From Palaeococcus ferrophilus DSM 13482 (lineage in GTDB: Archaea; Methanobacteriota_B; Thermococci; Thermococcales; Thermococcaceae): a stretch of 64,000 nucleotides of DNA. The position numbers and the translations under genes are program-made. The stretch spans positions 1 through 64,000 of the forward strand of contig NZ_LANF01000006.1 in assembly GCF_000966265.1 (NCBI RefSeq), in the 5' to 3' direction. Positions 1-64,000 of the stretch are shown here, in pieces; position 1 is the stretch's first letter; the number at the start of each line of letters is the position of its first letter. The notes under the pieces were generated by a model that saw nothing but the letters and a program-made list of their open reading frames with translations, was not told the origin of the DNA and did not search any database.

Positions 1-475
1 TTGTTTACAAGGATGGGTACCTACAAAGCACATACAAGTTGCAATAAGACTCTAGGAGAATTGAAATGTGCGGTATTTGACATAAACGCCCCCAACACGA
101 ACAGTTGCAATAAGACTCTAGGAGAATTGAAATAACACGGAATTGAAAGAGCGGATTTTAGCGCTTTTGAGTTGCAATAAGACTCTAGGAGAATTGAAAT
201 CAAGGCTTCGCGTCGTAGTGTATGCGGTCGTCCCAACCCGTTGCAATAAGACTCTAGGAGAATTGAAATTCGTTGGTTCAGCTACTAAATCGGACTTCAA
301 CGCTACGTTGCAATAAGACTCTAGGAGAATTGAAATAGAGGTTGTTAAAACTTCCGAAGGACCCGAAGGAATAAATGTTGCAATAAGACTCTAGGAGAAT
401 TGAAATGAGAATATATGGCGGTGTAGAGCACAGGAAGCGCAAGCATGTTGCAATAAGACTCTAGGAGAATTGAAG
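1..475 (+). CRISPR. CRISPR array, trailer end, at least 7 repeats
   Basis: Seven direct repeats start at 38, 104, 171, 240, 307, 377 and 447. Each is 29 nt, beginning GTTGCAATAAGACTC and ending GGAGAATTGAAA. The first six are followed by T, so the unit may be 30 nt. The six complete spacers, taken after that T, are 36, 37, 39, 37, 40 and 40 nt. Positions 1-37 are probably another spacer cut by the window edge. The last repeat breaks at its 3' end (GAAG instead of GAAA at 475), which marks the trailer side, so the leader lies outside the window to the left and transcription runs rightward. The 3' end of the repeat resembles the 8-nt crRNA tag of Pyrococcus. No cas genes are in the window. Confidence 0.97.
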
Positions 476-666
476 CTGGGGGAGGTTTCTGGGGTTTTTC
501 TGGCATCTTTCTGAGCCCCCTAAGTTACCCCCTTGTTCAGCGTTCCGTCGGTGGCTACTTTTGGTTAAACTGAAAGCCGACCAACTTTAGAGAATCCGAG
601 GTATACTCCCACGCAGCGCTATCAGCCGCTTGTTCTTTTTCTTGATGTACATCCAACATGGAAATT

Positions 667-718
667 GTAATATACAAGTTATGTTGCATAATCAATTGAT
701 TTATATCGCCTGGAGGGG
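667..718 (+). promoter_or_regulatory. promoter region of the solute-binding protein gene, with a 12-bp palindrome
   Basis: AATCAATTGATT at 690-701 is a perfect palindrome. It lies between an AT-rich TATA candidate (TAATATAC, about 668-675) and the ribosome binding site GGAGGGG at 712-718. That places it near the likely transcription start, where a repressor could act. A second TATA-like string (TTTATATC, 700-707) overlaps its right edge. The rest of 476-666 shows nothing I can name. Confidence 0.4.
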
Positions 719-724
719 AAAAAT

Positions 725-3700
725 ATGAAAAAATTGAACGTCCTAATGTTAGTACTACTTTTGCTTTTTTCCGCGGTTCCCCTCAGCACGCACTCACTCG
801 CGGAAGCCACCACGGAGCCCGCGGCCACACCCACCTTGATGAACTTTACACTCTTTGGAACCCCGGAGGAGGGAATTGAAAGAGTTGCGAGCGGCAGTCT
901 GGACCTCCTGCTGTCGAGCTACCCCCTCTCTACGTACAACTCCCTCCCTGGAGGGGTCATTGCAAACCTCTCACTGTACCGCACGGCCCTCGTCTACAAC
1001 GAGCTCTCGTTTAACACCTACCACGACCCTGATAAGGACGCTCCCATCGTCACCGTTGGTGACCAGGTTTACTTCAACCCCTTCGCCATTAGAGAAGTCA
1101 GGTTCGCCATGAACTGGCTCGTCAACAGGGAGTACATCGTTAACGACATCCGGGCTGGCAGCGGGGAGCCCATGTTTGGATGCGTAAGGCCCACCCATCC
1201 GGCGGATGTGTACTTCGAGCCTGTCTACAGAAGCTTGGGAATCCCATCGGACGGTAACGTATACTACGCCCTTGACGTGTTTAATGACGCCATGTTAGCG
1301 GCGGTTTCTCAGGTTTCAACGTACGGACACACCCTTGAGCGTAGGGCGGATGGCTTCTGGTACTTCGACGGACAGCCCGTTACCATCAAGTTCATCATCC
1401 GCATAGAGGACGAGAGAAGGCAGATAGGCGACTACGTGGCGGATTTGATAGAAAACTACCTTGGATTCCACGTCGAAAGACTGTACTGGGACAGGAACAC
1501 CGCCGGCAGCGTCGTATTCAATCACCCTCCAAGCGACTACGAGTGGAACATCTACACCGGAGGATGGGCTTCAATGGGCCTTCCCTCAGTATGGGTTGAC
1601 AGCTACACAGCATGGTTCTACGGTTCATGGTTCGGTTTCGTGCCCGGTGGCGTTGAGCCCAGACACGAGAACACCCTAACCGTCAGAGAGGCACTGGAGT
1701 ACATCGGGAGTGGCGACGCTTCCCTCGGTTTGAGCATGCTCGAGCCCATGTACTACACCACCCTCGACGTGCTTGGGCCCATACTCAACTGGACAGAGGA
1801 GGAGCTCACGTACCTGCTGATCCAATACTCGATAAGCCGTTCATCGGTCAGCGGCACCCCTCACCTCCACCCCGAGATCGTTCCCGACGACCCCATAAGC
1901 ATAACGAGCGAGGAACAGTACTGGGACATCCAGAAGCTCAGCATGTTAGTGGGAATACTCGAAAGCCCGAGGATATTCCTTATGGAAAACACCAACTTCT
2001 ACCCCGCCAGCAGGGGAAGGGTCGAGAGCATTACGGCCGAGCCGAACACGGGGATAAGCACCCGCTGGAGCCTCATGACCGCATCAACACCGGACGGAAC
2101 CCTGAACGTGGGGATGGCCAATTCCTTCGTGACCCCCGCCAACCCCGTTGGGGGTATGAGGGATCTCTATTCGGCAAGTGTCCTAAACCTCGTGACGGAT
2201 CCCGGCGCCTCAATGAACTTCAACGGTCGGATTGCCCCATACAGGTGTTCCTGGACGGTGGAGAACGGCCCCTTCACGGTTCCCGGGGATGCGGTGGTAT
2301 ACGACCAGAACGAGGGATGGGTGCCGAGGCACGCGGGAGAGGAGGCCAACGTTAGGGTGACGGTGAGCTGTGACCTTGGAAGCTGGCACAACGGAATTAC
2401 CGGCGATATCGATGACATAAAGAATTACGTGGCATTCCTCTACGCCTGGTCCCAGCAGGACGGCCACGACGATAGTTACTACGATGCGAGCGTTGAGTCG
2501 AGAGTTGATTCCGTGCTCAACATGGTTAAGGGGTTCCAGTGGACGGCGGACGGCTACGTTGCCTATGGAACCTACATGAACCAGCTGGATGAGAACGTCA
2601 CGGCCAGTTACTACGTGTTCTACCCGAGCCTCCCGTGGGAGCTCTACTGGGCCATGGGGGAGCTGGTGGCCGATGGTGCCGCCTACGGGGTCAGCGCCAA
2701 CTACTCCTTCAGCAGCAGCGGAGAGGGAGTCATCTGGCTCGACCTCCTCAATTCGAGCCACGTGGCAGATCTCAGGACGGTGATAAGCGCCATAGCCAGC
2801 GGAAGCGCCGCCCACACCTTCCCCGGCATTGATTGGAGCTCCGCCACGGCGAGGTTCAACGCGGACATGGGCTTTAGCGATACCTACGGGCATCTGTTCA
2901 TAGGCAACGGACCGTACTACATAGAGAGCTACACCGCGGAGCCGTTCAACGTCGTTCTGAGGGCCTTTGACGCTTATCCTGTAACCCGGGCGGAGCTGAT
3001 GACGTTCCTCACCGGCCACTACGAGAGGGCGGACGTTACTCCCCCATCCATCGTGGACGTCAACGTCTCCCCCGAGAGCCAGGAGGTGGGCAACTTCACC
3101 ACCATAAGCTGGGTGGCATCGGACGACAGCGGACTAGCGAACGTAACCCTCGAGATTACGGACCCCTCGGGGACGCCCCTGCGGGTTGAGCTCGACCCCT
3201 CCATTGGAGTTTACTCCTACGATTACACGATACCCGCAGTCGGCACGTACACGGCTAGGATAGTAGTTGAAGACACCTATGGAAACGTCCGTGAGGTGGG
3301 CCTCGAGTTCTACGGTAAGGAGAGCCTGGCAGAATCCTTAACGGTAAACGGGAGCACGGGCAACGTCACGGTCTCGACGGAGGGCGTGGAGCTCGGCATT
3401 GACGTTAACGAGAGCGTAGAGGGTGAGCAGACGATATCGGTCAACGTCACCATAACGACCAACGAGGGGGAGCTGGCAGGGGAGAACGTGAGTGGTCTGG
3501 CCGTCGCTACCACGGGCGCAGATGAAACGGTGGCCCCCGTGAAGTATGTTGCGGTCAGCGTTGAGGCGAACGAGAGCACCGTGGAGAAGTACACCCTCAA
3601 CGTCAGCTACACCGATGGGGAGGTAGCAGGAATTGACGAGAGCACCCTGAGCCTCTACTACTGGAACGGAAGCGAATGGATACGCTTAAGGGACTACGTG

Positions 3701-4390
3701 GGCAGACAAGTTCCGAACGGGCCCTTCGTCTACGATGCCGGAGTGAACACGGTGGAAAACTACGTCTGGGCAGTGGTGGACCACTTCAGCGTCTACGCAT
3801 TGGGCGGCCTTCCCGTTCCCAGTGTGGAGATAATCTCGCCAGAGGACGGTGAGGTGTTCTACACCAACACCACCGCAAACGTGACGGTAGAATGGAGCGG
3901 CCAGGACGAGCTTGCCGTTGACCACTACGAGATAAGGCTAAACGACGGAGAATGGATAAACGTCGGGCTCTCCACGGAGTACACGTTCCATGACCTCGAG
4001 CAGGGGAAGTACGAGGTTTACGTGAAGGCGGTGAACATAGCGGGCAATGAGAACACCACGAGTGTATCGTTCACGGTCTCTCCCTTCAAGAGGGCGCCCC
4101 CGGCACGCGGAAAGGGAGCGGTCAACGTCATAATCAAGCTCTGGACGCTCTACAGGTACAGGGAGATGAAGTTCGAGGAACTTTACACCGAAGCTGTCGA
4201 GGCGGGAGTGGACAACGAGACCCTCGGGGAGGCAATGGAGTACGCAACGCTCGCCAGGGAGTACTACCAGGAGGCCCTCACCTACGGGGAGCCTCCCCAG
4301 AAAGTCACGCCCCTCCAGATAAGACCACTCCTGCTGGCCTACCTCAACATGAACAGGGCGGTGGAGATACTGGAGAGGGCTTTGGGGTAG
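725..4390 (+). CDS. secreted ABC-type solute-binding protein (SBP family 5) with Ig-like modules
   Basis: This 1221-residue exported protein has a clear signal peptide (about residues 1-28) and no lipobox cysteine. Residues of roughly 35-765 resemble peptide/oligosaccharide-binding family 5 proteins, with many aromatic and acidic residues. An Ig-like domain starts near 770 (DVTPPSIVDV). An Asn/Thr-rich beta domain follows to about 1035, then a second Ig-like domain, then a short helical tail (about 1140-1221). The tail has no hydrophobic anchor, unlike many archaeal binding proteins. No permease or ATPase gene lies beside it, so the substrate is unknown. The start has GGAGGGG seven bases upstream. 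Family assignment is by overall pattern and the function is inferred. Confidence 0.75.
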   Translation: MKKLNVLMLVLLLLFSAVPLSTHSLAEATTEPAATPTLMNFTLFGTPEEGIERVASGSLDLLLSSYPLSTYNSLPGGVIANLSLYRTALVYNELSFNTYHDPDKDAPIVTVGDQVYFNPFAIREVRFAMNWLVNREYIVNDIRAGSGEPMFGCVRPTHPADVYFEPVYRSLGIPSDGNVYYALDVFNDAMLAAVSQVSTYGHTLERRADGFWYFDGQPVTIKFIIRIEDERRQIGDYVADLIENYLGFHVERLYWDRNTAGSVVFNHPPSDYEWNIYTGGWASMGLPSVWVDSYTAWFYGSWFGFVPGGVEPRHENTLTVREALEYIGSGDASLGLSMLEPMYYTTLDVLGPILNWTEEELTYLLIQYSISRSSVSGTPHLHPEIVPDDPISITSEEQYWDIQKLSMLVGILESPRIFLMENTNFYPASRGRVESITAEPNTGISTRWSLMTASTPDGTLNVGMANSFVTPANPVGGMRDLYSASVLNLVTDPGASMNFNGRIAPYRCSWTVENGPFTVPGDAVVYDQNEGWVPRHAGEEANVRVTVSCDLGSWHNGITGDIDDIKNYVAFLYAWSQQDGHDDSYYDASVESRVDSVLNMVKGFQWTADGYVAYGTYMNQLDENVTASYYVFYPSLPWELYWAMGELVADGAAYGVSANYSFSSSGEGVIWLDLLNSSHVADLRTVISAIASGSAAHTFPGIDWSSATARFNADMGFSDTYGHLFIGNGPYYIESYTAEPFNVVLRAFDAYPVTRAELMTFLTGHYERADVTPPSIVDVNVSPESQEVGNFTTISWVASDDSGLANVTLEITDPSGTPLRVELDPSIGVYSYDYTIPAVGTYTARIVVEDTYGNVREVGLEFYGKESLAESLTVNGSTGNVTVSTEGVELGIDVNESVEGEQTISVNVTITTNEGELAGENVSGLAVATTGADETVAPVKYVAVSVEANESTVEKYTLNVSYTDGEVAGIDESTLSLYYWNGSEWIRLRDYVGRQVPNGPFVYDAGVNTVENYVWAVVDHFSVYALGGLPVPSVEIISPEDGEVFYTNTTANVTVEWSGQDELAVDHYEIRLNDGEWINVGLSTEYTFHDLEQGKYEVYVKAVNIAGNENTTSVSFTVSPFKRAPPARGKGAVNVIIKLWTLYRYREMKFEELYTEAVEAGVDNETLGEAMEYATLAREYYQEALTYGEPPQKVTPLQIRPLLLAYLNMNRAVEILERALG

Positions 4391-4430
4391 CCCTTCCCCT
4401 TTTACCTTTTCTTTCTTCTTTCGAAGCCTC
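4391..4430 (+). terminator. pyrimidine-rich terminator candidate
   Basis: Immediately after the stop codon of the binding-protein gene the plus strand is almost all C and T, with several T runs (CCTTTTCTTTCTTC). This is the usual archaeal termination pattern. The next gene is convergent. Confidence 0.35.
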
Positions 4431-4449
4431 GTCATTTAGGGTAAAGGTG

Positions 4450-5145
4450 TCAGACCAGCAAAACCGCCAGAATTCCCGCGAGGAAGATTCCATCGAAGGT
4501 TCCGGCGCCCCCTATGCTCGCCATTGGAGCCCCCAGGGACTTTATCTTGTCCATGTTCATTAAATCTGCCCCTATGAGAACCCCGAGGGTGCCGCTGGTG
4601 TAGGCTATGAGGGGCATGTTGCCGCCGAAGAGGAACGCCATCGCCACAGCCACCAGTGGGGGTAAGAGCGTCGGAACGGCTATTCCAAGCCCCTTAACGG
4701 GCCTCGCGAAGGAGTGGATTATGAGGGAGGATATAAGCGTTGCGAGTGCCACCTTGAAGAGTAGGTCGTAGGCCCCGAGGGCTATGAGCCTGAGTGTCTC
4801 GAAGAGAACCACGCTCAAAGGCACGAGGGCGCCGCCGACGTTTACAGCGACCACGGTCTTCTGCTCGCCCCAGTCCACGTAGGGTATGGGGTAGCGGATG
4901 CCGAAGAAGCTGACCTCCCTAACCCTAACCACCGGTCCGTAGCTCTTGAGCTCCATGATAGGTATGTTCACAAAGCTGCCTATGAGGGCGGCCCAGAAGA
5001 GCGTGTATGCAACAGGGATGGGAAGGCCGAGACGGCTGAAGGCCGTTGTTATCGTCCCCGCGAAGAGAAGGAAGAGTATCGGGAGTAGAATGAGAAGTAT
5101 CAGCAGGAACGGAAGTGCCAGCGGGGGAAAGAGGTAGCGCCTCAT
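4450..5145 (-). CDS. DUF1614 family membrane protein
   Basis: The 231-residue product is mostly hydrophobic, with about six membrane segments and the conserved C-terminal signature of DUF1614, a glycine-rich stretch including IGGAGTFDGIFLAG. The function of the family is unknown. I chose the ATG at 5145 because it overlaps the stop of the upstream ASCH gene as ATGA and has AGGAGG seven bases upstream. An in-frame start nine codons earlier would overlap more and lacks a site. The two genes are clearly one transcription unit. Confidence 0.8.
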   Translation of the reverse strand: MRRYLFPPLALPFLLILLILLPILFLLFAGTITTAFSRLGLPIPVAYTLFWAALIGSFVNIPIMELKSYGPVVRVREVSFFGIRYPIPYVDWGEQKTVVAVNVGGALVPLSVVLFETLRLIALGAYDLLFKVALATLISSLIIHSFARPVKGLGIAVPTLLPPLVAVAMAFLFGGNMPLIAYTSGTLGVLIGADLMNMDKIKSLGAPMASIGGAGTFDGIFLAGILAVLLV

Positions 5146-5501
5146 TCTCTCAGCCTCCTGACGTTCGCCCACACCTGGGCTCCCCGGGCGATTTCAACCC
5201 TTTTGGGTTTTTCAAACTTCTGGGCATCGCTTAAGACCCAGGCGTAGAGGGGTTTCCCCTTGGAATACTCCCTCAGGAACTCCGGGCTCGCGTGGTGTTT
5301 GTCCACATGCGCTTCCAGCTCCTCTGGCGTGAATGGGCCGAGGACGTCAACGATTTTGACCTTCCCAAGAGCCCTCCCGTTGCTTAGTATGAGAACCGTT
5401 CCCCTAACGCTGGTTCTCTGCTTCCGTATCTCCCATACCTTCTTGCCCTCCACTATGAGCGTTGCGTAGGGTTCGCGCACTATGAGCCCCTTCATGGCCA
5501 T
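5142..5501 (-). CDS. ASCH domain protein
   Basis: The 119-residue protein fits the ASCH fold, a PUA-like beta barrel thought to bind RNA. It has the motif GLIVREPYATLIVEGKKVWE near the N-terminus, and a basic patch follows (IRKQRT). The biochemical role is unknown. GGAGGT lies seven bases before the ATG at 5501. An ATG 15 bases further upstream is preceded too closely by GGTGAG to be favoured. A TATA-like TTTATAAAT lies at about 5523-5531 on this strand. It is the first gene of a two-gene unit with the DUF1614 gene. Confidence 0.8.
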   Translation of the reverse strand: MAMKGLIVREPYATLIVEGKKVWEIRKQRTSVRGTVLILSNGRALGKVKIVDVLGPFTPEELEAHVDKHHASPEFLREYSKGKPLYAWVLSDAQKFEKPKRVEIARGAQVWANVRRLRE

Positions 5502-5605
5502 CGCATAAACCTCCATCTCACCGTTTATAAATCCAACTCACGGCGGTACTACGCGAGTGAAAAACCATTTAAAGCTGCCGACCGTAAATAATGGGGGTGG
5601 AAGGT

Positions 5606-7369
5606 ATGGAGATAGCAAGCCGTGAGGTCGGAATAGTCCAGGGTGAAAGCTCCGTTGGATATTTTGAATTTGTTGTAAACCCCGAGACGCGCCTGAAGTT
5701 CGGTGACTTTGTCGTTGCGAAGAATCAGGACGGTGAGTACGTTCTGGCCGTTGTGAGGAGGGTCGAGAGCAGCAATCTTCTCCTCTCCGAGGGGCACTTT
5801 ACCTACCGTTCACTGAAGAGGGAGCTGGAACTCTACGAGGGAGTGAGGAACGTTGACCTGAACATCGCGAGGGCCCGCGTCCTCGGAAAGATAGTGACGC
5901 GCAGGGGCAGGGTTGTAACGCCGCTCCCCTCCAACAGGATACCCATAATGAACGGCGAAACTGTGTACCAGGCATCGAAGGAGCTCCTCGAGAGCCTCTA
6001 CGCATCGGGGGAGGGCGTCAAGATAGGCGAGCTCCTGACGAGGGAAGACGGCGTTGAGGTTACCCTTGACGTTGATAAGCTCGTCTCGAGGCACTTCGCG
6101 GTTCTGGCCGTTACGGGCGCCGGAAAGTCCAACACGGTCAGCGTGATAGCGGACGAGATAGTGAACCGCTTTGGGGGAACCATAATAATCCTCGACCCCC
6201 ACAGCGAGTACATAACCCTCCGCTTCCCCAACGGAGAGAAGGCGAACGTGATAGCTGGGAAGATAAGGCCCGAGGTTCTGGCGGCAGACGAGCTCGCGAC
6301 CCTCGTCGGCATAGCCGAGAACGCGAAGAACCAGAGGGACTTCTTCAGGAGGGCCTACGATACGGTGACCTCCCCCGACACCTCGTTAAAGGCAAGGTAC
6401 AACCTAAGCGGCGTTCTCGGAGGGGAGCTCTTCCTGAAGGCCATACTCCACGTCCTCCACGAGTGGGAGGAGAACGGCGGCGGTGAGTACTACGACCCGA
6501 TAAGCAACACCTCAAAGGTCTTTGAGCTCAGAAGCGAGGACAAAGATCCGCTCGCGAAGGTCATGCGCAGGATACAGTCCTTCCTCAGGGACTACGGGGA
6601 CATACTCACGAGCGAGGACTTCCTCACAAACCCCGACAACGGTGAAGGCAAGGTGCGCTTCGGAGACTTCAACGTGATTGACCTCGGGGGCCTCGACGAC
6701 GACCAGATGACGGTAGTGGCCAACCACCTCATAAAGAAGACCTACGAGACGAGGGTCACCTACGAGAAGGCCAAGAAGAGGCTCGAATTCTTGAACGGTG
6801 TTATGGCGAAGAGCCCCTCGGAACTCTACCGCAAGGAGAGGGAGGAGGTCAAAAAACTCATAGAGAACATAGAGACCAACTACCCCGCCCTCACAGAGCC
6901 CGTTCTAATCATCATAGAGGAGGCCCACATATTCGCCCCCGCGGAAGGCAGGAGCGAGATAGCCCAGCTTCTCGGCAAGATAGCGAGGGAGGGAAGAAAG
7001 TTCGGAATAGGCCTAGGTATAGTCTCCCAGAGGCCAAAGAAGCTCGACCCGGAGGTTCTGAGCCAGGCGAACACCAAGATCATCCTCCGCCTTGTTGAGC
7101 CCGAGGATCAGAACCACGTGAGGAAGGCGAGCGAGCAGCTGAGCTCCGACCTCCTCGAGGACATAGCCTCCCTCGGCATAGGTGAGGCCGTGGTGGTGGG
7201 TATGTCCATAGCCCTCCCGGCGCTCGTGAGGATAGACGACTTCCAGAAGAGGGGAGGAAGGTACGGCGGAAAGGACATAGAGATAGCGAAGCGCTGGAGG
7301 AAGAAGAGGGAGGCCCTTAAGAGGAAGGAGAGGAAGAGCAAAGCCATAGCGGGGGACCTGCCGCTATGA
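5606..7369 (+). CDS. herA: HerA DNA translocase/helicase
   Basis: HerA is a hexameric bidirectional DNA translocase of the FtsK/HerA class. It works with NurA nuclease and Mre11-Rad50 to make the 3' single strand for recombination. The 587-residue protein has an N-terminal beta-barrel HAS domain, a Walker A motif (TGAGKSN, near residue 170), Walker B (LIIIEEAHIFAP) and an arginine-rich C-terminus. GGTGG seven bases upstream supports the ATG at 5606, though the frame is open from an ATG at 5591. It is the first gene of the four-gene resection operon and overlaps mre11 by four bases. Confidence 0.95.
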   Translation: MEIASREVGIVQGESSVGYFEFVVNPETRLKFGDFVVAKNQDGEYVLAVVRRVESSNLLLSEGHFTYRSLKRELELYEGVRNVDLNIARARVLGKIVTRRGRVVTPLPSNRIPIMNGETVYQASKELLESLYASGEGVKIGELLTREDGVEVTLDVDKLVSRHFAVLAVTGAGKSNTVSVIADEIVNRFGGTIIILDPHSEYITLRFPNGEKANVIAGKIRPEVLAADELATLVGIAENAKNQRDFFRRAYDTVTSPDTSLKARYNLSGVLGGELFLKAILHVLHEWEENGGGEYYDPISNTSKVFELRSEDKDPLAKVMRRIQSFLRDYGDILTSEDFLTNPDNGEGKVRFGDFNVIDLGGLDDDQMTVVANHLIKKTYETRVTYEKAKKRLEFLNGVMAKSPSELYRKEREEVKKLIENIETNYPALTEPVLIIIEEAHIFAPAEGRSEIAQLLGKIAREGRKFGIGLGIVSQRPKKLDPEVLSQANTKIILRLVEPEDQNHVRKASEQLSSDLLEDIASLGIGEAVVVGMSIALPALVRIDDFQKRGGRYGGKDIEIAKRWRKKREALKRKERKSKAIAGDLPL

Positions 7370-8706
7370 AGTTCGCCCACATAGCCGATGTGCACCTAGG
7401 CCTCTCGAGGAGAATCGTCAATACCCGCGAGGAAGATGTGGCGAGGAACTTCGAGGAGGCCATCAGAAAGTCCCTCTCAGAGGGGGTTGACTTCATCCTC
7501 ATAGCAGGGGACCTCTTCGACTCATCGAGGCCAACGCCGCAGACGCTGAGGCAGGCGGTGAGGGTTCTTGACCTGGCCAGAGAAGCAGGGGTTCCCGTTT
7601 TTGCCATCGAGGGCAACCATGACAGGACCCACAGGAAGTCCTCCGCCTACGCGCTCCTCGAGGACTTGGGCCTCATACACCTCGTGGGCATCAGGGGGGA
7701 GAGTGTGGAGAACGAGTACCTCAGGAGCGAGCCGCGGGATGATGCCTACCTCGTCTACGGGAAGGTCGGGGACGTGACGATAAAGGGCATGAAGTACCAG
7801 AACGCCCCGTGGTTCAAGAGGAACGACCTCAAGGATATCTTCCGCCCCGATGGAAAGAGCATCCTCATGCTCCACCAGGGGATTGAGGAGACCATAAAGG
7901 ACGTTGAAAGCCAGTACAGCGTCGGGGAGCTTGCCCTCTCCCAGATTCCGGAGGGCTTTGCCTACTACGCCTTCGGCCACATCCACACCAATTACTTCAC
8001 CAACGTGGGGAAGGCCTACCTCGTCTACCCGGGCTCCGTTGAGAGGACGAGCGCAAAGGAGTACAGCAGGAAGGTGCTCATTGACGAGTTCGGAAAGTTC
8101 CAGGTTTTCAGGGGAAAGCCCAAGGGCTTCGTCATAGCGGAGTGGAGCGATGAGGAGGGGATATTCGTCCCGAGCTTCAGGCATCTCAAGACAAGGCGCT
8201 TCTACTCCATCAAAGCGAGGAGCATGCCTCTAGGGCTCCTCAGGGACGTTCTGAGGAAGGTGAGTTCGGAGCTCAAAGTCGGGGCGGAGGACGTGGTCAA
8301 GGTCACCGTGGAGGTGGAGAAGACCTCGAACCTCGACTTCATAAAATCCCTGTTCCCCACGGAGTTCATTGACGTTGAGCAGCGCGTCGTCCTTCGTGAG
8401 GAGAGGATAGCAGGGGTAGAGGGCGTCTCCCTCGAGGACTTCTTCTCGAAGGAGGAGATAGCCGTTCTCGCTGCCCTCTTCGAGGAGGAGCCCGATATCG
8501 AGGCGCTCGTGCCCGCGGTTCTCAGGGAGTTCAGCGTGAAGGAGCCCGAGGAGAATGAGGAAAAAGAAAAACCAGAGCCCCAAAAGGGACGGAAAAAAGA
8601 GGAACCGAAGGAGAAGAGCGGAGAAGAAGGCGAGGGTAGAAAAAAGAAGCCCGACAGAAAGGGGTCGGTAACTCTGGACGCTTTCCTCAAGGGGGGTAGG
8701 GTATGA
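7366..8706 (+). CDS. mre11: DNA double-strand break repair protein Mre11
   Basis: Mre11 is a Mn-dependent exonuclease and endonuclease that forms a heterotetramer with Rad50. All phosphoesterase motifs are visible in the 446-residue protein: [28 protein letters not shown] and FGHIHT. After about residue 385 the protein becomes a low-complexity Glu/Lys/Pro linker. It ends in [10 protein letters not shown], which resembles a PCNA-interacting peptide. The ATG overlaps the herA stop as ATGA, and the stop overlaps rad50 the same way, so the three genes are translationally coupled. Confidence 0.96.
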
Positions 8707-11381
8707 GGATAAAGGCCCTCCGTGTTGCAGACTTCAGGTCACACGAGTTAACCGAGCTTGAGTTTGGAGAGGGAATAACGCTCCTCATCGGTGAGAACGG
8801 TGCCGGAAAGAGCTCGATCCTCGAGGCCATGATGGTGGCGCTCTACTGGGACAAGCCCTCGAGGACTGCGAAGCTCAAAAAGGAGTGGATCGGGAGGATA
8901 GAAGGCGAAAACAGGCTGACCCCCAAGATAAGGCTCGACTTCTGGATTGACGGCGATGAGTACGTAGCCTACCGCGAGCTGCCCATGAACAAGCCCGGGG
9001 AGGCGAGGCTCTTCAGGAGGGTAGACGGGGAGCTCGAGACGGTTGAATCCGGCCATTCGAACGTCACCTCACATATAGAGCGCTTCCTCCCCTTCGACGT
9101 CTTCATGAACGCCGTCTACATCCGCCAGGGGGAGATAGACGCAATACTCGAGAGCGACGAGAAGAGGGAGCGCGTCATAAGGGACGTTCTCGGGTTGGAG
9201 CGCTTCGACAGGGCCTACGACAACGCGAAGCGCCTGATAGACAGGCTGAAGAACGAGAAGAAGGTGGCGGAGGAGATAGTGAGGGCCTTCGGCGAGGCGC
9301 CAAAGAGGAGGGCCGAACGCGAGGAGGAGCTCTCGAAGGCGCTGGAGAAGAAGAAGGGCATAGAAGCCGACCTCAGGACGAAGAGGGCGGAGCTCGAGGG
9401 ATGGGAGAAGAAGCTCGCGAAGCTGGAGGAGAAGGAGAGAAAGCTCAGGGATCTGGAGAAAGATAGGGCGGACCTGGAGAAGCGGAAGGCAAGCCTCGAA
9501 GCCAAGAGGGAGGCACTGGAGCGGTCAATCGCCGACCTCAAAAGGGAGATAGCCGAGCTTGAGGAGAAGAAGAGCCAGTGGGAGGCCCTCAAACCGAAGG
9601 CCGAGCTCTACACGGGGCTGCTCGAGTTCAAATCCTCCTACGAGTCCCGTGAAAGGAAGCTCCTGCTGGAGAGAAAGGGGCTTGAGGCCGAGCTCAGGAA
9701 CACCGAAAAGGGACTGGCGGAGCTTGAAGCCAAGGAGAAGCGCTTTGAAGAGCTTTCAGCGAAGCGCGATGTCCTCCTAAAGGAGAAGGAGGGGCTGGAG
9801 CCCTACAGGGAGAAGCACGAGCGCCTGACTTCGCTGAGGAAGGAGATTGAGAGGCTGCAGAAAAAGACGGGGAACGCGGAGAAGCTCAAGGCGGAGCTTG
9901 AAAACGCAAAGAGGGAGCTGGAGGAAATAAGGAAACGGCTCGAGGAAGTGAAGAGCGATATACGCTTAGTTGAGGCCGAGATAGAGAGGAGGGAGGAGTT
10001 CATCGAGGAGATAGAGAGTGCAGAAGGTTCCTGCCCGCTGTGCCGCCAGCCGCTGGACGGGAAGCACAAGGAAGAACTCCTCGGGAAGTTCAGGCTCGAG
10101 AAGGATGAGCTCGAGAAGAGGTACCGCTCCCTCTGGAAGGAGAAGAAGGAACTGGGTGAGCGCGAGAAGGTACTCAAAAAGGTGCTGGAGAATGAGGATA
10201 GGATAAACGCCCTCTACTCCGAGTTCCTCCGCCTCAGGGAGCTGATGGGGGAGCTTGAGAAGCTGCCCGCGGAGGATATAGAAAAGAATTTCGAGCGCCT
10301 CCGGGAGGTCGAGAAGGAACTCTACGGCATCGAGGGCGAGCTCAAAACGCTCGAGAAGGACGTGAAAAAGAGGGACGAATACAGGAAGCGTCTGGAGGAG
10401 CTGAAGGAATCTCTCGAACGCAACGGGCGCGAGATGAAGGCACTCCAGGAGGAGCTTTGGGAAAGGGGCTTTGAGAGTATGGAAGAGCTTGAGAAGAAGC
10501 TTGAAGAGCTCAAGGCTGACTACGAGAGGTTCAAGACCCTTGAGGGCTCCCTGAAGACGCTCGAAGGCAAGAAAAGGGCCCTTGCCGAGAAGGAAGAGGC
10601 CCTGAAGAAGACCGTAACCCTAATCGGCGAGCTAAGCAAGAGGCTGGGCGAGATTGAGAAGGAGGTCGAGGCCCTGAACTTCAGCGAGGAGGAGCTCAGA
10701 AAGGCCAGGGAAGCCAAGGAGAGTGTAGGAAAGCTCGTGGTGGGTCTGACGGAGAGGCTGAGCGCACTTGAGAAGGAGATTAAAAACCTCGAGCGTGAGA
10801 TCGAGGAGCTCAGGGAGCAGGAGCGGAAGGCGAAGGAATCCGGGGAGAAGCTTAAAATCCTTGAGGTGAGGATTCCGGAGCTCGAGCGCTTCAGGAAGAA
10901 GATAAGGGAGTACAAGAACCGCTACAAACTCTCCGCCCTGAGTGAGATAAGCAGGGACGCGAGCGAGATTTTCGCCGAGATGACGGAGGAGAAGTACAGC
11001 GCCGTCGTGGCCATCCCGAGGGAGAACAAGGTGGAGCTGAAGGTGCTCTACGGCAACGAGGAGAGGGATCTCTCGTTCCTCAGCGGCGGGGAGAGGATAA
11101 GCCTTGCTTTAGCCTTCAGGCTGGCCCTCTCGCGCTACCTAGCGGCGAAGGTCTCCAAGAGCGGCATAACCCTCCTCATACTCGACGAGCCAACGCCCTA
11201 CCTCGACGAGGAGAGGAGAAAGAGGCTGGTGGAGATCATGCAGAGCTACCTCCGCAGGATTCCGCAGGTCATAGTGGTCTCCCACGACGAGGAGCTCAAG
11301 GACGCGGCCGACAGGGTCATCAAGGTGGCCCTGGTTGATGGAGTTTCGAGGGTCAGCGAGGAGAAGGTAGAGGGGTGGTGA
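8703..11381 (+). CDS. rad50: DNA double-strand break repair ATPase Rad50
   Basis: Rad50 is an SMC-like ABC ATPase that tethers and opens DNA ends with Mre11. The 892-residue protein has Walker A (GENGAGKSS, near residue 32), a long heptad-rich coiled coil, and the zinc hook CPLC with cysteines at 444 and 447. Beyond the second coiled coil are the signature [13 protein letters not shown] and Walker B ([14 protein letters not shown]). Length and layout are normal for an archaeal Rad50. It overlaps mre11 by four bases, and nurA starts two bases after its stop. Confidence 0.97.
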
Positions 11382-11383
11382 GG

Positions 11384-12592
11384 ATGCTCTACAGACTCTT
11401 CGGTGAGGAACAGCTCAAACTCCTCAAAGGCGAGCTCGAGGAGTACGTCGATAGGATTAGGGTCCTTGAGGATGTGGAACTCGACTGGAGACCCCTGCCG
11501 GGGGAAGTTGAAACCAAAAAAGCCTACGCCGTGGACGGGAGCAGAAAAAGCAGGAGGTTCAGCGGGCTCATAGCCTACTCCACCTCCGCCTTCGCCTACG
11601 GGAGCGGCCCTTCAAAGAGGCTCGTCTATTCAAACCTCCTCACTGCCAACGAGGACTTCGAGGACGAGCTCTTCAGGCTCCAGATGTCCGGACTGGAGGC
11701 GAGGATGTGCGCCATCATCGGCTCCCTCTACGAGCCGGAGCTTCTCTTCATGGATGGAACCCTCAGCGGCGCCCTTATAAGGCCTCCCACCTTCCCCAGG
11801 GCCGAGAACCGCTACGAGGAGCTTAAGGGGAAGATAGGCGAGGAGAGGATAATGGCGCTCATAGAGGAGCACCTGAACGACCTCGAGGAGCACCACGAAG
11901 AACTCCTCAACGAAGCGGCAGGTAAGGAGGAGTTAAGCACCGTCAAAGATAAGCCCGTGGTGCTCTCCGATGGAGCGCTCTTCAGGGGGGAGTTCGACCG
12001 CGAGGTGAGGAAGGGACTCCACATAATCTTCAACTACGTGGAGTACAAGTTCGCCCACGAGAAGATGCTCGAGACTGTGAGCCCCGTGTACATAGCCAAA
12101 ACTCAGTACTCCAGAAGTCTCTCAAAGTCCGAAAAGCTCGACGTGCCCGATACGGTCCTCATAGACGGCTGGATAGCCCTCCACAACGCGGAGGAGACTG
12201 GCTACATAGTTTCCCCTACCCCCAAGCCCACTAAGGCACCGTCCTTCACCAGCAAGCTGATGGAAGCGTTCCCCAAGCACTTCCCGAAGCTCAAAGAGAT
12301 TTACGAGAGGGGAATAAACTACGCCTACGTCCGCCTCGCACCAGGGGAACCCCTCTACCTCCTCGAGTTCACGGGGGAGATAGACAAGAAGCTCATCGGA
12401 AAAGTCCTCTACCACTCCGCCGACGTGGGCTACCCCGTGCCGCTGATTAGGGCGCACCACGGTGTGAAAATCACCGAAAAGCTCTTTTCCCGGGAGCTAA
12501 ATGCCCTGACGAACCGCCTCGCCGAGGAGTGGGAACTCGAGTACCGCCTCCTGAAGGCCCTCTTTGCCTACGGAAGAAGCCCCCTGGGGTGA
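11384..12592 (+). CDS. nurA: NurA 5'-3' nuclease
   Basis: NurA is a dimeric Mn-dependent nuclease that threads DNA strands through the HerA hexamer. The 402-residue protein has the conserved AVDGSR motif near residue 53 and LFMDGTLSG near 125, which supply metal-binding aspartates of the RNase H-like fold. A later VLSDGALFRGE element is also typical. I chose the ATG at 11384, with GGTGG five bases upstream. A GTG at 11375 in the same frame would overlap rad50. It closes the resection operon, and the ABC exporter genes follow five bases later. Confidence 0.93.
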   Translation: MLYRLFGEEQLKLLKGELEEYVDRIRVLEDVELDWRPLPGEVETKKAYAVDGSRKSRRFSGLIAYSTSAFAYGSGPSKRLVYSNLLTANEDFEDELFRLQMSGLEARMCAIIGSLYEPELLFMDGTLSGALIRPPTFPRAENRYEELKGKIGEERIMALIEEHLNDLEEHHEELLNEAAGKEELSTVKDKPVVLSDGALFRGEFDREVRKGLHIIFNYVEYKFAHEKMLETVSPVYIAKTQYSRSLSKSEKLDVPDTVLIDGWIALHNAEETGYIVSPTPKPTKAPSFTSKLMEAFPKHFPKLKEIYERGINYAYVRLAPGEPLYLLEFTGEIDKKLIGKVLYHSADVGYPVPLIRAHHGVKITEKLFSRELNALTNRLAEEWELEYRLLKALFAYGRSPLG

Positions 12593-12596
12593 GGGA

Positions 12597-13571
12597 ATGA
12601 AGGCCGTCGAGGTCAGGGAGCTCAGGAAAAGCTATCCCAGGAAGATTCCCTTCCCGCTTCGAAAGGTGGAGTGGGTTGAGGCCGTTAAGGGGATAACCTT
12701 CGACGTAAAGAAGGGGGAGCTCTTCGGCCTCCTCGGGCCCAACGGAGCAGGAAAGACAACGACGATAAAGATGCTCACCACGCTCCTCGAGCCGAGCGGA
12801 GGAACCGCGAGGGTTCTCGGATACGACGTTGTTAAAGAAGCCAGAGAGGTAAGGAAGAGGATAAACCTCGTTGCTGAAGGGGAAAGAACCCTCTACTGGC
12901 GCCTCTCAGCCTACGAGAACCTCAAGTACTTCGCGAGGATATACTACGTGCCGAAGGCCGAGGAGAAGGAGCGCATAGAAGAGCTTTTGAAGCTCGTCGG
13001 CCTCTGGGAGAGGAGGAACGACCTCGTGATGGGTTTTTCCAGGGGAATGAAGCAGAGGCTGGCCATAGCGAAGGCCCTCATAAACGACCCGGAGGTTCTC
13101 TTTCTGGATGAACCCACCCTCGGCCTCGACGTCCAGAGCGCCCTCTTCGTAAGGGAGTTCGTGAGGAAGCTCGTGGATGAGGAGGGAAAGACGGTAATCC
13201 TTACCACCCACTACATGGCGGAGGCGGAGGAGCTCGCTGATCGGATAGCCATAATAGACCACGGAAAGCTCATAGCCCTCGACACCCCAGAGGGGCTCAA
13301 GAGGCTCGTTAGGGAGGGGGACGCGGTTGAGGTGCGCGTGAGGGACTTCCAGCAGGCGAAGCTCGAAGGAAGCCCCTACAGGCTGGCGGTCATTGAAGAG
13401 GACCCTTCATCGAACACTCTGACACTCAGGGGGAGCGTTGACGAGGAGGAGCTCCCAAAGCTCGTCGAGTGGCTCGTGAAGAGCGGCGCAAAGGTGCTCT
13501 CCGTGGAGAGGAAGGAGCCCACGCTGGAAGACGTCTTCATAAAGCTAACCGGAAGGGCCATAAGGGATTGA
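12597..13571 (+). CDS. ABC exporter ATP-binding protein (DrrA-like)
   Basis: The 324-residue ATPase has Walker A (GPNGAGKTT), signature FSRGMKQRL, Walker B (LFLDEPTLGLD) and the H-loop (TTHYM). It also has the C-terminal extension common in DrrA/NatA-type drug or sodium exporters. The signature has SRG instead of SGG. The substrate cannot be told from sequence. GGGGTGAGG upstream supports the ATG at 12597, five bases after the nurA stop. The gene stops on the first base of the permease start (TGATG), so the exporter is transcribed with, and perhaps read through from, the repair operon. Confidence 0.9.
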   Translation: MKAVEVRELRKSYPRKIPFPLRKVEWVEAVKGITFDVKKGELFGLLGPNGAGKTTTIKMLTTLLEPSGGTARVLGYDVVKEAREVRKRINLVAEGERTLYWRLSAYENLKYFARIYYVPKAEEKERIEELLKLVGLWERRNDLVMGFSRGMKQRLAIAKALINDPEVLFLDEPTLGLDVQSALFVREFVRKLVDEEGKTVILTTHYMAEAEELADRIAIIDHGKLIALDTPEGLKRLVREGDAVEVRVRDFQQAKLEGSPYRLAVIEEDPSSNTLTLRGSVDEEELPKLVEWLVKSGAKVLSVERKEPTLEDVFIKLTGRAIRD

Positions 13572-14374
13572 TGCCCATGCTGGCGGTGATAGAGAAGGAG
13601 ATGAGGATGTTCTTCCGCTACCCGCTGAGGGTAGTGAGCTCCCTCCTGGTCGGGATAGTCTTTCTCATCCAGTTCATCTTCTTCGGCCAGGCGGTGCTTG
13701 GGGGCAGGTATTCGGATATACTCGCGAGTGCGACGGGGCTGGGGGATTACCCAACCTACGCGCTCATAGGCTACGTCCTCTGGTGGCTCTTCGCGTCTCC
13801 GATAGAGGCCTACATATTCGGCGTAAGAAGGGAGCTCCAGAGGGGAACGCTCGAGGGCAACATAGCGGCCCCGATAGGGGACATAACCTTCCTCGTTGGG
13901 CTCGCTGTTGGGTGGGTGCTCATAGACAACGTCCTGATGGCGGTGGTGTTCGCCTTCGGGGTGGTGGTTTTCGGCATACCCATCACGTGGGGGATACTCC
14001 TAAAGCTGCTCCCCGTGCTCCTGCTGGCGTTCGTGTCTTTCCTCGGCTTCGGGATAATCTTCGCGGGGCTGGTGATGCTCTTCAAGAACATAGGGGCCCT
14101 GGGGCAGATATTCGAGTTTCTCGTGCTCTTCCTCTCCGGGGTCTTCTTCCCCATGAACGTCATGCCCGCCTGGGTGAGAACGGCCGGAGAGCTGATACCC
14201 CTAACTCACGCCATAAACCTTGCGAGGGGAGCATTCATAGGACGCTCCTACCTGGAGATGCTGCCGAGCCTCGAGGCCCTTTTCCTCCTGAGCGCCCTTT
14301 ACTGGGGTGTGGGATACCTCCTCTTCAAGTGGGCCGAGAAAACCACGAGGGTGGTGGGCTATGGAGGCTACTGA
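13571..14374 (+). CDS. ABC-2 type transporter permease, first
   Basis: This 267-residue protein has about six membrane helices arranged as in ABC-2 permeases, including the conserved EXE-like stretch before TM2 and the LSGVFFPMNVMPAWVR segment typical of NatB/DrrB-type proteins. The TGATG overlap with the ATPase gene sets the start; a second ATG is two codons later. It pairs with the following permease, so the exporter is probably a heterodimer of two permeases with one ATPase type. Confidence 0.88.
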   Translation: MPMLAVIEKEMRMFFRYPLRVVSSLLVGIVFLIQFIFFGQAVLGGRYSDILASATGLGDYPTYALIGYVLWWLFASPIEAYIFGVRRELQRGTLEGNIAAPIGDITFLVGLAVGWVLIDNVLMAVVFAFGVVVFGIPITWGILLKLLPVLLLAFVSFLGFGIIFAGLVMLFKNIGALGQIFEFLVLFLSGVFFPMNVMPAWVRTAGELIPLTHAINLARGAFIGRSYLEMLPSLEALFLLSALYWGVGYLLFKWAEKTTRVVGYGGY

Positions 14375-15179
14375 GTTCAGGGCTTTCTGGGGCGTCATGG
14401 TGAAGAGCTGGAGGGTGTTCACCAGCTACAAGGTGTGGCTGGTTACGGACATAGCCATGGGGCTCTTCTTCGTGGCGCAGGCCCTCCTCATAGGGCTCGG
14501 CCTCACGGGGGAGAGGAACTCGCCGGCGCTTCAAAAACTGACCGGCTACTCCGACTACGTGACCTTCGCGGTTCTGGGCTTGATGGTTCTGTTCTTCGGC
14601 ATGACGTTCCTGAGTGGCTTTGTGTGGAGTGTGGTGGACGAGCTCTACGCGGGAACCCTTGAGTCATCCTTCGCCGCCCCGATGAGGAGGATAACCTTCT
14701 TCCTCGGCAACGTGGCGATGAGGCTTCTCCTCACGCTCCTCTACCTGATACTCTATTTGGTGTTCTTCAAGCTGCTCTTCGGGATAAGCCTGAGCCCCAC
14801 CGGCTTCCTGAGGGGCATTCCCATCCTTTTCATTGGATCAATCGGGATGATAGGCTTCGGCATGGCCGCCACCGGAGTGGTCATATACTTCCGAGACCCC
14901 GGGCCATTCATAAGCATCCTCGAGATGCTCGTGTTCGCGCTGAGCGGGGCGATGTATCCCATAGACATACTCCCGCGTTGGCTGGCGCTCCTCGCAAAAA
15001 TTTTACCCTATGCGCCAACGACAGACGCCCTCAGAACGGCCGTCACCCACGGCTACGGGACGGCATCGGCGAAGATAGCATACGTCGCGTTCGTGTCTCT
15101 CGTCTACGCCCTCCTTGGTTTCCTCGTCTACAGGTGGAGCGAGAGGCAGGCTAGGAGGGTAGGACTTAAGAGCTACTGA
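14361..15179 (+). CDS. ABC-2 type transporter permease, second
   Basis: The 272-residue membrane protein is similar in topology to the preceding permease, with the matching segment LSGAMYPIDILPRWL. It is a paralogue rather than a copy. The ATG at 14361 has GGTGG five bases upstream and lies 14 bases inside the end of the first permease gene, which points to coupled translation. The frame is open further upstream, but those starts have no ribosome binding site. Confidence 0.88.
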   Translation: MEATEFRAFWGVMVKSWRVFTSYKVWLVTDIAMGLFFVAQALLIGLGLTGERNSPALQKLTGYSDYVTFAVLGLMVLFFGMTFLSGFVWSVVDELYAGTLESSFAAPMRRITFFLGNVAMRLLLTLLYLILYLVFFKLLFGISLSPTGFLRGIPILFIGSIGMIGFGMAATGVVIYFRDPGPFISILEMLVFALSGAMYPIDILPRWLALLAKILPYAPTTDALRTAVTHGYGTASAKIAYVAFVSLVYALLGFLVYRWSERQARRVGLKSY

Positions 15180-15204
15180 GGTGAGTACGTGTGGAGGTGG
15201 TTAA

Positions 15205-15939
15205 ATGAGGGCGGTCGCCTTCGTGGGATTCAAGAAGAGCGGTAAAACAACGACAGTTGAAGCGGTCGCGAGGGTTCTAAGGAATAGAGGCTACCGCGTG
15301 GCGATAGCAAAGAGCATGCACACGGAGTTTGACAGGGAAGGGACCGACACCTGGCGCTTCTCAAAGGTTGCCGACTCGGTTATTGTGAGGGCCAGCGACA
15401 CGGACGCTCTGCTGTTCAAAGCAAAAGACATAAACGCGCTCCTCTCAATGGTGCAGGCAGACTTCCTCCTCCTTGAGGGGTTTAAAGACATTCACCACGT
15501 CCCGAAGGTCGTCTGTGCCAGGGGCGAGGAGGACTTTAGGGAGCTCAACGACGGCCTGGCCATAGCTGTCAGTGGCGTCATAGCAGAAAGCGGCGTTGAG
15601 GCGATAGACGGCCTCCCCGTCATAAACGCCCTCACCGAAGCGGAGAGACTGGCCAACGTTGTTGAAAAGCGCGCCTTCATGCTTCCCAACATAGACTGCG
15701 GCATGTGCGGCTTCCGCTGTGCTGATATGGCGAGGATGATAGTTAAGGGCGAGAAAACCGTGAAGGACTGCGTTGTACTGAGCCAGAAGCCCAGAGTTAC
15801 CGTCAAAATAGACGGTCAGGTTCTCCCCATGAAGGACTGGGTTCAGGAGCTCGTCGAGAAGACGATAAAGGGCATGCTCTCTGCTATGAAGGGCTATCGC
15901 GGGGGAAGGAGGATAGAGATAGTGATAAGGGAGGATTGA
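15205..15939 (+). CDS. mobB: MobB-like GTPase with a four-cysteine C-terminal domain
   Basis: The 244-residue protein begins with a P-loop (FKKSGKTT) and resembles MobB, the GTP-binding partner in molybdopterin guanine dinucleotide synthesis. In Thermococcales the metal would probably be tungsten. After about residue 160 it carries DCGMCGFRCADMA plus a later cysteine (C165, C168, C172, C189). This pattern suits an iron-sulfur or zinc site and is absent from short bacterial MobB. The start has GGAGGTGG upstream. It ends the forward run and converges on a decayed toxin gene five bases away. Confidence 0.85.
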   Translation: MRAVAFVGFKKSGKTTTVEAVARVLRNRGYRVAIAKSMHTEFDREGTDTWRFSKVADSVIVRASDTDALLFKAKDINALLSMVQADFLLLEGFKDIHHVPKVVCARGEEDFRELNDGLAIAVSGVIAESGVEAIDGLPVINALTEAERLANVVEKRAFMLPNIDCGMCGFRCADMARMIVKGEKTVKDCVVLSQKPRVTVKIDGQVLPMKDWVQELVEKTIKGMLSAMKGYRGGRRIEIVIRED

Positions 15940-15944
15940 GACCT

Positions 15945-16417
15945 TCACCTTCCCCAGTATTGTTTTGGCAACAGCTCTACTATCTCCCGTGCTCTTTCAA
16001 AATCTCTGTCGAACGTCGCTATTTTCTTTGTTCCATATTCAAATGCGGTCGTTATTATCCTTGCGTCGTGGGGAAGCAGGCCGTAGTGCTTCATGAAAAG
16101 GAGCGTCCGTCCCAGTCACGGGAATCTGGCACTATCATGATGTCAAACGCTTCGAACACTGCCAATACTTTCTTTCCGATTTCGTAGGCAAATTCTGCCA
16201 TTCCTGGATCTTTGGAGAGTTTTTCTCTGATGGCCAGAGAAGACTTCACGCCAAAATTTCTACCCATTTCCCTTTTGAGAATGATAAAAAGGAACTCATC
16301 AACGACGATGTCCGACGTTATCTTTGGTTCTTCCGATGTGAGGAGCCTCTCCGCAAATTCCGCAAACTCTCCGTTGGTTGTGTAATGGTAGAATACACTC
16401 GTATCTATATAAATCAC
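15945..16417 (-). pseudogene. VapC-like PIN toxin broken by a frameshift
   Basis: The reading frame from the GTG at 16417 encodes a typical PIN N-terminus (MIYIDTSVFYHY, with Asp5), then VVDEFLF and IMIVPDSRDW. It stops early at 16091. The rest of a PIN domain continues in another frame (LLFMKHYGLLPHDARI, then IATFDRDFERA) to a stop at 15945. A one-base loss near 16105, in the segment coding SRDW, would join them. The break separates the later conserved aspartates from the first ones, so the product is probably inactive. The GTG overlaps the antitoxin stop as GTGA. A sequencing error is the main alternative. Confidence 0.75.
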
Positions 16418-16602
16418 TGCTCATACGCCTCTGTCCGGAGCTTTTTGAACTCCTCGTTCGTCCCTCCCTCGCCAAACATTCCTCTTTTAACATCCTTGGC
16501 GAGTTCTTTAATCTCCCGTCTAATCTCTTCGATTTCTATAAGCTCCTGAATCGTCTTTATGTCCAGGTTCCCCATGAGCTTTTTTAGGGTGGTGTTCTCC
16601 AT
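16414..16602 (-). CDS. VapB-like antitoxin
   Basis: This 62-residue, strongly charged, mostly helical protein sits directly upstream of the PIN gene and overlaps it by four bases, the standard antitoxin-toxin order. It begins MENTTLKKLMGNLDIKTIQE and ends with a disordered acidic/basic tail. I see no clear ribbon-helix-helix or AbrB signature, so the family is set by context. AGGTGA precedes the ATG at 16602, and ATTTAAAT at about 16636-16643 is a suitable TATA box. With the toxin frameshifted, the antitoxin may be an orphan. Confidence 0.65.
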   Translation of the reverse strand: MENTTLKKLMGNLDIKTIQELIEIEEIRREIKELAKDVKRGMFGEGGTNEEFKKLRTEAYEQ

Positions 16603-16669
16603 GTGTTTCACCTGTCTTTTAGTTGGTTGTGGATTGATTTAAATGTTGTCTCTATCTCATTGGGTTTCG

Positions 16670-17068
16670 TCATATAACCCTAACCCTCACTTCCCTCACC
16701 TTCCCCCCTTCTGGGAGATACGCCCCGTAGTTCCCCTCATTGTCCACTATAAGCCATACAACCGGCCACAGCTCCATTCCCTTTAAATCCCTCCCGCTCG
16801 GCCTCGGCGGACACTTGAGATGGGAGTGGAATATTCCAACGACCTCAAGCCCCTTCTTTTCTGCCCCCTCTATCGCCTCGACCATCTCCACGGGCTCCAT
16901 CTCGAAGGCAGCCGGGGAATTCAGCCTGTTGCCCACGAAGCGAACTTCCTCGACGGCTATGTTATCCCCCTCCCGCTTTCCGAAGAGGAAGCCGCAAACC
17001 TCCACCTCGCTTCTCCCAGCTACCTCCAGTATGGCCGAGAGGTGGGGGCGTTTAATCTTCAGCTCCAT
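16670..17068 (-). CDS. JAMM/MPN+ family metallopeptidase
   Basis: The 132-residue protein has a complete JAMM motif: an upstream glutamate in EVEVCGFLFG (around 21-23), H81-x-H83, S91 and D94. This is the zinc isopeptidase signature of RPN11/CSN5 relatives. Archaeal homologues may remove small ubiquitin-like modifiers (SAMP), but no such gene is near. GGTGA lies just upstream of the ATG at 17068, and a TATA-like CTTATAAG is at about 17103-17110. The longer open frame to 17272 has no supported start. A glycolytic-motif palindrome lies 80 bp upstream. Confidence 0.88.
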   Translation of the reverse strand: MELKIKRPHLSAILEVAGRSEVEVCGFLFGKREGDNIAVEEVRFVGNRLNSPAAFEMEPVEMVEAIEGAEKKGLEVVGIFHSHLKCPPRPSGRDLKGMELWPVVWLIVDNEGNYGAYLPEGGKVREVRVRVI

Positions 17069-17146
17069 TCTGTTCACCGATGTAATTATATGTGCAGAAA
17101 AGCTTATAAGTTTAACATACAACCCATCCCCCGGCATCAATGTAGT

Positions 17147-17163
17147 ATCACTTAAAGTGATAT
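17147..17163. promoter_or_regulatory. Thermococcales glycolytic motif (TrmBL1/Tgr operator)
   Basis: TATCACTTAAAGTGATA matches the published motif TATCAC-N5-GTGATA exactly, with perfect 6-bp arms. The regulator TrmBL1/Tgr binds this site in Pyrococcus and Thermococcus, repressing glycolytic genes when the site is downstream of TATA and activating gluconeogenic ones when it is upstream. Here it lies upstream of the TATA box of the minus-strand JAMM gene and just before the ribosome binding site of the plus-strand 49-codon gene, so it could affect both. Confidence 0.8.
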
Positions 17164-17178
17164 ATGGAGGTGGAAAGA

Positions 17179-17328
17179 ATGCTCGCGAGGATTGTGTATT
17201 TCCGCAGGGACACGGTTCCGGTAGAAGAGGTAATAGCGGCAAGCAGGTATGAGACCGCCCTGAACGTGGCAAAAAAGCACCTGAAGCGATGGGAAGCGGT
17301 CTCCTTCGAGATAGAGCTCATAGCATGA
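17179..17328 (+). CDS. small conserved-looking protein, 49 residues
   Basis: A short reading frame begins MLARIVYFRR and ends SFEIELIA. GGAGGTGG lies five bases before its ATG, one of the best sites in the window. The predicted fold is beta-helix-beta. I do not recognise the family. It lies directly behind the glycolytic-motif palindrome and overlaps the end of the convergent gene by 11 bases. The strong site and clean frame argue that it is real. Confidence 0.6.
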   Translation: MLARIVYFRRDTVPVEEVIAASRYETALNVAKKHLKRWEAVSFEIELIA

Positions 17329-17626
17329 GTTCAAGCGCCCGGGCAAAGCGCTCCTCGAAGTCCGCGTCGTCGGCCGCGGGCCTCTCCTTCCCCAACGCTA
17401 TTCTTTCGAGTGTTTTAACCGCGTTCTCCCACATCTCCTCAAAGGTGTCCCCCTTCTCCACGGCGTTCCTCAGCACGTGCCACCTCTCCCTCTCCCCGTC
17501 GTAAACGAGGATTCTGGGTATGAGCTCGATGTCCATGAAGGTGTTATCAAGTGAAAGTTCCACCCTGAAGGGGCCGACCTCGAGGAATCCCTCCTCCCTG
17601 AGTTTTTGCTTCCACTCCATAGGCAT
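17318..17626 (-). CDS. uncharacterised protein, 102 residues
   Basis: An acidic soluble protein (MPMEWKQKLREE at the start, FEERFARALELML at the end) that I cannot assign to a family. The sequence upstream of the ATG at 17626 is C-rich and holds no Shine-Dalgarno match. A TATA-like CTATAAAC is centred near 17653, which would place transcription start at the ATG itself, so the mRNA may be leaderless. It lies between the DUF4349 gene and the 49-residue gene. Confidence 0.6.
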   Translation of the reverse strand: MPMEWKQKLREEGFLEVGPFRVELSLDNTFMDIELIPRILVYDGERERWHVLRNAVEKGDTFEEMWENAVKTLERIALGKERPAADDADFEERFARALELML

Positions 17627-17664
17627 CAAAAAAGGTGGGGGTGGGGGGTTTATAGGGCTAACGC

Positions 17665-18531
17665 CTACTCCCTGCGTGGGGCGTAGCGGTCGTAGAGCCT
17701 CTTTGCGATGTAAACCATTGGAAGGAGGGGAAGGAGAACCACAACTGCCGCCACAGCCAGCTCGAGGAGCGCTATCACCACCCCAATCGCGGCGTAAATC
17801 CTCTCCCTGAAGTGGGTCTCGAGCTCAAAGGCGGGCCTCTCTTTGCTCTCTATCGTAACGTGGTAGGTTACGTAGTCCGTCACCTTCTCGTAGTAATCCT
17901 TCTGGAGGTAGAGGTAGTTGAGGCGCGAGTTGATAGATGATATCCTGTTCTCGAGCGCCATAAGTTCCTCCACGTCTTTCGCCATGTCGTAGAACTCCAT
18001 GAGCTTCGCCTTCTCCGCCTCAAGGCTCTCTATCTCCGCCATGATCTGGTTGTACTGGCTCGTGACATCCTCCGTTTCCAGACGGAGGCTCTTAATGCGG
18101 TAGGCTTTTAGGAACTCCTCCATTCTAGCCTCATTTTCAGCGGTGTTCGGGACCCTGAAGGTGATGTAATAAACAACCCTCTCCTCGCTCCTTTCGAGAT
18201 TCTCGCTCACCACGTAGCCGTTCAGCTCGGTCACCTTGCCCTTGAGCTTAGAAGCCAGCCCCACGGGGTCCTCGTACTGGACGGTGATGTAGTAGTCCTT
18301 CCTGAGCCGCTGGAGTGTTTCCCCCGTTGACGTGGGGACCGTTTGAGTTGAGGGTTCGACGGAGTAGTCCTCCATTCCCCCGCGGGATGCCGGGACGAAA
18401 ACGGGCGTTGAGGAGGGAGCGTAGGCACCGCTTGAAGCGCCCCTGGTTCCGGAGGAACCCAGGAGGTAGAGGGCACCGCACAGCGCAATGAGGATTATAA
18501 CAGCCACGACCAGTATGCTGCGCCTTCTCAT
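17665..18531 (-). CDS. DUF4349 domain membrane protein
   Basis: The 288-residue protein has an N-terminal membrane segment (about 6-26) and a low-complexity Ser/Pro/Thr linker. A DUF4349 domain follows, with a coiled coil around 165-215 (IMAEIESLEAEKAKL), and then a strong C-terminal membrane helix (about 247-275) with a basic tail. The function is unknown; the architecture suggests an envelope sensor or scaffold. GGTGATT precedes the start. A TATA-like run (ATTTAAAA, 18541-18548) lies just upstream. Confidence 0.8.
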   Translation of the reverse strand: MRRRSILVVAVIILIALCGALYLLGSSGTRGASSGAYAPSSTPVFVPASRGGMEDYSVEPSTQTVPTSTGETLQRLRKDYYITVQYEDPVGLASKLKGKVTELNGYVVSENLERSEERVVYYITFRVPNTAENEARMEEFLKAYRIKSLRLETEDVTSQYNQIMAEIESLEAEKAKLMEFYDMAKDVEELMALENRISSINSRLNYLYLQKDYYEKVTDYVTYHVTIESKERPAFELETHFRERIYAAIGVVIALLELAVAAVVVLLPLLPMVYIAKRLYDRYAPRRE

Positions 18532-18625
18532 CCAATCACCATTTAAAACTCTCCTCTAAAATATTTAAGGCGAGCGACGGCTTCAAGCGGGTTCGAAGTG
18601 AAAGAGGTGAAAAGGAGAATAAGAG

Positions 18626-19837
18626 TCAGCGCCTCCTCAGGAGAAGCGGAAGGAGGGCTAAGGCTGCAACAAACGTCGGTCCACAGGTGGGAGCTTCCAC
18701 AGTCGTGGGGGACGTTTCGGTGTTTGAGGGGCTTGGGGTGGTTTTCACGGGGGTTTCCTTGGAAAGTACCACATCTCCCGGCGGGAGCGTGTAGCTTTCC
18801 GGGGTTGAGACGCACCTTACAAGCGAAGGATTTGAGCTCTCGTCGTAGGGCATCCACCTGTAAGTGCCGTTCTTGTCCTCGTACCAGCCTATGTGGGAGT
18901 TGTGGCCGGCCTTACCGCGCTCGACAACCTTAACTATCTCCTCCACGTCCTCCTCGGGTATGGAAACTATCCCGTTCTCGCGGAGCCACTCGAGCTCCTC
19001 CCTGAGGGCCGCCTTAAAGTCGAAGGTGTACTCGTCCACGACCCCGCTCGGAGCGTTCACCGTCTCGGATGTAAACGTGAGGTTCCCGCAGACGCCCAGC
19101 TCCCTCAGAGCAGCCTTTATCTCCTCCAGCTCCCCGGGTGAGGGCTTATCCTCGCCGTAAACGGCCGCGTAAACCTCCCCCTCCGGGAGTTTTATGACCT
19201 TCTCGGGGTCAACGCCGTGCCTCCGGAGGCACTCCTCAAAGCGCTCGTTTGGCTTCCACGTGCACACTCCATTGTAGCAGCCGCAGGTGGTCTCCTCAAA
19301 GCACGAGTACCACGGTTTATACACGCATACCGAGACAACCTCCTTCGCCGCCTCCCTAGTGGTGCAGATTTCCCCTGAGCAGCCGCCCGTGGCACAGTCC
19401 CTATCGGAGACGCACTCCTTCCCCTTTATGGGGCTGATGACGATGCGGATGTTTTTCTTTTCGAGCGTGAGGTTCTTCACCGCCCAGCCGGCTTTCCTCA
19501 GCTTTTCGAGGGTTTCGTTCTCGATTATTAAAGGTGCCCTGAGCTCGGCGTGAGCGTAGGTCGAGTTGAAGCTCTTTGGGGGTATCTCTATCCTTATGTG
19601 CAGTCCATCCTCCTCCCAGAGCATCACGGCTACCCTCTCATCGTAGTGGGAGCGGTAAACTATCCTCCCGTCGAGGAGGGAGACGTTCCCGGCATTCTGA
19701 AGGGGAGTTAGGTCGTAGGTTACCCCGGGCTTGTTGAGGTAGACTTCCACCGCAAGGTTGTCCATGGGGGAGAAACACGCGCTCGTCAGCGGAACCAGCA
19801 TTAGAAGTATTATCGTCGCGATGGTCAATCCCTTCAT
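18626..19837 (-). CDS. cysteine-rich surface protein with CGP-CTERM signal
   Basis: The 403-residue protein has a signal peptide and a Thr/Pro/Ser-rich stalk, and it ends CGPTFVAALALLPLLLRRR, the Thermococcales CGP-CTERM anchoring signal. Around residues 140-190 is a tight cysteine cluster (CVSDRDC, GGCSGEIC, CGCYNGVC) like the eight-cysteine-cluster domain often found with this signal. It is probably cell-surface anchored. No substrate can be assigned. It is read toward the DUF4349 gene with a 94-bp gap that carries that gene's promoter. Confidence 0.82.
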   Translation of the reverse strand: MKGLTIATIILLMLVPLTSACFSPMDNLAVEVYLNKPGVTYDLTPLQNAGNVSLLDGRIVYRSHYDERVAVMLWEEDGLHIRIEIPPKSFNSTYAHAELRAPLIIENETLEKLRKAGWAVKNLTLEKKNIRIVISPIKGKECVSDRDCATGGCSGEICTTREAAKEVVSVCVYKPWYSCFEETTCGCYNGVCTWKPNERFEECLRRHGVDPEKVIKLPEGEVYAAVYGEDKPSPGELEEIKAALRELGVCGNLTFTSETVNAPSGVVDEYTFDFKAALREELEWLRENGIVSIPEEDVEEIVKVVERGKAGHNSHIGWYEDKNGTYRWMPYDESSNPSLVRCVSTPESYTLPPGDVVLSKETPVKTTPSPSNTETSPTTVEAPTCGPTFVAALALLPLLLRRR

Positions 19838-19995
19838 GCCACCACCAGAGTAAGTTTGGCTTGGAGGTATATACGGCTAACGATGGCTTCAATCCAGTTT
19901 GGAGCGTTGCCTTCTTCTTTCGAAAGTCCCCCTTTATGGATGACGCAGGCGGGAAAGGTTATTAACACCAACGACCAAAATAATGTGGTGGGAAC

Positions 19996-20838
19996 ATGGA
20001 CGCCCTCAGCGGATTCGCGGGCTCTATACTCTGGTGGCTGTTCTTCTTCTACCTGCTGATGGCCCCGCAACTGCAGTTCAGAGCCCTACAGGCCAGCAGG
20101 GCAAAGCTCCTAAGGGCACTCTCAAGAAAGAGGAACTCCACGGTTATAACGATGATACACCGCCAGGAGAGCATAGGACTCTTTGGAATACCCGTCTACA
20201 AGTTCATAAGCGTCGAGGACAGCGAGGATGTCCTGAGGGCAATAAGGATGGCACCGAAGGACAAACCAATAGACCTGATCATCCACACACCGGGGGGACT
20301 GGTTTTAGCGGCGACGCAGATAGCGAAGGCCCTAAGAGACCACCCGGCCGAGACAAGGGTTATAGTCCCCCACTACGCCATGAGCGGAGGCACTTTGATA
20401 GCGCTCGCTGCCGACAGGATAATTATGGACCCCCACGCGGTTTTGGGGCCGGTGGACCCGCAGCTCGGCCAGTACCCCGCACCGAGCATAGTGAGGGCCG
20501 TTGAAAAGAAGGGTGTCGAGAAGGTTGACGACCAAACGCTAATTTTGGCGGACGTGGCGGAGAAGGCCATCAAGCAGGTCAGGGACTTCCTCTTCGACAT
20601 ATTGAAGGACAAGTACGGAGAGGAAAAGGCGGCGGAACTGGCGGAGATGCTCACGGAGGGCCGGTGGACCCATGACTACCCGATAACGGTCGAGCACGCC
20701 AGGGAGCTGGGCCTCCACGTGGAGACGGACGTGCCGGAGGAAGTGTACGCCCTTATGGAGCTCTACAAGCAGCCCATGAAGCAGCGCGGAACGGTGGAGT
20801 TCATGCCCTACCCGGTGAAGCAGGAGGGCAGGCGCTGA
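19996..20838 (+). CDS. membrane-anchored SDH/ClpP-fold serine proteinase
   Basis: The 280-residue protein has one N-terminal membrane helix (about 8-28) and a ClpP/crotonase-like domain of the serine dehydrogenase proteinase family. HTPGGLVLAATQIA and the nucleophile motif YAMSGGTLIALAAD are visible, followed by DPHAVLGPVDPQLG. Relatives such as archaeal SppA and NfeD-type proteases cut membrane proteins. GGTGGG lies upstream of the ATG. It is divergent from the CGP-CTERM gene, with a 158-bp shared promoter region. Confidence 0.85.
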   Translation: MDALSGFAGSILWWLFFFYLLMAPQLQFRALQASRAKLLRALSRKRNSTVITMIHRQESIGLFGIPVYKFISVEDSEDVLRAIRMAPKDKPIDLIIHTPGGLVLAATQIAKALRDHPAETRVIVPHYAMSGGTLIALAADRIIMDPHAVLGPVDPQLGQYPAPSIVRAVEKKGVEKVDDQTLILADVAEKAIKQVRDFLFDILKDKYGEEKAAELAEMLTEGRWTHDYPITVEHARELGLHVETDVPEEVYALMELYKQPMKQRGTVEFMPYPVKQEGRR

Positions 20839-20885
20839 ACCCCAAAGTTTAATTTTCCCTTTTCCTATCCCCCATGGGTGGTGTC

Positions 20886-21251
20886 ATGCTTGAAGAGAGC
20901 CTCAAACTGATAGAGGAGAACCTTCCTGAAACCCTCGAGGAGTTCAGGGCGATGGGCCTGGCCAAGGACGGGGTATACAAGCGGCTCGAGTTCGCGCTCC
21001 AGTGCCTCTTTGACGAGCTCTCCGAGAAGAGGAAGGAGCTATCGGACGAACCCGTTTTTGGATACGGAGATGTGATAGCGGAGCTCCACGAAAAGGGAGT
21101 TCTCGACGATGGGCTCAGGGAGAAGGCGGAGTTCCTGCGCCAGCTCAGGGAAATCCTAATTTACAACTACGACATTATAAACGACGAGATAGCCTTCAGG
21201 AACATGAGGGAGTACGTAGAGGCGATACGGGATGTCAAGAGGGCGCTCTAG
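20886..21251 (+). CDS. HepT-like (DUF86) protein with an altered active-site motif
   Basis: This 121-residue helical protein resembles DUF86/HepT, the ribonuclease half of MNT-HepT toxin-antitoxin pairs. HepT uses an R-x4-H-x-Y motif. Here the aligned segment is REILIYNY (R88 to Y95), so tyrosine replaces the key histidine. No nucleotidyltransferase antitoxin gene is adjacent. GGTGG precedes the ATG at 20886. It overlaps the archaemetzincin gene by 20 bases. A non-toxic HEPN-fold protein is plausible. Confidence 0.6.
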   Translation: MLEESLKLIEENLPETLEEFRAMGLAKDGVYKRLEFALQCLFDELSEKRKELSDEPVFGYGDVIAELHEKGVLDDGLREKAEFLRQLREILIYNYDIINDEIAFRNMREYVEAIRDVKRAL

Positions 21252-21816
21252 CCTCACCCTTGTGCCCATAATTACTCAATTAGACAATTACATAATTGAA
21301 GAACTGTTTAAGAGGCTCGCCAGACGACTTGAGGGGCTCGGCATCAGGACGGTTGTGGGGGAGGCACTATCCCCTGCACTCTTCAGGGGGGCGTACAACC
21401 CAATCCACGGCCAGTACCTTGCCGGGGACATAATCAAAGCCCTCCCCGGGAACTTCACCCTTGGGATAACCGACGTGGACATATACGAGGAGGGCTTTAA
21501 CTTCCTCTTCGGGCTCGCGGTTCCGAGGCTCGGGAGGGCGGTGGTTTCGCTCCACAGGCTCGACCCGCGCTTCTACGGGGAGAAATTTGATGAGAGCCTC
21601 TTCATGGAGCGCGCCCTGAAGGAGGCCCTCCACGAGTTCGGCCATCTAATGAGGCTCCCCCACTGTCCGGACTGGAACTGCCTGATGCACTTCTCGAACT
21701 CGATAATCGAGGTTGATATGAAGGGAGACCGCTTCTGTCAGAGATGCCTGAAAAGGTTAAAATACATGGCCGGACAGATGGTGGATGGGGAAGAAAATGA
21801 TAGAAGTAGAGGTTAA
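21232..21816 (+). CDS. amzA: archaemetzincin (peptidase M54)
   Basis: A zinc metalloprotease of the archaemetzincin family, 194 residues long. The zinc site HEFGHLMRLPH (H134, E135, H138, H144) continues into the cysteine cluster C145-x4-C150 and later C169-x2-C172, which hold a second zinc. Biological substrates are unknown. The ATG at 21232 lies inside the preceding gene and only a weak GAGGCG precedes it, so translation is probably coupled. The downstream CYTH gene starts 20 bases before its stop. Confidence 0.92.
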   Translation: MSRGRSSLTLVPIITQLDNYIIEELFKRLARRLEGLGIRTVVGEALSPALFRGAYNPIHGQYLAGDIIKALPGNFTLGITDVDIYEEGFNFLFGLAVPRLGRAVVSLHRLDPRFYGEKFDESLFMERALKEALHEFGHLMRLPHCPDWNCLMHFSNSIIEVDMKGDRFCQRCLKRLKYMAGQMVDGEENDRSRG

Positions 21817-22327
21817 GGGATACGCGAACGGTAGCGTCATGAAGGCGGTTAAGGAGAAATTCAATCTGATGCGCAGGGAGATGCACGAGGATACATACTA
21901 CCAGCACCCCTGCAGGGACTTTGCCGAGACGGATGAAGCTCTGAGGATAAGGGTGAAGCGATTTAACGGCCACTTTGAGGCGTTTTTAACCTACAAAGGG
22001 CCCAAGATTGACGAAAGATCAAAAACGAGGCGTGAGATAGAGGTCACCATAGAGGACCCCGATAAGTATGAGGAACTCCTCAAAGCGCTCGGGTTCAGGG
22101 AGGTCACAACGGTCCGTAAGGTGAGGGAGAAGTACTTCGTCAGGAAGGGTGTTGTAGTGGCGCTCGACGAGGTTGAGGAACTGGGCACATTCATCGAGGC
22201 CGAGACCCTGGTTGAAGAAGGGCAGGACGTGGAGGGTGCCGTTAAAGAACTCGTTGAGCTCCTCAAGTCTCTCGGAGTGAAGAGGTTTGAGAGGCGCTCC
22301 TACCTAGAGCTCCTTCTGGGGCGCTAA
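21797..22327 (+). CDS. cyaB: CyaB-like class IV adenylate cyclase / CYTH phosphatase
   Basis: The 176-residue protein has the CYTH hallmark ExExK (E3, E5, K7 in MIEVEVK) and further conserved basic and acidic residues (RIRVKR, FLTYKG, RREIEV, DEVEELG). CYTH proteins hydrolyse or cyclise triphosphates at a metal centre. Archaeal members may be triphosphatases or cAMP-forming enzymes, and sequence does not separate these. The ATG at 21797 has GGGGA upstream; another ATG four codons earlier lacks spacing. It ends four bases into the convergent HD gene. Confidence 0.88.
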   Translation: MIEVEVKGYANGSVMKAVKEKFNLMRREMHEDTYYQHPCRDFAETDEALRIRVKRFNGHFEAFLTYKGPKIDERSKTRREIEVTIEDPDKYEELLKALGFREVTTVRKVREKYFVRKGVVVALDEVEELGTFIEAETLVEEGQDVEGAVKELVELLKSLGVKRFERRSYLELLLGR

Positions 22328-22944
22328 AGCTCACCCTCGATTTCCCTCCTTATCCTTTCTATGAACTGGACGGTAAAGGCGTGCCTTTTCTCCGCGAGCC
22401 GTTTGGCGGTCTCCGTGTACATCAAATCTCTGAGCTTCAGTATCTTCTCATCGAAGTGCCTTAAGGAATCCTCGATGCTCCTCCCGTGCTCGCCGGAGTA
22501 CATGAAAACCCTGGCTACTCCAACGGCCCCTATGGCGTCGAGCTTGTCGGCGTCGCTGAGTATCTTTGCCTCCAGCGTCTCCGGCTCCGGCCCGCGGGAA
22601 AAGCGGTGGGCCTCTATGGCGTGAGCGACGGAAGCAACCTTCTCCCCGGGGTAGCCCATGCTCCTGAGGTAGCGCCTCGCTATCCGCGCACTCTCGAGGG
22701 CGTGGTCTTCAACCTTCCCCGAATCCTCAAGGGGTCTCGCTATGTCGTGGAGGAGGGCAGCTAGAGCAAGAACCTCGAGATCGGCCCCTTCCTCCCTCCC
22801 TATGTGGAGGCATAGGTTGAATACCCTCTCCACGTGGCTGAAGCCGTGCGTACCCTCCCTGTCAAAGAAACTTTTGGCGAACTCTCTCGTGCGCTCTATC
22901 AGTTTGATTGAAGCTGGACTTGTTATGAACTCCTCCACTTTCAT
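22324..22944 (-). CDS. HD domain phosphohydrolase
   Basis: The 206-residue protein has an HD metal-binding set: H in GFSHVERV, ALLHDIARP, then a conserved AIEAHRF and a SDADKLDAIG segment. This is the pattern of YedJ/YpgQ-type HD hydrolases, which act on nucleotides or related phosphates. The exact substrate is not known. Gene order puts it downstream of the D-glutamate cyclase-like and methyltransferase genes on the other side of a short gap. Confidence 0.85.
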   Translation of the reverse strand: MKVEEFITSPASIKLIERTREFAKSFFDREGTHGFSHVERVFNLCLHIGREEGADLEVLALAALLHDIARPLEDSGKVEDHALESARIARRYLRSMGYPGEKVASVAHAIEAHRFSRGPEPETLEAKILSDADKLDAIGAVGVARVFMYSGEHGRSIEDSLRHFDEKILKLRDLMYTETAKRLAEKRHAFTVQFIERIRREIEGEL

Positions 22945-22952
22945 GGAACCAC

Positions 22953-23765
22953 CTACGGCGAGATTTTCTCTATGACGATTTCCCTGAGCAGCTCCAGGAA
23001 GCGCTCGTGGACGTCAACGCTTATCCCGTCCACACTCATCGCGACCTTCTTTACAACACCGTCTATGATTCCGGCCTCGACGAGGGCTTTTAAGTTTTCC
23101 CTCTCGTCCCACCCTTTGAGCAGGTTCTTCCCGAAGGCCAGCGAGGCCTGGGCGAGGAGCCCATATGCCCCCCAGTTGGAGACGGCCGAGAGGACGAGGT
23201 GCTTTGCCCCAACGGTGCTCGCTATCCTCTTCCCGAGGGGGATGTACTCCTCGACGAGGGGCTTTACGTTGCCCATGCCTATCTCGTTCCCGCCGTCACC
23301 TATCCCTATGGTGGGGGTTCCTCTCTCGAGGGCGTCAATGAAGAGGCCGTCGTAGGGCTTCGCCTTCACCTCGAGGCCGCTCATGGAGTAGTAGCGCCAG
23401 TCCTCTGCCCTTCCCGGGGTTTCAACGCTTATGAGGAGGGTGTAGCGTTCGAGGAGGGGCTCCCTCGTGAACTTAACCCCCATCCCCTTTAAGGCCTCCT
23501 CCACCTCCGGGTAGGTGAGTATCTCCGCCTTTCCTCCCAGCTCCTCGATCCCAAGGTAAAGAGCCAGTGCCCCGAGCGGTCCGTCCGTCTCGGGGATGTC
23601 GAGGGGGGGTATGGGAAAACCCGTCACGATAAGGGTTCTGTCCGCGTTCTCCAAAAGTTCCTGGGCGGCCCTCCCAAGGAAAGCCGGGTTCTCAAGGCGA
23701 TAGCGGAGGTAGAGCTCCCTAACCCCCCGCCCGCCAACGTCCGTATTTATCAGATGGGCTATCAT
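22953..23765 (-). CDS. D-glutamate cyclase-like (DUF4392) protein
   Basis: The 270-residue protein matches the DUF4392 family, which includes vertebrate D-glutamate cyclase. TDGPLGALAL and IGDGGNEIGMGN are the most characteristic segments. The archaeal substrate is unknown. The ATG at 23765 has AGGAGG eight bases upstream and lies just past the stop of the methyltransferase gene, so the two are co-transcribed. A longer in-frame extension inside the methyltransferase gene is not supported. Confidence 0.75.
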   Translation of the reverse strand: MIAHLINTDVGGRGVRELYLRYRLENPAFLGRAAQELLENADRTLIVTGFPIPPLDIPETDGPLGALALYLGIEELGGKAEILTYPEVEEALKGMGVKFTREPLLERYTLLISVETPGRAEDWRYYSMSGLEVKAKPYDGLFIDALERGTPTIGIGDGGNEIGMGNVKPLVEEYIPLGKRIASTVGAKHLVLSAVSNWGAYGLLAQASLAFGKNLLKGWDERENLKALVEAGIIDGVVKKVAMSVDGISVDVHERFLELLREIVIEKISP

Positions 23766-23767
23766 AA

Positions 23768-24451
23768 TCACTTCCTCCTGAACACCGCGAGATAGGAATA
23801 CTCCTTGGTCTCGACTTCCTGCACCTTGGTGAAATAAAGCTTGCAAAGGAGGTCTATGGCGGTTCTGCCCCAGATGTTGAAGCGCACCTCGAAACTGCCC
23901 TCAGGGCTCTCGAAAACGGCGGTGAAGTAGCGTTCGTCCTTATCCTTGCGGATGCGGCTTACCCAGTAGCCGTCCGCTATGACCTCGCTCCTCTCCAGGA
24001 GGGGCAGTATCTCGCGCATGTCGTTGTACTGGATGACGAAGAGGCCCCCGGGTCTGAGAACGCGCCTCACCTCCTTGAACACCTGGTTGAGCTCGGAAGG
24101 GGTGAAGTGGACGACGCTGTTGCCCACGAACACCACGTAGTCAAAGCTCTCGTCCTCGAAGGGCAGGTTCCGGGCATCACCCCTCACGAACTCCACCTTA
24201 GAACCCCTCTCCTTGGCGTAGGCCCTGGCCCTCTCGAGGAGGAAGTCGCTGATATCGAGGCCGACGACCTCATGTCCCATATCCTCAAGAAGGAAGGAGA
24301 ATCCGCCAACCCCACAGGCAAGGTCCAAAACCTTCCCTCTGCTGGAGAGGATGCTCGTGAGGTAAGGTTTAAGCTCCCGCAGCCTCCTCTGATACTCGGG
24401 GGAGTCAATATCGTTGTAGGCCTTTGAGAAGAAGTAGTACCTGTCCTCCAT
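23768..24451 (-). CDS. class I SAM-dependent methyltransferase
   Basis: The 227-residue protein has the SAM-binding motif VLDLACGVGGFS (near residue 41), the acidic GLDIS that ends beta-2, GDARNLPFEDESFDYV and LRPGGLFVIQ. The substrate is unknown. GGGTGGGGAC precedes the ATG. It is the first gene of a pair with the D-glutamate cyclase-like gene and diverges from the SecB-like gene at 24548. Confidence 0.88.
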   Translation of the reverse strand: MEDRYYFFSKAYNDIDSPEYQRRLRELKPYLTSILSSRGKVLDLACGVGGFSFLLEDMGHEVVGLDISDFLLERARAYAKERGSKVEFVRGDARNLPFEDESFDYVVFVGNSVVHFTPSELNQVFKEVRRVLRPGGLFVIQYNDMREILPLLERSEVIADGYWVSRIRKDKDERYFTAVFESPEGSFEVRFNIWGRTAIDLLCKLYFTKVQEVETKEYSYLAVFRRK

Positions 24452-24547
24452 GTCCCCACCCGCTTAATCTCCGATGAACTCCCTAAAAAGCCTTCCTTCC
24501 CAAAGCCTTTTAAGAACCTCCCCGGAGTTTCCATAGGTGAAGGAAAG

Positions 24548-24967
24548 ATGCCCATTATGGGAATAAACATAACGAAATTGAGCATAGAAAAGGGGAACCC
24601 CCCGGTACCGCAGGTCGAGGTTGACCTCACGCCCAAGGTTAATGGAATAAGGCTCGGGGAGATGAGGACTCCAACGGGCAAGATCAACGGTATAGAGGTT
24701 CTCTTTGAGTACGGCGTCACCTACAAGCCCGACGTTGCAAAGGCCAGCATCGAGGGAGTTGTCTTCTACCTCCCGAGGAACAGGGACGATGTTGACAGGA
24801 TACTGGACGAGTGGGAGAACGAGAAGAAGCTCGACCCCAACATGTTCGCAGAGGTTGTAAACGCCGTCACCATGGAGGCCATGCCGCTCCTCATGCTCCT
24901 CTCAAAGGAGCTCCGCCTGCCCTACCCGATACCAGTCCCGAGGGTCAACGTTACGGCGAAGGGCTGA
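24548..24967 (+). CDS. uncharacterised protein, possible SecB-like fold
   Basis: A 139-residue protein that I do not recognise firmly. The N-terminal two thirds look like an antiparallel sheet (QVEVDLTPKVNGIRLGEMR, then IEGVVFYLPRN). A long helix (MFAEVVNAVTMEAMPLLMLL) follows, ending LPYPIPVPRVNV. This order recalls the SecB chaperone fold and its Pro-rich ending, so a chaperone-like role is possible. This is inference from pattern only. GGTGAAGG lies upstream of the ATG. Confidence 0.6.
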   Translation: MPIMGINITKLSIEKGNPPVPQVEVDLTPKVNGIRLGEMRTPTGKINGIEVLFEYGVTYKPDVAKASIEGVVFYLPRNRDDVDRILDEWENEKKLDPNMFAEVVNAVTMEAMPLLMLLSKELRLPYPIPVPRVNVTAKG

Positions 24968-25034
24968 ACGCCCTCATACTTTTCTTCTGGATATGGTTAA
25001 ATAGTTTGAGAGCGATACACCTAGGGGTGATACC

Positions 25035-25670
25035 GTGTACCACATCACCGATGAAGAAGGGGAGTTCCTCGTGAGGCTGGCTAGGAAGGCCATAGAGGAG
25101 TACCTCCGGACGGGGAGGGAGATCGAGCCACCTGAGGACACCCCTGAGAAGCTCTGGGAAAAGATGGGTGTCTTCGTTACGCTCAACCGTCACAAAACTC
25201 CCCCCCAGAGCGCTCTTAGGGGCTGCATAGGCTACCCCTTACCATACCTCCCCCTCGTGAAGGCCACGATAAGGGCGGCGATAGCGGCCGCGGTTGAGGA
25301 TCCGCGCTTTCCACCCGTTGAAGCCGAAGAGCTGGACGGCCTCCTCATAGAAGTGAGCGTTCTAACGCCCCCGGAGCTCATAGAGGGGCCCCCAATCGAG
25401 CGTCCGAAGAAGATAAAAATCGGGAGGGACGGCCTTATAGTGGAGAGGGGCCCTTACAGCGGACTGCTCCTCCCGCAGGTGCCCGTGGAGTGGGGATGGG
25501 ACGAGGAGGAGTTTTTGGCCGAGACGTGCTGGAAGGCGGGCCTCCCTCCAGACTGCTGGCTGGATGAGGAGAGCAGGTTCTACCGCTTCACCGCGGAGAT
25601 ATTTGAGGAAGAAAAGCCGAAGGGGCCGGTAAAACGGAAGCCGCTCACTCCTCCTCGTAGGGGGCGGTGA
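25035..25670 (+). CDS. AMMECR1 family protein
   Basis: The 211-residue protein carries the AMMECR1 hallmark LRGCIGYPLPYLPLV and the downstream segments EVSVLTPPELI and LPQVPVEWGWDEEEFL. Crystal structures exist for archaeal members, but the reaction is unknown; links to radical or redox chemistry have been suggested. It uses a GTG start with GGGGTGAT just upstream. Its last 26 bases overlap the convergent hef gene. Confidence 0.9.
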   Translation: MYHITDEEGEFLVRLARKAIEEYLRTGREIEPPEDTPEKLWEKMGVFVTLNRHKTPPQSALRGCIGYPLPYLPLVKATIRAAIAAAVEDPRFPPVEAEELDGLLIEVSVLTPPELIEGPPIERPKKIKIGRDGLIVERGPYSGLLLPQVPVEWGWDEEEFLAETCWKAGLPPDCWLDEESRFYRFTAEIFEEEKPKGPVKRKPLTPPRRGR

Positions 25671-27897
25671 TGACCTTCCGTATCTCCCTCGCCTTCTTTT
25701 CCCCTATGCCCTCCACCTCCATGAGCTCCTCCTCCGTTGCGGTGAAGACCCTCTCCACGCTGCCGAAGTGCTTGAGGAGACGCTTGGCCAGGGTTGCGGA
25801 GACGTTGGGTAAACCCTCAACTATCAACCTCTGCCTCCCCGCCAATGTTAAGGCCTTCTTCTCGCCCCTGAGTGAGACCTCCCTTCTCTTCTCCTCCTGC
25901 TCGCGCCTGGCTATGAGGTGTATGAAGCTCGCCGTCTCCTTCGCGTCCCTTGAGAAGAGTATGGGCACGCCCCAGTCCACGGCGAGGGCAGCTAGGGCAC
26001 CCCTTATGGCGTTGGGATGGACGTTTCTCACCCCATAGAGCTCGCCCTCCACTATCACGACCGCCCTCGGGTAGGCCTCCCTCAGACGGCCCATCTGCTC
26101 GAAGAGCCTCCCGTCAATGATGGACTGAATAAAATCGTTCCCGCTCTTCCTCTCTATGGCAACGTCATCAGCAACGACGTAGTCCCCAACGTCGAGCGTT
26201 TTGACCACCACTTCCGCCCCCAGCTCCTTCAGGAACTTGGGGACGCCGCTCTTCAGCTCCCTGCTGTCAACGTAAACGGTAACCCCCCTCTTATCCGGCT
26301 TCTCGAACACCGGGGCCTCTTTCGGCTCCTCCTTTGGAGCCTCCTTCGGCTTAACAAAGCTCGTGAGGGAAGCCTGCTTCTCCCTTTTCACCATCTCACT
26401 CACCCTCTTAAGGGCCTCAAACATTCCCTCCTCCTTTCTCCGGGAGCTCCAGTAGTAGGCCTCGTCCCTCGTTCCCCTCGCCATGAGCACGACCACGCGT
26501 CCGGGTCTGTGCCTTCCCGTCCTTCCCCTCCTCTGTATGCTCCTTATGGCCGAGGGAACAGGCTCATAGAAAACCACGAGGTCAACCTCCGGAACGTCAA
26601 GGCCTTCCTCCCCAACGCTCGTGGCAACGAGCACGGGAAAAGCGCCGGCCGAGAAGAGCTCGAGTATCTCCTTCTGCTTTTTCTGGTTCATCCCCTTGTC
26701 CTTTCCCCTGCTGGCCTGCCCAACGAAGCGGACGGCTTTTATCCCCATCGCGTTGAGCTCCGTGGCGAGCCTCTTCGAGGTCTCGCGGTAGTTGGTGAAG
26801 ACTATCACCTTGGCGTTCTCCTTCGCCTCAAGCTGGGCCCTCACGAGTTCAAAGAGCTTCTCCATCTTTGGGTGGTCAAGTCCTAGCTCGCTCGCCTGAA
26901 CCACGAGGGCAAGGGCCTTCCTCATACGGGTGTCTTCCATTAGAATACGGGCCGACTTGGTGCGCCCCTTCTTCCCCTCCTCGATGAGCTTCTTTAGGTA
27001 GGCTCTGAGCGCGGAGAGCCCCTGGGTTTCGAGGAGCTCAATCGCGTGGTAGAGCTTCATGGCCATGGCCTGATAAATTCTGAGACGCGCGAGGGAGTAG
27101 TTTCCGGAGGCGAGCTCCCTGTTCAGCCTGCTCCCCACCTCGAGGATAACCTTCTTCGGGACGTCGGGAGAGTACGACTCTATCATCCCGGCCTCCTTCA
27201 GGGGTTTGAGGGAGTCCTTTAAGAGCTCGCGCAGGAGCTTCCTCACGTCCTTGTAGAGGTCGGGCAGCTCAACCTTGACCCACTCCACCTTAACCCCCTG
27301 AACGTAGGGTCTCACATCGGGAGACCTCTCCGTCCTCACCTCCACGTGCTCAATCCCGAGGTTTTTCAATATCTCGCGTATCTTCTCCTCCGTGCCTCCC
27401 GGAGAGGCCGTGAGGCCAAGAACAAGGGGGTTTCTGGCGCTCCGCAGGTACTCCTTCGCTATGTACACGTAGGCGTAGTTCCCGACGGCCCTGTGCGCCT
27501 CATCGAAAACGAGAAGCGATACCTCCCCGAGGTCTATCCTCCCGGTTACAAGGTCGTTCTCCACCGTCTGGGGCGTGGCGGTTATTATCTTGCTCCTCCT
27601 CCATACCTCCCTTCTCTTCTCGGGGGAAAGTTCGCCCGTGAGGGTGTTTATCGCCTCCTCCGGGAGGTTGAAGAGCCTCAAAAAGCTCTCCCTGTGCTGA
27701 AGGGCCAGGGGCTTCGTCGGGGCGAGCATGAGAACCTTCCCGCCGTACTTCGAGAGGCGGTAGTCGGCTATAAGCATCGCTATAAGCGTCTTGCCTAACC
27801 CGGTGGGCAGGACCACCAGGCAGTTCCGCTCCTTGCATCGGGCGTATATAACCTCCTGATATACGCGGGGCTGGATGAGCTCTCTTCGCAGGTACAT
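25645..27897 (-). CDS. hef: Hef helicase/nuclease (XPF/FANCM type)
   Basis: Hef processes stalled replication forks. The 750-residue protein has a superfamily 2 helicase module with Walker A (PTGLGKT), VFDEAH, LTASPGG and the late motif QRRGRTGR. The XPF nuclease motif ERKSGNDF follows, then two helix-hairpin-helix units at the C-terminus (GLPNVSATLA, EVEGIGEKKA). Between the modules, QASLTSFVKPKE looks like a PCNA-binding PIP box. The ATG at 27897 sits about 23 bases after the TATA-like TTTATAAA with only an adjacent GGTG, so the mRNA may be leaderless. Confidence 0.95.
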   Translation of the reverse strand: MYLRRELIQPRVYQEVIYARCKERNCLVVLPTGLGKTLIAMLIADYRLSKYGGKVLMLAPTKPLALQHRESFLRLFNLPEEAINTLTGELSPEKRREVWRRSKIITATPQTVENDLVTGRIDLGEVSLLVFDEAHRAVGNYAYVYIAKEYLRSARNPLVLGLTASPGGTEEKIREILKNLGIEHVEVRTERSPDVRPYVQGVKVEWVKVELPDLYKDVRKLLRELLKDSLKPLKEAGMIESYSPDVPKKVILEVGSRLNRELASGNYSLARLRIYQAMAMKLYHAIELLETQGLSALRAYLKKLIEEGKKGRTKSARILMEDTRMRKALALVVQASELGLDHPKMEKLFELVRAQLEAKENAKVIVFTNYRETSKRLATELNAMGIKAVRFVGQASRGKDKGMNQKKQKEILELFSAGAFPVLVATSVGEEGLDVPEVDLVVFYEPVPSAIRSIQRRGRTGRHRPGRVVVLMARGTRDEAYYWSSRRKEEGMFEALKRVSEMVKREKQASLTSFVKPKEAPKEEPKEAPVFEKPDKRGVTVYVDSRELKSGVPKFLKELGAEVVVKTLDVGDYVVADDVAIERKSGNDFIQSIIDGRLFEQMGRLREAYPRAVVIVEGELYGVRNVHPNAIRGALAALAVDWGVPILFSRDAKETASFIHLIARREQEEKRREVSLRGEKKALTLAGRQRLIVEGLPNVSATLAKRLLKHFGSVERVFTATEEELMEVEGIGEKKAREIRKVITAPYEEE

Positions 27898-27984
27898 CAC
27901 CTCAATTAGTGCACCACGGTTTATAAACGCGCCGCCGGAAAAACCTTAAATAGGGAATAACTCAAACCAATCACGGTGAGTAAT

Positions 27985-28734
27985 ATGAGGAACAACACAT
28001 GGAAGTTAGTGACTATTGCGGGCCTCCTCATAATCGCGCTCATCGCCTACGGCCACTCGGGAGGGAGGGAAAGCTGCGAGAAAGCTTACCCTTCGGTTTA
28101 CTACAACTTCACCCCTCCATCGCCCGGGGAGGTGGAGGCCCTCCTTCCGAGCTCTGCAAACCTGGAAGAGCTCGGTGATGCCATGGTGAGTGCATTCAAC
28201 GAAACCCACAACCCGAACTACGTCATCTCTCTCGCCAACCTCTCCATGAAGGAGGGCATCGCCTCAAACTTCTCGGGGGCGTTCACTTACCTCGTTGAGA
28301 ACGGGAGCTATTCTGCAAGCCTCGGTACTCCTAACTTCATCCCGCCCCACTTTGAGATGATATCCTACCCGAAGGTGGCGGAGTTCGAGGCGTTTCATGC
28401 ATACACGCTCCTCGAGAGGGGGGACGAAAAGCTCCTGGTGGTATTCTACATCCTGAACTCCGGAGCGAGAGCGGAGTTTACGGTCATCTACCCCCACAAC
28501 TGGAGCCTTGAAAAATCATCAACCCCACCAACATGGCGCTGTGGCCCGAGGATAGCGGAGGACGGGGAGAACGTCCTCTCCTGTGAGGCGAATGAAAACA
28601 TTAACGCCACACCAATGGCCTATAGTGAGCGTGAGTCGTTGGGGTTCCTTCCGGAGGGAAAAGTGGGCGCCTTCTACGTCCTCCTTCGCGGAGATGAGGG
28701 GAAGGTGGAGCTCAGGTTCGAGCCCATCCAGTGA
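27985..28734 (+). CDS. uncharacterised secreted or anchored protein
   Basis: A 249-residue protein with an N-terminal membrane helix (about 8-23) and an extracellular region with many Asn-x-Ser/Thr sites (NFTPP, NLSM, NFSG, NGSY) and three cysteines. I do not recognise the family. GGTGA lies five bases before the ATG at 27985, and a TATA-like TTAAATAGG is near 27946. It stands alone between hef, which is divergent, and the DUF134 gene. Confidence 0.65.
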   Translation: MRNNTWKLVTIAGLLIIALIAYGHSGGRESCEKAYPSVYYNFTPPSPGEVEALLPSSANLEELGDAMVSAFNETHNPNYVISLANLSMKEGIASNFSGAFTYLVENGSYSASLGTPNFIPPHFEMISYPKVAEFEAFHAYTLLERGDEKLLVVFYILNSGARAEFTVIYPHNWSLEKSSTPPTWRCGPRIAEDGENVLSCEANENINATPMAYSERESLGFLPEGKVGAFYVLLRGDEGKVELRFEPIQ

Positions 28735-28784
28735 ACACCAAAACTTTCTAAAACCCCTTTTCCCATCTTCATTCAGGTGAAAGA

Positions 28785-29126
28785 ATGCCCGGAGGAATGG
28801 GACCCGGATGGAGGCGGGGAAGAAGGAGAAAGAGGCGGAGGATAGGCTTCATCCCGCAGGTCAGGCACTTCTATCCCGCTGGACCCCCCTTGAGCCCTCC
28901 CAAGCCGCCGATATTCATGAGCTATGAGGAGTTCGAGGCCTTGAGGCTCGTTGACCACGAGGGGCTCACCCAGGAGGAGGCGGGTAGAAAGATGGGTGTC
29001 TCAAGGGGCACCGTGTGGCGCGCCCTCACTTCCGCCCGCAGGAAGGTCGCCCTCATGATAGTGGAGGGCAGGGAACTGATAATCCTGCCTCAGGGGAACG
29101 AGGTGCCGAAGGATGCCGAAGACTGA
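28785..29126 (+). CDS. DUF134 (UPF0251) helix-turn-helix protein
   Basis: The 113-residue protein starts with a Gly/Arg-rich segment (PGWRRGRRRKRRR). It then has a DUF134 domain with a sigma-4-like helix-turn-helix (LTQEEAGRKMGVSRGTVWRA). Family members are often encoded next to NifX-like and MinD/Mrp-like genes, as here, and are predicted transcription factors. This makes it a candidate reader of the palindromes found 2.7-14 kb downstream. It overlaps the methyltransferase gene by 14 bases. Confidence 0.88.
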   Translation: MPGGMGPGWRRGRRRKRRRIGFIPQVRHFYPAGPPLSPPKPPIFMSYEEFEALRLVDHEGLTQEEAGRKMGVSRGTVWRALTSARRKVALMIVEGRELIILPQGNEVPKDAED

Positions 29127-29742
29127 ACCCTTCGAAAACTTCAGGGAGCGCTACGAGGAGTGGTTCGAGAGGCACCGCTACGCCTACCTCTCGGAACTTG
29201 AGGCCGTTAAGATGCTCCTCCCCAGGGAAGGAATAGGGGCTGAGATAGGCGTTGGGACGGGTCGCTTTGCCGCGCCCCTTGGCGTAAAACTCGGTGTCGA
29301 ACCCTCACGGAGTATGGCGGATCTCGCGAGACTAAGGGGTGTGGAGGTCATTGAGGGGACTGCCGAGGACTTACCCTTTGAGGACGAGAGCCTTGACTAC
29401 CTCCTCATGGTCACAACGATTTGCTTCGTTGACGACCCCGAGAAAGCTTTGAAGGAGGCCTACCGCGTCCTGAAACCCGGGGGAGCGATTGTAATCGGCT
29501 TCGTTGACAGGGAGAGCCCCATAGGAAGGGAGTACGAACGCAACAAGGAGAGGAGTGTTTTCTATCGCGAGGCGAAGTTCTTCTCGACCGCGGAGGTCGT
29601 GGAACTCCTGAAGAAAGCGGGCTTTAGGGAGTTTGAGTTCGTCCAGACGCTCTTCCATCCCCTAGAAGAGGTTAAGGAGATTGAACCCGTTAAGAAGGGC
29701 TACGGAGAGGGAAGCTTCGTGGTAATAAAGGCAGTCAAATGA
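29113..29742 (+). CDS. class I SAM-dependent methyltransferase
   Basis: The 209-residue protein has AEIGVGTGRFAAPL as the SAM motif, GVEPS at the end of beta-2, GTAEDLPFEDESLDYLLM and LKPGGAIVIGF. It resembles small UbiE/ArsM-like enzymes, but the substrate cannot be named. The start lies inside the DUF134 gene, so the two are translationally coupled. It converges on the MinD pair with a nine-base gap. Confidence 0.88.
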   Translation: MPKTEPFENFRERYEEWFERHRYAYLSELEAVKMLLPREGIGAEIGVGTGRFAAPLGVKLGVEPSRSMADLARLRGVEVIEGTAEDLPFEDESLDYLLMVTTICFVDDPEKALKEAYRVLKPGGAIVIGFVDRESPIGREYERNKERSVFYREAKFFSTAEVVELLKKAGFREFEFVQTLFHPLEEVKEIEPVKKGYGEGSFVVIKAVK

Positions 29743-29751
29743 AAAAGGAAA

Positions 29752-30642
29752 TCAGCCGATTATCTCCTCTTTTATCCTCTCGGCTATCCCCCTTATCGCG
29801 AGGGAAGCCTTTGAGTCGGGGAACGCTTCCACCACCGGCCTGAGCACCACCATGCTCCTTGGAATGGCCCTATCGTAGGGCACTTCTCCAAGTATGGGGA
29901 TGCCCTCGCTCTCGGCCCACTCCCTGAGGGCGGTAAAGCCGGGGTTGATGTCGGCCTTGTTGATTATGAGGTAGGCCGGTTCCCTGAAGTGCTGAACGAC
30001 CTTGTAGGCCCTCTGGACGTCGCTGAGTGAAGCTGGCGTCGGCTCGGCTATGAGTATGGCAACGTCCGCTCCTCCAAGGCTCGCTATCACCTGGCAGCCT
30101 ATACCAGCGGCGCTGTCAACTATCATGTGCTCGAGGTTGAGCTCCTTCATCAGCTTCGCGGCCCATTCCTTCTCTTCAGTTACCAGCTTTCCGCTCTCGG
30201 GCCTTCCAACGTCGAGCTGGGCCGAGATGATGGGGAAGCCGTACTTGGTGGTCGCCTTCCTGACAACGCCGGAGCGGACCTCCTCGAGGCTTATGGTTCC
30301 CGCCACCGGGCACACCAGACCGCAGACGTTGCAGCCCTCGCACGTCAGCTCGTTCACGACGTAGTTGCCCTCCTCGTCGAGGTAAATACAATCGTAGGGG
30401 CAGCGCTCCATACATATGCCGCACCTTATGCAGCTCTCGGTGTTTATGCGCGCGACCTTTGCACCCACATGCTCCCTCTCCTCCTCCCACTCCCTGACGC
30501 CGAGGAGGAGGCCGAGGTTTGGCGCCTCAGCGTCGGCATCAACCGCCACAAACGAGTACTCGTCCTTGAGGAAGTAGAGGAGCGAGGCTGTGATGGTGCT
30601 CTTTCCAACACCGCCCTTGCCGCTCGCTATCGCTATCTGCAT
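29752..30642 (-). CDS. MinD/Mrp-type ATPase with inserted ferredoxin domain (copy A)
   Basis: The 296-residue protein has a deviant Walker A (GKGGVGKST), an inserted two-cluster ferredoxin (CIRCGICMERCPYDC and CEGCNVCGLVCP, near residues 72-112) and the late MinD segments VDSAAGIGCQV and IINKADIN. It belongs to the COG1149 group of iron-sulfur P-loop ATPases, probably carriers or redox switches in cluster or cofactor assembly. The ATG shares one base with the stop of copy B (TGATG), preceded by GGTGGTGAG. Confidence 0.9.
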   Translation of the reverse strand: MQIAIASGKGGVGKSTITASLLYFLKDEYSFVAVDADAEAPNLGLLLGVREWEEEREHVGAKVARINTESCIRCGICMERCPYDCIYLDEEGNYVVNELTCEGCNVCGLVCPVAGTISLEEVRSGVVRKATTKYGFPIISAQLDVGRPESGKLVTEEKEWAAKLMKELNLEHMIVDSAAGIGCQVIASLGGADVAILIAEPTPASLSDVQRAYKVVQHFREPAYLIINKADINPGFTALREWAESEGIPILGEVPYDRAIPRSMVVLRPVVEAFPDSKASLAIRGIAERIKEEIIG

Positions 30643-31514
30643 CACTCACCACCTCCGAGGAATTCGAGAACCCTCTTGGCAAGGCCTTTGAATATCTCCG
30701 CTTCGGGGTACTCGATCAGGACTATCGGCTTCCCCTCAACGTAGCTCCTCACGATGTTCTCGCTGTAGGGTATCTCCGCAACCACCTCGGCCCCGTACTT
30801 CCGGGCGAGCCCGTAGACCTTCTCCTTCTCGCCGAGGTCTGCCCTGTTCACCACGACCCACGTTGGAATACCCATAAGCCTCCCAAGCTCGAGGATGAGT
30901 TCCGTGTCGTGGATTCCGAGGGGGGTTGGCTCGGTAACCGCTATGAGGAGCTTTGAACCCTCGATAGCCTTGGAAACTGTATTGCCGGTTCCGGCCGCCG
31001 TATCCACCATCAGGAGCCCCTCCCTCACCTCAAGCGCCTTCTTCTTTGCCGCAACTACGAGGGGCATTGACCTCTCTTCGCCCTCCCTCAGTTTGCCCGT
31101 GACGAGGGTGAAGCCGTAGGGGGTTTCCGTAACGTAGGTGTGCCCTATGAGCCTCTCCCCCGGGAGTATGGCCCCCAGGACGGGACAGACGATTTCACAT
31201 GCCCGGCAGCCGGAGCAGAGCGTCGGCATGAGGAAAGGCGTTCCATCGCGCATGGTTATGATGGCGTGCTCCTCGCAGACCTCCGCACACTTCCGGCATT
31301 TTGTACACTTCGAGTAATCGAAGCGCGGCATGAACTGCATAACAGCCCTCTCGTTTTTGAGCTCCACCCCCAGGAGAAGGTGGTCGTTCGGAGCCTCAAC
31401 ATCGAGGTCGGCAAAAGTAAGCTCCGTTCCGAGCTTTTTGAGTGCTACAGCAAGGTTTACAGCCACTGTAGACTTTCCAGTACCCCCTTTTCCACCGCTC
31501 ACGGCTATCTGCAA
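30642..31514 (-). CDS. MinD/Mrp-type ATPase with inserted ferredoxin domain (copy B)
   Basis: The 290-residue paralogue of the downstream gene has Walker A GKGGTGKST, cysteine motifs CTKCRKCAEVC and CSGCRACEIVCP, then VDTAAGTGNTV and VVNRADLG. The two ATPases probably form a heterodimer, as tandem pairs of this family are common in archaea beside NifX-like genes. It is the first gene of its operon. TTAGGGCAACCTAA lies 17-30 bases upstream of the ATG, between it and the shared AT-rich TATA region. Confidence 0.9.
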   Translation of the reverse strand: MQIAVSGGKGGTGKSTVAVNLAVALKKLGTELTFADLDVEAPNDHLLLGVELKNERAVMQFMPRFDYSKCTKCRKCAEVCEEHAIITMRDGTPFLMPTLCSGCRACEIVCPVLGAILPGERLIGHTYVTETPYGFTLVTGKLREGEERSMPLVVAAKKKALEVREGLLMVDTAAGTGNTVSKAIEGSKLLIAVTEPTPLGIHDTELILELGRLMGIPTWVVVNRADLGEKEKVYGLARKYGAEVVAEIPYSENIVRSYVEGKPIVLIEYPEAEIFKGLAKRVLEFLGGGE

Positions 31515-31530
31515 GCTCTCACCTCCGGAA

Positions 31531-31544
31531 TTAGGGCAACCTAA
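31531..31544. promoter_or_regulatory. palindromic operator candidate TTAGG-N4-CCTAA (site 1)
   Basis: TTAGGGCAACCTAA has perfect 5-bp arms. It lies between the start codon of MinD copy B and the bidirectional TATA-like AAGCTTTTAAACTT (31546-31559). The same 14-mer recurs exactly at 34331, with one change at 37585, and with a different spacer at 42985. Confidence 0.65.
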
Positions 31545-31557
31545 AAGCTTTTAAACT

Positions 31558-31573
31558 TTGTGCATAAGCTCAA
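31558..31573. promoter_or_regulatory. palindromic operator candidate TTGTGCAT-type (site 1)
   Basis: TTGTGCATAAGCTCAA matches the perfect palindrome at 37610 in 14 of 16 positions. It lies just downstream of the TATA box for the NifX-like gene, where a repressor would block initiation. Confidence 0.55.
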
Positions 31574-31586
31574 AACGGTGGTGCTC

Positions 31587-32006
31587 ATGGCGGAAAAGAG
31601 ATGCCTCAAGGTTGCCTTTGGAATGGAAGATGACGAACACCTTATAGACGCTCACTACGGCGACTCGGAGTTCTTCGCGATCTACGAGGTCTGCGAGGAC
31701 GGGAGCGTAAAGCTCCTCGAAAAGAGGCACAATAAGGCCAGGGACTTTGAGGAGGAAGAGGACGAGGGGCACGGAGACCCGAGGAAATTCAAGGCCGTTG
31801 TGGGCCAGCTCCTCGACGTTGATGTTTTAGCGGCCTTTAGAATGGGACCGAACTTTTTGAGAATCCGTGACAAGACCAACAAGGTAGCCTTTTTCACGAG
31901 GACGAGGGATCTGAGCGTGGCCCTCCAGAGGGTCGTGGAGAACTTCGACGACCTCTGGGAGCAGGTGGGGGCAAAGAAGGCGGAGAAGCCCCCGATAGAG
32001 GAGTGA
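31587..32006 (+). CDS. NifX/NifB-like dinitrogenase cofactor-family protein, acidic
   Basis: The 139-residue protein has the NifX-like fold seen in NifX, NafY and the NifB C-terminus: VAFGMEDDEHLIDAHYGDSEFFAIYEV, then VVGQLLDVDVLAAFRMGPNFLRI. Such proteins bind iron-sulfur or iron-molybdenum cofactor precursors; archaea without nitrogenase use them for unknown metal clusters. A central Glu/Asp-rich loop is unusual. GGTGGTG precedes the ATG at 31587. It is divergent from the MinD pair and shares its promoter region. Confidence 0.78.
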   Translation: MAEKRCLKVAFGMEDDEHLIDAHYGDSEFFAIYEVCEDGSVKLLEKRHNKARDFEEEEDEGHGDPRKFKAVVGQLLDVDVLAAFRMGPNFLRIRDKTNKVAFFTRTRDLSVALQRVVENFDDLWEQVGAKKAEKPPIEE

Positions 32007-32220
32007 GCCTTCACTCCCCCCTTCTCCCACGGGAACAACCAGAGGGTTTCTCCATGGGGTTCCCGGGCATCGTGCCGAAGGTGGCGGCCCTCTCCGCACC
32101 GTACGCGTTTCTCGCCCTCCATCCCCCTAGCAGTCTAGCACAGATACCCTCCAGTTCACCGGGAGTTCAAGTTGTGCACCATAACGGTGGATAGCTTAAA
32201 ATACCCCGCCTCCAAATTGC
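32007..32220. other. intergenic region without a recognised gene
   Basis: These 214 bases are GC-rich up to about 32150 and hold no supported reading frame. Near the right end is the string TTGTGCA (32172-32178), half of the TTGTGCAT palindrome. A TATA-like TTAAAATA (32196-32203) follows and would serve the next gene. The left part may be transcript trailer. Confidence 0.5.
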
Positions 32221-32739
32221 ATGGGGATAGACATGAACGGAGAGAAGAGTTATACAAATATGTGCTATCGCCCGGTTGGAGTCATTCACAGCCCTTTCAA
32301 GGAGCCCAAAGACGTCCCAATACAGGCTTCCGCGGCAAGGGGGGTTAAAGGAACCGTTGATGTACTTTCTGAGTTCGAGGAGGGCCTAAAGGATATCGAG
32401 GGCTTCTCACACGTGATTTTGATCTACCACTTCCACAGGGCGAAGTTCAGAAGTCTTTTAGTGAGGCCATACATGGACGAGAACTACCACGGAGTATTCG
32501 CCACGAGGGCACCGGCGCGGCCGAACCCAATCGGCATCTCAATAGTGAGACTCGTTGAGAGGCGCGGAAACGTCCTGATAGTTGAGGACGTTGATGTCCT
32601 AGATGGAACTCCCCTCCTGGACATAAAGCCCTATGTGCCAGAGTTCGACTACAGGGAAGGAGTGAGAGCCGGCTGGCTTGAAGAAAACGTCCACAAGCTC
32701 CCAGAGGCAAAAGACGATGGAAGGTTCGCAAGTGGTTAG
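32221..32739 (+). CDS. trmO: TrmO-like tRNA m6t6A37 methyltransferase
   Basis: TrmO adds a methyl group to t6A37 of tRNA. The 172-residue protein has the family pattern RPVGVIHSPF, the conserved ATRAPARPNPIGIS and DGTPLLDIKPYVPEFD. The first ATG at 32221 fits a near-leaderless transcript from the TATA at 32196. An ATG at 32233 has GGGGA upstream and is nearly as likely. Its end overlaps the convergent DUF364 gene by four bases. It lies among the metal-cofactor genes but need not be part of them. Confidence 0.85.
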   Translation: MGIDMNGEKSYTNMCYRPVGVIHSPFKEPKDVPIQASAARGVKGTVDVLSEFEEGLKDIEGFSHVILIYHFHRAKFRSLLVRPYMDENYHGVFATRAPARPNPIGISIVRLVERRGNVLIVEDVDVLDGTPLLDIKPYVPEFDYREGVRAGWLEENVHKLPEAKDDGRFASG

Positions 32740-33476
32740 CGAACCTCCACCACGTACTTCCTGTTGCCCTCCTCAAACCCCCTGAAGGAGCCGAGCTTAA
32801 GGCCGAGGAGGGCCCTTTTAAGGTTCACCACGTTCATCGCCGCGAGGTGGGTAATTCCCGTCCCTTTGACGAGCTCCGGATGGAGCTGGGCTGTTGGGCC
32901 GGTCAGAACTATCAGTTCCGCATTTTTCGCCCTGTCGAGGATCATCTCAAGGGTCCCGTTTACGAGCGCTGAGCCGCTGGCGATTACCGCTTCAGCCCCC
33001 GGGAGAAGAATGTACTCTAAAGCGTCGCTGAGAGTCTCTCTATCCCAGAGCTTCGGGTTCCTCTCGAAGACGAGGGTTTTAATTCCCTTCTCGCGGAGAG
33101 CCCTGACCACCGGCGGCATGTTGCCTATCATGGCCACTCTGCCCGCGTCTTCTGGGAGGAGCTCAAGGACGTCAACCCACTCCGCGCCGCTCAGGTCGAT
33201 GTGGTACTGTGAGACCGCGTTTATCGCCGCTATCCCGAGGGTTCGCTCGATGACGTTCAGGCTGTCGGCCTTTTCGATGAAGGCCTCAATGGATGGCTCG
33301 TCTATCGAGTTCCTGTACCTCTGAATCTCCTCAGGAAGAGTCATGGCGACGCCCAGGGCCTTTCCATCTGGCCCTTCCGCCAATATCCAGGTGTAGGGCA
33401 ACCCAAAGCCGAAATCGAGCAGTTTAAGCCCGTCTGAGAGCTCAAGAGCCTTTCTTTTGATTTCGCTCAAAAGCAA
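32736..33476 (-). CDS. DUF4213-DUF364 protein (putative heavy-metal chelation)
   Basis: The 246-residue protein has an N-terminal DUF4213 domain and a C-terminal Rossmann-like DUF364 domain (VAMIGNMPPVVRALREKG, EAVIASGSALVNGTLEMIL, VLTGPTAQLHPEL). Family members are thought to act on metals or tetrapyrrole-like cofactors. It appears to start with TTG at 33476, preceded by GGAGGTGG, so it begins 35 bases inside the upstream M23-like gene. A damaged copy of its first 26 codons lies at 35472-35549. Confidence 0.78.
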   Translation of the reverse strand: MLLSEIKRKALELSDGLKLLDFGFGLPYTWILAEGPDGKALGVAMTLPEEIQRYRNSIDEPSIEAFIEKADSLNVIERTLGIAAINAVSQYHIDLSGAEWVDVLELLPEDAGRVAMIGNMPPVVRALREKGIKTLVFERNPKLWDRETLSDALEYILLPGAEAVIASGSALVNGTLEMILDRAKNAELIVLTGPTAQLHPELVKGTGITHLAAMNVVNLKRALLGLKLGSFRGFEEGNRKYVVEVR

Positions 33477-34266
33477 TTTTCACCACCTCCCCCTCTTCGA
33501 ACGTGCCCACCAGTTTGATCAGCGGGTTGTTGCAGTAAGCCCCAATTCCCCTTATCTCCCTTCCATCAGCCAGCACCTTAAAGTTTGTCTCAAAAATCGA
33601 AACGCCGTTTGAGAGCCTATCCACCACGGGGAGCTCCAGCCCAAAAATGCTCACCTTCCCAGTCTTCCCGAAGAGGGCGCCATAGCGGTAGTGCGGGAGG
33701 CCACCTTCCAGTGGAGTACCCCTTGAGAGCAGGGGCGTGAGGGAGGGTTCGCCCCTCTTCACCGGACGTGCCCAGCAGTAGTGCCCATGACACTCAACGA
33801 CCTCAAACTCATCCCCTTTAGCACTCAGCACCAGTGGGTGGATGAGCGAGCGTAGGGAGAAGGCACCGCGGGCCCTGAAGGCATCTTCACAAGGCCTTAG
33901 CTCAAAGTGGGCATGTCTGTTGCTCCATGGGCTGAAGAATCCGGAAGCTACCATCTCCCCAATGGGGTCACCGAGGGTCAGACGTTCACCCTTTCTAACG
34001 GCAGGTCTCACATGAAGCACCTTCAGACAGACCCCATTGGCCCGTATAACCGTTAGATAGTCCTCCCTCACCGGAATATAAGAGGGCGTTCTAACCTTTC
34101 GGGTGTCCACCACGATGCCCCCTTCGAGAGGGTAGAGTGCCTCCTCAGGGAAGTAAACGTCAAGGGCCGTACCGAGCCTGTGGGCAGGATACGGACTGTT
34201 GTAAAAGCTCCACCACGAGTTTTCAGGCACTTCAAAGGAGAGCTCCCCCAAGACGGCTATCCTCAT
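33442..34266 (-). CDS. M23/LytM-like metallopeptidase-fold protein
   Basis: The 274-residue protein has both zinc-site elements of M23 peptidases: HRLGTALDVY (H with a downstream D, near residue 30) and NRHAHFELR (H-x-H, near 117). GDPIGEMVASG, typical of the fold, lies between them. Archaea lack murein, so the usual role does not apply. The family also contains non-peptidase proteins. The following DUF364 gene overlaps it by 35 bases, suggesting joint function. It is divergent from the radical SAM gene. Confidence 0.65.
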   Translation of the reverse strand: MRIAVLGELSFEVPENSWWSFYNSPYPAHRLGTALDVYFPEEALYPLEGGIVVDTRKVRTPSYIPVREDYLTVIRANGVCLKVLHVRPAVRKGERLTLGDPIGEMVASGFFSPWSNRHAHFELRPCEDAFRARGAFSLRSLIHPLVLSAKGDEFEVVECHGHYCWARPVKRGEPSLTPLLSRGTPLEGGLPHYRYGALFGKTGKVSIFGLELPVVDRLSNGVSIFETNFKVLADGREIRGIGAYCNNPLIKLVGTFEEGEVVKIAFERNQKKGS

Positions 34267-34330
34267 ACGGTCACCGTCCCCATGTCGCTGAACACGTATA
34301 TGAACCTTCCGAGGAAACCCTTATACACCT

Positions 34331-34344
34331 TTAGGGCAACCTAA
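34331..34344. promoter_or_regulatory. palindromic operator candidate TTAGG-N4-CCTAA (site 2)
   Basis: TTAGGGCAACCTAA, identical to site 1 over all 14 bases. It sits just after the TATA-like CTTATACACC (34319-34328) and before GGTGGTGG of the radical SAM gene, a position suited to repression. It is also upstream of the divergent M23-DUF364 pair. Confidence 0.65.
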
Positions 34345-34357
34345 CTCCGGTGGTGGT

Positions 34358-35305
34358 ATGATAGCCTTCGGACCGGTCCCTTCAAGGAGGCTCGGCAGGA
34401 GCCTCGGTGTGAACAACATCCCCGATAAGGTGTGCTCATTCGCCTGCGTTTACTGCCAGATAGGGAAGACCCTGAGGATGGAACTTGAGAGGAGGCCCTT
34501 CTACGAGCCAGAACTAATCTTCCAGGAGGTTAAGGAGAAAGTAGAAGAAGCGCTCGCGAGGAACGAGCGGATAGACTACATCACATTCGTCCCCGATGGA
34601 GAGCCGACTCTCGACATCAACCTCGGAAGGGAAGTTGAACTCTTGAAGACATTTGGAATTCCCCTCGCGATTCTCACGAACTCCTCGCTCATCTGGAGGG
34701 AGGACGTCAGGGAGGATCTCCTAAAGTTCGACTTCGTCTCGCTGAAGGTCGATGCCGTCAGCGAGCCGCTCTGGAGGAGAATAAACAGGCCCCACAAGAG
34801 CCTGAGTCTTGAGAAGATCCTCGAGAGCATGCTGGAGTTCAGGAAGGACTTTAGGGGAAAGGTCGTCACCGAGACGATGCTGGTAGATGAAATAGACTAC
34901 GGAGACGAGTTTGAGAAGATAGCCGAGTTTCTGAAGGAGCTGAAACCGGATAAAGCGTACATAGCGATCCCCACGAGGCCGCCGGCAGAGCCGTGGGTAA
35001 AACCGGCTAAGGAAGAAGTAATCCACCGCGCTTACCAGATCTTCAGCGAGATTCTGGGAGAAGAACGGGTTGAGTACCTCATAGGCTACGAGGGGAACGC
35101 TTTCGCCTTCACAGGCAACGTTGAGGAGGATCTGCTGAGCATAACCGCGGTTCACCCAATGCGCGAGGAAGCCGTTAGGGAGTTCCTGGAGAAGGCGAAC
35201 GCCGACTGGAGCGTCGTTGAGAAGCTCCTGAAAGAAGGAACGCTGATAGAGCTCGAATACAACGGAAGGAAGTTCTACATGAGGAAGCTGAAGAGCAGGG
35301 AGTAA
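34358..35305 (+). CDS. radical SAM protein, COG0731 type
   Basis: The 315-residue protein has the radical SAM cysteines C26-x3-C30-x2-C33 (VCSFACVYCQ) after GPVPSRRLGRSLGVNN, an N-terminus typical of COG0731 proteins. VPDGEPTLD holds the SAM-binding GEP motif. Relatives include wybutosine TYW1 and unassigned oxidoreductases; this one lacks a flavodoxin domain. GGTGGTGG precedes the ATG. It shares operator site 2 with the divergent genes, which suggests a role in the same metal or cofactor process. Confidence 0.88.
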   Translation: MIAFGPVPSRRLGRSLGVNNIPDKVCSFACVYCQIGKTLRMELERRPFYEPELIFQEVKEKVEEALARNERIDYITFVPDGEPTLDINLGREVELLKTFGIPLAILTNSSLIWREDVREDLLKFDFVSLKVDAVSEPLWRRINRPHKSLSLEKILESMLEFRKDFRGKVVTETMLVDEIDYGDEFEKIAEFLKELKPDKAYIAIPTRPPAEPWVKPAKEEVIHRAYQIFSEILGEERVEYLIGYEGNAFAFTGNVEEDLLSITAVHPMREEAVREFLEKANADWSVVEKLLKEGTLIELEYNGRKFYMRKLKSRE

Positions 35306-35325
35306 TCCCCCTATTTTTTGCCAAA
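35306..35325 (+). terminator. T-run terminator candidate
   Basis: CCCCCTATTTTTTG follows the radical SAM stop codon directly, a T6 run typical of archaeal termination. Confidence 0.4.
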
Positions 35326-35471
35326 GCGTTAGGGCGATACTGTCGGGATAAGCGTTGGGGTTCTGTACACAGGATATTTTGCATCTTACTTGCAATACTC
35401 GAGGACAGCGGGATTCTGGCAAGGTTTGTGGTGGTCCTCGACAAATTGATGGGCAAAATCGGCCTCTCGAG

Positions 35472-35549
35472 AAGGGTGAAGCCAGAATCAAGCAGTTCGA
35501 GACCATCGACAAGGGAAAGTGCCGTCCTCCTAACTTCTCCAAGCAGCAT
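35472..35549 (-). pseudogene. remnant of a DUF4213-DUF364 gene
   Basis: On the minus strand an ATG at 35549 opens MLLGEVRRTALSLVDGLELL followed by DSGF. It matches the start of the intact DUF364 protein (MLLSEIKRKALELSDGLKLL, DFGF) at 16 of 24 positions. Homology fades after about 26 codons, and the frame then runs on without family features. No ribosome binding site is present. The rest of the 353-bp gap 35306-35658 shows nothing I can name. Confidence 0.55.
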
Positions 35550-35658
35550 TCAAACTACCATGGGAATACGCTCTCCCCACTTAAGCATGCATCGATTCCG
35601 GGTACTTAACAGGCATCAAGGAACACCGAAGCAGAGAACAGATAAAAATAGAAAAGGG

Positions 35659-37137
35659 TCATTCCATGGCCTTCATTATCTCGTCGACGTTCTCGGGGGT
35701 TTTGGTGATAAGGCTGACCACTATAGTGGCCAGGAGGGCAAACGTAAATGCAGGGACTAGCTCGTAGATACCGGTACTGGCCTTGAGGTAGAGCTTCCAA
35801 ATTATCGTGGTCAGGGTTCCGACGACCATTCCCGCAACGACACCCCACTTGGTCGTCCTCTTCCAGTAGAGTGAAAGCAGCAACGTCGGACCTATCGAGG
35901 CTCCAAGGCCGCCCCAGGCGAAGAGCACGAACCAGAATATAATGTCCTTAGCGAAGTAGGCGAGAATTGCCGCGAGAATGCCAATGACGAAGACAGTAAT
36001 CCTACTTATCTTGAGAGCAACTTCCTCGGTGAGTGGCTCACCCTTCCTGAGGACCTCCTGGTAGAAGTCCTTAACGATGGTCGAGGAAACTACGAGGAGC
36101 TGGGAGTCCGCCGTCGAGAGTATTGCCGCGAAGATTCCTCCCATGAGGATTCCGTAGAGTACCGGCCCGAAGAACTGGGCGCTTAGGAGCGGGTACACCA
36201 TCTCAGTACTCTCGTTAGGCAGCATGCTGACATCAGGGTAGAGGGCCCTTCCTGCGAGGCCTATGAAGACGGCGCCCCAGGCCATGACGACGTTCCAGAA
36301 GGTTCCTATAACTGTTGACTGCCTTAGCCTGTCCGGGTCGTCAATGGACATGTAACGGACGAGTATGTGCGGTTGACCCGGGGAACCAAGGCCTATTCCG
36401 AGGAATCCTATAACAACGCCTGCACCGAATGCCCACGGGTCTACCAGTTTGGGGTCAAGTGCCTTGAGTGTGTCGAGAACCATACCAAGGCCACCGGCAT
36501 GGGCCACCGCAACCACCGGGAGTACCGTAAGGCCGATTATCATTATGACAGCCCTGATAACGTCGTTGTACGCAACTGCCACGAAACCACCTAGCACCAT
36601 GTAGATGACGATCATGAAGACCGATATCAGGAGACCCCAGAAAAGGCTGATTCCCAGTGAAGCGCTAAGGGTTTTAGCACCTGCGTTGAACTGTGCACCG
36701 ACGTACGAGGTCAGGAATATGACTATGATTATTGAGACCACCAGCCTCACTATCTTAGCCGTGTCCCTGAACCTAGCCTCAAAGTAGTCTGGAACCGTTA
36801 TCGCGTCAAACTTCTCGGAGAAGCGCCTCAATCGCATTCCCATGTAGACGAACTGGAGCATCTCAACTGTGATATATCCTGCGGCTGCCCAGACAGCAGC
36901 AGTGCCCATCTTGTAAGCCATTCCACTGAGACCCAGAACGAGCCAGCTTGACCTTCCCGATGAAACGGCCGAAAGGGCAACGGTAATCTTATCCATGGCC
37001 CTGCCGCCAACGAAGAAGTCCTCCTCGGTCTTAGTCCTTTTCATGGCATAAAACCCAACAAATATTGGCAGCAGTAGAGTGAACAAGAAAGCAATCATGG
37101 CCGCGGGCTCTTTGAGCAGTTCGTAGGCGTTGCTCAT
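35659..37137 (-). CDS. sodium/solute symporter, PutP (SSS) family
   Basis: The 492-residue protein has about 13 membrane helices and the SSS family core: FFVGGRAMDKITVALSAVSS, GLGSPGQPHILVRYM and ILSTADSQLLVVSSTIVKD. This fits Na+-coupled uptake of proline or another small organic solute; the substrate is not certain. The ATG at 37137 overlaps the stop of a 34-codon upstream gene as ATGA and has GGAGGTGAG upstream. Longer readings are not supported. Confidence 0.9.
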   Translation of the reverse strand: MSNAYELLKEPAAMIAFLFTLLLPIFVGFYAMKRTKTEEDFFVGGRAMDKITVALSAVSSGRSSWLVLGLSGMAYKMGTAAVWAAAGYITVEMLQFVYMGMRLRRFSEKFDAITVPDYFEARFRDTAKIVRLVVSIIIVIFLTSYVGAQFNAGAKTLSASLGISLFWGLLISVFMIVIYMVLGGFVAVAYNDVIRAVIMIIGLTVLPVVAVAHAGGLGMVLDTLKALDPKLVDPWAFGAGVVIGFLGIGLGSPGQPHILVRYMSIDDPDRLRQSTVIGTFWNVVMAWGAVFIGLAGRALYPDVSMLPNESTEMVYPLLSAQFFGPVLYGILMGGIFAAILSTADSQLLVVSSTIVKDFYQEVLRKGEPLTEEVALKISRITVFVIGILAAILAYFAKDIIFWFVLFAWGGLGASIGPTLLLSLYWKRTTKWGVVAGMVVGTLTTIIWKLYLKASTGIYELVPAFTFALLATIVVSLITKTPENVDEIMKAME

Positions 37138-37238
37138 GCCCTCACCTCCTTCGGGGCGGTGGCATAGTACACAACCACTGAGGCCAGCACTATAAGGGCC
37201 GGCAGAACCAACAGTACGAACTTTGCCCATCCGTACAT
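37134..37238 (-). CDS. small membrane protein, symporter accessory subunit
   Basis: The 34-residue product (MYGWAKFVLLVLPALIVLAS, then VVVYYATAPKEVRA) is one membrane helix with a short charged tail. GGGAGGTGGAG lies just before its ATG and it overlaps the symporter start by four bases. Short proteins of this kind are described as small accessory proteins of SSS symporters. A TATA-like TTTATATA lies about 80 bp upstream (37317-37325). Confidence 0.75.
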   Translation of the reverse strand: MYGWAKFVLLVLPALIVLASVVVYYATAPKEVRA

Positions 37239-37388
37239 ATCTCCACCTCCCTCAGAGTTCAAACAAGCTAGCAAATAATGTCAAATAGGAGACGATTAGT
37301 ATATTTTGGATGAACCTATATAAACATTATGGCTCATTTAGATGCATTAATGTCTATTATTGTAAGAAAAAATAAAGCAATTTCCAGA

Positions 37389-37405
37389 TTGTTTTTGGAA
37401 AACAA
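37389..37405. promoter_or_regulatory. inverted repeat TTGTTTT-N3-AAAACAA
   Basis: Perfect 7-bp arms around TGG, in the AT-rich 409-bp region between the symporter pair and the NifX-like gene. It is a possible operator for the symporter, since it lies upstream of its TATA box. It does not match the SurR consensus GTT-N3-AAC. Confidence 0.4.
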
Positions 37406-37510
37406 CGGTAGTTAGTATTCGATTAGCCTTATCTATCCCTAATTGTATCCACGATTTTCAAACAAAGGCGGGAAAAATTCGTAAGATGGCCCAATAATCC
37501 AGAACCACAC

Positions 37511-37527
37511 CAAACGAATATCGTTTG
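37511..37527. promoter_or_regulatory. inverted repeat CAAACGA-N3-TCGTTTG
   Basis: CAAACGAATATCGTTTG has perfect 7-bp arms. It lies 137 bp before the NifX-like start codon and is not seen at the other NifX-like promoters, so it may bind a regulator special to this locus. Confidence 0.45.
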
Positions 37528-37584
37528 TTTCAGTTCGGAGATCGGATGTAGCGGAGTAGGAATATTTATCCAGCTGGTAGTTTG

Positions 37585-37598
37585 TTAGGGCAACCGAA
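37585..37598. promoter_or_regulatory. operator candidate TTAGG-N4-CCTAA (site 3)
   Basis: TTAGGGCAACCGAA differs from sites 1 and 2 by one base (G for T in the right arm). It lies immediately upstream of the TATA box CTTTATAT (37601-37608) of the NifX-like gene. Confidence 0.6.
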
Positions 37599-37609
37599 AA
37601 CTTTATATG

Positions 37610-37625
37610 TTGTGCATATGCACAA
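37610..37625. promoter_or_regulatory. operator candidate TTGTGCATATGCACAA (perfect palindrome, site 2)
   Basis: A perfect 16-bp palindrome directly downstream of the TATA box and upstream of the AAGGAGGTGATGG ribosome binding site of the NifX-like gene. Near-copies occur at 31558 and 42959, both also beside TATA boxes of NifX-like genes. Confidence 0.65.
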
Positions 37626-37647
37626 AATAATAGAAGGAGGTGATGGT

Positions 37648-38256
37648 ATGAGGATTGCGGTACCTACCAACGGTGGAGGACTCAACGACACCGTTGCACC
37701 CGTGTTCGCGAGGGCACCTGCCTTTTACATAGCGGACGTTGACGAGAACGGAAACGTCACCAACGAGAAGGTCATCCAGAATGGTGCAGCCATGGCCGGA
37801 GGAGGAGCCGGCCCGATGGCGGTGCAGACGCTCATCAACGAGGGCGTCGAGGCAATAATAGCCCCACAGGTCGGCCCGAACGCCCTAGGCGCTATCCAGG
37901 CCGCGGGCATCAGGCTCTATCAGGTCACCCCAGGAACCCCTGTTGAGGAGGCCATAAAGGCGGTGGCCGGGGGAAGTGTGGGACAGTTCAGCGTTCCAGC
38001 ACCGCCGACCCCAACGGCTCCGCAGAGCCCCGTGCCAGCCTACGGGCCCTATCCTGCCGCTCCAGCGTACCCGCCGTACCCCGCCTACGGCTACGGCCCC
38101 GGATACGGATGGGGCAGAGGCGGCTGGGGAAGAGGACGCGGTTTCGGCAGAGGACGGGGCAGAGGCGGAAGAGGCTGGGGAGCCCAGCTTGGCTACTGCC
38201 CCTGGACCGGCCGGCCGAGCAGGAGGACGTGGCTCGCCAGGTTCTTCGGCTGGTGA
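37648..38256 (+). CDS. NifX-like protein with Pro/Tyr- and Gly/Arg-rich tail
   Basis: The first 110 of 202 residues form a NifX-like domain (MRIAVPTNGGGLNDTVAPVF, VIQNGAAMAGGG, IIAPQVGPNALGAIQAAGI). The tail is first Pro/Ala/Tyr-rich (PAYGPYPAAPAYPPYPAYGY) and then RG-rich (WGRGGWGRGRGFGRGRGRGG), ending with aromatic and basic residues. The tail could bind RNA or metal or drive self-association. AAGGAGGTGATGG supports the ATG at 37648. The next gene also begins with an RG-rich segment. Confidence 0.82.
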   Translation: MRIAVPTNGGGLNDTVAPVFARAPAFYIADVDENGNVTNEKVIQNGAAMAGGGAGPMAVQTLINEGVEAIIAPQVGPNALGAIQAAGIRLYQVTPGTPVEEAIKAVAGGSVGQFSVPAPPTPTAPQSPVPAYGPYPAAPAYPPYPAYGYGPGYGWGRGGWGRGRGFGRGRGRGGRGWGAQLGYCPWTGRPSRRTWLARFFGW

Positions 38257-38324
38257 TGGGGGCATCTTTTAGTCTCGTTTATTGGGTTTGAAGCACGGAA
38301 CCTAGAACCGCAGGAGGAAAACAT

Positions 38325-38522
38325 ATGCCACGCGGGTTTGGCAGGGGATACAGAAGGTACGGTCTCTTCCCTTTCAGGGGCGTCTACGGCCTTATAGACC
38401 TGCTGTTCCTCATCGGGATCCTGTACTTCCTCGTTAAGCTCTTTATCGTTGCGGCGCCCTATGCGGCCGGCCTGCTGGTGCTCCTCCTCCTGAGGGAGTT
38501 TCTCCGGCCCCGGCCCTTTTAA
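38325..38522 (+). CDS. small membrane protein with Gly/Arg-rich N-terminus
   Basis: The 65-residue protein starts MPRGFGRGYRRYG and continues into two hydrophobic segments (LIDLLFLIGILYFLVKLFIV and YAAGLLVLLLL), ending LRPRPF. I do not recognise a family. AGGAGG lies upstream of the ATG. It is 68 bases downstream of the RG-tailed NifX-like gene and shares its unusual composition, so it could be a membrane partner. Confidence 0.65.
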   Translation: MPRGFGRGYRRYGLFPFRGVYGLIDLLFLIGILYFLVKLFIVAAPYAAGLLVLLLLREFLRPRPF

Positions 38523-38598
38523 GAGCCCTATTTTTAAGCTTATGCTAATTGGGTTACACTTTTAAGTTCCGAAACATATTCATTCCGGAGATAGCTCG

Positions 38599-39564
38599 AT
38601 GACCCAAGAGCGGAGGTATTTCTTCTGGTTCCTTCTCGCTTCCCTCTCGGCGCTCTTCGGCGAGGTTAGCATAGGGGCCACGCTTTACCCCTTCTTCTCT
38701 CCGTGGGGAATCCTCGTTATTCTCCCCCTCTACGGCCTTCACACCCTTGTCCTGGCTTCGGTGGTTTACCGCTTTGGGAGGCCGCGCTTCGAGACGCTCT
38801 ACCTTGCCGGTGTTATCTTTGGCCTTTATGAAGCGTACATCACGAAGATAATCTGGAACCCCTCGTGGGAGTCCCCTGTGCAGGTTGGCGGGATAAGCGT
38901 CTTCGAGTTCCTTGTCGTGGTGCTCTTCTGGCATCCGTTCATGTCCTTCATGATGCCCGTAGGGGTGGCCGAGCTACTGACCTCAAGGAGGAAGCTACTT
39001 CCCGGGTTCATCCTGAAGAGGCCCCTCTTATTTGCTCTCATCCTCGGGGCCTTGGAAAGCTCAAACTCCCCCTCACCAATCCACTCACTCCTTTCCCTCG
39101 CTTCAACGCTTGGAGTCATTCTGGCGCTCATGCACCTCTGGAGGAGGAAATACGAGGGGGAGGACATGGCCTCACTCCTGCCGACAGTGGGGGAGCTAAA
39201 AGTTCTCGTGCCCTTCCTCCTGGCGTACTACATAACCCTCGGCCTCGGATTGAACAGGGGAGCGATACCGGGGCTCGCCCCCCAGGCCTTTGTGTGGGCA
39301 TTCTACGCCCTCACGTTCTACCTCCTCTACCGCGCCCTGATGAGGTCAAGGGCTTCAGAGGTTGAAAATGTTGGGTGCGCCCCTTCAATGGGCTTCCTGC
39401 TTAAGTTCTCCCTCGTCTGGACGCTCTCAGGGGTTCTTTTCTCGACGGTTGAGGGGCCATTCCACGAGCTGAAGTTCGTGATAATCGCCCTCCTCTGGCT
39501 GATTGGTGGAGGCATCGGAGTGGTGAGCCTTGTGAGGAGTGCCAGGTGGGCGTTGAGGCAATAG
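38599..39564 (+). CDS. uncharacterised multi-pass membrane protein (paralogue of 48337-49320)
   Basis: The 321-residue protein has about nine membrane helices. It is clearly related to the protein encoded at 48337: both have an N-terminal YFFW motif, then FGLYEAY or FGLFEAY, TK-x2-W, GIS near 100, and FWHPFMSF or LWHPLMSF. The conserved aromatic, Glu and His residues suggest a buried polar or metal site. I cannot assign a function. A TATA-like TTTTTAAGC lies near 38530. Confidence 0.75.
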   Translation: MTQERRYFFWFLLASLSALFGEVSIGATLYPFFSPWGILVILPLYGLHTLVLASVVYRFGRPRFETLYLAGVIFGLYEAYITKIIWNPSWESPVQVGGISVFEFLVVVLFWHPFMSFMMPVGVAELLTSRRKLLPGFILKRPLLFALILGALESSNSPSPIHSLLSLASTLGVILALMHLWRRKYEGEDMASLLPTVGELKVLVPFLLAYYITLGLGLNRGAIPGLAPQAFVWAFYALTFYLLYRALMRSRASEVENVGCAPSMGFLLKFSLVWTLSGVLFSTVEGPFHELKFVIIALLWLIGGGIGVVSLVRSARWALRQ

Positions 39565-39629
39565 TCCAAGGCGGCTCAATCCCAACAGCAAACGTTAAAA
39601 TGTCAAGTACAAAATTCAGATGATGACAT

Positions 39630-40214
39630 ATGAGGCGGAGCCAACTCTACGCGGGATTGACGGCGCCACTGGTCTCCTTCTCCGGCATAGCCCTAGCCAT
39701 ACTCGTGAACCGCTCGTGGTGGAGCCTCACCGACAACGCGATAAGTGACCTCGGAAGGGTAGGCCTTCCGCACAACTGGCTCCTCAACCTCCCGCTGATC
39801 CTGACCGCCCTTCTCGGGATTTACTACGCCATCGGCCTCCTGGGAGAGATGAGGAATAGGGTGGAGAAAGCTGGAGTGGGCGTTTTTACCCTCGGCCTCG
39901 TTTTTCTGGCGCTGATAGGAGCATTCCCGGAGGGAACGTCACCCCACTACACCGTGAGCTGGGGCTTCTTTCTCTTCGCGAGCCTCGGCTATCTGATAAT
40001 CGGGTTGGGGCTGTGGATGGAAGGCCACAGGAACATTGGGACGTTCACAGTCCTACTCTTCATCACCGAGGTTCTCCTGACACGGTGGGCCTTTGGAACC
40101 TTCAGGGGAATCGCCATACCGGAGTTCATAGCGGCCTTATCCGTTGTGACGTGGCACTACACCACCCTGGCCTCCGTAGGTAAAGACTATAAGTCCCAAG
40201 GCGTGCAACCATAG
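39630..40214 (+). CDS. DUF998 family membrane protein
   Basis: The 194-residue protein has about six membrane helices and the DUF998 signature ISDLG (NAISDLGRVG) after the first helix, then GAFPEGTSPHYTVSWGFF. The function is unknown. The ribosome binding site is weak. It lies between the paralogous membrane protein and a soluble protein of unknown function. Confidence 0.8.
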   Translation: MRRSQLYAGLTAPLVSFSGIALAILVNRSWWSLTDNAISDLGRVGLPHNWLLNLPLILTALLGIYYAIGLLGEMRNRVEKAGVGVFTLGLVFLALIGAFPEGTSPHYTVSWGFFLFASLGYLIIGLGLWMEGHRNIGTFTVLLFITEVLLTRWAFGTFRGIAIPEFIAALSVVTWHYTTLASVGKDYKSQGVQP

Positions 40215-40224
40215 TGGTGAGAAA

Positions 40225-40797
40225 ATGAAAGTAGGAGAAGCACTCCTCAGAATATTCCCCGAGGTTCCGGAGCTCGAGAACGTGGACTTCTCAAAGTATG
40301 CCTCACAGTACGTCCCGCTCATCCTGGCCTTTGCAGACAGTGGAAAAACAGGGCTGAGGGAGTTCGAAGGATTCGTTGAGGCCCAGACGGGCAGCAAGGA
40401 CGTGGTTGGCAACGTCCTTATCTCGGTTTTCCAGTACATCATAATCGCCTACCGCAGGTACGGGAGCTACGAGGTTGTGGTTCCCGCCCTAAAGCTGTTC
40501 ATGAACCTCAAGGGCTGGCTCAACAAAAACGGGCACGAAAAAGAGTGGCAGCTTCTTCTCCACAACTTCCTCGGTTATCTCGTCACTATGATGCCCCCCA
40601 TAGCTGAGAACGAAGAGTGCGGGATGGCCAACGCCTACCTGACCTTTATCCACGCCCTGACCCTGGAGGCCCGGGAGAGCTTTGCGGAGGCCTACTTTGA
40701 GAAGCTCGAGGCGAGCGCGTCCACCCAGCTTATGGCCCTCAGGGAGCGCTGTGGCATTGAGGAGAAAGTACCAAAGGAAAAAAGGAAGGGCTGCTGA
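40225..40797 (+). CDS. uncharacterised helical protein
   Basis: A 190-residue soluble, all-helical protein (MKVGEALLRIFPEVPELENV at the start, KEKRKGC at the end) with three cysteines near the C-terminal half. I do not recognise it. GTGGTGAG precedes the ATG, and a TATA-like CTATAAG is at about 40188-40194. It converges on sufB with a five-base gap. Confidence 0.65.
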   Translation: MKVGEALLRIFPEVPELENVDFSKYASQYVPLILAFADSGKTGLREFEGFVEAQTGSKDVVGNVLISVFQYIIIAYRRYGSYEVVVPALKLFMNLKGWLNKNGHEKEWQLLLHNFLGYLVTMMPPIAENEECGMANAYLTFIHALTLEARESFAEAYFEKLEASASTQLMALRERCGIEEKVPKEKRKGC

Positions 40798-40802
40798 GCG
40801 GT

Positions 40803-42158
40803 TCACATTCCGCCGCTGACGGCCAGCTCTATTATCCTCCTTATCTCGACGAGGAACTCCATGGGAATGTCCTTGAGCATCGGGTCGAGGAAGCCCTTGA
40901 CTATGAGCTGAGTAGCTTTCTCCTCGCTCAGCCCGCGGCTCATGAGGTAGAAGAGCTCCTCTTCCTTTATCTTGCCTATCGCGGCCTCGTGGCTGAGCTC
41001 AGCGTCGTCCACCCTGCTTACAAGCCCCGGGTAGGTCTCCATAAACGCTTTGTCGCTCATGAGAAGGGCGTCGCAGCTTATGTGGCCCTTCGTCTTTGGT
41101 GCCTCCGCTTTTATAACGCCGCGCGTTATCACACTGCTCTCGTCCATTATAACGGTCTTGCTCGCGTTGATTCCTGAGGCGCCTTTTCCCATAAGGTACA
41201 TCTCGCCCCCGAGGTCAATGTACCAGTCCTTCTGGCCGAGGAGTATGCCGTTGAGTTCGACGTAGCCGTTCTCCTCAACCCAGTACTTGGGATTGGCCAC
41301 GTTGCTCTTCCCTGATCCGAGGCCAACGGTCGTGTTGATGAAGCGCGCGCCCTTCCCTATCTTTGCCCTCGTCATGGGCCTCGTGTGAACGTACTCCGGC
41401 CAGTTCTGGAGGACTGTGAGCTGCGCCTTCGCCCCATCGTGGAGATACGCCTCCGTCATGTCGAGGTGGAGGGAGTGCTTGACAAGGATCGGGGCAGTAC
41501 AGCCCTCTATGAGGTGGAACTCGGTGTTCTTCTCTGCGATTATGATTATGTGCGGCGCCTGTGCCAGCGCGCTCTCCTGTATGAGGAAGAACAGGTGCAG
41601 CGGGAAGGGAACCTTGAGGCCCTCCTTCACGTAGAGGAAGATTCCACCGTTCCACACTGCGGTGTGATAGGCCGTAAGCTTGCTTTCGTCCGTGCGGAAG
41701 AGCTTGAGGAAGTGTTCTTTCACCATATCGGGATACTTTCTGACGGCCTCCTCCGTGGGGAGGACAATGAGGCCCTTCTTCGCCCACTCCTGGAGGAACT
41801 GGTTGTAGATAACGCCCGTGTCAGTCTGGACCGCCAGACCGGCTATGTACTTCTGCTCCACCTCGCTTATGCCCAGCCTGTCGAGGAGGGCCTTCATTTC
41901 GGGTGGAAGGTCTTCGAGGCTCTCTATGTGGTCGGGGATGCTCTTGATCTCGGGCTTAGCTATGAACTGGAGAAGCTGCTCCTCGCTGATGATGGGGTCA
42001 TTGTGGGGGGCCCGCTCAAAAGCCTCAAGCGCCTTGTACCTTATCCTCGTCATCCACTCGGGCTCTTTGTTCCTCTTTGCGAGCTCCTCGATCTGGTTCT
42101 CGATGATGGCCTTCGCCTCGGCGATTGTTATCGTCTCGCGCTCCGAATGGAGATTCAT
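40803..42158 (-). CDS. sufB: SufB-type Fe-S cluster scaffold protein
   Basis: The 451-residue protein matches SufB/SufD. It has the beta-helix core with ARFINTTVGLGSGKSNVANP and the conserved late segment HEAAIGKIKEEELFYLMSRG, which precedes the C-terminal helices. With SufC it forms the minimal archaeal Suf scaffold that builds Fe-S clusters. No separate SufD gene is present, so a SufB2C2-like complex is likely. Its ATG overlaps the sufC stop by four bases. Confidence 0.93.
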   Translation of the reverse strand: MNLHSERETITIAEAKAIIENQIEELAKRNKEPEWMTRIRYKALEAFERAPHNDPIISEEQLLQFIAKPEIKSIPDHIESLEDLPPEMKALLDRLGISEVEQKYIAGLAVQTDTGVIYNQFLQEWAKKGLIVLPTEEAVRKYPDMVKEHFLKLFRTDESKLTAYHTAVWNGGIFLYVKEGLKVPFPLHLFFLIQESALAQAPHIIIIAEKNTEFHLIEGCTAPILVKHSLHLDMTEAYLHDGAKAQLTVLQNWPEYVHTRPMTRAKIGKGARFINTTVGLGSGKSNVANPKYWVEENGYVELNGILLGQKDWYIDLGGEMYLMGKGASGINASKTVIMDESSVITRGVIKAEAPKTKGHISCDALLMSDKAFMETYPGLVSRVDDAELSHEAAIGKIKEEELFYLMSRGLSEEKATQLIVKGFLDPMLKDIPMEFLVEIRRIIELAVSGGM

Positions 42159-42895
42159 GCTCCCACCTCCTCGAATATTCTGGCGAACCCTTCGCGGTCG
42201 ATCTGGTCAGCGAGCTCGCCGGAGCCGGTCTTGACGATCCTGCCGTCCTTCATGACGTGGACTTTCATCTTCTCCCTGTCAAGGTGGCCTAGAATCCTCC
42301 CGTAGTGGGTGATTAGGAGTATCGCCGTGCCGCGCTGGTGGAGCTCCTCTATCTTCCTGCTTATTATGCTTAGTGAGTCAACGTCAACGCCGCTGTCCGG
42401 CTCGTCAAGGATTAGGAGCTTGGGCTCTATGAGAAGCGCCTGGAGAAGCTCGAGCCTCTTCCTTTCGCCACCGGAGAAGCCGACGTTCACGTAGCGGTGC
42501 AAATCCTCCTCCTTGAACCAGAGCTCCTTGGCCTTCTCAACTACGAGGTCGTAGGCTTCAGCTGGATCCATTCCCTTCAGCTCCACCAGAACCTGCTGAA
42601 GGAACTCGATTATCCTAACACCCTCGACCTCGTGAGGGTGCTGGAAGGCCAGCATTATCCCTCTCTTTGCCCTCTCATCCGGACCGATGCCCGTTACGTC
42701 CTCGCCATCGAAGAGTATCCTACCGTCCGTGACCTTGTACTTCGGGTGTCCCGCTATCGTTAAGGCGAGCGTTGATTTTCCGGAGCCGTTGGGCCCCATG
42801 ACAACGTGAAACTCCCCGGAGCTTATCTCGAGGTTGACCCCCCTAAGAATCTCCCTGTTCTCAACGGTGACATGGATGCTGTCAACTTTGAGCAT
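42155..42895 (-). CDS. sufC: SufC ATPase of the Suf Fe-S assembly complex
   Basis: The 246-residue ABC ATPase has Walker A (GPNGSGKST), signature FSGGERKRLELLQ, Walker B (LLILDEPDSGVD) and the H-loop (LLITHYGR), and it is the right length for SufC. It is first in the sufCB operon. Its promoter region (42896-42958, with TATA-like CTTAAAAA near 42933) adjoins the two palindromes of the divergent NifX-like gene, so the two units may be co-regulated. Confidence 0.95.
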   Translation of the reverse strand: MLKVDSIHVTVENREILRGVNLEISSGEFHVVMGPNGSGKSTLALTIAGHPKYKVTDGRILFDGEDVTGIGPDERAKRGIMLAFQHPHEVEGVRIIEFLQQVLVELKGMDPAEAYDLVVEKAKELWFKEEDLHRYVNVGFSGGERKRLELLQALLIEPKLLILDEPDSGVDVDSLSIISRKIEELHQRGTAILLITHYGRILGHLDREKMKVHVMKDGRIVKTGSGELADQIDREGFARIFEEVGA

Positions 42896-42958
42896 TGACT
42901 CACCTCCATGGGTAGCTTGATGGGACGTTTTTTAAGCATATTGGAACACCGATGGGTA

Positions 42959-42974
42959 ATGAGCATATGCACAA
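42959..42974. promoter_or_regulatory. operator candidate TTGTGCAT-type (site 3)
   Basis: ATGAGCATATGCACAA matches the perfect palindrome at 37610 in 14 of 16 positions. Here it lies upstream of the TATA box (ACTTTTAAC) of the NifX-like gene and between that gene and sufC. Confidence 0.55.
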
Positions 42975-42984
42975 GACTTTTAAC

Positions 42985-42998
42985 TTAGGCCTCCCTAA
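42985..42998. promoter_or_regulatory. operator candidate TTAGG-N4-CCTAA (site 4)
   Basis: TTAGGCCTCCCTAA keeps both 5-bp arms with a different spacer, as expected if the arms are what is recognised. It follows the TATA box and precedes GGAGGAGGTGG of the NifX-like gene. Confidence 0.65.
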
Positions 42999-43018
42999 TT
43001 TAGGAGGAGGTGGTAAAG

Positions 43019-43483
43019 ATGAGGATAATAGTTTCAACCGTAAACGGTGGACTCGACGACAGGGTGAACCCCGCCTTTGGAAGAACCCCGACGTTCACGA
43101 TAGTGGACGTTGATAACGACCAGATAGCCAACGTTCGGGTCGTTCCGAATCCAGGTTACTCCCAGGCGAGGGGAGCGGGAGTTACCGCTGCACAATTCGC
43201 CATAGACCAGGGCGCTGAGGTAGTCATAGCCGGTCAGTTTGGTCCCAACTCGTCTGGAGTGCTCCAGGCCGCTGGCATAAGAATGGCCTCTGCACCTGCA
43301 AACATGACGGTTCGCGAGGCAGTCGAGGCCTTCCTCCGCGGTGAGCTCACAGGGCCAGTTATGGGTCCCGAGGGCGGCGGAATGGGCGGAGGCTACGGCG
43401 CTGGCATGGGAAGAGGACGTGGAATGGGCCGCGGCAGAGGAGCCGGCGGTGGTATGGGTAGAGGTCGCGGTGGCGGCTGGTGA
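43019..43483 (+). CDS. NifX-like protein with Gly/Arg-rich tail
   Basis: The 154-residue protein has a NifX-like domain (MRIIVSTVNGGLDDRVNPAF, VVPNPGYSQARGAGVTAAQF, VVIAGQFGPNSSGVLQAAGI) and a low-complexity tail of MGRGRG-type repeats ending RGRGGGW. It is a close relative of the 37648 protein with a shorter tail. GGAGGAGGTGG supports the ATG at 43019. It is divergent from sufCB, which fits a role in Fe-S or metal cluster handling. Confidence 0.82.
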   Translation: MRIIVSTVNGGLDDRVNPAFGRTPTFTIVDVDNDQIANVRVVPNPGYSQARGAGVTAAQFAIDQGAEVVIAGQFGPNSSGVLQAAGIRMASAPANMTVREAVEAFLRGELTGPVMGPEGGGMGGGYGAGMGRGRGMGRGRGAGGGMGRGRGGGW

Positions 43484-43510
43484 AGCCTTTCAACATTTTT
43501 TCATTTTACC
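43484..43510 (+). terminator. T-rich terminator candidate
   Basis: ATTTTTTCATTTTACC directly follows the stop of the NifX-like gene, two T runs on the coding strand. Confidence 0.4.
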
Positions 43511-43548
43511 AAAACCTTAAATCTCCAAACTAGGATGAGGGAGACAAC

Positions 43549-43562
43549 AGGGGCGAACCCCT
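43549..43562 (+). promoter_or_regulatory. hairpin abutting a start codon
   Basis: AGGGGCGAACCCCT can form a 5-bp stem with a CGAA loop and ends at the base before the ATG of the metallo-hydrolase gene. The only Shine-Dalgarno-like bases (GGGG) are in its stem, or GAGGGAG lies 19 bases upstream. It could control translation. Confidence 0.35.
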
Positions 43563-44375
43563 ATGAAGTTAACCATAATTTTTGAGAACCACGCCGGCTG
43601 GAAGAAGGGGCTCCTCGGCTACCACGGCTTTTCCGCGCTGGTTGAGCACGACGGTTACAGGGTGCTCGTTGATACAGGGACGGAGGGGAAGGTTCTCCTC
43701 CACAACATGCACGAGCTCGGGGTTGAACCGGATTCCATTGACGCGCTGTTCCTCACGCACGGCCATTACGACCATACCGGCGGACTAAAGGCCTTCCTCG
43801 AGGAGAGAGGGGAGGGTGTAGGGGTTTACGCACATCCAGGGATTTTTGAGCGCAGGGTTGCCCTAAAACCTCGGGTGAGGGAGATTGGTATTCCCCTCAC
43901 GAGGGCGGAGCTAGAGAAACTGGGAGCGCGCTTTTACCTAAATGACGGGCCCAAAGAGCTTCTTCCGGGGTTCATCTCGTCCGGAGAAATTCCAAGGGTT
44001 TACTGGGACAGGGCCGTGGGATACCTCGTGAGGGAGGGACCGTACTTAAGAGACCCCGTCAGGGACGACATGGCCCTCATTGTGGAGGTTAAGGGGGGCA
44101 TAGCGGTTATAACGGGCTGCGGCCACAGTGGAATACTCAACATAGCGGAACACGCGGCCCGGCTAACGGGGAAGCCGATAAAAGCCCTGATCGGAGGTTT
44201 TCATCTCAGGGGCGCGAAGACGGAACTGCTCCGGCAGACCGTAGGGGGGCTCAAAGCCCTAGGTGTGGAAGGGCTCTACGCCGGCCACTGCACGGGGACG
44301 GACGAGTACGCCTACCTCAGGGCCCACCTTGAAAACGTTGAACCGCTGCACGTGGGAAAGGTTGTGAAGCTCTAA
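43563..44375 (+). CDS. metallo-beta-lactamase fold hydrolase (COG1237 type)
   Basis: The 270-residue protein has the metal motif THGHYDHTGG, an early DTG, ITGCGHSGILNI and AGHCTG. It matches the COG1237 group, which includes the archaeal methanopterin-related dihydropteroate synthase-like enzyme (MptN-linked beta-RFAP-type annotations vary). The exact substrate is not known. The start lies right behind a short hairpin. Its end overlaps the convergent DUF835 gene by four bases. Confidence 0.85.
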   Translation: MKLTIIFENHAGWKKGLLGYHGFSALVEHDGYRVLVDTGTEGKVLLHNMHELGVEPDSIDALFLTHGHYDHTGGLKAFLEERGEGVGVYAHPGIFERRVALKPRVREIGIPLTRAELEKLGARFYLNDGPKELLPGFISSGEIPRVYWDRAVGYLVREGPYLRDPVRDDMALIVEVKGGIAVITGCGHSGILNIAEHAARLTGKPIKALIGGFHLRGAKTELLRQTVGGLKALGVEGLYAGHCTGTDEYAYLRAHLENVEPLHVGKVVKL

Positions 44376-45202
44376 ACATCAGCGCCCCACTCGGGGAACT
44401 CCCTCGTCAGGAGCGCCCATTCCCTTTTGTCCCACACGTCCGGTGAGGTGGATACGAGAACGGTTGAGCCTGTGATGAGGGCGTAGTCCTTGATATTGGA
44501 GAGGAACTTTACGACCCCCTCAAAGTCGTTCTCAATCACAAGGTACTCCATGCTCTCTATGAGGACTACCTTTGGGATGTTGCTTTCCTTCAGGAACGTC
44601 ACGATAAGGTGGCCCAGGTACTCGAGGTTCGTTGGCCTCACGCACTCTCTGCACTCGACCTTCGCAAGCCACAGGACGGGGGTTTTCTCAAGGCCGAACC
44701 TCTTTTTAGTGCGCTCGGGATGGCTTCGGGAGATAATGAGACCGGGCATGCCCTGGGCCAGCCCCGTGAACACCTCCTTCTCCCTCCCCACTGGAAGGAC
44801 GTACGTTCCGGGAGAAAGGCATACCTCAACCTCTGGGGAGGACGCGGAAGGCTCCAGGGCGACCTCCACCCTGTACTTCTCGATGAGTGTGCGGAAAAGG
44901 GAAGCGAAGGCATAGAGAAAGAGCAGCTGGAAGACTATCCATACATTGTCCGCTATCCAAGCGGTCCTTTCAGCGAACTCCTCACTAAAATATTCCGGGA
45001 AATAACCCGGGGCATAGAGGGCCTCCCCGAGAAGCCAAACCGCGGAGGCCAGAACCAGGGCATCGTAGAATCTGCCTGCCCCCGAATAGCGCTCTTTGAA
45101 GGGTTTTCTAAATCTGAAGGCTAGGGCAAACGTCACAACGTTGATGATGAGTGTTACCGTCTCGTTGAGCTCCTCGCTAGCGAGGAATTTCACGATGTCC
45201 AC
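44372..45202 (-). CDS. DUF835 membrane protein
   Basis: The 276-residue protein has two or three N-terminal membrane segments (VTLIINVVTFALAF and later WIVFQLLFLYAFASLF) and a cytoplasmic DUF835 domain (YVLPVGREKEVFTG, GLIISRSHPER, TPVLWLAKVE). DUF835 is common in Thermococcales and has a P-loop-like fold without a Walker motif; its role is unknown. I chose the GTG at 45202 with GGTGG five bases upstream. A TTG at 45229 is possible. A TATA-like TTAAATA is at about 45239-45246. Confidence 0.72.
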   Translation of the reverse strand: MDIVKFLASEELNETVTLIINVVTFALAFRFRKPFKERYSGAGRFYDALVLASAVWLLGEALYAPGYFPEYFSEEFAERTAWIADNVWIVFQLLFLYAFASLFRTLIEKYRVEVALEPSASSPEVEVCLSPGTYVLPVGREKEVFTGLAQGMPGLIISRSHPERTKKRFGLEKTPVLWLAKVECRECVRPTNLEYLGHLIVTFLKESNIPKVVLIESMEYLVIENDFEGVVKFLSNIKDYALITGSTVLVSTSPDVWDKREWALLTREFPEWGADV

Positions 45203-45427
45203 GGACACCACCGGCCCCCTTCTTTTCAATTCGGGGCCCTATTTAAGGTTTTTTATTACCATTTTGCCAGACAGAGTGCCCAAATGAAACATCACTTGCA
45301 TTGTATTTCCCTCCCAGGGTTTCAGAATACGCGAGAATTCCTAAAAGCAACCCCGTTCATGGAGGTAGATAACAATTCACGGAAAAAATTTTAGCGGTTG
45401 AGGACGTAATCCCAACGGTGACGCCCC

Positions 45428-46219
45428 ATGCTTGGAATAGACCTCTCCGGGAGGCTGGCTTTCACGACCGCCTCAAGCAAGGGCATAGGCTTCGGCGTTG
45501 CAAGGGTTCTGGCGAAGGCTGGAGCGGACGTTATACTCCTCTCACGGAGCGAGGAGAACCTGAAGAGGGCGAAGGAGAAGATTAAGGGCGAGAGCGACGT
45601 TGAGGTCAGTTACATAGTTGCCGACCTCACCAAGAGGGAAGACCTCCAGAGAACTGTGAAGGAACTCGAAAACATCGGCGAACCTGACATATTCTTCTTC
45701 TCCACCGGCGGGCCGAAGCCGGGCGACTTCATGGAGATGGACATGGAGGACTGGGAAGGAGCCGTTAAACTGCTCCTCTATCCGGCTGTCTATCTCACAA
45801 AGGCGCTCGTTCCGGCTATGGAGCGGAAAGGCTTTGGGAGGATAGTCTACTCCACCAGTGTGGCCATAAAGGAGCCGGTCTCAAACATCGCTTTGAGCAA
45901 CGTGGTGAGGATTTCGATGGCCGGCCTCGTGAGAACGCTCGCGAAAGAGCTTGGGCCGAAGGGCATAACTGTCAACGGCATAATGCCCGGCATCATAAGG
46001 ACGGACAGGATGATACAGCTCGCAAATGACAGGGCAGCGCGGGAAGGCAAGACCGTTGAAGAGGCACTCCAGGAGTACGCGAAGCCGATACCCCTTGGAA
46101 GACTTGGTGAGCCGGAGGAGATAGGCTACCTCGTGGCTTTCTTGGCCAGCGACCTCGGGGGCTACATAAACGGTGCCATGATTCCCGTTGATGGGGGCAG
46201 GCTTAACTCGGTGTTTTAG
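45428..46219 (+). CDS. short-chain dehydrogenase/reductase
   Basis: The 263-residue protein has the Rossmann motif TASSKGIGFG, the NNAG-like FSTGGPKPG, the catalytic-region STS and the C-terminal PVDGG. The usual YxxxK pair is missing: the aligned positions read SNVVR. It belongs to an SDR subgroup of this kind and may have a changed reaction or need another acid. The substrate is unknown. TATA-like AATTTTAG lies near 45388. A T-rich tract after the stop (46226-46240) may end transcription. Confidence 0.85.
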   Translation: MLGIDLSGRLAFTTASSKGIGFGVARVLAKAGADVILLSRSEENLKRAKEKIKGESDVEVSYIVADLTKREDLQRTVKELENIGEPDIFFFSTGGPKPGDFMEMDMEDWEGAVKLLLYPAVYLTKALVPAMERKGFGRIVYSTSVAIKEPVSNIALSNVVRISMAGLVRTLAKELGPKGITVNGIMPGIIRTDRMIQLANDRAAREGKTVEEALQEYAKPIPLGRLGEPEEIGYLVAFLASDLGGYINGAMIPVDGGRLNSVF

Positions 46220-46240
46220 ATGCCTCCTCTTTTTCTATTA

Positions 46241-47182
46241 TCATCTCATAGGCCGCTTTATCCTCTCGTAGTCCCCCTTCGTGAACGTGCACTCCTTTAC
46301 GCAGACCGAGCATCCGAGGGTTCTTGAGAAGACGACGGCGCACTTCGTGTAATCTATGTGCACCTCCCGGCCGTTCTCCCTCTTCGGCGTTATGTAAATA
46401 GCTTGAGCCGGGCAGGCCCTAACGCACGCGTTGCAGCGGTCGCAGAAGTCCGGAATCCACTCGTATTCCCAAACGCGCTCGTCGGTGTAGGGAAGCTCCA
46501 GATCTGTGTAAACGGCCCCTATCCTCACGCTCGGCCCGTTTTCTAGAGTTATCAAAAGCCCGTGCTTGCCTATGTATCCCAGCCCCGCCTTCTGGGCCAG
46601 AAGCGGAAAGTTCGTGCTCCCACCAACGGCCGGATCTGGTTGAGCGTTGTATCCCCTCTCCCTCAAAAACTCCGCTATCTTGTAGGCCGCCCGGGTTAAG
46701 CGGTAGTAGGTTCTCCACACCTCGATTCCGGCTCTAAAGCCAGGTGCCTTCGCTATCTCCTCCTTCCTCATCTCGCCTATAAGCACAATCGCGTTCTCGA
46801 AGAGCACCGCCCTGTTAGAGAAGACCAGCTCCGGAGTAAGCTTCGTGTAGCCGACTTTCAAAACGCCGAGTGATTTTGCATAGCTCTCAAGCTCCTCAAA
46901 GAACTCCGGCGGGGCAGTCTTTTTACCCTTCCCAGGGTTTCTCCCTACGCTCGTCACGCATCTCCTCCCGTAGTAGGCAGTGCCCAGGAGAGAGGGTAGA
47001 ACGAGTGCCATCTTGAGTATGTGGGTTCCGGGCTTTCCGTATAACGCGACCACCTCGGGCACTAATCTGCCTTCGGGGGAGTTGGGGGAGTTCTCAAAGG
47101 CCGGTTTAAGGGTTGTGTACCTCCTCACGTCCGGGAAGACCGCGTAGACGAACTTTCTCGCGAGCTTCGCCTTGAGGCTCAT
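46241..47182 (-). CDS. QueG-like double 4Fe-4S protein
   Basis: The 313-residue protein has the C-terminal ferredoxin motifs CDRCNACVRACP and a second set C-x-VVFSRTLGC-S-VC-x3-C, as in epoxyqueuosine reductase QueG and reductive dehalogenase-like proteins. The preceding segment (LGYIGKHGLLI, PSVRIGAVYTDLELP) also fits. It lacks an obvious cobalamin motif that I can name. GGTGATGAG precedes the ATG at 47182. It is divergent from the TrmB-like regulator. Confidence 0.8.
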   Translation of the reverse strand: MSLKAKLARKFVYAVFPDVRRYTTLKPAFENSPNSPEGRLVPEVVALYGKPGTHILKMALVLPSLLGTAYYGRRCVTSVGRNPGKGKKTAPPEFFEELESYAKSLGVLKVGYTKLTPELVFSNRAVLFENAIVLIGEMRKEEIAKAPGFRAGIEVWRTYYRLTRAAYKIAEFLRERGYNAQPDPAVGGSTNFPLLAQKAGLGYIGKHGLLITLENGPSVRIGAVYTDLELPYTDERVWEYEWIPDFCDRCNACVRACPAQAIYITPKRENGREVHIDYTKCAVVFSRTLGCSVCVKECTFTKGDYERIKRPMR

Positions 47183-47225
47183 CTCATCACCGCATACCAA
47201 TCTGGGAAAAGAAATAAAAGGATGT

Positions 47226-47244
47226 TGTAACTACTTAAGTTACA
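47226..47244. promoter_or_regulatory. inverted repeat TGTAAC-N7-GTTACA over a TATA box
   Basis: The 19 bases TGTAACTACTTAAGTTACA have perfect 6-bp arms and enclose the TATA-like ACTTAAG of the TrmB-like gene. Such placement suggests autoregulation. The divergent QueG-like gene starts 44 bp away and could share it. Confidence 0.55.
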
Positions 47245-47264
47245 TCACCCTATCGGTGAGCGGT

Positions 47265-48038
47265 ATGCTCGATGAGAAGCTCGTTGAAACTCTCAAGCGT
47301 CTTGGCCTTAAGGACTATGAGGCTAGGGTTTACGCCGCTTTGGTGCTCCTCGGCCCCTCAAAGGCAAGCGAAGTGGCGAGGGAGAGCGGGGTTCCGAGGC
47401 CGAAGGTCTACGAGGTGCTGAAAGAGCTTCACAGGAAGGGCTTCGTTGACTTCAGTGGGGGGAAGCCGGCCTTCTTCCGTGCGGTGGAGCCGGAGAAGGT
47501 CATAGGGGCACTCAGGGACGAGTACATAAAGTCGGCCGAAGAGGCGATAATCTCCCTCAAAAGCGGAGGTAAAAGGGAAAAGGAGTGGTATCCGGTATGG
47601 TACCTCCAGGGAGAGTGGAACATCCGCGGGAAGGCCGAGGAGCTTATCGAGGGGGCACAGAGGGAGGTCATGGCGGCCTTTGTTGATAGGCGGTTTTCCA
47701 GGAAGCTAACGAGGGCATTAAGGAACACCAATGGGAGAGGGGTTGAGGTTGCCGTCATTCTCCTCGGAGGAAAGAGGCCGAAGTACCTTGAGGGAATGAG
47801 GGTTGAGTTGGTTGACCCGAGGAAGCTTCAGAGGAAGGAAGACCTCAGGGACATCTTCGTCCACTCGATGTTTGAGGGGCATTATGCCGTCAAGGCTCTT
47901 ATCATCGTCGATTCCAGGGAGTCTCTCATGATATACGAGGAGAAGGACGTCCTAAAGGGCATCCTCGTGACCATGCCCTTCATCCCGACCTTCCAGAGGA
48001 CGGCGTTGCTCTACCTCATAGACGAGGCTGGAGTTTGA
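47265..48038 (+). CDS. TrmB-family transcriptional regulator
   Basis: The 257-residue protein starts with a TrmB-type winged helix (LGLKDYEARVYAALVLLGPS, then VPRPKVYEVLKELHRKGFV). It continues into a coiled linker and a PLD-like regulatory domain without an evident sugar-binding tail. The target is unknown; the repeat over its own TATA box suggests self-control. GGTGAG precedes the ATG at 47265. The frame is open upstream but no start there is supported. Confidence 0.85.
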   Translation: MLDEKLVETLKRLGLKDYEARVYAALVLLGPSKASEVARESGVPRPKVYEVLKELHRKGFVDFSGGKPAFFRAVEPEKVIGALRDEYIKSAEEAIISLKSGGKREKEWYPVWYLQGEWNIRGKAEELIEGAQREVMAAFVDRRFSRKLTRALRNTNGRGVEVAVILLGGKRPKYLEGMRVELVDPRKLQRKEDLRDIFVHSMFEGHYAVKALIIVDSRESLMIYEEKDVLKGILVTMPFIPTFQRTALLYLIDEAGV

Positions 48039-48138
48039 ACTCTTTACAAGGGCTTTGATTGAGCGCGAAAGAATCAGCCTTAGCAAATTCGAAACCCTAA
48101 AATACTTTCGAGGTGTAGAACGAAACCGGTGCCTGTGT

Positions 48139-48327
48139 ATGGTTCGCGTGATGCCCGATCAGATAACGGTAAAGCGCTCCGGGATGCTTGCCAAGGAGAA
48201 GACCGAGCGCTACAAACGGGAAGCTGGGGAAGTTAGGGATTATTCAAGGCTCGAAACGGTGATAGTCCTCCTGCTCGGGATAATCGCAATCGGTTTTGTA
48301 ATATTCGTGCTGAGCCACTACCTGTGA
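48139..48327 (+). CDS. small C-terminally anchored membrane protein
   Basis: The 62-residue protein has a charged N-terminal half (KEKTERYKREAGEV) and one membrane helix ending at the C-terminus (TVIVLLLGIIAIGFVIFVLS). It is not recognised. GGTG lies seven bases upstream of the ATG at 48139, and an ATG four codons later is also possible. The next gene starts ten bases after its stop, so the two are probably translated together. Confidence 0.55.
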   Translation: MVRVMPDQITVKRSGMLAKEKTERYKREAGEVRDYSRLETVIVLLLGIIAIGFVIFVLSHYL

Positions 48328-48336
48328 GGGATTTTG

Positions 48337-49320
48337 GTGAAAAAGTTTCGAAAGTATTTTTTCTGGCTTATCCTCGGTGCTTTATCCACTTACTTCGCCG
48401 AAGTTATAACTGCCTCGACACCTTTCCCCTTCTTCACGCCCTCCGGCCTCCTCGTGACTTACCCCTTCTACACTCTGAACATGCTGGTTTTTGCTTACGT
48501 AGCCTTTCAAAAGCGGAAGGTTGACCTCTACACCCTCTTTCTTGCCGGCCAGATCTTCGGGCTCTTCGAGGCCTACGGAACCAAGATGCTCTGGAGTCCG
48601 GGGTGGGGAGCGGAGCCGAAGTTCCTCGGAATCTCGGTGATTCCCTTCCTCCTGCTCATCTTCCTCTGGCACCCCTTGATGTCGTTCACCCTTCCCATCA
48701 TCATCGCGGAAAGCTACCTCACATCCTCCAATGAGGTGCTCGCAGGCATTCCGGGGTGGATCTCGCGGTACTTAAATAACAAAAGAACCCAATATATGCT
48801 TCTCGTCCTCTTCGTGCTTTTCTGTGCGATAAACCAGACCGTCAATTCGCCCTCAAAAACGGTCTCTCTCCTCTCTCCATCGGCCTCGTGGCTTCTTATC
48901 CTTCTCTCAATCGGGCTCTGGAGGAGGAAAGGCCTTGTCCATGGTCTCCGGGAGCTTCTGCCCACGAAAGGGGAGATTTTGGTTATTTTCCCCCTCTTTT
49001 TCCTTATGTATGCCCTGCTCGGTATCTATCTGTTCCCCGAGGGCATACCTCCACTGAAAGGGCAGGCTGGTGTGTGGGTTCTGTACGTGTTCTTTGGAGC
49101 ACTCCTCTACCTTGACGTCAAATCACCCCATTCGAAGGTGTCAGACGCCCCGCCAGAGGTTCCGTGGAGAGTTTTTGCATCCCTTGGATTCCTAGTTGCG
49201 CTTGCTGCCTATTTACTCCCAAAATCTGTGCCTCTAGTGGTTATCTCATGGATTCTCGGGGGTTTCCTTGGGCTCGCGCTGTTCGCCGGAGCGGTGGCCA
49301 GGGTATTGAAAAAAGGGTAA
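48337..49320 (+). CDS. uncharacterised multi-pass membrane protein (paralogue of 38599-39564)
   Basis: The 327-residue protein has about nine membrane helices and shares with the 38599 protein the blocks YFFW, FGLFEAYGTKMLWSPGWG, GIS and LWHPLMSF. I chose a GTG at 48337 with GAGGGA five bases upstream; a TTG one codon earlier is possible. Composition is slightly AT-richer than its neighbours. The function is unknown. As at the other locus, a small membrane-protein gene lies just upstream. Confidence 0.72.
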   Translation: MKKFRKYFFWLILGALSTYFAEVITASTPFPFFTPSGLLVTYPFYTLNMLVFAYVAFQKRKVDLYTLFLAGQIFGLFEAYGTKMLWSPGWGAEPKFLGISVIPFLLLIFLWHPLMSFTLPIIIAESYLTSSNEVLAGIPGWISRYLNNKRTQYMLLVLFVLFCAINQTVNSPSKTVSLLSPSASWLLILLSIGLWRRKGLVHGLRELLPTKGEILVIFPLFFLMYALLGIYLFPEGIPPLKGQAGVWVLYVFFGALLYLDVKSPHSKVSDAPPEVPWRVFASLGFLVALAAYLLPKSVPLVVISWILGGFLGLALFAGAVARVLKKG

Positions 49321-49386
49321 CCCATTTCGAATCCCGTTGAAACACAAGAGTTATATCCCCTAGAGGCTACTTACACCGGTGATACC

Positions 49387-49695
49387 ATGGCAATCATGAG
49401 GCTGTGGCACGGGCGCGTGCCGAGGGAGAAGGGAGACGCCTACGAGCGCTTTCTAATAGAGCGGGCGGTTCCGGACTACAGCTCCGTCGAGGGGCTTTTG
49501 AAGCTCCACTTCACGAGACGGGACGAGGAGAACGAGACCCACTTTCTGCTCGTGACGATATGGGATTCAATGGAGTCCATTAAAAAGTTCGCGGGCGAAA
49601 ACCCCGAGCTGGCCAAGTACTACCCGGAGGACAACGAGTTTCTTCTGGAGAAGGAGAAATACGTTCAGCATTACGAGATATTCTATGAGAAATGA
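49387..49695 (+). CDS. antibiotic biosynthesis monooxygenase (ABM) domain protein
   Basis: The 102-residue protein has the dimeric alpha-beta barrel pattern of ABM/YgiN-type proteins (MRLWHGRVPREKGDAYERFL, then VTIWDSMESIKKFAG). Such proteins include small monooxygenases and haem-binding enzymes. The residues that define a reaction are not clear. GGTGATACC precedes the ATG and a TATA-like TTATATCC lies near 49350. Confidence 0.8.
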   Translation: MAIMRLWHGRVPREKGDAYERFLIERAVPDYSSVEGLLKLHFTRRDEENETHFLLVTIWDSMESIKKFAGENPELAKYYPEDNEFLLEKEKYVQHYEIFYEK

Positions 49696-49720
49696 GGAGC
49701 GGGGGAATCCCCCAGCGTTT

Positions 49721-50140
49721 TCACTCTTCCACATCCCACAGGCTCAGCCCGTTCTCCTGGGGCTTCCTCTCAAGGATTTCCCCAAGGAGCTCCTGGATGA
49801 AGACCTCCGCCACGAAGACCTCGCCTTCAACCAAGTGCCCGCCGTAGAGCGAACCATCCGAATCCCCCAGTGCGACGTGGATGTGGGCGAAGGGCTCTCC
49901 GTCCTTGAGGCTTACGTTCCCGCTCAGTGAGACGAGCTCATACGTTCCACTCAGCTCGATGACATTGTATCCGCCCGCAGCCTCGTCGAAATAGCCTATC
50001 TTCGGGTTCCGGAGGCTGCCTATGGCGCTAACGGTACCCATAAGAACGTTGTTCTTCTTCGCGAACTCGTTTATGTATCTGAGAAGCTCCTCCCCCTCGG
50101 GTACGCGAAAGAGGAAGGCCCGGCCCTTAGAAAACTTCAT
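49721..50140 (-). CDS. PPC (DUF296) domain protein
   Basis: The 139-residue protein is a single PPC domain: FRVPEGEELLRYI, VSAIGSLRNPKIGYFD, and the metal-binding AHIHVALGDSDG with GGHLVEG. In plants the domain sits beside AT-hooks; stand-alone archaeal forms are trimers of unknown role. A weak upstream site precedes the ATG. It faces the ABM gene tail to tail with a 25-base gap. Confidence 0.88.
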   Translation of the reverse strand: MKFSKGRAFLFRVPEGEELLRYINEFAKKNNVLMGTVSAIGSLRNPKIGYFDEAAGGYNVIELSGTYELVSLSGNVSLKDGEPFAHIHVALGDSDGSLYGGHLVEGEVFVAEVFIQELLGEILERKPQENGLSLWDVEE

Positions 50141-50255
50141 AATGCATCACCAGAGATTAATATGCGGACGAGGATTTAACGCTTTGGGTAATTTAGAATG
50201 CGGTTCCCATGGAAAGGTACTTTAATCCGGGGGTCGGATCTTCTGGGGGAGACGT

Positions 50256-50777
50256 ATGAACCCAAAGACCATCATGTTCTGGCTCCTCGTGGTGCTCTCG
50301 TTCCTCCTCCCCATGCCCGGAGCCGTGGCCTTCGCCAACTGGGACGCTCCCTACGGGTTCTACAAGGACCTTGCGACTTGGCTCGAGTGTTCATCCTCCG
50401 CGCTGCTGCTTGTGCTCGGGTACGGAGCCTACGAACGAAAAAGAGGAGAGATTAGCCGGGGCACACTCATCGCCGCCGTCCTCCTGTGGATCGTTACGGT
50501 CGGACTCGGTTACCTACCTCAGGGCCCTATTCGCGGGGAGATGGGGTATGGCGGAGGGAACGTTTTGAGCTTCCTCTTCGGAGGCCTCGTGGGCCTCCTT
50601 CTCAGCCTAATGCTCTTCCCCATGACCCTTCCGGACATCTTGGCGGGCGGCCCGTACCCCTACGATAGGCCTCTAGTCATAGTTTGGTACGTCCTCCTAG
50701 TGATGGCCGTGGTTCTCGCGGTGGCATGCATCAAGAAAAAGAGGGAACTCAAGGCACAGCATAGCCAAGCCCCTTGA
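50256..50777 (+). CDS. uncharacterised membrane protein
   Basis: The 173-residue protein has four to five membrane helices (for example MFWLLVVLSFLLPMPGAVAF and GTLIAAVLLWIVTVGLGYLP). It has no family signature that I recognise. GGGGGAGACGT precedes the ATG. The last 29 bases overlap the convergent TSUP transporter gene. Confidence 0.65.
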   Translation: MNPKTIMFWLLVVLSFLLPMPGAVAFANWDAPYGFYKDLATWLECSSSALLLVLGYGAYERKRGEISRGTLIAAVLLWIVTVGLGYLPQGPIRGEMGYGGGNVLSFLFGGLVGLLLSLMLFPMTLPDILAGGPYPYDRPLVIVWYVLLVMAVVLAVACIKKKRELKAQHSQAP

Positions 50778-51510
50778 GAATCATCCTTATGGCCAGAAAG
50801 GCCATCACAACGGCGAAGGCCTTCGTGAGCTGCGATGCCTTCGTCCTCTTCGCAATCCTTGCCCCGAGCTGAGCGCCAACTATGAGGCCGGGCACGAGGA
50901 GGAGCAGCCACTGGAATTCAACGTTGCCCAGCATGTAGTGCTTCAGAGCGCCACTGGTTGCGGTGAACACAATGGCGAAGCTTGAAGTGGCAACGGCGTA
51001 GTGTATCGGGAGCCCCATGTAAGTGAGGAAGGGCACGTTTATGGCCCCGCCGCCGATTCCAAGGAGACCGCTTGCTATCCCCGCGATGAAACCGCCGATT
51101 GGAACCACTTTATAGTCGAGCTCGACCTGACTCAGGTCTACTTCGTGTGGCTCCCTGCTCTTCTTGCGATAGAGTCTTATCGCCACGAGGAAGAGGACAA
51201 CACCGAAGATCACCTTGAGCTGGGAGGAGCTTATGTAGCTCGTGGCCCACGCCCCTATGTATGCCCCAAAAACAGCCGTTGAGGCGAGCAGAAGGCCGGC
51301 CTTGTAGTGTATCCTCCCCTGCCTGTGGTAAGCAAGGGCGGAGCTGAGCGAGGTAAAAACAACTGCCGCGCTTGAAGTTCCGACGGCGTGGTGAATTTCA
51401 ACACCAAGGAGGTTCAGAGTGGGAACGACTAAGAAGCCGCCGCCGAGGCCGAAGAGGGCCGCAAGGATGCCTATGAAAACCCCAACACCAAAGTATTCAA
51501 TGTACCTCAA
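50749..51510 (-). CDS. TSUP (TauE/SafE) family membrane transporter
   Basis: The 253-residue protein has eight membrane segments and two repeated TSUP signatures: ALFGLGGGFLVVPTL and GLLGIGGGAINVPFL. The family exports sulfite or sulfoacetate, or moves other organic or sulfur anions. It seems to start with TTG (51510) preceded by GGTGAT; no ATG in frame is near the conserved start. The longer frame to 51612 has no site. Confidence 0.85.
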   Translation of the reverse strand: MRYIEYFGVGVFIGILAALFGLGGGFLVVPTLNLLGVEIHHAVGTSSAAVVFTSLSSALAYHRQGRIHYKAGLLLASTAVFGAYIGAWATSYISSSQLKVIFGVVLFLVAIRLYRKKSREPHEVDLSQVELDYKVVPIGGFIAGIASGLLGIGGGAINVPFLTYMGLPIHYAVATSSFAIVFTATSGALKHYMLGNVEFQWLLLLVPGLIVGAQLGARIAKRTKASQLTKAFAVVMAFLAIRMILKGLGYAVP

Positions 51511-51652
51511 CAAATCACCGCACCTCCATGTGACTCGTTCAGCATCGTTAAGATACACGTCGAAAGGGCTTAATAAACCTGTCGGGAAGGAGTTAATGTG
51601 GCAGCAGCACAATGGATAAAAACTCCAAAGAGTTTACAGGATTGGTGGTGGT

Positions 51653-51901
51653 ATGGAGACGAAAAAGTGCCCCTTCTGTGGAGGGGTTATGGTCAAGGGG
51701 AAGAGTCCCCAGGAAGGCTATTCCCTCTACTTCTGGAAGGCTCCGTGGAAGAAGGACCTTAAGGGAGCGATTAGCGGGACCGTAAAGGCTTACCCGTGGC
51801 TCTGCCTTGACTGCGGGGCGGTGATTCCGTACGTGGAGGAGAGGGAACTCCAGAAAGTTAGGGCGGAATACGAGGAGGCAAGGCTGGGGGGAGGGGTTTG
51901 A
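51653..51901 (+). CDS. zinc ribbon protein
   Basis: The 82-residue protein has two knuckles, CPFCGG and CLDCGA, about 40 residues apart, which would bind one zinc. It resembles small PF20097-like zinc ribbons. The role is unknown. GGTGGTGGT precedes the ATG. The next gene starts on its stop codon (TTGA overlap). Confidence 0.75.
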   Translation: METKKCPFCGGVMVKGKSPQEGYSLYFWKAPWKKDLKGAISGTVKAYPWLCLDCGAVIPYVEERELQKVRAEYEEARLGGGV

Positions 51902-52539
51902 AGGGCGTGGCATTTTTCTCGGGAGGAAAGGATGGGCTCTACGCAACCTATCTGGCGGAAAAGCGCGGGGTTGATGTCCCATACCTCCTAACGCTCAAGA
52001 CGACAATAGGCCTCTCCCCCCACTGGGAGAACTTTGGGGCCTTGGAAACGCTGGCTGAGGCCATGGGGCGGGAACTGCTCACCTTTGACATGGCGAAGGG
52101 GAGCGAAGCCTTAGCGGAGTTCATAGGCTCACTCGGCATTGATTACATCATAGCGGGTGACGTTTACCTCGAGGATCACATGAGATGGGTCGAATCCCTC
52201 GCTGAGAAAGCGGGCGTAAAACCGCTCGAACCTCTTTGGGGAAAAAACACTAGGGAGCTTGCCGAGGAAATGCTGAATGCAGACTTCAGGTGGGCAATAA
52301 TAGCGGTAAATAAGAAAAAGCTCGGAGAGGAGTGGCTCGGCTACACCTTCCGCTCGGTTGAGGATTTGGAGAAGTTCCTCGAAGCGAACCCCGGGGTCGA
52401 CCCGATCGGCGAAGCGGGGGAATTCCACACGGTCGTTTTGGAATGCCCTCTTTGCGAGGAGAGGTTTGATATCGAGATAAACTCCGTTGATGAAAGTGAA
52501 AGGTACTGGTGGCTGAGGTTCAGGCTGGTGAGAGAATGA
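51898..52539 (+). CDS. PP-loop ATPase, Dph6/DUF71 type
   Basis: The 213-residue protein has the PP-loop SGGKDGLYATYL and the family ending GEAGEFHTVVLECP, as in diphthine-ammonia ligase Dph6. Dph6 makes the last step of diphthamide on EF-2, and related archaeal DUF71 proteins have been suggested to act in cobalamin metabolism. Its position one gene before cobZ makes the second idea attractive. It starts with TTG behind GGGGAGGGG. Confidence 0.8.
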   Translation: MKGVAFFSGGKDGLYATYLAEKRGVDVPYLLTLKTTIGLSPHWENFGALETLAEAMGRELLTFDMAKGSEALAEFIGSLGIDYIIAGDVYLEDHMRWVESLAEKAGVKPLEPLWGKNTRELAEEMLNADFRWAIIAVNKKKLGEEWLGYTFRSVEDLEKFLEANPGVDPIGEAGEFHTVVLECPLCEERFDIEINSVDESERYWWLRFRLVRE

Positions 52540-53111
52540 ACACCCAAGAAATCCTCCATAGGCTCGAATCAAAGGGGATAACCCTTGAGGCGATACTCGA
52601 TACTGCCGTGGGGCTCTACATAGGGGAAGGAAAAGAAGCCGCCAGAGAAAAGCTCAGAGGGCTGATGCTCCGCTATCTTAACGACATCAACGTTCAGGCT
52701 CTCCTGATGGCCGCCCTACTGCTCGAGGGGCGGTTTAAAGTCGAGGGCGACCCTGTGAACCTCGTGGCGGACGAGCTGATGGGCATCAACATAGCCGAGT
52801 ACATCGGCGGAAAGATGGCACTCTTCAACTTCTTCTACTACGACACCAGAAAGCCCGGAATTTTGAAGGAACTCCCGCCGTTCCTCGATGACGCTATCGG
52901 AGGGTTTATAGCCGGCTGCATGACGGCGCTATTTTCTCAGCCTCTCCTCCCAGCGCAGGAAGATGAAGAGGAATATGAAGAATATCGTGATGTAGTAGCT
53001 GACGCTAAAGGGAACCTTACCAACGAGGCCAAGCGTGTAGAGGGCAGCGAGGATGAGGACGAGGGGGAGCAGGAGGCGGTAAAGGGTCTTTCTCTCCATG
53101 GGCGGTGGTAG
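52536..53111 (+). CDS. cobZ: CobZ-like alpha-ribazole phosphatase, with an unusual tail
   Basis: CobZ removes phosphate from alpha-ribazole-phosphate in archaeal cobalamin assembly. The first 131 of 191 residues fit the PgpA/CobZ-like helical domain (ITLEAILDTAVGLYIGEG, DELMGINIAEYIGGKMALFN, GGFIAGCMTALFS). The remaining 60 residues are Glu/Asp-rich and lie wholly antisense to a likely small membrane-protein gene, so they may result from loss of the original stop. The ATG overlaps the Dph6-like gene stop as ATGA. Confidence 0.7.
   Translation: MNTQEILHRLESKGITLEAILDTAVGLYIGEGKEAAREKLRGLMLRYLNDINVQALLMAALLLEGRFKVEGDPVNLVADELMGINIAEYIGGKMALFNFFYYDTRKPGILKELPPFLDDAIGGFIAGCMTALFSQPLLPAQEDEEEYEEYRDVVADAKGNLTNEAKRVEGSEDEDEGEQEAVKGLSLHGRW
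52929..53099 (-). CDS. small two-helix membrane protein, antisense to the cobZ tail
   Basis: The minus strand encodes a 56-residue protein starting MERKTLYRLLLPLVLILAAL and ending FIFLRWEERLRK, a sensible two-helix membrane protein. No Shine-Dalgarno is present, but a TATA-like CTTTTAAG (about 53120-53127) lies 25 bases upstream, which suits a leaderless mRNA. The plus-strand reading of the same bases is low-complexity acidic, which favours this strand as the coding one. Confidence 0.55.
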   Translation of the reverse strand: MERKTLYRLLLPLVLILAALYTLGLVGKVPFSVSYYITIFFIFLFIFLRWEERLRK

Positions 53112-53144
53112 GTTGCAGCGCTTAAAAGCTTTAGGGGGAGTGTT

Positions 53145-53840
53145 ATGAGAAACGTTCTTCCATTCCTCACGCGGGTTCCGGTAAGGGGCGACTTCGAGAA
53201 GACCAGGGGAGAGCTATGGGCCTTCCCGCTGGTCGCCCTGGTGAGCTCGGCCATCCCAACCTTTATCCTGTACCTCAAGCTCCCACTGGCGAACGTTCTT
53301 GCCCTTCTTGCCCTCTACTTTACGATTGGTCTCCTCCACCTGGATGGCTTGGCCGACTGGGCGGATGGAATAATGGTCAAGGGCGACAGGGAGAGGAAAA
53401 TTCGGGTTATGAAGGACGTGAACACCGGAATAGCGGGAATTTTTGCGGTCGTTATGGCTCTTCTCCTCCAGGTTTACTCCCTTCCGCTCGTTCCGTTCTA
53501 TGCCATCTTCCTGGCCGAGCTGAACTCCAAATATGCCATGCTGCTGGCCCTTGCCACCAAAAGGTCCCTTGGGAGTGGTTTGGGTGCGTACTTCATGGAG
53601 GGAATGAACCGGAGGCAGCTGGCCTTCGGGAGCCTGCTTTACCTAACCCTCCTCTTGCCCCCGGCTCTTTACGACCCCAAGAGCTTACTTTCGCCCCTGG
53701 GCCTTCTTGCCGGTGCCTACGTGGTCAAGCTCAGCATTGAGAATTTTGGAGGCATAAACGGGGACTGCATCGGTGCAGTTGCGGAGTTAACCCGCGCTGG
53801 AACGCTTTTGGTTATGGCACTTGTGTGGTGGTACGCGTGA
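53145..53840 (+). CDS. cobS: CobS adenosylcobinamide-GDP ribazoletransferase
   Basis: CobS joins adenosylcobinamide-GDP with alpha-ribazole in the membrane. The 231-residue protein has several membrane helices and the conserved [13 protein letters not shown] with [15 protein letters not shown], followed by [17 protein letters not shown] precedes the ATG. cobY follows with a four-base overlap. Confidence 0.93.
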
Positions 53841-54376
53841 TAATCATCCTAGCCGGGGGCAAGTCAACGCGCATGGGAAAGGAAAAGCCCGTTCTGAAAA
53901 TAGCTGGAAGAGAAATGCTCCTCCGGATTTACGAGAGTGCCTCGCGTGTTGATGAGACCCTCGTGGCGCTCTCAAGGAACACACCGAAGACGAGGGAGCT
54001 GTGCCTCCGTGAGGGGATTTCCTTCGTTGATACTCCTGGGAAAGGCTATGTCGAGGACGTTCAGTGGCTTCTGAGTGAGCTCGGCCCTTTTATAAGCTCC
54101 TCCGCAGACATTCCCTTCATCAAGCCGAGCGATTTTTATGCCGTTAAAAAGGCCTTTGATGGGAGGGAGAGCCTGACGGGAGTTCTGCCCCTTGAAAAAG
54201 CCCCAAAAGACCTTAAACCGCTCGTTTATCGGGGCTACGCGATAGTCGGCCTCAACGCGGTGGGCTTCGAGGGCGAGAGGTTCCTTGAGCTTGAGAACCC
54301 GCTTTTGGCCTTAAACGTCAACACGCCGGAAGAGTTAAAGCTCGCTGAAATGATAGCGGAGCTGGTGGGAAGATGA
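53837..54376 (+). CDS. cobY: CobY adenosylcobinamide-phosphate guanylyltransferase
   Basis: CobY is the archaeal enzyme that activates adenosylcobinamide-phosphate with GTP. The 179-residue protein has the nucleotidyltransferase loop [16 protein letters not shown], then SSADIPFI, and the family's C-terminal NVNTPEEL. The start is GTG at 53837, overlapping the cobS stop as GTGA, with GGTGG upstream. It ends in ATGA, which opens a decayed small membrane-protein gene. Confidence 0.92.
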
Positions 54377-54610
54377 GCCGGGAGAGATAAAAGGTGCACT
54401 GGTCTTCATAGGCCTCATTCTCATCGCGGGCCTTCTCTTCTTTGGCTTCCTTCTCTTCGCGCTGGTATTCATAGCCCTGGCTGTGGTTCTATTCCTCGGG
54501 TTCTACGCCTACATCAGGATTAAGCTCTGGTGGAGAAGGAGACACCCGCCGAAGATACTGGAGGGGCCGGAGGACTATTTTAGAACACTTATCTTACTCT
54601 CTGCTGGGTC
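54373..54610 (+). pseudogene. frameshifted and truncated small membrane-protein gene
   Basis: An ATG overlapping the cobY stop opens MSRER and then stops. Removing one AG from the GAGAGA run at 54382-54387 joins MSRE to IKGALVFIGLILIAGLLFFG and onward to a second membrane helix, then RIKLWWRRRHPPKILEGPED. That frame then runs without a stop into the antisense of the next gene, so its 3' end is also lost. The start position and composition suggest it was once the fourth gene after cobZ-cobS-cobY. Confidence 0.6.
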
Positions 54611-54613
54611 ACT

Positions 54614-55933
54614 TCATCTCTCCTCTGAAAACAAAAACGTAGAGAAGAGAAGCAGCATCGCTAATATGAGCGCATCGAGTGTGGGGAACAAAGAGGGCAC
54701 TTCCACTCTGTCGGGCATTATCATTAGGCTGACAATGTACTCCCCGGGAGGGAAAGAGCTGTGCTGCCTGTCACAGGACATGAGCGTGAGGTTGTATTGG
54801 GAAAGCGCCCGTTCAACCAGGTACCTCTTGTCCGCGGTAATCTCCTGGATTATCTTGCGCGTTTCATTAATAACGCTGAGTTCCTTGGGGGTGACGGACG
54901 GGGGGCATTTGTATCCGTACGTGTCTAGGTAACATTTCTTAGATTGAAGAAACCTTCCCGGGACATAGCCTGTGAACCTCAAGCTAACCCAGTTCCCTCT
55001 GAGGGATCGTTCTACCACAACTTCCGTAGAATTGACCTGCTCCAGTATTCTCTTCAGCTCCTGGGTGTTTTTAACGAAACACGAGATTCCAACGCTTCCG
55101 TTAATATCCTTGGGCGATGTCCAATCATAGCCCTTTTCGGGCATCCTAAGTATATAATTCCTTACGGCCTCATGGTCCTTTAGGGCTCTTTCGTAATTCG
55201 ACAATTCGTACACAGGCACCATAAGGACAAGTATTGAGATCGAAAGTAGTGCCCGAATTCTTTTGTCATTTTCCACGAAGAGAATAACAAACAGTACCAC
55301 CTCGACCCCCACAAGTACTGCCAGTTCCCATGACATATCTGGCAGATTCTTTTTCACAACGGATGACGGCTCTAGCACGGTGATCTCGTAGTAGCTCAAG
55401 CCCCTGTGGGACTGGATGAAGCTCCGGGCTCGTTTTATTGAGTTCAATTGCTCTTCCATTTTGTTCTTTTCATTAAGCAGGTAGTTACGAATGGGTTCCG
55501 GAAAATCGTAGTTGCTCAGGAGGAAATCCAAAGCCTCATTCCTTTGTTCCACCTCTTGCGGGTTCCCATAACCGTAGGGAGGAAGCTCCGCTTCGTTCCA
55601 GTAGTCGGCGAGTTCTAACGCTCTCCTCATATCTTCCCTTCTCATTAAAACAGTGGCACTGAACCCATAGGAGAATACTACAACCGAGCGGTTCTGAATA
55701 AATGCGGAAAATTTCTTCGCGTTCTCCCAGTCCCCAAAGAACACCTGAATGCGGGAGGCATTTGTGAGATATCTCGTGTAGTAAAGGGCTGGAGTTTCGT
55801 TGGGGAAGACCAGCGGAGGGTCTAAGGGACGCTCCATAACCCCACTAACCTTACAACTGAGGTGTATGGCCACAGACGACAAGATGATGAGAGTGACGAT
55901 CGTGAGTAAAGATACTAATTTCCTCTGCAACAT
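54614..55933 (-). CDS. uncharacterised membrane protein, AT-richer than its surroundings
   Basis: The 439-residue protein has an N-terminal membrane helix, an extracellular-looking region with Asn glycosylation sites, two central helices (ELAVLVGVEVVLFVILFV and LLSISILVLMVPVY), another extracytoplasmic region and a C-terminal helix. No family is recognised. A repeated pattern of helix then soluble domain suggests internal duplication. It interrupts the cobalamin genes on the opposite strand and is visibly AT-richer than neighbours, which suggests recent gain. No Shine-Dalgarno is seen before the ATG. Confidence 0.6.
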   Translation of the reverse strand: MLQRKLVSLLTIVTLIILSSVAIHLSCKVSGVMERPLDPPLVFPNETPALYYTRYLTNASRIQVFFGDWENAKKFSAFIQNRSVVVFSYGFSATVLMRREDMRRALELADYWNEAELPPYGYGNPQEVEQRNEALDFLLSNYDFPEPIRNYLLNEKNKMEEQLNSIKRARSFIQSHRGLSYYEITVLEPSSVVKKNLPDMSWELAVLVGVEVVLFVILFVENDKRIRALLSISILVLMVPVYELSNYERALKDHEAVRNYILRMPEKGYDWTSPKDINGSVGISCFVKNTQELKRILEQVNSTEVVVERSLRGNWVSLRFTGYVPGRFLQSKKCYLDTYGYKCPPSVTPKELSVINETRKIIQEITADKRYLVERALSQYNLTLMSCDRQHSSFPPGEYIVSLMIMPDRVEVPSLFPTLDALILAMLLLFSTFLFSEER

Positions 55934-55972
55934 GTTAGCTAATGTATAACTCGAAATCCTTAAATTTTTCGC

Positions 55973-57430
55973 TCATTTAAACAAAACGTTTAGTAAGGAT
56001 CCAACGTTAATGTTATCCCCCACAACCTTCGCGAACCTCTCTATCTCTTCTTCTATGCTCCACTCTTCAACCTTCACTGGCTCAAGCCCCTTCTCAGCTC
56101 TCAGTATATTGAGAAACCTCTCCGTGAAGGCGAAGTTGTGGAAGATTCCGTGGAGGTAGGTGCCGAAGGCCCTCTCCCCTATCGCGCCCTCCGGCTCGAA
56201 GGCTTTGGCCCCGTTTATGGAGGTTATTATTGAGAAGGGGTTCCTGCTTGCGGAGCGCCCCATACGTATTTCGTACCCCTCAACGATCATCCCCCTCGCC
56301 GGTTCCCAGAGCACCTTGGCATTCAGGTGGTTCGTCCTCTTCTCCCGGGAAAAGACGGTTTTGGCCGGCAGGAGGCCGATGCCCTTAACTTTACCTCTCT
56401 TCGATTCAACCTTATCGATTATCTCCTGTCCAAGCATCTGGAAGCCGCCGCAGATTCCAACGACGAAGGAGCCCTCCCTGTGGGCTTCAATTATTGCATC
56501 CTCAATCCCGTTTTCCCTCATCCAGAGCAGGTCTTCAACGGTGTTCTTGCTTCCAGGAACGATGATGAGGTCGCCCGTTATTTCCTCCGCCCTCGTGACG
56601 TAATCCACGCCGTTCGCCCAGTGGAGCGGTTCAAAGTCCGTGAAGTTGCTTATGTGGGGAAGCTTGATTATCTGAATATGGAGCTCGCCCTTAACCCTCG
56701 GGAACTCAGCGAGCGAGTCCTCTTCAGGTAGGCGGTGCTCGATGTAGGGCACAACGCCGAGGACAGGTCTTTCATATTTCTCTTCGAGGAACTCGAAGCC
56801 CGGCTTCAGGAGGGAAAGGTCACCCCTGAACTTGTTGAAGACGAAGCCCGTAACGAGGTCACGCTCCTCCTCGCTCAAAAGCTCCATAGTCCCTACTATC
56901 TGGGCGAAGCTCCCACCCCTGTCTATGTCCGCCACTAAGATGACGGGAGCGTTTACGGCCTTCGCAACGCGCATGTTGGCTATGTCGTAGTCCTTGAGGT
57001 TTATCTCCACAGGAGAGCCCGCACCCTCGATTATCACAAGGTCGTGCTTCTCCATCAGCTCCCTCAAGACCGCAACGGCCTTTTCAAAAAGCTCGGCCTT
57101 CTTTGAGAGTATGTAATCCCTTGCCAAGACGCTCCCTATCGACTTGCCCATGAAGACGACCTGGCTTCTCATGTTCCCTTCTGGCTTGAGGAGGATTGGG
57201 TTGAACTTCACGCTTGGCTTTTTCCTGCAGGCGAGCGCCTGAAGGTACTGGGCGCGGCTTATCTCTCCCCCCTCAATGCTTGGGGCAGAGTTTAAGCTCA
57301 TGTTCTGGCTCTTGAAGGGGACCACATCGTAGCCGAGGTTCGAGAAGATCCTGCAGAGGGCAGCAACGAGGAGCGACTTTCCGGCCCCTGACATTGTCCC
57401 CTGAACCATGAGCGCCTTCCCCACCTTCAC
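55973..57430 (-). CDS. cobQ: cobyric acid synthase CobQ/CbiP
   Basis: This glutamine-dependent enzyme amidates four side chains of the corrin. The 485-residue protein has the P-loop-like [24 protein letters not shown] and [14 protein letters not shown] in the synthetase part. The amidotransferase part has [12 protein letters not shown] (nucleophile Cys) and YLHGIFHN (His). The GTG start overlaps the stop of the radical SAM gene as GTGA, directly behind GGAGGT. Confidence 0.94.
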
Positions 57431-58143
57431 ACCTCCGGGTAGAGAACTTCGGGAGGCTCAACGCTCCCCTTAACGCGTACCCTATCTGTTTTCGGCAGGA
57501 TTTTTCTCACGCGCTCTATGCACTCGTCTACATCCTTAAAATTCGCTCCCTGGACGAGCGGGTCAATCCTGAGGGGCATGTCCGGGTTAAGGGACGCTAT
57601 GAAGCGGGCTATCCGCTCTATCTCGTCACACTCCACAAGGCCCGGCACAAAAACGGTCTCTGCAACGAGCTTCCCGGTTTTTGCGTACCTCTCAAAGTTC
57701 TCAAGTGCCCTTTCGTTTGAGACCCCCGTTATCCCGCGGTGCAGCCTGTCATCGAGGGCCTTTATGCTGAAGGTTATTCCCTCCGCTAGCTCCACCATCT
57801 CGTCATCAAGGTTCTCGCCGTTCGTGACGAGCCACGGTTTTATTCCCTCCCTCCGAAGGGCGCGCATTAGAGCCTTAAGCTCCGGGTCGAGGGTGGGCTC
57901 TCCTCCACCGAGGAAGGCTACCCTCGCGCTGGCTTTCATCAATAGTTCCACGGCATCATCAACGGAGAGGTATCTAACTCCGCGCTCCCAGAGGATGTCA
58001 AGCCTCTTCTTAGCCCCATCCGGAAGGCAGAGGCTCCAGCGCGTTACCTCACGCCACACGCAGAAGGAACAGTTCCAGTTGCAGCCATCGAAGAGCACGT
58101 AGGCGCTTCCGCTCCTGAACCTCACGATGTGGTAAACCCTCAT
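57427..58143 (-). CDS. radical SAM protein in the cobalamin cluster
   Basis: The 238-residue protein has C21-x3-C25-x2-C28 (CNWNCSFC), [10 protein letters not shown] as the SAM motif and a compact barrel of the pyruvate formate-lyase activase size. The substrate is unknown. Coupled translation with cobQ suggests a cobalamin-related role, such as anaerobic ring or lower-ligand chemistry, but this is inference. GGTGG precedes the ATG at 58143. Confidence 0.85.
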
Positions 58144-58168
58144 GGAACCACCCAAAAGGAGAAAAGGG

Positions 58169-59158
58169 TCAGCCCTCGACGGGGCAGCTCACGGGCTGGA
58201 AGGAGTACCCGTAGGCCTCGGGGTGGATGAAGTAGGAGAGCTCCTTTAGAGCATCCACGAGCCTGGGCCCCGGCCTCGAGATGGCGTTGTCGTCGCTGAC
58301 CACGTATATCCTCCCGTTCTTAACGGCGTTTGTGTTCGCGAGTTCGCTCTTGCACACTTCCTCCGGGGTAATCCCCGAGTGGGCAGAGAGTATAATCACG
58401 TCGGGGTTCCTGGCGAGCACGTCCTCCATGCTAACCTGTGCCCAGCCGTTAAGGTCGCTGAAGATGTTCTCACCGCCCGCGAGCTCTATAAGGTCCCCCT
58501 GGAAGGTGTTCTTGCCCGGGGTGTAGATGGGGTTCCACCAGCTTATGAAGAACACTTTGGGCCTCGTTGCGTTGGCCACCCTGAACTTAACCCCCTCAAC
58601 CTCGGCCTTCATGAACTCCACAACGCCCTCGGCTTTGCCCTTCTCGTCGAGGACATCTCCCAGGAGCTGAACAGCTCTATAAACCTCCTCCATGTTCTTG
58701 GGGTCGAGAATTATGACAGGCGCTATCGCTTCAAGCTGGTCAAGGTACTTGAGGTGCATCGAGGTTCCTATGATGAGGTCGGGCTGGAGGGAGGCGATGA
58801 CCTCTATGTTGGGGTCGCTGAAACCCCCTATTATCTCCCTTCCGCCCTGCACTCCAGGGGGGTAGTCGTCGAACTTCGTTACGCCGACCACACTATCCAG
58901 AGCACCGAGGAAGTAGAGGGTCTCCGTGACGCTCGGGGCAAGGGAGACTATCCTTTGGGGCTTTTTCTCGATTTTAACCTCCCTGTCCGCGAAGTCCTTA
59001 ACGGTCAGGGGGTAGTGCGTGGGAGCTATTGTTTCCGTAACGGTTTCCGTGGTTTTAACCTGCTGTGTGACGGTCTGCGTCGTGCCGTTCCCTATGCAAC
59101 CGCTCACGAGGACGGCAAAGACCAAAAGGGCTACTCCAAGGAACCTCAGCCTTTTCAT
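58169..59158 (-). CDS. BtuF-like cobalamin/metal-chelate binding lipoprotein
   Basis: The 329-residue lipoprotein has a signal peptide with lipobox LVSGC (Cys21), a Thr-rich linker, and a class III binding-protein fold: RIVSLAPSVTETLYFLG, IASLQPDLIIG, ISWWNPIYTPG and NPDVIILSAHSG. Location among cobalamin genes suggests corrinoid uptake, though iron-siderophore is possible. No permease or ATPase is in the window. GGTGGTTGG precedes the ATG at 59158. Confidence 0.87.
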   Translation of the reverse strand: MKRLRFLGVALLVFAVLVSGCIGNGTTQTVTQQVKTTETVTETIAPTHYPLTVKDFADREVKIEKKPQRIVSLAPSVTETLYFLGALDSVVGVTKFDDYPPGVQGGREIIGGFSDPNIEVIASLQPDLIIGTSMHLKYLDQLEAIAPVIILDPKNMEEVYRAVQLLGDVLDEKGKAEGVVEFMKAEVEGVKFRVANATRPKVFFISWWNPIYTPGKNTFQGDLIELAGGENIFSDLNGWAQVSMEDVLARNPDVIILSAHSGITPEEVCKSELANTNAVKNGRIYVVSDDNAISRPGPRLVDALKELSYFIHPEAYGYSFQPVSCPVEG

Positions 59159-59197
59159 TCCAACCACCTGGATTATTTGTCCAGTATGCGTGGGGGC

Positions 59198-59243
59198 AAA
59201 GGGTATATAAACCTATTGGATAAAAATGCCAGCCGGTGATAGC
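59198..59243 (+). promoter_or_regulatory. promoter of the CobT-like gene
   Basis: TATATAAA at about 59203-59210 is a strong TATA box. CGGTGATAG lies just before the ATG at 59244. The whole divergent region is 85 bp and no riboswitch-like structure is visible. Confidence 0.5.
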
Positions 59244-60242
59244 ATGTTCGTGCTCGTGCTTGGGAACACAGAGGTTAGCACAATACCGGGAATAAGCGTT
59301 GCTGGAGCCACACCGGAGCTCACAAAGCTCACCCCTCCGGCCGATGCGGAGTTTTTGTTTTTTGAGAAGCCGAGGATCGTTGATGTCATTCCCGTGACGC
59401 CCGAGGGTCATCCAACTCCTGCCATAATAACGAAGGCCGCGAGGGAACTCGCGGGATTTCCCGTCATGGTGGTCAGGGGAGGGACGTACCTGGCACCGCT
59501 GATCCCTCACGTCCACATAAGCGATGCCGTTGGGAGGGACTTTCGGAAGGGGCCGGCCCTTCCGGAGGCGGGGGAGATAATAGCCCGCGCCAAACTTTTT
59601 GGAGAAGAACTTGGCAAGGCCCCCCTAAAAGAGCTGGTTATAGGTGAATCAACTCCCGGGGGAACCACTACCGCCCAGGCCGTTCTCTGGGCACTTGGAT
59701 ACGACGCCAAAACAAGTTCTGCCGCCCCCGAGAACCCACAGAGCCTCAAGGAGGAGGTCATAAATGAAGGCTTCAAAAGGGCCGGGGTAGAGAGGGGCTC
59801 CCTCGAGGACAGGCCCCTCGAAGCGCTCAGACAGTTTGGAGACCCTATGATGGTCACGGTTGTTGGCCTTGCGCTCGGCTTTAAAGGGCAGGTTGTTTTG
59901 GCCGGCGGGACGCAGATGCTGGCAGTTTCGGCCCTCCTGAAGGCCCTCGGCGAGGAGGTGGGCAGGTTTATGATAGCGACGACGAGGTGGGTGCTAAGCG
60001 ATGGGAGCGCCACATTCTCCAGCACGGCCCGGGAGATAGGTGTTATGACCTACTCAGCCGACCTCGACTTCTCTAAGAGCGAGTTCAAAGGCCTGAGGGA
60101 CTACGAGAGGGGCTACGTCAAGGAGGGCGTTGGCGCTGGTGGAGCCACGTGGTTGGCTATCAAAGCGGGCTTCTCGCCAGAGGACGTCTCGGCCAAGGTG
60201 GAGGAGCTCTACAGGGGGCTCATGGAGATGAAAGCTCCCTGA
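59244..60242 (+). CDS. CobT-like nicotinate-nucleotide-dimethylbenzimidazole phosphoribosyltransferase
   Basis: The 332-residue protein belongs to the archaeal CobT-like group (TIGR00303/UPF0284): [56 protein letters not shown] and [12 protein letters not shown]. It should make alpha-ribazole-phosphate for CobZ and CobS. The ATG at 59244 is preferred over one six codons earlier because of its ribosome binding site. Confidence 0.88.
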
Positions 60243-60293
60243 GGAGCTGACTTTCGTCCAATTTCTCTTTTGATCTTCGTGCTTTCCTGAACT

Positions 60294-61049
60294 TCAAGCC
60301 CGCTTCAGCGCCACGAGCCAGTACCTGCTTTCCCTTGGCCCCATATCCCTCTTAAGGTTCCCGTATACCCTCACATCGTCGAAGCACGACCCTGCCATAA
60401 GCCTCATCTCCCTCGGCGTGTAGACGTTGAGCTCATCGTCCACCATGAAAGCCCTAACGCTCCCGTCCGGCCTGATTATCTGCACGAGCCTCTTGAAGCG
60501 GAGCTTTTGAAAGGCCGGCTCGAGCTCCCGCCAGTCGGTGATTACAATCCCTTCTTCCCCCTTCCTCTCGTCCCACACCGTGGGATTGGCCCTTCCGCTA
60601 TAGTGCCACGCCGGGAAGTCCGCTATGAACACACCTCCCGGTCTGAGGGCCCTCTTCACAGAATTAAACAGTTGTTTAATTGCAGACTCATCGAAGTATG
60701 TAATCGATGAGAAGAACATGGTCACGGCGTCAAACTCGTCCTCGAAGTTTATGCTGAGCGCGTCCCCCTGGAGGAACTCGACGCTTAAGCCCCTCCCCTC
60801 CGCCTTCCGCCTCGCGATCCTTAGCATCTCCCCGTGAAGGTCCAAACCAACGACGTCGTATCCCCTCTCCGCGAGCTCAAGGGTCGGGATTCCCGTGCCG
60901 CAGGCGAGGTCGAGAACGCGGCTAACCCTTCTTCCCGCGTCCTCCCTGAAGATTTCCTCGACGAAGTCAATCTCCTCCTTAACCCTCTCGGCCCTTCCTC
61001 TGTAGATGGCATCGTAGTATTCAGCGAGAGCCGTGTAGAGCTCGTGCAT
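60294..61049 (-). CDS. class I SAM-dependent methyltransferase
   Basis: The 251-residue protein has VLDLACGTGIPTLELAERG, GLDLHGEMLRIA, GDALSINFEDEFDAVTMFF and LRPGGVFIADFPAWH. It resembles methyltransferases of small molecules with an extra C-terminal domain. Despite its place among cobalamin genes it does not look like a CbiE/F/H/L corrin methyltransferase. GGTGGTGCC precedes the ATG. Confidence 0.86.
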   Translation of the reverse strand: MHELYTALAEYYDAIYRGRAERVKEEIDFVEEIFREDAGRRVSRVLDLACGTGIPTLELAERGYDVVGLDLHGEMLRIARRKAEGRGLSVEFLQGDALSINFEDEFDAVTMFFSSITYFDESAIKQLFNSVKRALRPGGVFIADFPAWHYSGRANPTVWDERKGEEGIVITDWRELEPAFQKLRFKRLVQIIRPDGSVRAFMVDDELNVYTPREMRLMAGSCFDDVRVYGNLKRDMGPRESRYWLVALKRA

Positions 61050-61080
61050 GGCACCACCGGAGTATGAAAAGCAGTTCAGG

Positions 61081-62043
61081 TTAAAAGCCTAACTCCCTTA
61101 GTGTTTCAATGAGAATATCGTTCTCCTCCGGCCTTCTCACCGAAAAGCGGACGTACTCGGGTAATCCAAAGCTCGTGCAGTCCCTGACGAGGATGTCCCT
61201 CTTTTTCAGTTCCTCGACGGCATTTCGGGCATCGCCCACGCGCTTTATGAAGAAGTTGGCGTCGCTTTTAACTCCAAGGGCCTTTTCCATCCGCTTCTTC
61301 TCCTTCCATATAAGGGGCATGGTCTTCTTGAGGTGCCTGAACTTATCCTCCAGCAGAAACTCAAGGAAGGCCACACCCGTCGAGCCTATCCCCCACGGCA
61401 TCCTCACGCTCCGGAAGGCCTCCGGGAATCCAAGGAGATAGCCCACCCTTATGCCGGGCAGTCCGTAGCTCTTCGTGAAGGTCCGGAGCTTTACGATGTT
61501 CTCCCCATCGGGGCTTTCGGGATTTTGCACGAAGTCTATGAAAGCCTCATCGAGCACAAGGAGGGCGTTTTTCTCTTCGACGGCATCCAGGAGGGGTTTG
61601 AGCTCCCCCTCCCTGTAGAACCGTCCATCGGGGTTGTTGGGATTGCAGAAGAAGACGATTGAGCCTTTTTCAACGATCCGGGAAAGTCCCTCCGGGTCGT
61701 TCGGCCCTTTGACGACACTCGCCCCGAAGACCCTCGCGGCCCTCTCGTACTCGCCGTAGGTGTGCTCCGGGATTACGACCTTCTTTCCCTTAAGCACAAT
61801 GACTCCGAGGAGGTAGAGAGCCTCCGTAATACCAGCGGTTACCGTTACATCCTCACCGATTAGAGAGGACAGGCCCTCTTCGAGGGCTTCGTAGTAGGGG
61901 TAGCGGTTGCTTATCTCTTTGGCACGTTCGAACACCTCACCCAGCCATTCCGGCGGATACGGGTTGAGCGAAGCCGAGAAGTCGAGGAGCCCTTCCTCCC
62001 TTGCCCCACCGTGGTAGGTTTCGAACTTCAGAGGTTCAAGCAC
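61081..62043 (-). CDS. cobD: CobD-like threonine-phosphate decarboxylase / aminotransferase I
   Basis: The 320-residue PLP enzyme has [33 protein letters not shown] and the PLP-lysine segment [19 protein letters not shown]. This fits CobD/CobC, which makes aminopropanol phosphate for the corrin side chain; histidinol-phosphate aminotransferase is the alternative. Context beside cbiB favours the first. I chose GTG at 62043, behind GGGGGTG and 16 bases inside cbiB. Confidence 0.88.
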
Positions 62044-62906
62044 GGACACACCCCCGTTGAGAGCAGTGAAAAGGTTATTAAAACCCATTCGGCAACGATG
62101 AAGGTGGAGACCCTCAAAGCCCGTTTTATGTCCTCAACGCCGGGCTCTCTCCCCGGGAACCGGTAAACCCCTCCCTTCTCAAGCCACACCCCGAGGACTG
62201 CACCCATAGCTGCTATAGGCTTGTCGGAGTTTATTTTAAAGCGCGCGAGCCTCCAGTAGCGGAGCACCCTTCTCCCTCCGAGCGGGAGGTAGAGGAGCAC
62301 GGTGATTCTAGCCGGGATGAAGTTTAAGATGTCGTCAAGCCTGGCCGAGAACTTCCCGAAGTACTCGTAGCGCTCGCTCATATATCCCAGCATGGCATCA
62401 AGGGTGTTCACTGCCCTGTAAACCATCGCCCCCGGCAGGCCGAAGAGGAGGAGGTAGAAAAGGGGAGCGATGACGGAATCGTTCAGGTTCTCGGCGAGGC
62501 TCTCTATGGCCGCGGAATTCAGATACGCCTCATCGAGGTTTGAAACGTCCCTGCTGACTATCATTGATACTGCCTTCCTCCTTTCCTCGATATTATCCAC
62601 CGCCGTTTTTGATACGTGCTCGTGGAGGCTCCGTATGGCGAAGGAGCTCTTGAGGAGGTAGATGGCCAGGAGGTAGTTCAGGGGGGAGGGCGCGTAGAGG
62701 GGAAGGAAGGAGAGGGTGAGCGCAAAGGCCACCACCACTCCGGCCGTGAAGAGGCCCGCGATGAAGTCAATAATGGGAGAGCGCCTTTTGTAGAGCGCAT
62801 CCATATAACCCGCTACCCTGCCGAACCACACCACCGGGTGAAGCCTCGATGGCGGCTCGCCGAGGATGAAGTCCCAGAGCAGGGAGGCTACTATGAGGAG
62901 GGTCAT
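62028..62906 (-). CDS. cbiB: CbiB adenosylcobinamide-phosphate synthase
   Basis: CbiB attaches aminopropanol phosphate to adenosylcobyric acid. The 292-residue membrane protein has [19 protein letters not shown] at the start, [26 protein letters not shown] and [18 protein letters not shown], all family hallmarks. It overlaps cobD by 16 bases. The upstream divergent gene starts 86 bp away. Confidence 0.94.
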
Positions 62907-62992
62907 GGGCCTAGTGGATATTTTATCCTTTTTAAGCCTTGCCCACCAAAAGGTTTATTGGTGCCGGCCCATAACCTTCGGAGGGTGTTAGG

Positions 62993-63823
62993 ATGGAGGA
63001 TTTTAGGGAGAGGGGACTGGCATTCTACAAAGCCGCCAGAGAGACTTTTGAAAGAATAAAAAGAGAAGAACCGAGTGTTGACGGCCTTCTGCGCCTCCAG
63101 TCCAACGTCCTCCTCAACCTGGCGGACGCTTCGCTCTACCTCTTTGCCGCGGGGGACTTCGAGGGAGTGGAGGAAGTGTACGGACTTTTCAGCGAGGTTA
63201 TGGACTTCCTGCGGGAGAACGGGCTTTTCCTGAGCGATGGGACCCTTCTCCAGCTCGGGGCCCTCGAGAAGGTAGATTTGGAGAGGGGCTTTTCCCTCGA
63301 CAGGCGCTTCTCTTCCCTCGGTGTCCCAAAGCCAGTCCAGGTCTGGGCCAACAGAATCATAAGGTTCCACAGGTACGCGGGGCTGATAAGGGAAGGGAGG
63401 GAGATACCATCCGGCTTGATAGGCGACCCGTTCTATGCACTCTTTGCCACGAGGGACGAGAACGACCGCTCATTCGGGGCATTCATAACCGCCCTGCGCA
63501 GGCTTTTCGAGCACTCGAGGGTTTCGTGGAGGCTCATGGCGGAGCTTCTGAAGTGGGAGCTCCTCCTCGGCACCCTAGAGCCGGGAAGGAGGTACGAATG
63601 CCCTGATGGGGTGTGCGAGACGTTTGAGGGGCACTTTGAGGTTTCCGCAGGCTTCCGGGAGGTCAGGCTCTCGGATGAGGTGAGCATCTACGAGCGCCGC
63701 GAAGGGGGGAAGAGGATAACCCTCGAGCTCGCCGAAGGGAGCGCGGAGATGCCCCTCGGTGAGGTGGTTGAACTCATAGGGATCGGCAGAGGTGTCGGCT
63801 TTGTGGCGAGAAAGCTTCCTTAG
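62993..63823 (+). CDS. uncharacterised protein linked to cbiZ
   Basis: A 276-residue soluble protein: helical for the first 180 residues (GLAFYKAARETFERI, NLADASLYLFAAGDFEG) and beta-rich later, with two cysteines in YECPDGVCETF. I do not recognise it. It overlaps the cbiZ start by 23 bases, so it is probably translated with it and takes part in corrinoid salvage or its control. The ATG has GGAGG-like bases upstream. Confidence 0.7.
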   Translation: MEDFRERGLAFYKAARETFERIKREEPSVDGLLRLQSNVLLNLADASLYLFAAGDFEGVEEVYGLFSEVMDFLRENGLFLSDGTLLQLGALEKVDLERGFSLDRRFSSLGVPKPVQVWANRIIRFHRYAGLIREGREIPSGLIGDPFYALFATRDENDRSFGAFITALRRLFEHSRVSWRLMAELLKWELLLGTLEPGRRYECPDGVCETFEGHFEVSAGFREVRLSDEVSIYERREGGKRITLELAEGSAEMPLGEVVELIGIGRGVGFVARKLP

Positions 63824-64000
63824 GCCCTTTGAGGAGGAAATGCTCGCGTTGAGCAACGCACCCCACAACGGCGGCCTCTTTAGAGCGAGGGGATTCTTCT
63901 TCATGGGCGTGGAGAAGAACTACAGCGGGGATTACCGCAGGGACTGCCGCGAGTTCGAGGGTGCCCACGGGGTGGAGCGCTTCGTGGGCTTCATGACCGC
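63801..64000 (+). CDS. cbiZ: CbiZ adenosylcobinamide amidohydrolase (partial, cut by window end)
   Basis: The N-terminal 66 residues include LALSNAPHNGGLFRARGFFF and EKNYSGDY, a clear CbiZ start. CbiZ cleaves scavenged cobinamide to cobyric acid, which CbiB then re-uses. I prefer the TTG at 63801, six bases behind GAGGTG. An ATG at 63840 has GAGGAGG only two bases away and would drop conserved N-terminal residues. The 3' end lies beyond the window. Confidence 0.82.
   Translation, partial: MWRESFLRPFEEEMLALSNAPHNGGLFRARGFFFMGVEKNYSGDYRRDCREFEGAHGVERFVGFMT

Follow-up and report, generated by a model that had tools for sequence, protein, structure and literature searches.

The exact palindrome TATCACTTAAAGTGATA is very probably the operator of a 49-codon gene lying just downstream of it, which the sugar regulator Tgr/TrmBL1 would repress in the absence of maltodextrins and release when sugar is present. 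We analyzed the site within a 64-kb window, meaning the whole stretch of 64,000 nucleotides of Palaeococcus ferrophilus DNA. By its sequence the palindrome (TATCAC-N5-GTGATA, no mismatches) is a genuine Thermococcales glycolytic motif (TGM), the operator sequence of Tgr/TrmBL1, and we infer that Tgr binds it here. It is the only exact match inside the window. The earlier note had already recognized the exact palindrome but placed it at 17147-17163, whereas our motif scan locates it at 17146-17162. Both neighbors named in that note were borne out, namely a JAMM gene on the reverse strand and a 49-codon open reading frame with a ribosome binding site on the forward strand (Table 1). ORF lists also offer an in-frame ATG at 17164 that would give a 54-residue version of the microprotein; the 49-codon reading is the better one because homologs align from the second ATG (17179).

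Table 1. Features at and around the palindrome (window coordinates)
Feature	Position	Strand	Basis
Divergent JAMM/MPN+ metalloprotease gene, 132 aa; probably a bystander	16670..17068	-	Pfam Prok-JAB, E = 2e-15
Candidate TATA box of the JAMM gene (ATATAAT)	17085..17091	-	Sequence inspection; about 23 nt before the ATG, 55 bp from the motif
BRE/TATA (CAGAAAAGCTTATAA) oriented toward the microprotein gene, with its TATA core at 17104-17109	17095..17109	+	Conserved block in related genera
TGM palindrome TATCACTTAAAGTGATA, Tgr/TrmBL1 operator sequence	17146..17162	none	Motif scan; conservation before 56 of 61 downstream-gene homologs
Shine-Dalgarno GGAGGTG of the microprotein gene	17166..17172	+	6 nt before the ATG at 17179
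49-codon microprotein gene (MLARIVYFRRDTVPVEEVIAASRYETALNVAKKHLKRWEAVSFEIELIA), conserved partner of the motif	17179..17328	+	Homology, dN/dS, AlphaFold
Convergent 103-aa ORF, 3' end overlapping the microprotein gene; no family match	17318..17629	-	Family scans (Pfam, NCBIfam)

The Motif Is Conserved with the Microprotein Gene

To place the site in a comparative setting, 94 Thermococcaceae genomes were scanned for the exact motif and searched for JAMM genes. Motifs occurred near JAMM genes but at widely varying distances, and on inspection of the loci the constant element beside the motif was a homolog of the 49-codon gene. A profile search at an E-value of 0.01 recovered this family of 47–49-residue proteins in 66 of the 94 genomes, a few of which contribute only weak matches to a paralog; a larger profile gave 62 genomes, and the microprotein is found in roughly two-thirds of the family's genomes. 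Its carriers fall in four genera (g1, g3, g4, and g5), namely that of the window, the main Thermococcus genus, and two more. Profile searches of nine genomes from the genus taken as Pyrococcus returned no homolog, and none was found outside Thermococcaceae among 115 genomes of the phylum. A genome taken as P. pacificus (G001) possesses Tgr, and no microprotein homolog was found in it.

Among 61 distinct microprotein loci, which are not 61 independent events because their sequences are phylogenetically related, 56 have a motif ahead of the start codon that departs from the palindrome pattern at no more than two positions (19 exact, 25 with one mismatch, and 12 with two), and at the remaining five the motif is lost or degraded. 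Dinucleotide-shuffled upstream regions reach this quality in about 0.6% of cases. The position of the motif is nearly fixed, with 15–17 nt separating it from the start codon in 51 of the 56 (2, 11, 11, 13, and 19 nt in the remainder). The pairing also persists where the microprotein gene and JAMM do not form a divergent pair: of 13 such loci, at which JAMM is missing from the vicinity, degraded, or located on the opposite side, 12 retain the motif. One of the 12 is that of T. kodakarensis, with the gene at G023:C1:1020769-1020915. Retention of the motif-microprotein pairing across four genera implies that the microprotein probably belongs to the sugar-response regulon, as a member so far overlooked.

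Promoter Architecture Suggests Repression by Tgr

A TTATAA sequence that the earlier note had omitted faces the small gene, with the motif 42 bp downstream; this TATA box can be read on both strands and is thus also an alternative candidate for the JAMM gene. The TGM therefore lies on the downstream side of the microprotein BRE/TATA, which is the arrangement of repressed targets, and at every locus with an assignable TATA box the motif is likewise downstream of the TATA facing the microprotein gene. The spacing between the two elements switches by genus, from 42–43 bp in the window and genera g4 and g5 to 20–22 bp in Thermococcus, a difference of about two helical turns. The Thermococcus spacing makes the motif overlap the expected start site. 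At 42–43 bp the motif probably begins near +13, which is less typical, and repression there would need to act by blocking early transcription. A second conserved block (approximately TTnTGTTCATTGATGT; 17074-17089 in the window) lies about 22–37 bp ahead of the TATA box that serves the microprotein gene and is retained even at relocated microprotein genes. When blocks of this type were sought elsewhere in six genomes, few exact matches were found; the block is possibly the site of a second regulator.

In P. furiosus, a downstream TGM is associated with repression and an upstream TGM with activation, and TrmBL1 occupies no sites during growth on starch (PMC4706686). Because downstream sites accompany repression in that species and TrmBL1 is unbound on starch, we would expect repression of the microprotein gene without sugar and release with maltose or maltotriose. 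Specifically, in the absence of maltodextrins the Tgr/TrmBL1 ortholog would bind the motif just downstream of the TATA box and start site, where it would block RNA polymerase; maltose or maltotriose would free the motif of Tgr, and the microprotein would then be made alongside glycolytic and starch-degrading enzymes. Its most likely mode of action during growth on sugar would be the binding of a partner protein, a function that we offer as a tentative guess.

Since the JAMM promoter also has the motif on its upstream side, a dual effect is conceivable here, like that at the divergent P. furiosus pair PF1538/PF1539, where one site represses one gene and activates the other (PMC4706686). Under this compatible addition to the microprotein-operator explanation, which we regard as unlikely, Tgr would repress the microprotein gene and also activate JAMM, though only where JAMM is directly divergent, so that any effect on JAMM would be local. 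The required divergent geometry exists in the window species and in genera g4 and g5 but is not conserved beyond them, and those promoter elements that are conserved point toward the microprotein gene.

The Genome Encodes Tgr and a TGM-Marked Sugar Regulon

An ortholog of Tgr/TrmBL1 is encoded at C19:198418-199434. It shares 76% identity over its full length with T. kodakarensis TK1769, and the DNA-binding domains of the two proteins are near-identical; TK1769 adjoins glycogen synthase, in agreement with its description in the literature. Two further exact motifs occur in the genome, one before a phosphosugar mutase gene and the other between genes for a GH57-amylase-like and a secreted protein. 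TGMs with one or two mismatches precede genes for an amylase, GAPDH, FBPase, a cupin PGI, an aldehyde-ferredoxin-oxidoreductase-like protein, a PadR regulator, inositol-phosphate synthase, enolase, a maltodextrin ABC binding protein, and POR delta, all functions recognized from sequence rather than by family scans. Several of these targets match the P. furiosus list (PMC4706686), and the literature describes the regulon of Tgr/TrmBL1 as the largest of the archaeal regulons (PMC4158304).

It is very unlikely that the operator serves another TrmB-family regulator in place of Tgr. Although the Regulator_TrmB domain has seven matches in the genome, and the TGM-like site of the T. kodakarensis RuBisCO gene is regarded as the target of a repressor distinct from Tgr (PMC12628685), the exact TGM consensus at our site is common to sugar genes of the same genome. 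Moreover, the genomes taken as P. abyssi and P. horikoshii, which gave no Tgr match at the cut-off used, are alike without exact TGMs and without the microprotein.

The JAMM Gene Is Probably a Bystander

The divergent gene encodes a Prok-JAB protein whose metal-binding residues (HSH-x7-S-x2-D, fitting the HxH-x7-S-x2-D pattern) are intact, while its score against the halobacterial desampylase family NF041370 is 64.3 bits versus a cut-off of 130 bits. The earlier note had placed the motif upstream of the JAMM promoter, which is correct, and had looked there for activation. The corresponding explanation, that the site mainly activates JAMM under gluconeogenic, sugar-free conditions, draws on this upstream position, 78 bp from the JAMM ATG, which resembles that at activated TrmBL1 targets, and on the distance of 114–117 bp in genera g4 and g5. 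We consider it very unlikely. Most Thermococcus loci have another small gene between the two, which leaves about 375 bp from motif to JAMM, and none of 25 JAMM genes without a microprotein neighbor has a motif upstream. These 25 were drawn from genomes both with and without the microprotein elsewhere, and 450 bp of upstream sequence was scanned at each except one, for which 82 bp was scanned. A motif conserved with JAMM upstream of its promoter, as expected of an activated target, was thus not found, and JAMM was rejected as the conserved target by the orphan JAMM genes (0 of 25) together with the detached microprotein genes (12 of 13). These comparisons make the JAMM protease a probable bystander of the motif. 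The earlier suggestion that either JAMM or the microprotein is tied to sugar state consequently narrows: it probably holds for the microprotein, by the counts of 56 of 61 and 12 of 13, and is not supported for JAMM as the main target.

Further along, a MobB-type P-loop protein with an Fe-S cluster domain (15205-15939, forward strand) is a near-constant neighbor of JAMM. The window also contains a PIN-domain gene with a short overlapping upstream ORF (16091-16611, reverse strand), likely a VapBC-type toxin-antitoxin pair; the small partner gene of the PIN-domain gene also adjoins JAMM at locus L049.

Frequency of the Palindrome

The window alone is indecisive on whether the palindrome arose by chance because its shuffle control covered matches with up to two mismatches, of which two were found and 0.90 expected. 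Across the 2.2-Mb genome there are three exact copies against 0.08 expected from base composition, and a reversed-pattern control gave no matches. The probability of a chance palindrome is negligible: a window of this length should hold roughly one match with up to two mismatches, but the expectation for an exact match is just 0.08 per genome, and the fixed position kept across four genera already refutes chance. An RNA element was also considered and rejected, as an Rfam search around the site returned no match.

The Microprotein Is Conserved and Predicted to Be Compact

The microprotein is under purifying selection as judged from its coding sequences: the median dN/dS across 519 homolog pairs is 0.16, and all values are below 1. 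Residues M1, R4, Y7, P14, E16, A27, A31, E44, and E46 are invariant in homologs. AlphaFold predicts a compact ββαβ fold with a pLDDT of 94. Neither Pfam nor NCBIfam contains a match to the protein, and sequence-profile and fold searches of the PDB gave nothing convincing, with no fold match below an E-value of 0.2. The best PDB profile match, FtsH (E = 0.002), was rejected as a relative since it is split, helix-only, and covers about 20 residues. The closest structural overlay, the T4 antitoxin Dmd (TM 0.73, 4% identity, E 1.2), was taken to reflect generic ββαβ topology.

In most Thermococcus, a paralogous 49-residue microprotein (MKWALTLHGG...; L048:1961-2110 and equivalents) is encoded between JAMM and the motif-bearing gene. 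This paralog is directly upstream of the motif-bearing gene, has no TGM of its own, and aligns to the family with an hhalign probability of 90. A gene resembling cofactor-dependent phosphoglycerate mutase (L155:811-1530, L063, L073, and others) is a convergent neighbor of the microprotein gene in many g4 and g5 loci and in two Thermococcus loci.

Comparison with Known Systems

The Tgr/TrmBL1 regulon of Thermococcales has been defined so far from known enzymes and from ChIP in P. furiosus. Our site resembles its members in having an exact operator located between TATA box and start codon, a regulator ortholog, and sugar genes in the same genome that carry the same motif; it differs in that the target is a 49-residue protein without an enzyme or transport domain. 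The microprotein was beyond the reach of P. furiosus ChIP-seq because no homolog was found in the genus Pyrococcus, and ChIP data from that species, as a form of the check suggested in the earlier note, would probably say little about the site. Start-site papers on T. kodakarensis and T. onnurineus mention neither the TGM nor the microprotein gene in their main text. The T. kodakarensis gene may already figure among the TGM carriers of van de Werken (2006) and Kanai (2007).

Like PF1538/PF1539, the site is a single motif between divergent genes; both genes are reported TrmBL1 targets in that pair, whereas here there is one conserved partner. Like the JAMM/MPN+ desampylases, the product of the adjacent gene is a Prok-JAB protein in which the metal-binding motif is present, but it falls below the halobacterial family cut-off, and its gene is not the conserved partner of the TGM.

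If our reading is true, the microprotein is an unrecognized regulon member whose operator ranks among the strongest in many genomes and whose pairing with the motif survives gene relocation, offering an entry point to small-protein control of archaeal carbon flux. Its role would be testable in T. kodakarensis, which is genetically tractable. Among bacteria, the metabolism-tied small proteins SgrT, SR1P, and cyanobacterial PirA have about 40–50 residues and are under carbon or nitrogen regulators. The likeness in size and in control by such a regulator is no more than a lead, and no sequence relation is known. It is possible, though we would not favor it over its negation, that this Thermococcaceae-specific microprotein is a core output of the sugar regulon that regulates central carbon metabolism through a bound enzyme or other partner, as an archaeal counterpart of the bacterial small proteins.
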